From a virus, in the IMG/VR virus record IMGVR_UViG_3300037493_000164, positions 1 through 31,561 of that record: a stretch of 31,561 bases of DNA; one strand, 5' to 3'. This document shows, one piece after another, positions 1-31,561 of the stretch. The position numbers and the translations under genes were made by a program. Position 1 is the stretch's first letter, and each line of letters starts with the position of its first letter. Below the pieces are notes generated by a model. The model was not told the DNA's origin, made no database searches, and worked only from the letters and a program-made list of their open reading frames with translations.

Positions 1-2
1 CT

Positions 3-1589
3 GTCGCCCCGGTTGCGGGCGAAACTGCGCCGACCATGCGGCCAGAGCCGACAGTCAGCCCGCGCCTGACGGGCGAGGAACTGGCTGCGACTACGCGCGC
101 CGCAACCGGGTCGGTATTTGGCAAGACAGCGGCGCAACGTATCTTGGCGCAAGAAGCCGCGCCAGACCCGAAAACTGTCGAAGCCGCTAAGAGGCTTGGC
201 ATCCAAGACTATTTGCAGCCTGATCATGTAACGACGAATCAGGCGTATCGGGAACTTGCGCAGGCGGTGAAGTCAATTCCCGGTAGCACTGTGCGAGCAA
301 AGGAAATTGAAGACCTAACTCAAGTCGGAAAGCGCGCCGATGATCTGATTCGCGAACTTGGCGGCATAATCGATCTGAGCCGCGTTAGCAGCCGCGTCAA
401 AGAAGGCTTGAGCAATACAATCGAAGATTTGGAAACGCAGGCCGGATTTCTTTACGACAAGATTGCAGAGGCATTGCCACGCACGGCGACTGTTGAAGCG
501 AATAACGTGCTGAAGTTTCTGAATCAGCAGATCATTGATCTCGGCGGGAAGCAGAATCTGTCGCCAATGGAAAAGATTCTGCTTTCCAAACTTGCGCCCA
601 AGGAAGATGGGACGTTGCCGACCTATGCGCTGACAGACCAGCAGCGCAAAGCCATCGGGCGCGCTTCAAAGCAACAAGGGCCTTTTGCCAATGAAGATAC
701 GGCATTGGCGGGCAAATATTATCGCTTGTTGACCGATGACCAAGGCGCAGTGGCCGATGCTTTTGGACAAGCCGCAACGTGGAAGGCCGCCAAGGACTTA
801 GTGAGCGTTCGCAAGGGCTTGGAGGACGATATGGTTTCGCTCTTCGGCAAGCAGATCGATCAAAGCCTTGTCGGCAAACTTGGCGATGCCACCATGTCTT
901 TGAGCAAAGGCGATGCCGAAAAGCTGGCGAAGATCATGCAGGCCATCCCGCAAAAGCAGCGTCAGATGGTCGCGGCATCCGCGTTGAATACTGCCTTCGG
1001 CAAAGCCACGCAGAACGGCGCGCTCAATTTCAACAGCTTTGCAAATTGGTACGAGGGCTTGCTTGCTAATCGGCAAGCGTACACCGCCTTGGTATCTAAC
1101 CTGCCGAAAGAGGCGCGCAAGAACCTTTCCGATCTGTATCGGGTGTCGCGCGGTGTCCGCAATGCAACGCGAGAACGGATCACCACGGGGCGCATTCAGG
1201 CCGTTACTGCTCAACTAGAAGGTGCTGATACCGTCATGGCCACTATCTATGACAAGGCTAAGCGCGCTGCCATCGGGTTGCCTATTGAGGGCGCTCTTGC
1301 GATGGTGGGGATTCCGCCGGGCATGGGGATGGCCTCTGGCGTTACCGCCGCGCTTGTTGCCAACAAAGAAAAGACGATCAAGGCTGCCGATACGCTCATT
1401 GCATCGCCAGAGTTCGAGCGGTTGGTTACAGATATGGCGCGCACTGGCGGGAAGCCTAAGCCGGAATCGATTTCGATAGTGCGAAACAGCCGCGCTTTCA
1501 AAGATTACGCAAAAGCTGTAGGATTGCGCGGGACGCAGGCGGAAATCAACGCATTCCTTTCCGGCAATCCTCAAGAGGGAACTGAATAA
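3..1589 (+). CDS. Internal virion / DNA-ejection protein, C-terminal part (5' end cut by window)
   Basis: The reading frame is open to the left edge; the first ATG is at 36, but codons upstream of it are also open, so the true start probably lies outside the window. The visible ~517 residues are helix-rich, charged and free of cysteine. They contain one weakly hydrophobic Gly/Ala/Met-rich stretch around residues 410-440 (counted from the ATG at 36), a pattern seen in phage ejectosome proteins such as P22 gp16 or T7 gp15/gp16. No enzyme motif is visible. The stop overlaps the tailspike start by one base (TAATG), so the two genes are translationally coupled. The ejection-protein role is inferred from size, composition and position next to the tailspike; a transglycosylase or other domain could lie in the missing part. 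Confidence 0.6.
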   Translation, partial: VAPVAGETAPTMRPEPTVSPRLTGEELAATTRAATGSVFGKTAAQRILAQEAAPDPKTVEAAKRLGIQDYLQPDHVTTNQAYRELAQAVKSIPGSTVRAKEIEDLTQVGKRADDLIRELGGIIDLSRVSSRVKEGLSNTIEDLETQAGFLYDKIAEALPRTATVEANNVLKFLNQQIIDLGGKQNLSPMEKILLSKLAPKEDGTLPTYALTDQQRKAIGRASKQQGPFANEDTALAGKYYRLLTDDQGAVADAFGQAATWKAAKDLVSVRKGLEDDMVSLFGKQIDQSLVGKLGDATMSLSKGDAEKLAKIMQAIPQKQRQMVAASALNTAFGKATQNGALNFNSFANWYEGLLANRQAYTALVSNLPKEARKNLSDLYRVSRGVRNATRERITTGRIQAVTAQLEGADTVMATIYDKAKRAAIGLPIEGALAMVGIPPGMGMASGVTAALVANKEKTIKAADTLIASPEFERLVTDMARTGGKPKPESISIVRNSRAFKDYAKAVGLRGTQAEINAFLSGNPQEGTE

Positions 1590-3703
1590 TGGCCGCTCTT
1601 TCCGTCCAAGTCCCGTATCCGGTCTTTTATGATCGTGATGGCGCTCCGATTGACAATGGCAACATCTACATCGGTGTGGCCAATCTCGACCCTGTGACCA
1701 ATCCGCTGCAAGTCTATTACGACGAGGCGCTGACGATCACGGCAGCCCAGCCGCTTGTAACGACCAACGGTTATATCTATCGCAACGGCACCCCGGCGCA
1801 GGTTTACGTTGATGCGCTGAACTTCTCGATTGCGGTCAAGAACGCCAACGACACGCTGGTCTATAGCTTCCCTGATGGCACTGGCATCGATGCCGGGGCT
1901 TCGGCTGCAAACATCGACTTCACCGGCTTCGAGGGGCAGGTCGGGAAGGTCTCCGATCTCGCGGACAACGACGGCTCTGATTGGGTCGGCTTCCTTCAGG
2001 CCGGTGCAAGCGCGGTTGCCATTTCGGCGCAGGACAAAATGCGCCAGACGGTTACGCCGCAGGACTTCGGCGCGGTCGCTAATGGTGTCACCAATGACAG
2101 GGCTGCGTTTATCGCTGCTGATGCTCGTGGTGGGACGTTGCGCGTCCCATCGGGCAACTATGTCATCAGTGGCTCCATCACGTTCGCGTCAGCGGTCTCT
2201 TTTGATTTTGGTGCCATTCTGATTCTTGGTGCTGGTGTTACGATTGCCTTCAACAACCAGATGATCGCAGGGCCGCAGCAGGTGTTCCAGATTGGAGCAG
2301 GCGCAAGCGTCACGTTCAACTGGAATAAAACCTCCGAAGGTTTCTCGGAATGGTGGGGCGCTGTACCAAACACCCCCGGCGCGGCGGCGGGCAACGTAAC
2401 CGCCATCAATGCGGCGCTTATCGCACTGCTTAAAGTGCAGCTTGTGGCTGGTGATTACTGGATCAACTCCCGCATTTATATGGGCCTGTCGTGGCGCGAA
2501 TTGTCTGGCGTAGCCGAACGCTTTGATGGCGCTATCTCTAATTTCGTCACTCGCATTTTGCAGACAAATGCTTCTTCCGATGTCATTCAAGTTGGGCCTG
2601 ATGTGTTTCCGGGCAGCATCAATGCGCTGCATCAGGGCAACAAAGTCAACAACGTATATGTGGGGCGCTCAACTGCGCCGAATATCACGGCGGCTGTTAG
2701 CGGCATCAAAAATCAATATACGCTGTATGCGCTTTTTGAGAATGTGATGTGCGCCGAAAGCATTTTCGGCTTTCAGTTTTATGGTACTGTTCAGACTCAG
2801 GCTTACCGCTGCTGGGCATTCCGAACTATTGCTGGCGCTGGCGGCGGAACTGATCGCTTCTATGGCTTCTACGTCAATGGCTCGGCGTCTATCCCCGGCC
2901 TGAACAGCGGCAACGCTTCGCTCTATCTAAACTATTGCAACGGCACTGTCGGCGGAGCGCCCCCGGCTGATAGCGTCGGCTTTTACCTAGATGATGGATT
3001 TACCGACGCCTTCCTTGAAAGCCCAGAGGCCACCGCTTGCCGAATTGGTATTCAGGTTGTCGGTGACGGCCTTACAGGGGCGTTTGCGTTTACGAATGGC
3101 GATTTGCAAATCAAGAATCCTGTCATGGACGCATTTTCCTACGCGGGCATTTTTCTGCAAAACTGCAACAAGTTTGGTTCGGTTGAGATTATCGGCGGCT
3201 ATCATGGAGCCGCAGCAGGCGCTCGCGCTGCGATTGCGGTCGATAATTGTAAAGGGCAGATTCGCGTAAATGGCGGGCAGGCAATTATGGTCGGCGCTGT
3301 AACATCGTCTGGCGTCAGCATTGACGCAAGCAACGGCGTTACCATTGACGGCACAATCATCATGGAAGCGAAGATTTCCGGCGTTGACGCAACGAACGCA
3401 AACAACTGCGTACTCAAGCCTATAGTCAAAAACTACAGCACCACCATGAGCGGTGCTATCGTCCGCATGTTTAGCACCTGCTCCAGAAATATCATTGCGC
3501 CTGTCGGATACGGAAGCGCGGGTGTTTATCCTATCGGTGTGCAACTTGTCAGCACTGGTAATAGCTACACTGAGATCAACTGCTCTGGCATGGATCCGGC
3601 TGCAATCTCAGGGGGAAGCGGAAACAAGTTGACCATCAACGGTGTGCAGATCACGGCTACTGGACTCAGCGGAAACAATCTTGTTTCTGGTGTTATGGCG
3701 TAA
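1589..3703 (+). CDS. Tailspike with P22-type head-binding domain and beta-helix
   Basis: A 704-residue adhesin that should attach to the tail hub and bind, and possibly cleave, a surface polysaccharide of the host. Residues about 5-105 match the P22 tailspike head-binding domain pattern (PVFYDRDGAPIDNGNIYIG, a DPVTNP turn, then QPLVTTNGYIYRNGTPAQVY). Residues 158-174 (QDFGAVANGVTNDRAAF) are the classic entry strand of a pectate-lyase-type right-handed beta-helix, followed by many short Gly/Asn-rich turns to the C-terminus. Catalytic acidic residues cannot be assigned by eye, so depolymerase activity is an inference. In P22 the tailspike also binds the portal-gp4-gp10-gp26 hub, whose counterparts are encoded near the right end of this window. 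The start overlaps the upstream stop. Confidence 0.9.
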   Translation: MAALSVQVPYPVFYDRDGAPIDNGNIYIGVANLDPVTNPLQVYYDEALTITAAQPLVTTNGYIYRNGTPAQVYVDALNFSIAVKNANDTLVYSFPDGTGIDAGASAANIDFTGFEGQVGKVSDLADNDGSDWVGFLQAGASAVAISAQDKMRQTVTPQDFGAVANGVTNDRAAFIAADARGGTLRVPSGNYVISGSITFASAVSFDFGAILILGAGVTIAFNNQMIAGPQQVFQIGAGASVTFNWNKTSEGFSEWWGAVPNTPGAAAGNVTAINAALIALLKVQLVAGDYWINSRIYMGLSWRELSGVAERFDGAISNFVTRILQTNASSDVIQVGPDVFPGSINALHQGNKVNNVYVGRSTAPNITAAVSGIKNQYTLYALFENVMCAESIFGFQFYGTVQTQAYRCWAFRTIAGAGGGTDRFYGFYVNGSASIPGLNSGNASLYLNYCNGTVGGAPPADSVGFYLDDGFTDAFLESPEATACRIGIQVVGDGLTGAFAFTNGDLQIKNPVMDAFSYAGIFLQNCNKFGSVEIIGGYHGAAAGARAAIAVDNCKGQIRVNGGQAIMVGAVTSSGVSIDASNGVTIDGTIIMEAKISGVDATNANNCVLKPIVKNYSTTMSGAIVRMFSTCSRNIIAPVGYGSAGVYPIGVQLVSTGNSYTEINCSGMDPAAISGGSGNKLTINGVQITATGLSGNNLVSGVMA

Positions 3704-3712
3704 GAGAAAAAC

Positions 3713-3880
3713 ATGGCTGAGATTGATCAAACTGAGGCCCGGCTGAACACGCACGAGGAGGTGTGCGCCTTGCGGTATGAAGGGATCAGCGCGCGCCTGA
3801 AACGCCTTGAAAATGTTGGTATCGGCGCTGCTGGCACGATCATCATGCTTCTGGTTACTATTGTAATGAGGATCGGCTAA
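3713..3880 (+). CDS. Small XhlA-like membrane protein (holin-associated)
   Basis: A 55-residue protein starting with ATG nine bases after the tailspike stop. Residues 1-34 are polar and helical with repeated Glu/Arg/Leu (EARLNTHEEV, SARLKRLEN), and residues 35-53 form one hydrophobic segment (VGIGAAGTIIMLLVTIVM) ending in Arg-Ile-Gly. An amphipathic N-terminal helix plus a C-terminal membrane anchor is the architecture of XhlA/hemolysin-type phage proteins, which sit next to lysis genes and help holin and endolysin function. The lysis cassette follows about 1 kb downstream. Function is inferred from architecture and place only. Confidence 0.75.
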   Translation: MAEIDQTEARLNTHEEVCALRYEGISARLKRLENVGIGAAGTIIMLLVTIVMRIG

Positions 3881-3885
3881 CCACC

Positions 3886-3906
3886 GCAGTCTGTTTGAGA
3901 GACTGC
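3886..3906 (+). terminator. Short stem-loop after the small membrane gene (possible weak terminator)
   Basis: In the 41-base gap before the metallophosphoesterase gene, GCAGTCT (3886-3892) and AGACTGC (3900-3906) are perfect inverted 7-base arms around a 7-base loop. There is no U-run after the stem (ATTGTAGGG follows), so this is at best a weak terminator or an RNA processing site. Seven-base arms of this kind arise often by chance; only the intergenic position makes it worth listing. Confidence 0.3.
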
Positions 3907-3921
3907 ATTGTAGGGTGATTC

Positions 3922-4968
3922 ATGGCAGTCAATCAGTACGACATCGACGCAGAGGGCGATGCCAAAATTGCTGAGTTAGCTGCTGATCTCGGCAGCAAGA
4001 ACGCGGCAGCACTTCGACTGGGCGTCAGCCGGGCGGCTGTGCAGAATGCCTGTCGTCGCCATGTGGCGCGGACAGCCGCTGTTCTGTCGCTTGATAGGCC
4101 CAAGGCAGACCCCTTGCCGCCAGCCGACTTGCCGTTTGATGAGCGGCTGGCGCTGATGAAAAAGCGTAACGCACTGCGGATAGCACACGAGCGGGCGCAG
4201 GCGTGGCAGACTGTGCGAATACCGATCAAAGGCCCATACGCAATCTGTTGGTTTGGTGATCCGCACCTTGATGATCCATACTGTGATCTGGTCGGCTTTG
4301 AGCGTGACGCCACGATCTGTGCCGAGACTGAGGGTTTGTATGGCGCGAACGGCGGCGACAGCATCAATAACTGGGTGGGCAGGCTTGAACGGCTTTACGG
4401 TGAGCAATCCGCCACGGTGTCCGAGGGCTGGGAACTCGTCGAGTGGGCGTTGAAGCATTTGGGCGTTGATTGGTTGCTGTGGATTCTAGGCAACCACGAC
4501 ACGTGGAATTACGGAAAAAGAATCTTCGACGGCATGAATACCGAACGCATCCTGATGCGCGACTGGGATGCCAAGTTGCAACTGGTGTCGCCGTGCGGCG
4601 GCATCGCTAGGGTTTGGGCACGGCACGACTTCAAGGGCCACTCGATGTATAACGAACTGCACGGCCTGAAGCGGGCGGCAATGATTGACGAACACGCCGA
4701 CATCTACGCCGCGTTTCACAGGCACACGTTCGGCACCGGCCAAGGCGAGTTTGCCGGCGGGCGGCGCTACACGCTGGTGCGCGCCAAGGGCTACAAGGAA
4801 TCCGACGACTATGCGCTGAAGGGCCAGTTTACGGAGCAGCGCAGCGGGCAGTCGGTCGTCACGGTTATCACTCCGCACGATAAGGGAGCGCCGGCCATTA
4901 GCGTGTTCGAGGATGTGCAGGAAGGTGCAGATTTTCTGACGTATAAGCGTAGGAAGGCTAAACTATGA
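3922..4968 (+). CDS. Metallophosphoesterase with N-terminal HTH
   Basis: A 348-residue calcineurin-like phosphoesterase. The metal-binding motifs appear in order: GDPH at 112-115, GGDSINN at 144-150, GNHD at 190-193, an H-rich HDFKGH at 235-240 and FHRH at 265-268, which takes the place of the usual GHxH. These residues normally bind two metals and hydrolyse phosphodiesters or phosphomonoesters. Residues 14-48 form a separate helix-turn-helix-like region (AELAADLGSKNAAALRLGVSR, in part), suggesting DNA or protein contact. It lies between the small membrane gene and the endolysin and overlaps the endolysin start by four bases. The substrate is unknown; nuclease, cyclic-nucleotide or tRNA-end activity are all possible. 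Confidence 0.85.
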   Translation: MAVNQYDIDAEGDAKIAELAADLGSKNAAALRLGVSRAAVQNACRRHVARTAAVLSLDRPKADPLPPADLPFDERLALMKKRNALRIAHERAQAWQTVRIPIKGPYAICWFGDPHLDDPYCDLVGFERDATICAETEGLYGANGGDSINNWVGRLERLYGEQSATVSEGWELVEWALKHLGVDWLLWILGNHDTWNYGKRIFDGMNTERILMRDWDAKLQLVSPCGGIARVWARHDFKGHSMYNELHGLKRAAMIDEHADIYAAFHRHTFGTGQGEFAGGRRYTLVRAKGYKESDDYALKGQFTEQRSGQSVVTVITPHDKGAPAISVFEDVQEGADFLTYKRRKAKL

Positions 4969-5453
4969 CGGCACCTCTCCCTCGCTGGATGAAAACCGCG
5001 ATGCTGTTTCGCGGGCTAAAGGAAGTTCCCGGCCCGCGCCATAACCCTACAATCTTGGGCTGGCTGGGGTCGCTGCGGGCATGGTGGCGCGATGATGAAA
5101 CGCCGTGGTGCGGTGTGTTTGTCGCATACTGCATGAAAGAGGCGGGCCTGCCCTATCCCAAGCTGTATATGCGGGCGAGGGCATGGTCAGACTATGGCGC
5201 GCTGCTGCGGCCTGACTTGCTTGCGCCGGGCGCTATCCTTGTCTTTGATCGGGCGGGTGGTGGCCACGTTGGCTTCTACGCTGGCGAGGATAGTGGGCAT
5301 TACTTCGTGCTTGGCGGCAACCAGAACAACGAGGTCAGCGTCATGAAGCTAGGCAAGTCGCGGTTAGTTGCGTCACGTTGGCCAAGGGGCGAGCCTTTGC
5401 TGGGCAGGCCCGTGCATATGAAAATCGGAAACCTTTCTACCAACGAGCAATAG
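4965..5453 (+). CDS. Endolysin, TIGR02594-type NlpC/P60-CHAP-like peptidoglycan hydrolase
   Basis: A 162-residue cell-wall hydrolase. The pattern is that of TIGR02594-family proteins: GLKEVPGPRHNP near residues 17-28, the nucleophile Cys49 in TPWCGVFVAYC, an Ala/Pro/Gly strand before GGGHVGFYAG with His101, and GGNQNNEV with a probable third catalytic residue Asn119. These cysteine peptidases or amidases cut the peptide part of peptidoglycan. No signal peptide or membrane anchor is visible, so release through a holin is expected, and a holin-like gene follows ten bases downstream. Its ATG overlaps the stop of the phosphoesterase gene (ATGA), implying coupled translation. Confidence 0.88.
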   Translation: MTAPLPRWMKTAMLFRGLKEVPGPRHNPTILGWLGSLRAWWRDDETPWCGVFVAYCMKEAGLPYPKLYMRARAWSDYGALLRPDLLAPGAILVFDRAGGGHVGFYAGEDSGHYFVLGGNQNNEVSVMKLGKSRLVASRWPRGEPLLGRPVHMKIGNLSTNEQ

Positions 5454-5462
5454 GAGGCTCAT

Positions 5463-5636
5463 ATGTCTATCGTAAACTTCGTCCTGACGCGGCTCAAAGA
5501 GCCATCGACTTACGCGGGGCTGTCTGGCCTTGCGCTGGCTTTTGGCATCTCCAGCGATCTCTATGCCGCCGCATCGTCGGTTATTGCCGCCGTCGCGGGC
5601 TTGGTCGCTGTCGTCTTGGCAGAACGCGCCAAGTGA
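5463..5636 (+). CDS. Holin-like small membrane protein
   Basis: A 57-residue protein preceded by a strong ribosome-binding site, AGGAGG at 5452-5457, which overlaps the endolysin stop. The N-terminus is short and polar (TRLKEPSTYAG), followed by two hydrophobic stretches, about 17-30 and 33-54, and a positively charged end (ERAK). This fits a small class II-type phage holin, which would form the membrane lesion that lets the endolysin out. It lies directly between the endolysin and spanin genes, the usual holin slot. Its final codons overlap the GTG of the Rz-like gene (GTGA). The family name is not certain from the sequence alone. Confidence 0.8.
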   Translation: MSIVNFVLTRLKEPSTYAGLSGLALAFGISSDLYAAASSVIAAVAGLVAVVLAERAK

Positions 5637-5854
5637 TAAGGCTTCTGTCGTCCCTGCTGGCTCTGATTGAGCGAGTGTTTGCGTACTTCGATCAAGAGCG
5701 TTGGAAGCAGCAGGGACGGCAGGAAACGATAAAGGAGGCGGCTGATGTTGTGGAGCGCCAGATCGAACTGGGCGAGGCGGCTGTCACTGTGCCTGATGCC
5801 ATTCGCGATGAGCGGCTGCGCAACCGCTTTGACCGTTCCCGCGCCAGTGAATAG
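5633..5854 (+). CDS. Rz-like inner-membrane spanin (i-spanin)
   Basis: A 73-residue protein with a GTG start that overlaps the holin stop by four bases (GTGA). No ATG fits in this frame, and coupling to the holin gene decides the start. An N-terminal hydrophobic segment, residues 2-18 (IRLLSSLLALIERVFAYF), is followed by a charged helical, coiled-coil-prone region (RWKQQGRQETIKEAADVVERQIE). That is the layout of an inner-membrane spanin, which pairs with an outer-membrane lipoprotein to fuse the two membranes at the end of lysis. The partner gene starts inside this one in another frame. It is shorter than lambda Rz (153 residues), which is common outside enterophages. Confidence 0.75.
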   Translation: MIRLLSSLLALIERVFAYFDQERWKQQGRQETIKEAADVVERQIELGEAAVTVPDAIRDERLRNRFDRSRASE

Positions 5855-5978
5855 TTACTGCGCCATTGCCAAGCCTATCAGCTATGATAGCAAGGCGGAC
5901 AGCGCAGAGACGGTGAAAGAGATCGAGGCTCACAACAGCAAGTGGGCTTGCGTTTGCGATAACGACTGCCCGCGTTAG
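5745..5978 (+). CDS. Rz1-like outer-membrane lipoprotein spanin (o-spanin)
   Basis: A 77-residue lipoprotein encoded out of frame inside the Rz-like gene and extending past its end. A strong ribosome-binding site (AAAGGAGG, 5731-5738) lies six bases before the ATG. A basic N-terminus and hydrophobic core lead to the lipobox-like MSGC (22-25), so the mature protein should begin at Cys25. The mature part contains VPAPVNSYC, AIAKPISYDSKADSAETVK and EIEAHN, a pattern I recognise from phage Rz1-like lysis lipoproteins, and ends with cysteines at 69, 71 and 75. The stop shares bases with the stop of the convergent gene on the other strand. Confidence 0.85.
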   Translation: MLWSARSNWARRLSLCLMPFAMSGCATALTVPAPVNSYCAIAKPISYDSKADSAETVKEIEAHNSKWACVCDNDCPR

Positions 5979-6172
5979 GGCTGCGTCTCTTGTGCGAGTG
6001 CTGCGCGAGCCACCTCAACAGCAGCCCTATCACCGTAGTGCATAACCTTAACCAACGCCTCCCGCATCCGCGCGATCTCGGCCTCCAACACCTCGATCCG
6101 CTTGCGCTGCCACACTAGCATGTCCAGCGCGTCATCGATGATTTCTTCGTCGCCTCTGCTCATTCCGATCAT
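5975..6172 (-). CDS. Small coiled-coil hypothetical protein (last gene of the leftward operon)
   Basis: A 65-residue protein, not recognised. After an acidic N-terminus (GDEEIIDDALDML) it is one long amphipathic helix (KRIEVLEAEIARMREALVKV) likely to form a coiled coil. The ATG overlaps the stop of the upstream gene (ATGA), and a purine-rich AAGGGGG lies about eight bases before it, so translation is coupled. The stop codon overlaps that of the convergent Rz1-like gene. Small coiled-coil proteins at the ends of early phage operons often act on host factors, but nothing here shows a target. Confidence 0.65.
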   Translation of the reverse strand: MIGMSRGDEEIIDDALDMLVWQRKRIEVLEAEIARMREALVKVMHYGDRAAVEVARAALAQETQP

Positions 6173-6564
6173 GTTGCGGCCCCCTTCTGCGTTGGTGCCA
6201 TTAGGTTAGCGGCTGATCGAATGTTACCATTGGTGCGGGCCTGTTCATAGATGGCGCGGCGATGTTTCCGCAGCGCCTCGCTGAAGCGGTAGACGCTTCC
6301 CCAGCCGTAATCGTGCGCCAGTTCAGTGAGTGTCCTATCGCGGATGTCGCGGTCAGCGGGTGGCAGCATCGGCGCGGTGCCGGGCGGGCGCGGCGGGTGG
6401 TTGGTGCGGCCCTTGGGTGCCTCCTCTTTGGCCATGCGCGCCTCTACAGACGCCACTTGTGACAAGTGGGCCTTAACCCTTTCATTGGCGTAGATGCGCT
6501 TGCGGCTGCCATCCTCGTACAGCCACCAGAACGCACGATTATGGATGATGGCGCGGCGGTTCAT
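6169..6564 (-). CDS. Hypothetical protein, basic
   Basis: A 131-residue protein, not recognised. I chose the ATG at 6564 because it overlaps the upstream stop (ATGA); a longer start at 6651 would overlap the upstream gene without a ribosome-binding site. Residues 1-35 are aromatic and basic (AFWWLYEDGSRKRIY). A proline-rich linker (HPPRPPGTAPMLPP) follows, and then a probable helix-turn-helix-like region (RDRTLTELAHDYGWGSVYR), consistent with DNA binding. Its stop overlaps the next gene. A regulatory role is possible, not shown. Confidence 0.65.
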   Translation of the reverse strand: MNRRAIIHNRAFWWLYEDGSRKRIYANERVKAHLSQVASVEARMAKEEAPKGRTNHPPRPPGTAPMLPPADRDIRDRTLTELAHDYGWGSVYRFSEALRKHRRAIYEQARTNGNIRSAANLMAPTQKGAAT

Positions 6565-6779
6565 GACAGCATCCCATGCGCCGCGCAGATTTTCCGCAAG
6601 TGATGTGGGGCGAAGGCGTATAGCCGCTTTACATCCCCGTATTCGCGGCATAGGGCGGCAATGCGCTCGTCTAGGACGCGGGTGGTGCTGTAAAGCCGGT
6701 CATGCTCTGCAAGGGCCGCAGCGGCGTCCTGCAAGATGTCGCGCTCCAAGCGCGGTGATGTGGCGGTGGTGGCGGTCAT
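6561..6779 (-). CDS. Hypothetical small protein
   Basis: A 72-residue protein, not recognised. It is helical and rich in Ala, Leu and Arg, with no membrane segment; the C-terminus carries a CxxxxG...C pair (KICAAHGML, and ALCREYGDV earlier). The start overlaps the stop of the 21-residue peptide gene by one base (TGATG), and the stop overlaps the start of the next gene (ATGA), so it belongs to a coupled chain of small genes at the end of the leftward operon. Confidence 0.6.
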   Translation of the reverse strand: MTATTATSPRLERDILQDAAAALAEHDRLYSTTRVLDERIAALCREYGDVKRLYAFAPHHLRKICAAHGMLS

Positions 6780-6844
6780 CAGATTATCGCCAGCAGGGCT
6801 ATGCAGATAAACAGGCAGGCCATCGGTAGGGCTTCGCGGATCAT
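6779..6844 (-). CDS. 21-residue membrane micropeptide
   Basis: A tiny frame of 21 codons: Met-Ile-Arg-Glu, then a hydrophobic stretch (ALPMACLFICIALLAII) long enough to cross a membrane. AAGGAGA (6851-6857 as read on the - strand) sits six bases before the ATG, a near-ideal ribosome-binding site. The stop overlaps the ATG of the next gene by one base (TGATG). The good initiation signal, coupling and purely hydrophobic content argue that it is translated. It might act as a membrane toxin or inhibitor, or simply as a leader that couples translation of the 72-residue gene. Confidence 0.5.
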   Translation of the reverse strand: MIREALPMACLFICIALLAII

Positions 6845-6864
6845 GGTGTGTCTCCTTGGCTGGT

Positions 6865-6880
6865 GGGGGCCGCAGCCCCC
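6865..6880 (-). other. GC-rich hairpin between small genes
   Basis: GGGGGC (6865-6870) and GCCCCC (6875-6880) form a six-base all-GC stem with a four-base loop, seven bases after the stop of the 77-residue gene and just upstream of the ribosome-binding site of the 21-residue peptide. There is no U-run. It could attenuate transcription or shield the messenger from 3' decay. Confidence 0.4.
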
Positions 6881-6886
6881 GTGGTG

Positions 6887-7120
6887 TTAAGCGTAATAGC
6901 GATTGGATTTGCGGCGGAATTTCGAGATGTCCATCAGTTCAGCGTCTGCAATATCTTTCTTGGTGGCGATGCGCGCTACGCTGTAAAACCCGCGCTCCCA
7001 TTCCAGACCTTCGTCGGTCAGCTTCATCGCGCCAAGCTTGGTGAAGCCGGTGCAGTGTGGGTTGCTTTCGACAGACGCTCCGGTCTGCTTGGCAACCTTT
7101 CCCTCTTCGAAGGCGGTCAT
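6887..7120 (-). CDS. Hypothetical small protein
   Basis: A 77-residue soluble protein, not recognised. It is moderately basic at the C-terminus (SKFRRKSNRYY), with a central KLTDEGLEWERGFYSVARI segment. The leader AAGGAG-CACACGAC-ATG closely resembles that of the 21-residue peptide gene downstream (AAGGAG-ACACACC-ATG). The 81 bases upstream (7121-7201) hold no gene; they could carry a secondary promoter, but no clear -35/-10 pair is visible. Confidence 0.65.
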   Translation of the reverse strand: MTAFEEGKVAKQTGASVESNPHCTGFTKLGAMKLTDEGLEWERGFYSVARIATKKDIADAELMDISKFRRKSNRYYA

Positions 7121-7201
7121 GTCGTGTGCTCCTTGGTTGCTGTTGAGACATCCCTACTAACATTCCCGCACCCTGTAAATAGCAAAAATGCACAAAGCGC
7201 A

Positions 7202-7537
7202 TTATTTTATCGTGGCAGCGAACGCATCGATCTGGGCTTGCGCGTTCTCGGAGCCGGGGCAGATGAGACAGGTGTGGCCGACGCTCTCCAGATAGGCGAT
7301 CCAGTCGGCTTGCTCTGGCGAGACGCGACCGCCCTTCTGCCGCTTCATCTCAATCCACAGCCGCCAAGCTGGGACGAATAGATCAGGGACGCCAGCCGAC
7401 ACGCCTTCGGCTTTAAATCTGGCAGCCGCAGTCAAGGAGCGATAGCCGCCATTCGGTATGGCGAATATCCGCACCGGCCCATACTTACGCCGGAACCAGC
7501 GCACCAGATCACGCTGTTCCTCATGCTCCGTTGGGAT
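7202..7537 (-). CDS. VRR-NUC domain nuclease (start codon uncertain)
   Basis: A nuclease of the VRR-NUC family (PD-(D/E)XK fold), a group that often acts on Holliday junctions or flaps in phage recombination. Visible hallmarks are PTEHEEQRDLVRWFRRKYG, then IPNGGYRS, AEGVSAGVPDLFVP (the PD), WIEMKRQKGG (ExK), SPEQADW and GHTCLICPG near the end. Homology begins right at PTEHEEQ, but no ATG, GTG or TTG with a ribosome-binding site is there. An ATC at 7537 has AAAGG five bases before it, so I give that as the start (111 residues). Alternatives are TTG at 7597 or 7699, without a site and overlapping the upstream gene, or GTG at 7504. The gene overlaps neither neighbour if the ATC is used. Confidence 0.85.
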   Translation of the reverse strand: MPTEHEEQRDLVRWFRRKYGPVRIFAIPNGGYRSLTAAARFKAEGVSAGVPDLFVPAWRLWIEMKRQKGGRVSPEQADWIAYLESVGHTCLICPGSENAQAQIDAFAATIK

Positions 7538-7545
7538 TGCCGCCT

Positions 7546-7758
7546 TTAAAACGGCACTTCCCTCGCCTGCACATCGTATGGATCGTGTTCCCGCCAATCC
7601 GCGCAGGCGCTTGGCGTTCCCTGAAACTGATCGGGCGGCGTTGCGGCGTGTTTGTGGCAATGGTTCGTTTCCCTGTGGAAAAAGTTGCAATCCCAGCAAA
7701 GTCTAGGGCGAGCATTTTCCCAGTCAATCAGCGCAGCCGGCTTTGTCGCGGTGGTCAT
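7546..7758 (-). CDS. Small Cys-rich zinc-ribbon-like protein
   Basis: A 70-residue protein with a CxxC...CxxH...C pattern: Cys21, Cys24, Cys34, His37 and Cys52, within RLCWDCNFFHRE, HCHKHAATPP and FQGTPSACADW. This is likely a structural zinc site. I chose the ATG at 7758, which overlaps the helicase stop (ATGA) and has GAGGAGG eight bases upstream; the ATG at 7764 would be too close to that site. The same Cys/His spacing occurs at the C-terminus of the nuclease encoded at 9338-10345. It lies between the helicase and VRR-NUC genes, so a role with nucleic acid is likely but not proven. Confidence 0.75.
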   Translation of the reverse strand: MTTATKPAALIDWENARPRLCWDCNFFHRETNHCHKHAATPPDQFQGTPSACADWREHDPYDVQAREVPF

Positions 7759-9338
7759 GCCCATTTCCTCCTCAGCACCCTGTAAAACTTACCATCGCGG
7801 CGGTAGTTGATCGTCGCGGGCATTGCGCCAGCGTTGAGCCTGTCTGCCCAATCTTCGAGCGTGATGGCCCCACCAAACGCTACCCCGCCGCTTTGTGCAA
7901 TATCGGCCACTGCCGCCAGAGCCTTTTGCCCAGCATAGCCCTCGTGCGTGATCGGGAAATACTCCGACACCGCCGGATCACTCAAGCCACCATAATAGGA
8001 AACCAACAGCATATCCTTCCCGCTGGCGCGGCTGGTGTGCTTGCGCCAATGCCAGCTTTGCACGGTCATCTCTGCCGCCTCTGCGCCCATGATGTCGTCA
8101 TGATGCAGCCTTAACGCCACCGGCTCTGGTATCGGGAACGCCTCGCCGCAGGTCGGGCAGACCTTGGCGCTGATATGCACCAATTCGTTGCAGGCATCGC
8201 ACACCTTGATCGGCGCTTCGCCATTGCCTTCGCCACGGCGTTTCTTCGGTTCGATGGCAGTGATCGGCCCATGCGTTGCCACTACCCCGGCAAAGTCCAA
8301 CACCAAGCAATGATCGGTATGACTTTTCAGCCGCATCCCGCGACCGGCCATCTGTACATACAGGCTTGGACTCATCGTCGGACGCAGCATGGCGATCAGG
8401 TCGATGTCGGGATAATCGAACCCGGTCGTTAGGACATTGGCGTTCGTCAGCGCACGAATCCGCCCGGCTTTGAAATCCGTCAGCAGCCTGTCACGCTCCG
8501 CCTTTGGTGTCGTCCCTGTCACGCAGGCCGCTGCGATTCCATACTGATCGAGCAGCGCAGCGATAGCCTCGGCATGGTGGACGCCAGCGCAGAAGAATAG
8601 CCATGCCTTGCGGTCGCCAGCCCGCGCGATCACTTCCTCGACAACGGCGATGTTGTTCTCGTCGGTATCGACCGCTGCCTGCAATTCGCTGTCAATGAAC
8701 TCGCCACCGCGCTTATGGACGCCGCTGGTGTCAAATGAAGTCTGGCACATCTTGCTGCGGAGCGTTGACAGGTAGCCTTTATAGATCAGTTCCTCAATCG
8801 ACACCGGCTCGATCAGGGCGTGGAACAAGGCAGGCGCGTCGGTGATGAGACCATGCCCTAGGCGATATGGCGTGGCCGTTAGGCCCACCACACGCAGCGC
8901 CGGGTTGATGGTGGTTAGATCGGCCAGCAGTTGCCGATAGCCGCCTTCGTCTTTGTGGCTAACCAGATGGCATTCGTCGATAATGACGAGATCGACATGG
9001 CCGATCTGAGCCGCCTTTGTCCGCACCGATTGGATTCCGGCAAACGTGATCGGCTCACCAAGCACCTTGCGATTTAACCCAGCAGAATAAATCCCCATCG
9101 GTGCGTTGGGCCAGTGTTCCCGCATTTTCTCGGCGTTCTGGCTGATAAGCTCTTTAACATGGGTCAGCATCAAGATGCGAGTGTCGGGCCAGCTTTGAAT
9201 GGCATCCTTGCAAAGCGCCGCAACGATGTGGCTCTTGCCTGAGGCAGTCGGTAGCACCAGACACGGGTTGCCAGCATTGCCAGCCGCGAACCATGCGTAA
9301 AGCTGGTCGATGGTGCGTTGCTGATAGTCACGCAGCAT
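7755..9338 (-). CDS. SF2 DEAD/DEAH-type helicase
   Basis: A 527-residue ATP-dependent helicase or translocase. Motifs in order are the Q-like RDYQQRTID (3-11), Walker A PTASGKS (30-36), motif Ia LTHVKEL, DECH box (121-124), motif III LTATP (153-157), NVLTTGFDYP (301-310) and motif VI YVQMAGRGMR (327-336). A CxxC...CxxC zinc knuckle follows at Cys380, Cys383, Cys394 and Cys397. This is the RAD25/UvsW-like layout common in phages, where it drives branch migration or recombination-dependent replication. Its start overlaps the stop of the nuclease gene by one base (TGATG) and its stop overlaps the Cys-rich gene (ATGA), within a recombination gene set. Confidence 0.93.
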   Translation of the reverse strand: MLRDYQQRTIDQLYAWFAAGNAGNPCLVLPTASGKSHIVAALCKDAIQSWPDTRILMLTHVKELISQNAEKMREHWPNAPMGIYSAGLNRKVLGEPITFAGIQSVRTKAAQIGHVDLVIIDECHLVSHKDEGGYRQLLADLTTINPALRVVGLTATPYRLGHGLITDAPALFHALIEPVSIEELIYKGYLSTLRSKMCQTSFDTSGVHKRGGEFIDSELQAAVDTDENNIAVVEEVIARAGDRKAWLFFCAGVHHAEAIAALLDQYGIAAACVTGTTPKAERDRLLTDFKAGRIRALTNANVLTTGFDYPDIDLIAMLRPTMSPSLYVQMAGRGMRLKSHTDHCLVLDFAGVVATHGPITAIEPKKRRGEGNGEAPIKVCDACNELVHISAKVCPTCGEAFPIPEPVALRLHHDDIMGAEAAEMTVQSWHWRKHTSRASGKDMLLVSYYGGLSDPAVSEYFPITHEGYAGQKALAAVADIAQSGGVAFGGAITLEDWADRLNAGAMPATINYRRDGKFYRVLRRKWA

Positions 9339-10345
9339 CAGCCGATCACCTCTGCGTCAGGGAATACCCGCTTCACATTCTCGACCTCATCGGTGCCGCA
9401 CACGCCGGGGTTCGCCAGTATCTCGCGGCTTTTGTATGCAGTCGCGCTGTTCTCGATCACGCGGTCGCCGATCTTCCACATAACGCTATGCCCGTCCTCG
9501 CTGGGGATCATCGGCCACGGCACTAGATCAGGATGGATGATGTGGTCATCGCAGCCGGTGTGCTGAAAATCGACCGGGATGTTATCGGCATCATGCCGTT
9601 CGCAGCGCCATGTGGAATCCGCCAGAGCCGTGCTGTGCGCGCAGGTGCGGCAGTTGGCGAACTTGGTTGGCTCTGCCTTATGGCAGAAGCTATGCGCTGG
9701 ACAGAAGCGGCACTGATACCATGTCGGATCAGTGCTGATCGGTGGCGGTATACGATCCGCCAGTGCGATGCGCTGGCCGCGCTCAACCGCTTTAGTGGCA
9801 ACGTCAGGATCGTAGCGCACACGCTCAATGTGCAGCCGGTCATCATCTTTGCAGACGCCAACGTAAAGCGCCCGGTCAATGCTGGTGCCGTGCATATAAA
9901 CCTGCATCTGGACGTAGTGCATCGGCTTGGATTTCTCGACGCCGTTCTTCGCCAGATCGTCGAAGGACTTCTTGCTGTGCGTCTTGAACTCAGCAACGTG
10001 GCGCTTCTTGGGCGATTCCGGCACTCCGCTTTCGATGATGCCGTCAAGGCTGCCAGAGACGTGACTGCCGAAGTTCACCCGCGCTTGGCTTGATCGAATA
10101 TCAATCCCGACGTTGCGCAGATCGCGAACAATGATTGCCTCTTCGTTGTGGCCACGGCGGAACAGGCGCAAGATGCGTCCCTCGAACTCTTCCACCACAG
10201 CCCAGCGAAATGATAGCCACAGCCAACGGTCGCAGGGATGGCCGAGAGTGCTGCAACCCAAGTGCGGGCGCGGCTTTTCGCTTTGCGATTTGTGGTATTG
10301 GTCAATCAGATTCGTTATGGTATTTATCGGATCGGGCAATTTCAT
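9338..10345 (-). CDS. Cas4/RecB-like PD-(D/E)XK nuclease with C-terminal Cys cluster
   Basis: A 335-residue nuclease. The core is visible: an acidic pair near 68-69 (GHNEEA), GSLDGII with Asp101, AEFKTHSKKS with Glu119 and Lys121, and YVQMQVYMHG with Gln146. Cys31 and Cys38 at the front (LGCSTLGHPCDRWLW) plus Cys212, Cys215 and Cys221 (CRFCPAHSFC) could hold an iron-sulfur cluster as in Cas4 and AddB. A second cluster (Cys232, Cys235, Cys248, His251, Cys265) resembles the small protein at 7546-7758. Phage enzymes of this kind resect DNA ends for an annealing protein, and a Sak4-like gene lies upstream in the same operon. GGGGAG precedes the ATG. Confidence 0.85.
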   Translation of the reverse strand: MKLPDPINTITNLIDQYHKSQSEKPRPHLGCSTLGHPCDRWLWLSFRWAVVEEFEGRILRLFRRGHNEEAIIVRDLRNVGIDIRSSQARVNFGSHVSGSLDGIIESGVPESPKKRHVAEFKTHSKKSFDDLAKNGVEKSKPMHYVQMQVYMHGTSIDRALYVGVCKDDDRLHIERVRYDPDVATKAVERGQRIALADRIPPPISTDPTWYQCRFCPAHSFCHKAEPTKFANCRTCAHSTALADSTWRCERHDADNIPVDFQHTGCDDHIIHPDLVPWPMIPSEDGHSVMWKIGDRVIENSATAYKSREILANPGVCGTDEVENVKRVFPDAEVIG

Positions 10346-10377
10346 TGCTCAGTCTCCCCGTTGCTGTGGTTGAGGCG

Positions 10378-10410
10378 TCCCCCCGGCTTGACTCCCCAGT
10401 GCCGGGGGGA
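10378..10410 (-). other. Strong 10-bp GC hairpin between DUF669 and nuclease genes
   Basis: TCCCCCCGGC (10378-10387) and GCCGGGGGGA (10401-10410) are perfect inverted arms around a 13-base loop, in a 74-base gap within the leftward operon. No U-run follows on either strand. It could be an attenuator or an RNA-stability element that separates expression of the SSB-like protein from the nuclease. It is not a textbook Rho-independent terminator. Confidence 0.55.
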
Positions 10411-10419
10411 CAAACTCTC

Positions 10420-10917
10420 TTACTTAGCCCAAGGCGGCTTAGCGGTTGCGCTGGTGGACTGCGCAGCCGATGCCTTCGGCATTGCCCCCATCGATCCGCC
10501 AATCGCCTTCCAGCCAGCCACTTCGTTGCGGTCTTGCGTGTAGCCGTTGGCTACATCCTTGGCGCTTGCCTTCTTGATCTTGATCTTGATGGAAAGCTGG
10601 CCACCGATCAGTTCGTCGGAGTCCTGCACCTTGGTCAAGCCAATGGCCCGCATCAGTTCGCCAAGCTGTTCGCGGCCAATGCGCTCCGCTTCTGGATTCG
10701 GGTTACGGATGTTGAGGCTGGCGAAGATCACCCTGCCCTGCTGGGTCGGCCCAGTGATGTCGTAGCGAACGTCAATTTTGGTGCCGGTGCCAGCCTTGGT
10801 CTGGCCGACCTCAGCCTTGCTGATCGTGGCGTTGTACCAGCCTTCGGGCAGCAGATCGTAGCTGCGGTCGGACTGGGGGAGATCGTCAGCGACGAAGGTT
10901 TCATCGAGGAATGCCAT
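10420..10917 (-). CDS. DUF669 family protein (SSB-like)
   Basis: A 165-residue protein with the DUF669 pattern: DETFVADDLP, LLPEGWYNATISKAEVGQTK, a TKIDVRYDITGPTQQGRVIF strand, LNIRNPNP, REQLGELMRAIGL and GGQLSIKIKIKK. The C-terminus is a low-complexity Ala/Pro/Ser tail ending in Lys. DUF669 proteins are OB-fold-like and are usually found next to phage single-strand annealing or RecA-like genes, where they are thought to act as single-strand binding proteins. The start at 10917 follows the upstream stop with a one-base gap. Confidence 0.85.
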   Translation of the reverse strand: MAFLDETFVADDLPQSDRSYDLLPEGWYNATISKAEVGQTKAGTGTKIDVRYDITGPTQQGRVIFASLNIRNPNPEAERIGREQLGELMRAIGLTKVQDSDELIGGQLSIKIKIKKASAKDVANGYTQDRNEVAGWKAIGGSMGAMPKASAAQSTSATAKPPWAK

Positions 10918-10918
10918 G

Positions 10919-11302
10919 TCAAATATCCTTGTTGGTGATGGTGAAAGAAGGACGGCCCGGTGTGGCCGTGATTGCGTCAAGCAGTGGGGAGGTGATTTCC
11001 GGCTTGGCTGCCTTCCAAGCGGCGGCGTTGATTTCCGGCTTCCACCGGAAGAGGCTTGCAAGATGCTCAGTCAGGCCGTTCTCAGCCGCCAACTCTTGCA
11101 GCTTATCGGCGTTGACCTTGCGGTTGATGCGGCCCTCGATCTTGATCTTGTAAGCGTCCGCATCGACGTTGACGGTGCCGTCAAGGTTCTCGGCAATGCC
11201 AAGGCTCTTGACCATCGCGTCCTCCAGATCGCGCCGGGTCTTGATTGCGGCGGTCTCGATTGCCTTGGCGTTCAGCCATTGCTGATAGATTGAGACGGTC
11301 AT
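10919..11302 (-). CDS. Conserved-type phage protein of unknown function in recombination operon
   Basis: A 127-residue protein. The N-terminal half is a long helix (YQQWLNAKAIETAAIKTRRD, then LEDAMVKSLG), followed by a short strand region (GTVNVDADAYKIKIEGRINR) and a C-terminal part with RWKPEINAAAWKAAKPEI. I recognise the layout from phage recombination clusters, where such proteins sit between the annealing ATPase and DUF669, but I cannot name an activity; a Gam-like end-binding role is one idea. The start at 11302 overlaps the Sak4-like stop (ATGA); an upstream start at 11389 would overlap that gene needlessly. Confidence 0.75.
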   Translation of the reverse strand: MTVSIYQQWLNAKAIETAAIKTRRDLEDAMVKSLGIAENLDGTVNVDADAYKIKIEGRINRKVNADKLQELAAENGLTEHLASLFRWKPEINAAAWKAAKPEITSPLLDAITATPGRPSFTITNKDI

Positions 11303-11976
11303 GCTGCACCGCCGATCTTGGCGATGATGGCACCGAGATCGGGCGCTTCCCAAGTCTCCAGCTTGCCGGAACGATCCTTGGCCAGCCACGCGCCGTCGCC
11401 GTCACACATCAGAGCGCGCTGAGTTGCGCCATCTGCGTCACGTTCGACCCGAAGCGCCAGCACCTCATCAAAGAAGTAGGGCAAGCCCTGCGTCAGTGAC
11501 TTTCCGGGCATCCCCGGATTGTAGAGGAGTTTCCCCATCTCATCCTGTGACTTTTCCAGCTTCGCACTCATGTAAACATGCTTGCCGGGCAGATCACGGA
11601 AGGCGCGGATGAGTTCCTGCATGGTGGTGTTGAGTTCACCATATGCAGCGCGACCGTCTTTGTTCTTGCGAAGTTCGTGCTGAAGGACAACTTCAGCCAC
11701 CTCGCTGATGCTGTCCAGCGCCACGCTTTCGAAGATTGTCGCTTCCGTCGATGACTTGCACCAAGCGAATGCCTCCATGAGATCATCCATGTTGGCGATT
11801 TCGATGTAAGGTAAGTTCGCGTCTTGGATGGATAGCAGCCCACCCTCTGCCGACAGCACCACCGGGTTTGGCAGTGTGCGGATCAGGCTCGTCTTGCCAG
11901 CGCCAGCTTGCCCGTAGCAGAGCAACTTGACGCCGTTGGCGGATAACCCGCCCGTCTTCTTCAGATTGATTGCCAT
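11299..11976 (-). CDS. Sak4-like RecA-fold ATPase (AAA_24), putative annealing recombinase
   Basis: A 225-residue P-loop ATPase. Walker A is GQAGAGKT (22-29); Walker B is VALDSI with Asp88; KHVYMSAKLEKSQDE at 132-146 resembles the sensor strand of AAA_24 proteins. Size and motif order match Sak4-type phage single-strand annealing proteins, a short RecA-related family. It is the first gene of the leftward operon, followed by a small unknown and the SSB-like DUF669 gene, which is the typical Sak4 context. GGAG lies about eight bases before the ATG. A generic phage nucleotide-binding protein is the alternative. Confidence 0.85.
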   Translation of the reverse strand: MAINLKKTGGLSANGVKLLCYGQAGAGKTSLIRTLPNPVVLSAEGGLLSIQDANLPYIEIANMDDLMEAFAWCKSSTEATIFESVALDSISEVAEVVLQHELRKNKDGRAAYGELNTTMQELIRAFRDLPGKHVYMSAKLEKSQDEMGKLLYNPGMPGKSLTQGLPYFFDEVLALRVERDADGATQRALMCDGDGAWLAKDRSGKLETWEAPDLGAIIAKIGGAA

Positions 11977-12094
11977 AAAGGCTCTCCATGCTTAGCACCT
12001 GTCGGCCAATCCAGTCGGTGCGTGATTTGTCTTTACAACGCATATCGTGCGCTTGTAAAGCCTGAAATGTTCAAAAACGAAAGGGACGCACAAA
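11977..12094 (+). promoter_or_regulatory. Divergent control region between leftward and rightward early genes
   Basis: 118 bases separate the start of the leftward Sak4-like operon from the start of the rightward HTH gene, the only divergent gap in the window. It should hold both early promoters. TTTACA at 12032-12037 with TGTAAA 16 bases later could be a weak -35/-10 pair on the + strand, and by symmetry the - strand reads similarly. The promoter assignment is by eye and uncertain; the position is not. Confidence 0.6.
12031..12060. promoter_or_regulatory. Palindromic operator-like element
   Basis: CTTTACAA (12031-12038) and TTGTAAAG (12053-12060) are perfect inverted eight-base arms; the inner bases continue the symmetry with CGCA on the left and TGCGC on the right, off by one inserted base. 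A palindrome of this size centred in the divergent region, 35 bases before an HTH gene, is what a dimeric repressor would bind, covering both promoters. The HTH protein at 12095 is the obvious candidate. Confidence 0.6.
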
Positions 12095-12277
12095 ATGCTC
12101 AATCTTGAACAGCTACGGACGGCGCTTGATGATCGCAACGTCGAAAAGGTTGCGGAGCGCACCGGCATCCATCGCAACACCATCGGGGCGATCCGCAACG
12201 GCACGAACAGCAATCCATCATATGCGACGATGAAGATATTGTCGGACTATCTGGTTGGGGCTGCGGTTGATGGCTGA
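12095..12277 (+). CDS. Small HTH (XRE/Cro-like) DNA-binding protein
   Basis: A 60-residue protein that is almost entirely one helix-turn-helix domain: LEQLRTALDDRNVEKVAERTG (helices 1-2, in part), IHRNTIGAIRNGTNSNPSY (recognition helix and turn) and MKILSDYL. It has the size and pattern of Cro-like phage regulators. AAAGGGA lies about eight bases before the ATG. As the first rightward gene beside the palindromic element it probably controls the two early operons. It has no dimerisation or cleavage domain, so it does not look like a CI-type lysogeny repressor. Its last bases overlap the next gene. Confidence 0.85.
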   Translation: MLNLEQLRTALDDRNVEKVAERTGIHRNTIGAIRNGTNSNPSYATMKILSDYLVGAAVDG

Positions 12278-12407
12278 TAATATCCTCCAGTTTCAAGCTG
12301 GGCGCGAAGCCGCCATGAATGGTGACAAGCGCGATTCGCGCAGGCACAAAGATTGGCTCGAAGGTTTCGACGCCATCACATCCCAGAGGCTAAAGAAAAA
12401 TGGCTGA
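12270..12407 (+). CDS. Rmf/CrpP-like small protein
   Basis: A 45-residue basic protein overlapping the HTH gene by eight bases and the primase gene by eight bases; both junctions are the same nine bases, ATGGCTGAT. The sequence QFQAGREAAMNG, then a short charged stretch, then DWLEGFDA follows the ribosome modulation factor and CrpP-like spacing (aromatic-Gln-Ala-Gly, Ala and Gly several residues later, Trp-Leu-x-Gly-aromatic). RMF binds 70S ribosomes and causes dimerisation; phage versions could alter host translation. The family call rests on a short pattern and is tentative. That the frame is a gene is supported by the tight overlaps on both sides. Confidence 0.65.
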   Translation: MADNILQFQAGREAAMNGDKRDSRRHKDWLEGFDAITSQRLKKNG

Positions 12408-14421
12408 TCTCACCAACATTCTTGGCGGCCCGTGGTCGCCGCCAAAATTGGCGCAGCCTGATCCTCCAGCCGCGCAGCTACTTGATGCCATGCAACGCGC
12501 AGGGCTGACACCGCCGCGCGAGATCGTGCTGGATGGCAAGATGCACAGGTTCAACTCCGGCACCAAAGGATCGCCCGGCGCTGGCGATAAATCCGGCTGG
12601 TATGTGGCCTATTCAGACGGCATTCCAGCCGGGCGATTCGGTTGCTGGCGCGCTGGCATCGAATCGACGTGGCGGGCTGATGTCGGGCGCAGCCTGACCC
12701 CAGCCGAAGAAATGGCACACGCCCGGCGCATGAACGAGGCCAAGGCGGCGCGAGATGCCGAGACAGCCCGCACCCGCGAAACTGCCGCCAATACGGTAGA
12801 GGCTATCTGGGTCGGTTGCATGGGAGCCGATCCGGCGCATCCGTATCTGGCGCGCAAGGGCATCGGCACTCACGGCTCCCGCGTCACTGGCGACGGGCGG
12901 CTGGTCGTGCCGCTTTATACGCCAGATGGAAAGCTCTCCTCGCTCCAATACATCGACGTTGACGGCGGCAAACTCTATCACAGCGGCGGACAGACCGGCG
13001 GCTGCTACTGGACTGTCGGGACGATGGACGAGCCGGGGCCGATCTACATTGCCGAAGGATTCGCTACAGCCGCGACGATCCACGAAGTCACGGGCCGGCC
13101 CTGTGTCGTGGCCTATTCGGCTTCAAACTTGGTGCCGGTGACCGGAGCGATTCGTGAACTGGTCGGGATCACAACGCCGATCACCATCGTCGCAGACAAC
13201 GACACATCCGGCACTGGCCAGAAATATGCCGATCAAGCCAGCGCAAAGCATGGCGCGCGGGTGATTACGCCGCCCATGCCCGGAGACGCGAACGACTATC
13301 TTGCGGCTGGGCATGATCTGAAGGTGCTGTTGATGCCTCCGCCCGTGACCGATTGGCTAACCCCAGCCGATGACTTCTGCCTTGAGCCTGCGCCGATCCG
13401 CTGGCTGGTCAAACACTGGTTGCAGGAGGCTGCGCTTATCATGGTGCATGGGCCATCCGGTGGCGGCAAGACATTCGCCGTGCTGGACTGGAGCCTGCAT
13501 ATCGCGTCCGGCATGACGGAATGGCACGGTCATCGCGTTAAGCCGGGGCCGGTGGTGTATCTGGCGGGCGAAGGCCATCACGGGCTGCGGTCTCGCGTTG
13601 CAGCTTGGAAGCAGCATCATGGCGCTGGTCGGCTGGATATGTGGATTTCCAAGACCGGCACTGATCTGAACACGCCGGAAGGCTATCAGCGGGTCGTCGA
13701 TGCCATCCGCGCGCTGCCGTATCCGCCTAGCCTCATCAATGTCGATACCCTGCACAGGTTCTTGTCAGGAGATGAGAATAGCTCCGTCGATGCCAAGACA
13801 ATGATCGATGCCTGTGCGGGATTGATGCGGGAGTTCTCTTGCTCAGTGCTGCTCGTCCATCATACCGGCGTATCCGACGAGGCTCAGCACCGGGCGCGCG
13901 GATCGAGCGCATGGAAGGGCGCGCTGGAGATCGAGATCAGCGTTATACCGGCAAAGGGTGACGCTCCGATCCAGATCGTGCAGCGCAAGTCTAAAGACGC
14001 TGAAGAAGCCAATCCGATCTACGCGCGCTTGCAGCCTGTATCAATCAAAGGCTGGCTTGATGAGGATGGTGAGCCTGTCACCAGCGCCGTCATGGTCGCT
14101 GAGGAAGCGCCTCCAGAGCGTCGGAAAGAGTCCAAGCTAGATATATGGCGCAAACTTTTTGAGGCTGCTTGGTGGGGTTCTGGTGCCGAGATTGTCGACG
14201 GACAGCCGTTTGTGTCTCGCTCGGCGCTGCTAGATCACGTCAAAAACAAGCTGGAATTGACCGAATCTTCGGCCCGTCAGTACATCAAACCGAGCGTCTC
14301 CGACAAACTGATTGGAGCCCTGATTGTAGCCGAAATTGTCGCCGTAATAGATGCCGGATTTGCGGTAATTTGTCCGCAAACTGCCGGTTCGATGGTGATG
14401 GCGAAAAACGGCGCGAAATAG
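12400..14421 (+). CDS. TOPRIM primase-RepA-like helicase fusion
   Basis: A 673-residue replication protein. Residues about 40-110 carry the entry module seen in phage primases (DGKMHRFNSG, GWYVAYSDG, GRFGCW). A TOPRIM domain covers roughly 165-305, with Glu219 in IYIAEG and the acidic pair in VADND (265-268). A RecA-like ATPase follows, with Walker A GPSGGGKT (351-358), Walker B LINVDT (Asp449) and VHHTG (486-490), as in RepA-type hexameric helicases. The C-terminal ~100 residues are helical and may bind DNA. It should prime and unwind at the phage origin; the array of CGGTAAC boxes begins two bases after its stop. Confidence 0.92.
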   Translation: MADLTNILGGPWSPPKLAQPDPPAAQLLDAMQRAGLTPPREIVLDGKMHRFNSGTKGSPGAGDKSGWYVAYSDGIPAGRFGCWRAGIESTWRADVGRSLTPAEEMAHARRMNEAKAARDAETARTRETAANTVEAIWVGCMGADPAHPYLARKGIGTHGSRVTGDGRLVVPLYTPDGKLSSLQYIDVDGGKLYHSGGQTGGCYWTVGTMDEPGPIYIAEGFATAATIHEVTGRPCVVAYSASNLVPVTGAIRELVGITTPITIVADNDTSGTGQKYADQASAKHGARVITPPMPGDANDYLAAGHDLKVLLMPPPVTDWLTPADDFCLEPAPIRWLVKHWLQEAALIMVHGPSGGGKTFAVLDWSLHIASGMTEWHGHRVKPGPVVYLAGEGHHGLRSRVAAWKQHHGAGRLDMWISKTGTDLNTPEGYQRVVDAIRALPYPPSLINVDTLHRFLSGDENSSVDAKTMIDACAGLMREFSCSVLLVHHTGVSDEAQHRARGSSAWKGALEIEISVIPAKGDAPIQIVQRKSKDAEEANPIYARLQPVSIKGWLDEDGEPVTSAVMVAEEAPPERRKESKLDIWRKLFEAAWWGSGAEIVDGQPFVSRSALLDHVKNKLELTESSARQYIKPSVSDKLIGALIVAEIVAVIDAGFAVICPQTAGSMVMAKNGAK

Positions 14422-14422
14422 C

Positions 14423-14579
14423 CCGGTAATTACCGGTAACTTTTCAAAAGTTACCGCAGAAGTTATTGAAAACTATAGGAAAAGCATATGCCGGTAACGG
14501 AAGCGGTAACGAAAACGGAGCAAGGCGTCGAGCGGTAACGGCGGTAACAGGTACCTTTAGGTACCGTTACCAGTTACCG
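14423..14579. repeat. Array of CGGTAAC boxes, candidate replication origin (iterons)
   Basis: Seven exact CGGTAAC boxes occur in 157 bases: forward at 14434, 14492, 14504, 14533 and 14542, reverse at 14450 and 14573. Variants lie at 14424 (CGGTAAT), 14429 (its mirror) and 14566 (GTTACCA). Some are arranged as palindromes: CCGGTAATTACCGG at 14423-14436, and CGGTAACTTTT / AAAAGTTACCG around one central base at 14434-14456. A hairpin has arms GGTAAC-A-GGTACC and GGTACC-GTTACC around TTTA (14543-14571). No gene is supported here. The place directly after the primase-helicase gene and the AT-rich patch inside suggest an origin; an operator array is the alternative. Confidence 0.75.
14461..14490. 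other. AT-rich patch inside the box array (possible unwinding element)
   Basis: These 30 bases are about three-quarters A/T in an otherwise GC-rich genome and lie between the left palindromes and the right cluster of boxes. This is where duplex opening would be expected if the array is an origin. TTGAAA and TATAGG within it could instead be read as promoter elements, but their spacing is poor. Confidence 0.4.
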
Positions 14580-14616
14580 GCGATGCGGGCGGTATCGATA
14601 CGGAGGGGAAATGGAC

Positions 14617-14934
14617 ATGGAAATCGGCCAGATTCTAGAAGAACGCGGCACCCGATACGGCGAGTTCGTTGGCGTGTCTCTGGTCGCTCAGAACATCAAG
14701 GCTGCGATGCGGCGTAGTGATAACTGGGCGAGGCTCCCGGCTGATGCGCGCGAGGGTTTGGAGATGGTGGCGAACAAGCTGGGGCGCATCCTGAATGGGG
14801 ATTGCCTCTATGTCGATTCGTGGCGCGATGCCGAAGGGTATCTGAAGCTGGTGGCGGATCGGCTAGAGGCGGTCTCTTGCAACAGATCGACTGATCACGT
14901 ATCTGAAGATCACCAGCCCGAGATCGGAAACTGA
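14617..14934 (+). CDS. DUF6378 family protein
   Basis: A 105-residue protein with the DUF6378 pattern: ILEERGTRYGEFVGVSLVAQ at the front, then NWARLPADAREGLEMVANKL, GRILNGDCLYVDSW and DAEGYLKLVADRL. It is widespread in phages; its function is not known to me. I chose the ATG at 14617, eight bases after GGAGGGG (14602-14608); the ATG at 14611 is too close to that site. It is the first gene after the box array and directly precedes the terminase genes. Confidence 0.8.
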   Translation: MEIGQILEERGTRYGEFVGVSLVAQNIKAAMRRSDNWARLPADAREGLEMVANKLGRILNGDCLYVDSWRDAEGYLKLVADRLEAVSCNRSTDHVSEDHQPEIGN

Positions 14935-14938
14935 GATA

Positions 14939-15388
14939 ATGAAAGAACGGAAGCCGCCAGTGCGGCGAAAGCCTGAACAGCGTGAAGCCATCGCTCAGGC
15001 TGTGATCGATGGAATGGCAGTCGAAGGTCTGTCCTGTTTCAAAGCCTGCGAAGCTGTCGGTGTTCCGATTGGAACATTTATCGGATGGGTGGGGGTTGAT
15101 CCGGCGCTTGCCGAAAGCTACGCGCGCGCGCGGGAAACGCTGATCGAACGCATGGCGGCTGAGACGTTGGAGATTGCCGATGCGCCTGTTGGCAGCACAG
15201 AGCATGGCACAACCGATTCTGGCGCGGTGCAGAAGCAGCGGCTGCAAATCGATACCCGCAAGTGGATGCTGGCGAAACTCGCGCCCAAACGATATGGCGA
15301 CAAGATCACGTTGGCTGGTGACGAGGCGAACCCGCTCAAGATCGAAGCCATCAGGCGCGTAATGATCGATGACAACGCTAACGATTAA
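14939..15388 (+). CDS. Small terminase subunit, Sf6-like
   Basis: A 149-residue DNA-recognition subunit of the packaging motor. The N-terminal HTH (EAIAQAVIDGMAVEGLSC, FKACEAVGVPIGTFIGWV, about 15-55) is followed by a helical oligomerisation region (YARARETLIERMAAETLEIA) and the C-terminal signature QKQRLQIDTRKWMLAKL, APKRYGDK, which is typical of Sf6-type small terminases. Its end overlaps the large subunit gene by 20 bases. The box array lies about 360 bases upstream, so a pac site near or within this gene is possible, as in P22, where pac lies inside the small-subunit gene. Confidence 0.9.
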   Translation: MKERKPPVRRKPEQREAIAQAVIDGMAVEGLSCFKACEAVGVPIGTFIGWVGVDPALAESYARARETLIERMAAETLEIADAPVGSTEHGTTDSGAVQKQRLQIDTRKWMLAKLAPKRYGDKITLAGDEANPLKIEAIRRVMIDDNAND

Positions 15389-16592
15389 CACGCCTCGCTG
15401 GTTCAAGCCATTCCTGTCGCCCAGCCGCTATAAGGGTGCGCATGGTGGGCGCGGATCGGGCAAGTCACACGCCTTTGCCGAGGCGGTGATCGAAGCGCAC
15501 GTTATGGATCAGAAGCGGCGCACGGTCTGCGTCCGCGAGATTCAGAAGTCGCTGGCGCAATCGGTCAAGCGGCTGCTGGAGATCAAGATCGAACAGATGG
15601 GAGTGCAGTCCTATTTCGAGGTGCAGGAGTCCCAGATCAAATGCCGGCATGGCGATGGCCTGATAATCTTTCAGGGGATGCAGAACCACACCGCCGACTC
15701 CATCAAGAGTCTTGAAGGCTACGACTGCGCATGGGTCGAAGAAGCGCAATCCCTGTCTCAGCGCAGCCTCGATCTGCTGCGCCCGACAATCCGCAAGCCG
15801 GGTAGCGAACTCTGGTTCACATGGAACCCGCGCCTCGACAGCGACCCGGTCGATGCGCTGCTCCGTGGCGAAAATCTGCCGCCAGATAGCACCGTTGCCG
15901 AGGTCAACTATCGCGACAATCCGTGGTTCCCTGACGTTCTCAAAGCCGAGATGGAATACGACCGAGGTCGCGACCCGGACAAATACAAGCACGTCTGGCT
16001 TGGCAGCTACGTTGCGTCCAGCGAGGCCCGTGTGTTCACCAACTGGCGCATTGAGGATTTCGAGGCACCAGCAGACGCAACGCATCGCTTTGGCGCTGAC
16101 TGGGGCTTTGCGGTCGATCCTACGGTGCTGGTGCGCTGCCACTTGATCGGGCGGACGCTTTACGTTGATCACGAGGCTTATCGCGTCGGATGCGAAATCA
16201 TCAACACGCCAGAGCTATTCCTGACTGTGCCGGAGTCGGAGAAGTGGCCCATCGTGGCGGATAGCGCCCGGCCAGAGACGATCAGCCATCTCCAGAAGAA
16301 CGGCTTCCCGCGCATCATGGCGGCTGTCAAAGGCCCCAAGTCCGTCGAGGAAGGCATCGAATGGCTGAAGAACTACGACATCGTGGTGCATCCGCGTTGC
16401 CGGCACATGATCGACGAACTCACCCTCTACAGCTACAAAACAGACCCGCTAACAGGCGCTATATTGCCGGTGTTGCAAGATCGTGATAACCATGTCATCG
16501 ATGCGCTGCGTTATGCGTGTGAGGCTCTGCGGCGGGCGGCACCCAAAAAGGCTGTCGAGGTTACGCCAATGGCAACGATGAACAGGTGGTAG
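15369..16592 (+). CDS. Large terminase subunit (ATPase-nuclease)
   Basis: A 407-residue packaging motor. Walker A is GGRGSGKS (26-33); Walker B plus catalytic Glu is CAWVEEAQ with Glu124; the coupling motif is TWNP (151-154). The RNase H-like nuclease has acidic residues Asp244 (GADWGF), Asp298 (VADSARPE) and Asp378 (HVIDALRYA). Length and motifs fit the Sf6/PBSX-type (Terminase_3) family, which drives DNA into procapsids and cuts concatemers by headful or cohesive-end packaging; which mode applies is not visible here. It overlaps the small subunit gene by 20 bases and ends directly before the portal ATG. Confidence 0.95.
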   Translation: MTTLTINTPRWFKPFLSPSRYKGAHGGRGSGKSHAFAEAVIEAHVMDQKRRTVCVREIQKSLAQSVKRLLEIKIEQMGVQSYFEVQESQIKCRHGDGLIIFQGMQNHTADSIKSLEGYDCAWVEEAQSLSQRSLDLLRPTIRKPGSELWFTWNPRLDSDPVDALLRGENLPPDSTVAEVNYRDNPWFPDVLKAEMEYDRGRDPDKYKHVWLGSYVASSEARVFTNWRIEDFEAPADATHRFGADWGFAVDPTVLVRCHLIGRTLYVDHEAYRVGCEIINTPELFLTVPESEKWPIVADSARPETISHLQKNGFPRIMAAVKGPKSVEEGIEWLKNYDIVVHPRCRHMIDELTLYSYKTDPLTGAILPVLQDRDNHVIDALRYACEALRRAAPKKAVEVTPMATMNRW

Positions 16593-18965
16593 ATGGCGCG
16601 ATTGACCAAAGACCAGCGACTAGCAAACGTCCACCAGCAGGCGCTGATCGACTTTGACAATTGCCAGACCGTCATGCGCGACGAGCGCCTGCAATGCCTG
16701 CAAGACCGCCGTTTCTATTCGATCAGCGGCGCACAGTGGGAAGGCCCGCTAGGCGACCAGTTTGAGAACAAGCCACGCTTTGAGGTGAATAAGATTCACC
16801 TGTCCGTCATCCGCATCATCAACGAATACCGCAACAACCGCATCGGCGTGAACTTCGTATCGAAGGACGGCAGCAAGAACGATGCCTTGGCCGAGACCTG
16901 CGACGGCTTGTATCGCGCCGACGAACGCGACAGCGGGGCCGAAGAGGCTTACGACAACGCCTTCGAGGAAGCTGTCGGCGGCGGATATGGCGCATGGCGT
17001 CTGCGCACCGTCTACGAGGACGACGAGGACGACGACAACGACAAGCAGCGCATCCGCATGGAGCCGATCTATGACGCGGACAGCAGCGTATTCTTCGACC
17101 TGAATGCCAAGCGGCAGGACAAGGCCGACGCGAAATACTGCTTCGTTATCTATTCCATGACTCGCAAGTCTTACATTGCCGAGTATGAGGACGACCCGTC
17201 AACGTGGCCTAAAGACGTTCATCAGTATGAGTTTGATTGGTGTACGCCTGACGTTGTGTTCATCGCTGAATATTATGTCGTTGAGGAAACCCGCGAGACG
17301 ATCCGCATCTTTGAGACCCTGAACGGCGACGAAGAACGCTATAGTCAGGCAGACTTTGACGCTGACGAAACGCTTGAGGAAATGCTCGCGGCTGTCGGCA
17401 CCAAGGAAGTGCGCCAGAAGCGTGTCAAGCGCCGCCGGGTGCGCAAGTATCTGATGAGCGGCAACAAGGTGCTTGAGGATCAGGGCTATATTGCCGGTAA
17501 GAACATTCCCATCGTGCCGGTGTATGGCAAGCGGTGGTTCGTCGATAACGTCGAGCGTTGCATGGGCCACGTTCGCCTTGCCAAAGACCCACAGCGTCTC
17601 AAGAACATGCAGCTTTCCAAGCTGGGCGAGATCAGCGCGCTGTCATCTGTTGAAAAGCCGATCCTCGTTCCTGAGCAAGTCTCTGGGCATCAGGTGATGT
17701 GGGCAGAGGACAATCTGCGGAATTATCCGTATCTGCTGGTCAACCCGATCACCGGCCCGAATGGTGAAAGCCAAATCAGCGGCCCAGTGGCATACACCAA
17801 GCCCGCGTCGATCCCGCCGGCAATGGCCGCGCTGCTCCAGTTGACCGAGCAAGACATGGCCGAGATTCTTGGCAGCAACCAGCAGGCCGACAAGATGGTG
17901 TCCAACATCAGCGGCAAGGCTGTTGAGTTGATTCAGACCCGGCTGGACATGCAGTCTTTCATCTATATGAGCAACATGGCGAAGGCTGTGCGGCGCTGCG
18001 GTGAAATCTGGCTGTCAATGGCGCGTGACGTTTACGTCGAAGAAAAGCGCGCCATGAAGTCCGTTGGCGCAATGGAGGAAGTACAGTCCGTCGAACTGAT
18101 GAGGCCGACCATCGACGCTGAAACCGGCGAGATCGTTTACGAAAACGATCTGAGCAAGGCCACCTTTGACGTTGCCGTTGATGTTGGCCCATCCTTCACC
18201 AGCCGCCGCGATGCTACCGTGCGCGCGCTTACCGGCATGATGCAGGTGACGACCGATCCAGAGACGCAAATGGTTTTGCAGTCGATGGCCATCATGAACA
18301 TGGACGGAGAAGGCATCGACGAAATCCGCGAACATTTCCGCCGCAAACTGGTGACGATGGGCGTGGTCAAGCCCAACGACGAAGAGGCTGAGCAGATGGC
18401 GGCGATGGCCAACCAAGAGCAGCCGCCAACCGCTGAACAGCAGTATCTGCTGACGCAATCCGAGAAGGCTATGGCCGAGGTTAACAAGATCAATGCCGAG
18501 GCCCAGCGCATCAATCTCGAATACAGCCCAGAAATGATGCAATACAAACAGCAAGCCGAGGCGGTGAAGATCGCTGGCGATGTCGAGAAAAGCCGGATCG
18601 GGCTAGAGACGGAAAAGATCAAGGCCGAGGTTGCCAGAGTTAAGGCAATGTCAGACATTGAAGTCGAGCGCGAGAAGTCCCGCGCCGTCATTGAATCGCC
18701 AAGGCCGGTTGCCGAAACGGTTCCGCCGGTTATCCTCTTTGATAATAACGGTAGCGTTGGCGAGGTAATTCGGCCAACCATTGCGGCAATGACGAACTTC
18801 CTAAACGATGCTACAACGGCGTTCGACAACATCTCTAACACGCAAAACCGCATGACGGAGCAGATGCAAGGCATCGTTGAGAATATCAACAAACCAAAAA
18901 ATGCTAAAGTCGTGATTCGCAAAAACGCCGATGGATCATACGTTGGCGAAAAGACGGGAGACTAA
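16593..18965 (+). CDS. Portal protein, P22-like
   Basis: A 790-residue portal, close to the 725 residues of P22 gp1. The N-terminal part has the P22-portal features FYSISGAQWEGPLGDQFENK and RPRF-like 'NKPRFEVNKIH', then IINEYRNNRIGVNF, the EEAYDNAFEEAVGGGYGAWR segment and an acidic DDEDDDND run. The C-terminal third (about 590-720) is long, charged and helical, consistent with the barrel-forming extension of P22-type portals that reaches into the capsid. Twelve subunits should form the DNA entry vertex where the terminase and later gp4 dock. The ATG follows the terminase stop with no gap. Confidence 0.93.
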   Translation: MARLTKDQRLANVHQQALIDFDNCQTVMRDERLQCLQDRRFYSISGAQWEGPLGDQFENKPRFEVNKIHLSVIRIINEYRNNRIGVNFVSKDGSKNDALAETCDGLYRADERDSGAEEAYDNAFEEAVGGGYGAWRLRTVYEDDEDDDNDKQRIRMEPIYDADSSVFFDLNAKRQDKADAKYCFVIYSMTRKSYIAEYEDDPSTWPKDVHQYEFDWCTPDVVFIAEYYVVEETRETIRIFETLNGDEERYSQADFDADETLEEMLAAVGTKEVRQKRVKRRRVRKYLMSGNKVLEDQGYIAGKNIPIVPVYGKRWFVDNVERCMGHVRLAKDPQRLKNMQLSKLGEISALSSVEKPILVPEQVSGHQVMWAEDNLRNYPYLLVNPITGPNGESQISGPVAYTKPASIPPAMAALLQLTEQDMAEILGSNQQADKMVSNISGKAVELIQTRLDMQSFIYMSNMAKAVRRCGEIWLSMARDVYVEEKRAMKSVGAMEEVQSVELMRPTIDAETGEIVYENDLSKATFDVAVDVGPSFTSRRDATVRALTGMMQVTTDPETQMVLQSMAIMNMDGEGIDEIREHFRRKLVTMGVVKPNDEEAEQMAAMANQEQPPTAEQQYLLTQSEKAMAEVNKINAEAQRINLEYSPEMMQYKQQAEAVKIAGDVEKSRIGLETEKIKAEVARVKAMSDIEVEREKSRAVIESPRPVAETVPPVILFDNNGSVGEVIRPTIAAMTNFLNDATTAFDNISNTQNRMTEQMQGIVENINKPKNAKVVIRKNADGSYVGEKTGD

Positions 18966-18968
18966 CCA

Positions 18969-19373
18969 ATGGCCAATGCACTCTACCCGAAGTGGAAGGA
19001 GCAATTGCTCCAGTTCACCGCAAACAACAACCTGTCGGCAGGCACCGTTAAAGTTGCTTTGGTCGATACTGGTGTTTACACCTACAACTCTGCGGATCAG
19101 TTTTACAGTTCAGCTTCGTCGGCTGTTGTAGGAACTCCGCAAACTATCGGGAGCAAGACGTTCGCGAACGGTGTGTTTGATGGTGCGGACGTGTCATTCA
19201 CGGCGGTAACTGGCGCATCAATTGAGGCGCTTGTGCTGTATATCGACACGGGCAGCGCCGCCACGTCCCCGCTGGTGGCGTACATCGACACTTCGGTCAC
19301 TGGATTGCCGGTCACACCTAATGGTGGTGACATCACCATCACTTGGAACGCTTCTGGTATCTTTGCTCTCTAA
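18969..19373 (+). CDS. Virion protein of unknown function (beta-rich)
   Basis: A 134-residue protein of a type I have seen in many phages, always next to structural genes: MANALYPKWKEQLLQF, then GTVKVALVDTGVYTY, an NGVFDGADVSFTAVTG core, ALVLYIDTGS and VTPNGGDITITWN at the end. It is Thr/Ser/Gly-rich and predicted to be all beta-strand, with no signal or membrane segment. It is the first of four genes placed between portal and scaffold. A capsid decoration or fibre-base role is inferred from composition and place. Confidence 0.7.
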   Translation: MANALYPKWKEQLLQFTANNNLSAGTVKVALVDTGVYTYNSADQFYSSASSAVVGTPQTIGSKTFANGVFDGADVSFTAVTGASIEALVLYIDTGSAATSPLVAYIDTSVTGLPVTPNGGDITITWNASGIFAL

Positions 19374-19390
19374 CTGAGGGGGCGCAGCCC

Positions 19391-21721
19391 GTGGCCACAT
19401 TCTACCTCGACCAAGACGGCGGCAACGACGCCAACAATGGCACGACTTTTGCCTTGCGGTGGAAGACGATCACCAATGGCGCGACGGCAGCGCGTATTGC
19501 GCCGGGTGATACCATCAGGATCATGGCCTCGCCCGATCCGACGAGTATGGGCAGCGCAACGTGGACGGTTGGCGGGCGTCCGGGGTCGGGTAACATCTTA
19601 TCGTCTACTAACGCTTCGCCTATCGTCATAACCACATCAGCCGTACATGGCTTGGTTACGGGCGACTATGTCGTCGTTACAAACCACAGTGGCAACACGA
19701 ACGCCAACGGTGTTTGGAAAGTTGGCACCACGCCTTCGGCCATCTCGTTTCAAATCCTCCAGATTGACGGCAGCAACACTACGGGCAGCGGTGTTGGCGT
19801 TGCGATTGGCAACGTCACCAAAGCCAACAATTTGATCGTCAAAACATCAACGCCGCTGGTGCAAAACATCGCCCTGTGCGGCGGCGCGGGCCAGAAGCCT
19901 GCATGGACAGCCAGCGCAAACGTCACGACAGCGCAGAATGGTACGTTTTTTAAAGAGGGCAATTTATCCACCGCTATCAATGTCGCCGCAGGGTTTACGA
20001 CCGGCAAAGCGGCGTACTACACGTTGCCCGCAACGCTAGACCTTTCGGCCTACCAACAGGTGACGTTCTGGGTGTTCCAGAGTTCTGGTACGCTAACCAC
20101 GGCTGGACAGGTATATGTGGCTCTTTGCACCGACACCATTGGCAACACGGTGGTGCATCAGTGCAACATCCCCGCACTTGGCGCGAATTCTGTATGGGTG
20201 CCGGTCACGGTAAATCTTGGCACCAACCTGAACGCCGCTATTCAGTCCGTGGCATTTTACGTCGTCACTGATCTGGGCGCGCAAGACTTTAGATTGGACA
20301 ACATCGTGGCTTGCAAAGCCGCATCATCCGCCGACAGCGTGACGCTTCAGTCGCTGATCTCCAAGTCTGACGGCACGGGCGATGAGGCGTGGTACGCCAT
20401 CCAGAGCATCAACTACGATGTCATCATGCTGGCCAACGCCAACTCCAATACCAGCCAATCCGGCAACATTCGGGGCTACAACGGCGTCACAGAGACGGTG
20501 ACGACCTACAAGCGTGAGACGACGAAGACCACGCCCGTTAGCGGAGCCTCAATTGCGGTAGCTGAAGCTCTTGATAACGGCTCATCGGGCAATCTCATCA
20601 CCTACAGTGGCGGGTGGAACCGCACGGATATGTCCACGCAGACAGGCCAGACATGGTACGATGGCAGCAACGGTCTTGGCGTTGGGTTTTTAATTCTTAA
20701 CAAATTTTTCAACCAGATCGACCGCGTGAACTTTTGCCGTTACGACAGGGGCATCCGGTTTACAAACGTTATGACAGACATTACAGTTGGCTCTGCTTAC
20801 ATTACTGCTTGCAGTACCGGCTTTGTCGTTGACTCAAACACGTCGCGCATTGGTTGCACATCACTGTGGGCTAATAACAACAATAGCGGCATCGCGCTTG
20901 CAGGCACAGGCTCAACCATTACAGATGTCAAACTGGTGTCTAATAACTCATCTAACGGTATAGATTTTGGCAACTCGCGGTATAACACAATTGGTTCTAT
21001 CGTCGGGGGCAACAACACTCCCGGATCAGCTAATGGCGATATACTTTTTAACAATTGCTTTAACTGCACTGTTGGAACAGCGACATTAACCAGCGGCGGC
21101 GGAAGCGGAATTGTTAGTGGGATAAATGCGTTTAGTAATTCGGTCAACGGCGGCAGCACTTCAGACCACCCGCAAGGCGTGTTTGTCAATTCTACTTCTG
21201 AGTTATATCTTAACAACTTCACAATCAACGAGGTCACAGAAGTTAACACTGGTAGTACCGTTCCGGGCTTTGTCTACGCCAACCGCCTTGACAACACCGA
21301 CAACAATAGCTGGGTGTTCCAGACCGGCATTGGCACCACCAACCAGCAAACGACGGTTGTGGACAGCCCAGCGACGACTTCGTGGCGGATGCGCCCAACG
21401 TCAACCACTGCCAGTGCAACCAGCCCGCTGCTGCTCAAACTGGGTACGGTGGTCTGCGCCGCCAGCAGCGCCGTGACGGTTACGGCCCGTATGCAACGCG
21501 ATAACACCGGCCTGACCATGCGCCTGATCTGCCCCGGCGGTCAGATCACTGGCGTCTCGACAAGCGTGTCCAGCGACATGACGGCGGCTGCAAACACATG
21601 GGAGACGGTCACCATCACGTTTACACCGACGAAGGCCGGCGCAGTGGACATCTACGCCCATGCTTTCGGCGGCACGACATTTTCCGGCTACGTCTGCAAC
21701 CTCACCGCGACACAGGTCTAA
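19391..21721 (+). CDS. Right-handed beta-helix virion protein with jelly-roll-like C-terminus
   Basis: A 776-residue adhesin-type protein. I chose the GTG at 19391 with GAGGGGG (19376-19382) eight bases before it; an earlier ATG at 19343 lies inside the previous gene. FYLDQDGGNDANNGTTFALRWKTI near the N-terminus is a common opening of beta-helix carbohydrate-binding proteins. The central part (about 430-620) is rich in short Asn/Gly/Ser turns typical of beta-helix rungs. The last ~150 residues (TSWRMRPTSTTASATSP, VTVTARMQRDN, TWETVTITFTPTKAGAVDIY) resemble a carbohydrate-binding jelly-roll. DNA encoding the rungs is more AT-rich than its flanks. It may be a head fibre, decoration or second depolymerase. 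Confidence 0.8.
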   Translation: MATFYLDQDGGNDANNGTTFALRWKTITNGATAARIAPGDTIRIMASPDPTSMGSATWTVGGRPGSGNILSSTNASPIVITTSAVHGLVTGDYVVVTNHSGNTNANGVWKVGTTPSAISFQILQIDGSNTTGSGVGVAIGNVTKANNLIVKTSTPLVQNIALCGGAGQKPAWTASANVTTAQNGTFFKEGNLSTAINVAAGFTTGKAAYYTLPATLDLSAYQQVTFWVFQSSGTLTTAGQVYVALCTDTIGNTVVHQCNIPALGANSVWVPVTVNLGTNLNAAIQSVAFYVVTDLGAQDFRLDNIVACKAASSADSVTLQSLISKSDGTGDEAWYAIQSINYDVIMLANANSNTSQSGNIRGYNGVTETVTTYKRETTKTTPVSGASIAVAEALDNGSSGNLITYSGGWNRTDMSTQTGQTWYDGSNGLGVGFLILNKFFNQIDRVNFCRYDRGIRFTNVMTDITVGSAYITACSTGFVVDSNTSRIGCTSLWANNNNSGIALAGTGSTITDVKLVSNNSSNGIDFGNSRYNTIGSIVGGNNTPGSANGDILFNNCFNCTVGTATLTSGGGSGIVSGINAFSNSVNGGSTSDHPQGVFVNSTSELYLNNFTINEVTEVNTGSTVPGFVYANRLDNTDNNSWVFQTGIGTTNQQTTVVDSPATTSWRMRPTSTTASATSPLLLKLGTVVCAASSAVTVTARMQRDNTGLTMRLICPGGQITGVSTSVSSDMTAAANTWETVTITFTPTKAGAVDIYAHAFGGTTFSGYVCNLTATQV

Positions 21722-21723
21722 CC

Positions 21724-21909
21724 ATGTACGAGATCATCGACCGTGAGCAGGACGACGCCGGCAAGTGGCGCATCCGCGTGGCGATCAGCGGCCAGACCGT
21801 GGCGTTTAAGTTCCAACATGACCCCACGGATGACGAGATACAGGCCGAGGCTGCGCGTTACGATGCGATGATGCAGGAGCAGTCAGATGCCGCTCCCAAC
21901 ACGGACTGA
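21724..21909 (+). CDS. Small hypothetical protein
   Basis: A 61-residue, mostly acidic protein (YEIIDREQDDAGKWRIRVAI, TVAFKFQHDPTDDEIQAEAA). The start is two bases after the beta-helix stop. The second half, KFQHDPTDDEIQAEAARY, resembles a short motif often found at the ends of phage tail-fibre assembly and virion proteins, so it may be a chaperone or accessory of the neighbouring adhesin. Its end overlaps the next gene by 23 bases. Confidence 0.65.
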   Translation: MYEIIDREQDDAGKWRIRVAISGQTVAFKFQHDPTDDEIQAEAARYDAMMQEQSDAAPNTD

Positions 21910-22885
21910 TGTCCTCACCCTAGACTTTACGGGTGCTGGGCAACCGGCGGCGTATATCGAAGCCAAGGCGCTCAGTCCGTCTTCGGCAACGCTTGACTAC
22001 ACGCTGGCCGGGCAGCCCGTTTATGGCCTGTCAGACGGCGGCACACCAACGCAGAACCTCGCGCCTGCGCTCTTTACAAACGCCAATGCTTTCTACACGG
22101 CCACGGTCACTAGGGGTGCAGTCAACCTCGCGCCTGCCCTGTTCACCAATACGAACACGTTTTACGCGACGACGGTCAGCAGCGCCTACACCCTGTCGCC
22201 TGCCCTGTTCACGAACACGAACACGTTCTATGCGGCGGCGGTTAACAGTGCATACGCCCTGCTGCCTGCGCGTTTTGACAACACGAACGCGTTCTACACG
22301 GCCACGATCACTCCGGGCGCAGTCAACCTCGCGCCCGCGCTCTTCACCAACACGAACGCGTTCTACTCCGCAACGGTCAACGCAGGTGCGGTCACCCTCT
22401 CGCCCGCGCTCTTCATCAACACAAACGTGTTCTACTCGGCGACGGTTAGCAGCGGCGGTATTTTGGCTGGCGGCGGCGGTGAAGATGAGCGCAAAACCAA
22501 AAGCCAACGCAAGAAGAAAAAGAAAGTTGTCTATCAGGTTGATAACCGCCTGTTCGAAACCGCCGCCGCTGCCGCAGCGTATGCGGCCAGTTTGGAACCG
22601 CAAACCGTTGAAACGGCGGTAGACACACCAAAACAACGTAGTATCTTATCAACCGTAAAGATTGATGATAAAGAGCTAGACGTTGAAACTTTAATCCCGG
22701 CCAAAGCAACGAAGGAGTTTGTTGCCGATCTGGTTCGGGCTGAAATGAAAAAGGCATTGCGCCAGATCAAACTGGCCAACGACCGGGAAGAGTTAGAGGT
22801 GGTATCGATCATTGCGCAAATGCTGTTTAGCGATGATGTGACCATCTACACAGATGTGGTTCCACCCACCACGCAATTTGGGTGA
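21887..22885 (+). CDS. Virion protein with six tandem 22-23-residue repeats
   Basis: A 332-residue protein in three parts. Residues 1-56 are a beta-rich head (DVLTLDFTGAGQPAAYIEAK). Residues 57-192 are six tandem repeats of the form N-L-x-P-A-L-F-T-N-T-N-x-F-Y-x-A-T-V-x-x-G/A-x. Residues 193-332 hold a Gly run, a very basic segment (KTKSQRKKKKKVVYQV) and a helical tail with KEFVADLVRAEMKKALRQI. The repeats look like a short beta-solenoid or fibre shaft, and the tail could bind the capsid or another chain. It overlaps the previous gene by 23 bases, in the four-gene block between portal and scaffold. Confidence 0.8.
   Translation: MPLPTRTDVLTLDFTGAGQPAAYIEAKALSPSSATLDYTLAGQPVYGLSDGGTPTQNLAPALFTNANAFYTATVTRGAVNLAPALFTNTNTFYATTVSSAYTLSPALFTNTNTFYAAAVNSAYALLPARFDNTNAFYTATITPGAVNLAPALFTNTNAFYSATVNAGAVTLSPALFINTNVFYSATVSSGGILAGGGGEDERKTKSQRKKKKKVVYQVDNRLFETAAAAAAYAASLEPQTVETAVDTPKQRSILSTVKIDDKELDVETLIPAKATKEFVADLVRAEMKKALRQIKLANDREELEVVSIIAQMLFSDDVTIYTDVVPPTTQFG
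22055..22462 (+). repeat. In-frame tandem repeat, six units of 66-69 bases
   Basis: Six consecutive units encode the repeated ALFTNTNxFY motif. Units one, four, five and six are 23 codons; two and three are 22 codons, where a codon is missing near the unit end. The units differ at many bases, so the array is old or under selection, though the core (LFTNTN) is kept at protein level. Length variation between related phages is likely here. Confidence 0.85.
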
Positions 22886-22901
22886 GTTTGACGGGGTATC
22901 T

Positions 22902-23759
22902 ATGAGTAAGGCAGAACTGGAGAACGACGACACGCTCGATACGGTAATGATCGACACCGAAGAAACTGGCAGCGCCCAAAATGAGACCAAAGCCGTCTTG
23001 GACGATGACAGCGGCGAAGATGATGCCGAGGACGTAGTTGTTTCCATTAACGGGGAATCGCCACCCCAAGAGGAAGAGGTTCGCGCGCCCGAATGGGTTC
23101 GCGAATTGCGTAAGTCTAACCGGGAAAAAGAGCGGAAGATTCGCGAACTCGAAGCCAAGCTGACTACCACAGCGACTGAGAACAAGCCGGTCGCGCTGGG
23201 TGCCAAGCCTTCGCTAGAGGAGTGCGATTACGATTCCGATCTGTACGAAAGCAAACTCTCCGACTGGTATGATCGCAAACGCGATGCAGATCAGGCCGAC
23301 GCCCAAGCCCGCAAAGCACAGCAGGCCGAAGCTGACGCATGGAGCGAAAAGCTGGCGTCCTACAACAAGGCCAAGGCTTCGTTGAAGGTGCGCGACTATG
23401 AAGAGTCCGAGGCGTTTGCTCAGGACAATCTGACGGTCACGCAGCAGGGAATCATCATCCAAGGCTCGGACAACCCGGCGCTGATTATCTACGCACTTGG
23501 CAAGAACACAAAGCGCGCCAAGGAACTTGCTTCAATCTCAGACCCCGTGAAGTTCGCCTTTGCGGTTGCCAAACTGGAGACTCAGTTGAAAGTGACCACT
23601 CGCAAAGCATCGACTGCGCCAGAGCGCACAATCGCCAATGGTGGCGGGCGGCTTTCAGGTGCTATCGATTCGACCCTTGACCGCTTGCGCGCGGAAGCCT
23701 TGCAGACCGGCGATTTGTCAAAGGTCATGGCTTACAAGCGCGGCAAAAAAACAACCTAA
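22902..23759 (+). CDS. Scaffolding protein
   Basis: A 285-residue protein directly before the coat gene. The N-terminal 60 residues are strongly acidic (ENDDTLDTVMIDTEE, DDDSGEDDAEDVVV); the middle is charged and helical with coiled-coil potential (VRELRKSNREKERKIRELEA, and RKRDADQADAQARKAQQ). The C-terminus is basic (MAYKRGKKTT), which in P22 is where scaffold contacts coat. No cleavage or enzyme motif is visible. It should chaperone procapsid assembly and exit before packaging. The ATG at 22902 follows the previous stop by 16 bases; an earlier in-frame ATG lies inside the previous gene. Confidence 0.85.
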   Translation: MSKAELENDDTLDTVMIDTEETGSAQNETKAVLDDDSGEDDAEDVVVSINGESPPQEEEVRAPEWVRELRKSNREKERKIRELEAKLTTTATENKPVALGAKPSLEECDYDSDLYESKLSDWYDRKRDADQADAQARKAQQAEADAWSEKLASYNKAKASLKVRDYEESEAFAQDNLTVTQQGIIIQGSDNPALIIYALGKNTKRAKELASISDPVKFAFAVAKLETQLKVTTRKASTAPERTIANGGGRLSGAIDSTLDRLRAEALQTGDLSKVMAYKRGKKTT

Positions 23760-23777
23760 CCTTTCGGAGTTAAGACA

Positions 23778-25052
23778 ATGGCTAACGCATTTTCCAAGGA
23801 GGAAATCGTTGCTTTCGAGAACATTCTCGAAGGTTTCAACGATGCCCTCATCCTGTCGAAGAACATCAACATCTACAACACTAACGGTGTGACGATGGAA
23901 CGCGCCCGTGACACCATGTGGCGTCCGCAGCCCTATATTGCTCAGTCGTTCACCCGCACCGTGGGTAGCTCGATTGCCAGCAATATCTCGACCATGACGC
24001 AGCTTTCGGTGCCTTCGACGCTTGGCTTCAGCAAGTGCAGCGCATGGCAGATGAACGCTCTTGAACTGCGCGATGCGCTTCAGGAAAATCGTCTGGGCGA
24101 TGCCGCAAAGCAGAAGCTGGCTTCTGACATCAACCTGTCCGTCATGGACTTGGCTGCTGCTCAGGGTACGCTTGTTGTGCCGATCTCGACTGCCGCTGGT
24201 GACTATGATGACATCGCCAAGTGCGATTCGATCATGAACGAACAGGGCGTCATGGCCGGTGATCGCTATCTCGCTCTGTCGAGCCGCGACTACAACGGCA
24301 TGGCTGCCAATCTGGCAGTTGCTACTCGTTCGTTCACCGGCACCAAGTCGGCAAACGCTTACGAGCGCAGCTTCGTTGGTGAGGTTGCATCGTTCCAGAC
24401 CTATAAGCTGGACTATGCAAACCGCTGCAACGACAACTCGGCAACCCGCACCATCGCCACCAACGGCTCTCAGGTGCGTTACGTTCCGAAGGCGACCACC
24501 ACCACCGTTGCCGGTGTTCTCAACGTGGACAACCGCTATCAGACTGTCACCGTCTCTTCGACGACCGGCATTCTGGCTGGCGATGCCTTCACGGTGACCG
24601 GCCTTGAGGCTGTGCATCACATCACGAAGCGCAGCACCGGGCAGCTTAAGACGTTCCGCGTCATCTCAATTGTGGACGGTACGTCGATGGTCATCAGCCC
24701 GCCGATGATCGGTGCCAACTCGTCGCCGACTGATGCTGAAGAGCAGTATCAGAACATCTATGTTGCTTCGACTTCGGCAACTGCTTCGTTGAACTTCCTC
24801 AACATTAACGCTTCGAACATCAACCCGTTCTGGCGCAAGGATTCCATCGAACTGCTTCCGGGCCGTTACGCTGTGCCGGATGGCGCTGGCGTTGACGTTC
24901 TCCGCGCTTCGACGGATCAGGGCATCGAACTGGTCATGACCAAGAAGTTCGATCCGCTGACGTTCGAAACCCTCTACACGCTCGACACGTTGTATGGTGT
25001 CGTGATGACCAACCCTGAAATGGCGGGCATCCTGCTCTTCAATCAGGCGTAA
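23778..25052 (+). CDS. Major capsid protein, P22 coat-like
   Basis: A 424-residue HK97-fold coat protein, close to the 430 residues of P22 gp5. The best marker is NVDNRYQTVTVSSTTG at 249-264, which matches the P22 coat segment NVDNRFATVTLSATTG, followed by GDAFTV; RVISIVDGTSMVISP and NINPFWRKDSIEL also line up with the P22 end region. The N-terminal half holds SKEEIVAFENILEGFND and ALELRDALQENRLGDAAKQK. This places it in the P22 coat family, with an inserted beta-barrel domain expected. It lies right after the scaffold and is followed by a strong hairpin. Codon choice is noticeably uniform, as expected for a highly expressed gene. Confidence 0.95.
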   Translation: MANAFSKEEIVAFENILEGFNDALILSKNINIYNTNGVTMERARDTMWRPQPYIAQSFTRTVGSSIASNISTMTQLSVPSTLGFSKCSAWQMNALELRDALQENRLGDAAKQKLASDINLSVMDLAAAQGTLVVPISTAAGDYDDIAKCDSIMNEQGVMAGDRYLALSSRDYNGMAANLAVATRSFTGTKSANAYERSFVGEVASFQTYKLDYANRCNDNSATRTIATNGSQVRYVPKATTTTVAGVLNVDNRYQTVTVSSTTGILAGDAFTVTGLEAVHHITKRSTGQLKTFRVISIVDGTSMVISPPMIGANSSPTDAEEQYQNIYVASTSATASLNFLNINASNINPFWRKDSIELLPGRYAVPDGAGVDVLRASTDQGIELVMTKKFDPLTFETLYTLDTLYGVVMTNPEMAGILLFNQA

Positions 25053-25059
25053 ACTGAGC

Positions 25060-25083
25060 GGGGGAGGGCTTCGGCTCTCCCCC
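25060..25083 (+). terminator. UUCG-loop hairpin after the coat gene
   Basis: Eight bases after the coat stop, GGGGGAGGGC (25060-25069) pairs with GCTCTCCCCC (25074-25083) over ten base pairs, one of them G-U, closing on a TTCG loop (25070-25073). C(UUCG)G is the most stable tetraloop known. No U-run follows, so it is more likely a partial terminator or a 3' stability element that keeps coat messenger high relative to the genes downstream. Confidence 0.65.
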
Positions 25084-25103
25084 AATCATTTGAGGGAACG
25101 AGC

Positions 25104-25289
25104 ATGAAAAAGCCAACCAAAGCAGCCGCCAAGATCGCAAAGGTCATGGGCGAATACAAAGCGGGCAAACTTCACGCTGGCGTCAATCCAAAGGGGCCGA
25201 AGAAGGCACCGATGGCGAAGAATCCCAAGCAGGCCATTGCTATCGCATTGAGTGCTGCCGGTGTTGCCAAGAAAGCCAAGAAGAAGTGA
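25104..25289 (+). CDS. Small basic protein, DUF6496-like
   Basis: A 61-residue, lysine-rich protein (VMGEYKAGKLHAGVNPKG and NPKQAIAIALSAAGVAKK). The VMxEYKxGxLHxG and KQAIAIALSxA elements are the pattern of DUF6496-type phage proteins. Strong positive charge suggests contact with DNA or with the acidic scaffold; function is unknown. It follows the coat hairpin by 20 bases. The stop overlaps the next gene's GTG (GTGA). Confidence 0.75.
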   Translation: MKKPTKAAAKIAKVMGEYKAGKLHAGVNPKGPKKAPMAKNPKQAIAIALSAAGVAKKAKKK

Positions 25290-25606
25290 CCGACTTTCCC
25301 ACCATCATGTATCGAACGCCGGGGCCACACCCAAAGCCGCGCGGCGGCACTTACGCATACAAGGGCGCTGCCGATCAGGCAGAGTTTGATGTGCTAATCG
25401 CCAAGGGTTGGTTCCCGTCTTACGAGGAAGCGGTGGCGGGAAAGATCGTCGCTGCCGCCGAGGCGCTGGACGATGCGCTTGATGTCGCCTCGCCTCCAAC
25501 GCGCGACGAACTGGAGGCCAAGGCAAAAGAACTTGGGGTCTCGTTTAATGCGCGGACTTCTGATAAGACGATTGCGGAGCGTATCGCATCGGCTCTGGAG
25601 CGTTAA
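25286..25606 (+). CDS. Hypothetical head-region protein with HeH/LEM-like C-terminus
   Basis: A 106-residue protein starting with GTG, coupled to the previous gene (GTGA overlap). The first half, PGPHPKPRGGTYAYKGAADQ and DVLIAKGWFPSYEEAV, is of a type found near phage head genes. The C-terminus (TRDELEAKAKELGVSFNART, then SDKTIAERIASAL) matches the helix-extended-loop-helix pattern of HeH/LEM domains seen in phage small proteins. Function is not known; position after the coat gene suggests a head-completion or packaging accessory role. Confidence 0.7.
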   Translation: MTDFPTIMYRTPGPHPKPRGGTYAYKGAADQAEFDVLIAKGWFPSYEEAVAGKIVAAAEALDDALDVASPPTRDELEAKAKELGVSFNARTSDKTIAERIASALER

Positions 25607-26005
25607 ATGTCGCAAGTAGACACCAACCCAAATCGCACGATAGAAGACGCCTATCGCGAACTTGGCATTGAGCGCATTTTGCGCGACAATAGCTATGTTC
25701 CATTTGTAAAGCGTATACTTTTCCCATTCAAAGCGCCCGTCGCCATTGACACTGAAGACCCGCAAAAACAACGTGTCATGACGCACAAAATGGAGTATGT
25801 AACGGCGGACAATGCCGCATACGCCTATCCTAGAGTTATGGTTGATGAAACTGGCAAACTTCGCGATTATGGTGAAGGCGCATTTGACGAGGCCTTAAAA
25901 CGCAAAGATTTTATTAGATTCGACACCCCAGATAAAGCGGAGCAATTTACTAAACTTTACAAGCAATACTGGTCTGGAATTGGCTACGAGCCAAAAGCGA
26001 GGTAA
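25607..26005 (+). CDS. Hypothetical protein with AT-rich coding sequence
   Basis: A 132-residue protein, not recognised (AYRELGIERILRDNSYVPFV, then HKMEYVTADNAAYAYPRVMV). The gene is visibly more AT-rich than its neighbours and uses codons such as AAA, TTA and ATA more freely, which suggests separate acquisition. It fits tightly between neighbours: its ATG follows the previous stop directly and its TAA overlaps the gp4-like ATG (TAATG). The C-terminus (DTPDKAEQFTKLYKQYW) is helical. In related phages small unknown proteins occupy this place; a virion role is possible. Confidence 0.65.
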   Translation: MSQVDTNPNRTIEDAYRELGIERILRDNSYVPFVKRILFPFKAPVAIDTEDPQKQRVMTHKMEYVTADNAAYAYPRVMVDETGKLRDYGEGAFDEALKRKDFIRFDTPDKAEQFTKLYKQYWSGIGYEPKAR

Positions 26006-26487
26006 TGGTGGGTTACAGCAAGCGCCAGTTTATCGAAGCGGCCTTCGAGGAAATCGGGCTTGCGAACTATGTCTTCGATTTGCAGCCAGAGCAGTTGCAG
26101 AGCGCGCTTCGTCGCCTTGATGCAATGATGGCCGAATGGAACGCGAAGGGGCTGCGCCTTGGCTACTCCATGCCGAGCAGCCCGCAAGACAGCGATCTAG
26201 ACACCCCGACGTTTGCACCAGACAGCGCATGGGAAGCCATCATCACGAATCTGGCGGTTCGCATTGCGCCGGGCTACGGCAAGGCCGTTGCGCCCGATAC
26301 CAAGATGGTCGCCAAGAACGCTTACAACACCCTGCTGCAACGCGCCACGTTCCCGCTGGAGCAGCAGTTGCCGGGGACTATGCCGCTTGGTGCGGGCAAC
26401 AAGCCTTGGCGCTGGGACAATCCGTTTGTGCCGATTCCGGCTGACCCCCTAGACGCTGGGCCTGATGGCCCGTTTGACTGGAGCTAA
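26005..26487 (+). CDS. Packaged-DNA stabilisation / tail accessory factor, P22 gp4-like
   Basis: A 160-residue head-tail adaptor. YSKRQFIEAAFEEIGLANYV, then QPEQLQSALRRLDAMMAEWN, KGLRLGY and AWEAIITNLAVRIAPGYGK are the pattern of P22 gp4, which binds under the portal as the first tail factor and seals packaged DNA. Length matches P22 gp4 (166). P22 gp4 also has a reported peptidoglycan-hydrolase activity, which cannot be judged here. The coat, gp4 and gp10 order of P22 is kept, with extra small genes between gp4 and gp10. Confidence 0.9.
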   Translation: MVGYSKRQFIEAAFEEIGLANYVFDLQPEQLQSALRRLDAMMAEWNAKGLRLGYSMPSSPQDSDLDTPTFAPDSAWEAIITNLAVRIAPGYGKAVAPDTKMVAKNAYNTLLQRATFPLEQQLPGTMPLGAGNKPWRWDNPFVPIPADPLDAGPDGPFDWS

Positions 26488-26490
26488 CCA

Positions 26491-26820
26491 ATGCCAACAA
26501 TTAACCAGCTTCCTACAGTTACGCAGCTTTCGGGCGGCGATCAGTTGCCGGTCTATGTGTCGAATCAGGGCGATGCCCGGCGATCATCTATCACGACACT
26601 GATTAGTTACGTTGAGGCAAACTTCGCCAATGTTGTCGCGCAGACGGTCAACACAATCCCGGTTACGCTGGTTCAGCTTCCTACGGCGACCGTAGCGGGT
26701 GCTGGAACGCGGGCATTCATCACGGATGGTTCAACCGCCACCTTTGGCGCTACAGTCGCTGGTGGGGGCGCAAACAAGGTGCCGATCTACAGCGATGGCA
26801 CAAACTGGAAGGTAGGATAA
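26491..26820 (+). CDS. Small virion protein (beta-rich)
   Basis: A 109-residue protein of a common phage type: TINQLPTVTQLSGGDQLPVY at the front, RRSSITTLISYVEANF in the middle, and GTRAFITDGSTATFGATV, NKVPIYSDGTNW near the end. The GTRAFITDGS...YSDGTNW element is frequent at the tips of phage fibre and baseplate proteins. There is no enzyme motif. It lies three bases after gp4 and one base before the next gene, so it is probably part of the tail or fibre complex. Confidence 0.7.
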   Translation: MPTINQLPTVTQLSGGDQLPVYVSNQGDARRSSITTLISYVEANFANVVAQTVNTIPVTLVQLPTATVAGAGTRAFITDGSTATFGATVAGGGANKVPIYSDGTNWKVG

Positions 26821-26821
26821 A

Positions 26822-27121
26822 ATGGCTTACATTGATCCCTTTGCGCCTAATTTTGGCTCAAACATTGTTGCAACCCCTGCGGCAACAAGCGCCACTGTTT
26901 CAATTGCGCCAAACGACAATTGCATCCGACTGGTAAACACCGGGGCGGCTGTCTGCTATGTCCGCGTTGGTACCGGCACAATTGCTGCGACGACCGCTGA
27001 TCTGGCTGTACGCAGTGGCAGTGAAGTCATCATCCGCAAGGCGCTGGGCTATGACAAGTTGGCGCACATCTCCGCAACTGGAACCACGCTCAACATTCAG
27101 ACCGGAAACGGTGGCGTTTAA
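26822..27121 (+). CDS. Small virion protein (beta-rich)
   Basis: A 99-residue protein, Ala/Thr-rich and likely all beta-strand: NIVATPAATSATVSIAPNDN, then IRLVNTGAAVCYVRVGTGTI and GYDKLAHISATGTTLNIQTG. It is the kind of single-domain beta-sandwich found as a decoration or connector protein in podoviruses. Nothing identifies a partner; it sits between two other structural-type genes in one co-directional set. Confidence 0.65.
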   Translation: MAYIDPFAPNFGSNIVATPAATSATVSIAPNDNCIRLVNTGAAVCYVRVGTGTIAATTADLAVRSGSEVIIRKALGYDKLAHISATGTTLNIQTGNGGV

Positions 27122-27142
27122 AAGCCTCAGAGGAATTAGAAG

Positions 27143-28096
27143 ATGATTATTCAGCCGGGCCTTACACAGATCATCACCGATGTGGTCGTTCCTGTCGGGG
27201 AATATATCAGCGTTGGCAATGTCGGCAGCGACTCTACTATTGTGCAGATCGCTCCGCTTCAGCCTTACGTTTACGAAAACTTTACCGATCTGGCTGAGCT
27301 GTCAAACAGCGCACAGACGTTTGGCCCGTATCCTGTTGAGCGCACTGTCCGCATCATCAGCGGCATTGCATCGGTTGCGCAGTATGATGTCGGAACGCAG
27401 CCAGCCTTGCGCGGCTTCCCAACATTGGTGATCGGAAGCGTCTCCGCTGTCAGTCTGGTTGAGCCAGCCGCCACATTCGTAACGCTGACCTACAACAACA
27501 ACGGCGGCAAGGTTCGTCTGGTAAGTGCTGGCGCTCACGGTCTCACTGCCGCAATTGCAGTTGGCGCAAGCGTCTATGTGACATGGGCAACAGGCGCGGG
27601 CGTCAGTGGCCTGTATGCAGTGACAGCGCTTGACGCTGACACGACCGGCGTGGCAATCACCATTGACCTGACCTACGTCCTTGGTCTTGGCACCCCGACT
27701 GTTGCAGTAGCGAACACGGAAGTCACGCTGGCATCTGTCACCATCCCCGGCTGGTCGATGGGCGTCGGTGGATCAATGGAGGTCGATGCTCTGTTCACGC
27801 TGACCAACAACGCAACGGTCAAGACGCTGGGCATGACATTTGGTGGCAGTGCATTCCTCACAGCCGCCGCCGCAAGCAACGCCAGCGCAAGCGTCCAAAA
27901 GATCATATCGAATCGTGGCAGTTCGCAGCTAGTCACAAACTCGGCAAGTTCGGTCGGGCATGGCCTTTCAACTGGTGCGAATGTAACGCTGACGGTTGAC
28001 GCCACAATCGATCAGGTATTCGCAATCACCGCAAAGCCAGCGACCGCAAACAATCTCATGCGTCTGGAAACATTCAATCTGCAAATTGACTTCTAA
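27143..28096 (+). CDS. Structural protein, putative tail or appendage protein
   Basis: A 317-residue, nearly all-beta protein with no enzyme motif. Notable parts are IQPGLTQIITDVVVPVGEYI at the start, GGKVRLVSAGAHGLTAAIAV and SVYVTWATGAGVSGLYAVTA in the middle (a fold often seen in virion proteins), and a C-terminal region (ATLVTLAS-like 'TEVTLASVTIPGWSMGVGG', NLMRLETFNLQIDF) of the kind that forms trimeric knobs. It lies between the two P22-like tail factors gp4 and gp10, so it probably belongs to the tail or to an appendage attached there. Its stop overlaps the next ATG by one base. Confidence 0.65.
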   Translation: MIIQPGLTQIITDVVVPVGEYISVGNVGSDSTIVQIAPLQPYVYENFTDLAELSNSAQTFGPYPVERTVRIISGIASVAQYDVGTQPALRGFPTLVIGSVSAVSLVEPAATFVTLTYNNNGGKVRLVSAGAHGLTAAIAVGASVYVTWATGAGVSGLYAVTALDADTTGVAITIDLTYVLGLGTPTVAVANTEVTLASVTIPGWSMGVGGSMEVDALFTLTNNATVKTLGMTFGGSAFLTAAAASNASASVQKIISNRGSSQLVTNSASSVGHGLSTGANVTLTVDATIDQVFAITAKPATANNLMRLETFNLQIDF

Positions 28097-28383
28097 TGGC
28101 GGCCAATGATTCTCGGCTAGCCCGTGCTGGTGTCTCTGGCTATAACAAGCCAAAGGCAACGCCGGGCCATCCGAAGAAGTCACATATTGTCGTTGCTAAA
28201 GTTGGCGATAAGATCAAGACGATTCGGTTTGGTGAGCAAGGCGCAAAGACTGCTGGCAAGCCCAAGGCTGGCGAAGGCGAGGCAATGAAGGCCAAGCGCG
28301 CCAGCTTCAAGGCTCGCCATTCTGCTAACATTGCCAAGGGCAAGATGAGCGCGGCTTACTGGGCCGATAAGGTGAAGTGGTAG
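28096..28383 (+). CDS. Small basic phage protein (RHxxNIxKGKxxAxYW motif)
   Basis: A 95-residue, lysine-rich protein. The C-terminus (KARHSANIAKGKMSAAYWAD, then KVKW) is a motif I recognise from many podoviruses, where the gene lies among structural genes and some versions carry cysteines at the HSANIA and YWADK positions. The N-terminal part (YNKPKATPGHPKKSHIVVAK) is typical of the same group. The activity is unknown to me; strong charge suggests DNA contact. Confidence 0.75.
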   Translation: MAANDSRLARAGVSGYNKPKATPGHPKKSHIVVAKVGDKIKTIRFGEQGAKTAGKPKAGEGEAMKAKRASFKARHSANIAKGKMSAAYWADKVKW

Positions 28384-28387
28384 CATC

Positions 28388-29794
28388 GTGCAAATCCCGA
28401 TCCTAAACGGCATCTACACGGATAATGGGCCGGATTTCCGCACGGCCTATCCGGTGAATCTTGCGCCTGTGCCACTGGCTAACGGGATTGCCGATGGCTT
28501 CCTGCGGCCAGCTGATGGCATCATCGCCAATGGAGCGGGGCCGGGCATTGATCGTGGCGGCATCAACTATGATGGCGTCTGCTATCGCGTGATGGGTTCC
28601 AAGCTGGTCAGCATCAGCAGCACTGGGGTGGTGACGATTCTAGGCGATGTTGGCAACGACAACAAAAATGTGACTCTAGACTATAGCTTCGACCGCCTCG
28701 TTATCGCCTCCAACCTGAATCTCTTTTACTGGTCGCCCAGTCTGGGGCTGGCGCAAGTCACCGATCCCGATCTCGGTGTCGTGTTGGATACCGTGTGGGT
28801 CGATGGTTATTACATGACCACAGACGGAGAGTTTCTGGTAGTCACCGACCTTAGCGATCCGTTCGCCGTCAATCCGCTGAAATATGGTTCATCCGAAGTT
28901 GACCCCGATCCGGTGGTGGCGCTGCTGAAGCTCCGCAACGAAATCTATGCGCTCAACCGCCACACCATTGAAGTATTTGATAACATCGGCGGCGACCTGT
29001 TCCCGTTCCAGCGGATCGACGGAGCGCAGATTGAAAAGGGCGTTGTCGGCACCCATGCCTGCTGCATCTATTTGGAGACCTGTGCGTTTCTGGGCGGCGG
29101 CTTCAACGAAGCGCCGGGCATCTATCTTGGCGCAAACGCTACGGCCAACAAGATCAGCACTCAAGAGATCGACACGATCTTGCTGGACTACACCGAGGAT
29201 CAGCTTTCGGGAGTCAAGCTAGAGGCCCGCAATGAGCGGGCGCACCAGTATCTGTATATCCATTTGCCAGATCGGACATTGGTGTTTGATGGCGAGGCCA
29301 CAAAGGCGCTCAATCAGCCCGTGTGGTTTATCCTGACGAGCAGCCTTGTCGATTACAGCCAGTATCGCGCGCAGAACTTTGTCTGGTGTTATAACAAGTG
29401 GCTGGTCGGCGACCCGGCATCGTCAGCAATCGGCTATTTCGACATCAATGTTTCGACGCATTGGGGCGCTAATGTGCGCTGGGAGTTTGGCACCACGATC
29501 ATCTACAACGAAGGCCGTGGCGCAATCATTCAGAATCTTGAACTTGTCAGCCTGACAGGCTCAGTTGCATTCGGCACCGATCCGACGATCAATACGTCCT
29601 ACTCGACTGATGGCCAGACATGGAGCCAGCAGAAGTTCATCAACATCGGCACCGCAGGAGAGCGCGCAAAGCGTCTTGTGTGGTTCCAGCAGGGATGGAT
29701 GCGTAACTGGCGCATACAGCGGTTCCAAGGCACCTCACAGGCCCATATGTCGTTTACTAGGCTAGAGGCGGCCATTGAGCCGCTGGCGTTCTAA
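28388..29794 (+). CDS. Packaged-DNA stabilisation protein, P22 gp10-like
   Basis: A 468-residue tail-hub protein with a GTG start four bases after the previous stop. It matches the P22 gp10 pattern in size (472) and layout: PILNGIYTDNGPDFRTAYPV-N near the start, GVCYRVMGSKLVSIS, LKYGSSEVDPDPVVALLKLR, IEVFDNIGG, QIEKGVVGTHACCIYLETCA (P22: MVQKGIAGTYCKTPF), HLPDRTLVFDGEA (P22: HLPRHVLVYD) and YSTDGQTWSQQK. In P22, a gp10 hexamer binds below gp4 and carries the needle and tailspikes. The tailspike with matching head-binding domain is encoded at 1589-3703. Confidence 0.93.
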   Translation: MQIPILNGIYTDNGPDFRTAYPVNLAPVPLANGIADGFLRPADGIIANGAGPGIDRGGINYDGVCYRVMGSKLVSISSTGVVTILGDVGNDNKNVTLDYSFDRLVIASNLNLFYWSPSLGLAQVTDPDLGVVLDTVWVDGYYMTTDGEFLVVTDLSDPFAVNPLKYGSSEVDPDPVVALLKLRNEIYALNRHTIEVFDNIGGDLFPFQRIDGAQIEKGVVGTHACCIYLETCAFLGGGFNEAPGIYLGANATANKISTQEIDTILLDYTEDQLSGVKLEARNERAHQYLYIHLPDRTLVFDGEATKALNQPVWFILTSSLVDYSQYRAQNFVWCYNKWLVGDPASSAIGYFDINVSTHWGANVRWEFGTTIIYNEGRGAIIQNLELVSLTGSVAFGTDPTINTSYSTDGQTWSQQKFINIGTAGERAKRLVWFQQGWMRNWRIQRFQGTSQAHMSFTRLEAAIEPLAF

Positions 29795-30570
29795 TGGCCG
29801 TTCAACGTCTCAATCTGACGCGCGATCAACTTGCTTCGTTCTTGCAAGACTTCGAGCAGATCAAGCAGTTTGAAAAGCTATTCTCGACGGTTGATACAAT
29901 CAACACAGTAACGCTTGATGAGATCAGCGTTTCGGCTGGAAACGCTATGGCGTCGGCAACCGAGGCGCTGTCAACTATTGAGGTTATGAAGTCCATATTA
30001 GAATATCTTGACCGCGCTCCGGTGGCAGCAACGCAAGAGCAAATCGCGGCATTGCAAGATAAGATTACCGCGCTTGAGCAGTTGCCGCCGCCAAAACAGG
30101 CCCGCACACCGCGCTATGGTTCATTCTACGACACGACAACGCAGACGGCAGCCGCCATCAATACGGCGTATGCCATGACGTTTAATACGACCGATTTGTC
30201 GTTTGGCGTGACGAGAGGTAGCCCAACATCGCGTATCTTTGTGGATCGGCCCAACGTCTACAACGTGCAGTTCTCAGCGCAGCTAGACAAGACCGCTGGC
30301 GGCGTTGCTCTTATATGGGTATGGTTACGCAAGAACGGCGTGAACGTGCCAGACAGCGGAGGGCAGATTCGCCTTCAAGGCAACAACGCCGAAATTCTTG
30401 CGGCTTGGAATTATATCATTCAGTTAAACGCTGGCGACTATATTGAGTTGATGTGGGAAGTAGACGATACATCGGTTATTATATTGGCCGAAGCGGCGAC
30501 CGGCATACACCCATCAATTCCTTCGGTCATTCTGACTGTGACCGACAACATAAGCTCTATGGAGACCTGA
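29794..30570 (+). CDS. Needle- or fibre-like protein with C1q/TNF-like knob
   Basis: A 258-residue protein that follows gp10, the slot of the gp26 needle in P22. The N-terminus (RDQLASFLQDFEQIKQFEKL) and residues 35-95 are helical with coiled-coil potential (SATEALSTIEVMKSILEYL, AALQDKITALEQL). After PPPKQARTPRYGSFYDTT comes a beta-rich domain with TAYAMTFNTTDLSFGV, VYNVQFSAQLDKTAGGVALI and LNAGDYIELMWEVDD, the pattern of C1q-like trimeric knobs in phage fibres. Sf6 also has a needle ending in such a knob. The needle assignment is an inference; a side fibre is the alternative. It overlaps the gp10 stop by one base. Confidence 0.7.
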   Translation: MAVQRLNLTRDQLASFLQDFEQIKQFEKLFSTVDTINTVTLDEISVSAGNAMASATEALSTIEVMKSILEYLDRAPVAATQEQIAALQDKITALEQLPPPKQARTPRYGSFYDTTTQTAAAINTAYAMTFNTTDLSFGVTRGSPTSRIFVDRPNVYNVQFSAQLDKTAGGVALIWVWLRKNGVNVPDSGGQIRLQGNNAEILAAWNYIIQLNAGDYIELMWEVDDTSVIILAEAATGIHPSIPSVILTVTDNISSMET

Positions 30571-30571
30571 C

Positions 30572-30907
30572 ATGGCTGTAGTTACACGGGTTCTTATCCC
30601 AGCAAAAATTGCTGAAAACGTGCAGACAACTCAATATACTGCGACGAACGTCACCGCACTTATTGATAAGTTCACGGCTACAAACTACAGCGCAACGGCG
30701 GCAACAATCAGCGTCAACATCGTGACGGTTTCTGGCAGCGCGGGCAATGACAACTTGATTGTCAAGACCAAAACGCTTCAACCCGCCGAGACTTACACCT
30801 TTCCCGAATTGGTTGGTCAGGCTATCGCATCTGGCGGGTTCATAAGTACGTTGGCTGGCACAGCGTCCGCTATCAATATACGCGCGTCGGGTAGGGAGAT
30901 CGCATGA
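30572..30907 (+). CDS. Small virion protein (beta-rich)
   Basis: A 111-residue protein of a recurrent phage type: VTRVLIPAKIAENVQTTQYT, TALIDKFTATNYSATAATIS, NLIVKTKTLQPAETYTFPEL and NIRASGREI at the end. It is predicted to be a beta-sandwich and is usually found beside fibre or needle genes. It starts one base after the knob-protein stop and overlaps the next gene by four bases, so the three form one translational unit. Confidence 0.7.
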   Translation: MAVVTRVLIPAKIAENVQTTQYTATNVTALIDKFTATNYSATAATISVNIVTVSGSAGNDNLIVKTKTLQPAETYTFPELVGQAIASGGFISTLAGTASAINIRASGREIA

Positions 30908-31311
30908 TGAAAAAGCCTGTTATCGTGTTTGGTGGCTTCAATGGTTTGCAGGAAAGCGAGCCGTTCATCACCGCGTCTGAGAACAAGAGGAACACGCAGA
31001 TCGTCATCAACGATTGGATGCTTGGCCCGGAAAAGCCCAGCAACGAACCCGGCGCGAATGCCCCGTATTGGATGGCGTTAGGCAAGGCCATGCAAGTCGA
31101 TCAAGCCGAAGCACGGCGTCGGCGTTGCTCCAATTGTGAGTATTACGACAACAGCACTTTGACGCAGACCAAGATGGAGCGAATCCCGCGCAACCAGTGG
31201 GACGAGGGCGCTGGCTTCCGTGGCTATTGCAACAAGTTTGACTTCATCTGTCACGATCTGCGGTCGTGTCAGGCGCAGGAGGAACGGGAGTTTGAAAGCG
31301 ACGAGGATTAG
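30904..31311 (+). CDS. Cys-rich phage protein, possible metal or Fe-S site
   Basis: A 135-residue protein, overlapping the previous stop by four bases (two ATGs in tandem at 30904 and 30907). The N-terminal half contains WMLGPEKPSNEPGANAPYWM; the second half carries Cys75, Cys78, Cys109, Cys116 and Cys122 in RRCSNCEYYD, GYCNKFDFIC and RSCQAQ, followed by an acidic tail. I recognise this PYW...CxNCxYYD...GYC...C pattern from marine and alphaproteobacterial podoviruses, where it lies among structural genes. A high-potential-type iron-sulfur or zinc site is likely; function is unknown. Confidence 0.75.
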   Translation: MMKKPVIVFGGFNGLQESEPFITASENKRNTQIVINDWMLGPEKPSNEPGANAPYWMALGKAMQVDQAEARRRRCSNCEYYDNSTLTQTKMERIPRNQWDEGAGFRGYCNKFDFICHDLRSCQAQEEREFESDED

Positions 31312-31321
31312 TGTAAGGTGC

Positions 31322-31353
31322 AGCCACCGAGCGTCATTGAGCAGCCGGTGGCT
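31322..31353 (+). other. Inverted repeat in the gap before the last gene
   Basis: AGCCACCG (31322-31329) and CGGTGGCT (31346-31353) form perfect eight-base arms around a 16-base loop, in the 59-base gap after the Cys-rich gene. No U-run follows. It could mark an RNA processing site or weak terminator; eight-base arms with this loop length also occur by chance. Confidence 0.35.
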
Positions 31354-31370
31354 CAGTCTGAAAGGACAGA

Positions 31371-31561
31371 ATGACATTCGAGACCGCCTTGGTATGTGAT
31401 AAAACGCCAGACGATCAGATGATCGTGCTGGGCGATAAGTTTTGTGAAAGCGATATCCAGCGGCTCGAAGGCGAGTTTCTACGGCACCAGCAGGCCGATT
31501 GCCCGGTCACGCACCGCTTCGGCCCCGGAATCTATATCCGCGAGATGGCGGCTAAGGCTGG
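31371..31561 (+). CDS. Cupin-like phage protein, N-terminal part (cut by window end)
   Basis: The frame is open from the ATG at 31371 to the right edge; about 63 residues are visible. AAAGGA lies five bases before the ATG. The visible part reads FETALVCDKTPDDQMIVLGD, then a helical stretch and DCPVTHRFGPGIYIREMAA. In other podoviruses an H-x-F-x-x-G-[IV]-Y-x-R-[EQ] segment of this type opens a small cupin-like domain that follows the Cys-rich gene. The cupin call is therefore based on a short pattern plus gene order; the metal-binding part lies outside the window. Confidence 0.6.
   Translation, partial: MTFETALVCDKTPDDQMIVLGDKFCESDIQRLEGEFLRHQQADCPVTHRFGPGIYIREMAAKA

Follow-up and report, generated by a model that had tools for sequence, protein, structure and literature searches.

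The window, by which we mean the whole 31,561-nucleotide stretch of viral DNA analysed here, is a virus contig with P22-like portal and Sf6-like terminase genes. Its plus strand encodes, at 12400-14421, a primase-helicase of 673 amino acids, identified by Pfam, by a match to RSF1010 RepA and by a full-length model. Pfam recognises a TOPRIM domain (Toprim_3, 13042-13308) and a RepA-like AAA_25 helicase (13363-13875), which bears out the TOPRIM-RecA fusion first read from the sequence; the helicase part is related to RSF1010 RepA (1g8y, E 3e-12). Residues ~579-673 (14134-14421) form a C-terminal domain (CTD) with the topology of a winged helix in an AlphaFold2 prediction (pLDDT 87). The CTD matches no Pfam family, and a Foldseek comparison with the PDB gave no confident fold match (best E 0.22); its model matches a predicted viral Prim_Pol protein (E 4e-9). 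Downstream lies orf107 (14611-14934), encoding a 107-residue protein that is 85-91% identical in close relatives with different boxes (see below). One PHROG match of orf107 is labelled phosphofructokinase, a label that looks wrong.

From the end of the primase stop codon at 14421 to the next plausible start at 14611 the DNA is non-coding, and it carries seven exact copies of the box CGGTAAC. Five lie on the plus strand (14434, 14492, 14504, 14533 and 14542) and two on the minus strand (14450 and 14573). They are accompanied by four near copies, namely CGGTAAT at 14424 (plus) and 14429 (minus), CGGTACC at 14560 (minus) and TGGTAAC at 14566 (minus). The original prediction, made from the sequence alone, was right about seven exact boxes on both strands (14434-14579), about spacings of 9, 12 and 29 and about the non-coding nature of the 157 bases concerned; it had counted three near copies rather than four. 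Its claim that the cluster exceeds chance agrees with dinucleotide shuffles and with a test of all 7-mers. Indeed, CGGTAAC occurs 1.87 times on average (maximum 6) in 100 dinucleotide shuffles of the whole window, and the densest 157-bp cluster of any 7-mer, seven copies, compares with at most four in 100 shuffled windows. The box is not equally dense elsewhere, the only two other copies in the 31.6 kb being at 1341 and 19204. As with iterons, short repeats are packed at one site of the replicon.

Two box sets flank an AT-rich spacer. The left set (14423-14456) comprises the two CGGTAAT copies and the exact boxes at 14434 and 14450, the latter two within the inverted repeat CGGTAACTTTTCAAAAGTTACCG (14434-14456). 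The spacer (14457-14491) is 69% AT, a richness equalled in only 0.2% of 35-bp windows, and is a candidate opening site. Beyond it lie the pair of exact plus-strand boxes at 14492 and 14504 (14492-14510) and GGAGCA (14517-14522, plus strand), the counterpart of a GGGGCA element that recurs in relatives whatever their box. The right half (14525-14586) is bounded by the outer stem GCGTCG/CGATGC and contains the boxes at 14533, 14542, 14566 (TGGTAAC) and 14573 as well as an inner hairpin, GGTACC-TTTA-GGTACC (14550-14565). Both halves of the array are inverted repeats, and each folds into a hairpin of its own, with z -4.07 for the right half and about -4 for the left.

A primase search yielded 79 loci, mostly metagenomic contigs, with 44-94% identity. 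In most of these some 80 relatives the DNA past the primase stop carries repeated 7-mers, that is, an array at the same place, and no repeat cluster ranks higher than the array in most contigs examined. The boxes fall into at least 15 types, their classes having been assigned partly by eye; the types include CGGTAAC, CGTATC, GGCCCCT, GCCCCTA, TGACCCT, GTGGACA, CCCCAAAA and GTACAAA. Further types were added by genome contigs and by a query with a single CTD. Hits of the genome scan were mostly metagenome-assembled contigs, which pointed to no host. Among cultured phages, arrays are present in Salicola phage CGphi29 (GGGGACA), Idiomarinaceae phage 1N2-2 (CGGTACA) and Alteromonas phages PB15 and XX1924 (both TGAACCA), for which no origin is annotated in the annotation tables viewed. 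In XX1924 an annotated hypothetical protein (QGZ13137.1) overlaps part of the array (L085:5991-6119) and is probably a spurious gene. The arrays of L011-L016 are weaker, with a modest excess over shuffles by 6-mer count, while L045 and L046 are too short for the presence of an array to be judged. In MW202475, whose primase is related but ends in a different C-terminus, no array was seen within 480 bp of the gene. The array is thus kept in nearly all close relatives, as the original prediction demanded, whereas the box sequence is not. Because the box varies, a search for CGGTAAC only would have mimicked absence of the array. This array is not described in the open-access literature that we searched.

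Several features recur among these arrays. Of 38 arrays, 24 have a hairpin core, CTWWAG, and 30 have GGGGC[AG]; shuffles gave 0.2 and 10.6, respectively. Pairing of the inner stem is kept across box types, with all four pair types used at positions 3-7; since stems were chosen for complementarity, the inner-stem pair count is biased upward. With box positions masked, the outer-stem scores of 35 arrays total 169, where 141.2 (sd 5.2) is expected; this total is significant while the individual arrays mostly are not. The strict form of this test leaves the outer stem of the window, with its one G-T pair, unscored. The AT-rich spacer is not general, being missing from some relatives. A large stem-loop downstream of the gene, its structure kept as the sequence changes, is also the hallmark of the pRN1 type of origin.

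Box type follows the CTD. Identity between the L005 and L021 primases is 90-100% over residues 1-575 and only 26-44% over the last ~100, and their boxes are CGGTAAC and GGCCCCT, respectively. Likewise, L011 and L022 share 94-98% identity in the N-terminal part and 22-40% in the last ~100 residues, with boxes CGTATC and GGCCCCT; L054 and L059 provide a third case. At the DNA level the replaced block extends from ~300 bp before the primase stop to ~200-400 bp after it, between colinear flanks of 84-98% identity (for L017 and L022, 5.6 kb at 95% and 5.2 kb at 89%). Chimeric assembly could imitate such a swap; both GGCCCCT swaps recur in a second contig (L021 and L028; L022 and L024). Across 42 dereplicated sequences, the partial correlation between CTD and box given the N-terminal part is 0.68 (permutation p <= 0.0005), while that between N-terminal part and box given the CTD is -0.09. 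These comparisons support the view that CTD and boxes are cognate partners swapped as one unit. The best reading is that the CTD and its array make up a single specificity cassette that can be exchanged while primase and helicase stay constant. The window also has, on the minus strand at 7755-11976, a recombination module encoding a helicase and Cas4-like exonuclease, SSB-like and Sak4-like proteins. The last three could ease homologous exchange.

The CTD adjoins the array, so a single recombination event would carry the two along even if they were functionally unrelated. Three findings speak against adjacency alone as the reason for the match between CTD and box type. In L048-L050 (with an L070-type CTD), L066 and L068 the array lies ~240-300 bp off, behind an inserted gene, and the cognate box is kept. 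L144 has a CTD of the TGACCCT class with no array beside its gene; its box was chosen on the basis of the CTD before being located 3.8 kb away, where 9 of the 21 copies in the 56.5-kb contig fall inside ~115 bp. Similarly, the L065 contig has a TCACCCT array ~13 kb from the primase, next to its only exact DnaA box, an array that was found by density and matched to the CTD class only afterwards. In MW202867, a protein (MW202867.1 12539-14431; L223:3540-5432) with Prim-Pol and PriCT_1 in place of the TOPRIM part keeps AAA_25 and the CTD, and eight copies of TGGGACA follow its gene. Its helix sequence (QES) is similar to that of the GTGGACA phages. The primase end, too, is exchangeable. Covariation, swaps, displaced arrays and this change of primase type strongly support the original suggestion that the boxes would be bound through the C-terminal ~100 residues.

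Within the CTD, mutual information with box type is highest at K630, Y628, V633 and K636. These columns are at or just past a predicted recognition helix which, with the following loop, spans residues 622-636 (14263-14307, plus strand). Residues 622-633 average 0.79 bits of excess information against 0.45 for the remaining CTD, so the box-type signal is strongest in this stretch without being confined to it. The CTD is accordingly predicted, from model and alignment, to be the box-reading domain of the primase-helicase. Relatives of the CTD were sought with a single CTD as query, and the whole CTD alignment is without conserved stretches; comparison of the L030 CTD with plasmids gave no match.

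The array is most probably the replication origin of the phage, its boxes being iterons read by the winged-helix CTD of the adjacent primase-helicase. Origin function is suggested by the DnaA boxes flanking arrays of relatives, by the hairpins and by position. Six exact DnaA boxes lie in 42.7 kb around arrays compared with five in 668 kb elsewhere, a ~19-fold higher density among related loci that are not independent. Further DnaA boxes were noted beside the arrays of L195, L201, L205 and MW202867; the array of the window itself has none nearby. By analogy, the layout matches that of replicons with demonstrated origin function, the PICI rep-ori (PMC6092414) and the pRN1 stem-loop (PMC4234260). 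A GC-skew mark near the array, which the original prediction had led one to look for, was not seen: skew extremes follow gene orientation, making skew uninformative as an origin marker here.

We infer that binding would initiate replication, and likewise where opening and priming would occur and what would drive the exchanges. In the proposed mechanism, the CTD would place several copies of the enzyme on both box sets. The DNA between or within the sets would then open, either at the AT-rich spacer or by hairpin extrusion, and the RepA-like helicase ring could close on the exposed strand, with the fused primase starting synthesis nearby. In some relatives host DnaA may assist at the adjacent DnaA boxes. 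CTD and array would be replaced together by recombination.

The competing reading offered with the original prediction is an operator array, at which the CTD or another phage regulator would control the early-to-late switch of downstream genes, the array then not being an origin. It has been weakened, keeps some weight and is improbable in our estimate. In its favour, orf107 and the terminase genes follow the array in the window, winged helices are frequent among regulators, and the comparative data bear on cognate pairing rather than on the effect of binding. However, the co-varying partner is fused to a replicative primase-helicase, DnaA boxes adjoin the arrays of several relatives, and the stretch from primase to orf107 yielded no sigma-70-like promoter. 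Moreover, downstream genes vary widely among relatives, L005 and L021 keep orf107 while the box changes, and the upstream Cro-like regulator sits within the conserved flank in the swaps. An operator specific to the Cro-like gene or to orf107 was rejected, both being unchanged across box changes.

A structured RNA or terminator, the hairpins acting in the transcript and box repetition following from the stems, would explain why hairpins persist with changing sequence, and one terminator-like match is found at 14423. This is very unlikely, since boxes also stand beyond the stems as direct repeats, box type follows a domain of DNA-binding type, no Rfam match was obtained, and the terminator matches in the region (6, against 3.3 in shuffled sequence) are near the chance number. 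Hardly credible either is a packaging (pac) site recognised by the small terminase subunit TerS, encoded 360 bp past the array in the window and ~500 bp past it in the L144 contig. Box type does not track TerS: the window and L032 have TerS proteins 75% identical (TerL, 89%) and different boxes, the window and L023 have 78% identity and the same box, and many relatives have other genes after the array. A site of incompatibility, copy control or partition to which the CTD would bind, the real replication start being elsewhere, would have precedents in P4 crr and plasmid iterons, which can have control roles, but seems just as implausible given that no partition genes were seen beside the array, that the window has no second CGGTAAC array and that the array dominates the repeats of most contigs examined.

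If the array is an origin, several known systems resemble it. The alpha protein of P4 combines primase, helicase and a C-terminal iteron-binding domain, with ori and crr as its sites. This precedent for a primase-helicase with its own iterons, invoked from the outset, is in keeping with the architecture and CTD covariation seen here. P4 differs in having two separate iteron regions and another type of helicase, and we know of no comparable spread of box types in P4. RSF1010 RepA is a sequence relative of the helicase part. In RSF1010, iteron binding and priming belong to separate proteins, whereas helicase, priming and putative box-binding functions are fused in the present enzyme. The Rep helicase of SaPI/PICI elements is of a type other than RepA-like AAA_25, and those elements are satellites, whereas tailed phages are concerned here. 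In SaPI/PICI the initiator gene is followed immediately 3' by the origin, pri-rep-ori drives plasmid replication, and initiators occur as allelic variants (PMC6092414). The window is similar in that its origin candidate is directly 3' of the initiator gene, with two box sets flanking an AT-rich region.

ORF904 of pRN1 and a protein of phage BIP-1 are multidomain primase-helicases with a C-terminal winged helix (PMC4234260). In pRN1 a stem-loop of ~100 nt, directly after the gene, serves as the origin; it is conserved in structure and poorly so in sequence, functions when displaced, and had no bound motif identified in that study (PMC4234260). The predicted winged helix and the stem-loop array downstream of the gene are shared with the present family. 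In contrast, pRN1 joins a Prim-Pol to an SF3 helicase, where here TOPRIM is joined to a RepA-like helicase (a Prim-Pol N-terminus occurs only in MW202867), and boxes are evident in the present family. The replaced unit itself resembles RepA plus origin of the V. cholerae PLE, where close relatives differ by joint replacement of DNA-binding domain and origin as a module, cognate specificity has been demonstrated, and the iteron-directed nuclease Odn is the proposed driver (PMC8263062). PLE has an N-terminal RepA_N domain, ~30-bp semi-palindromic iterons and few origin types (PMC8263062), as opposed to a C-terminal domain, boxes of 6-7 bp and at least 15 types here.

A broader reading, which we put forward tentatively as possible rather than probable, is that a widespread phage family with a constant enzyme has, by cassette exchange, built up at least 15 initiator-origin pairs with a readable recognition code, selected for replication private to each phage. 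If true, such selection might reflect, for example, escape from co-infecting phages, satellites or nucleases reading the same boxes. The target sequence of an initiator is rarely predictable in general. With many specificities on a constant enzyme and the box beside the gene, a recognition code and orthogonal origin sets should be derivable and testable. Origins of metagenomic phages could be found by searching for arrays instead of a conserved sequence, and the driver of origin turnover, a question raised by the PLE/Odn work, would become testable in tailed phages.

A variant arrangement occurs in L208 (2500-3300), L209 (2500-3400) and L211, where a CTACCCT array with hairpin is apparently located inside the primase gene. 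The primase reading frame stops after the first CTD helix, the remaining CTD being a separate frame of ~94 amino acids. L187, in which the CTD is fused, has the same box (AGGGTAG). Genes for small proteins bearing a CTD-like motif (RTxxN...PSR) follow the array in L187 and at L208:3213-3788 and L209:3186-3791; these proteins may possibly be competitors or repressors at the origin.
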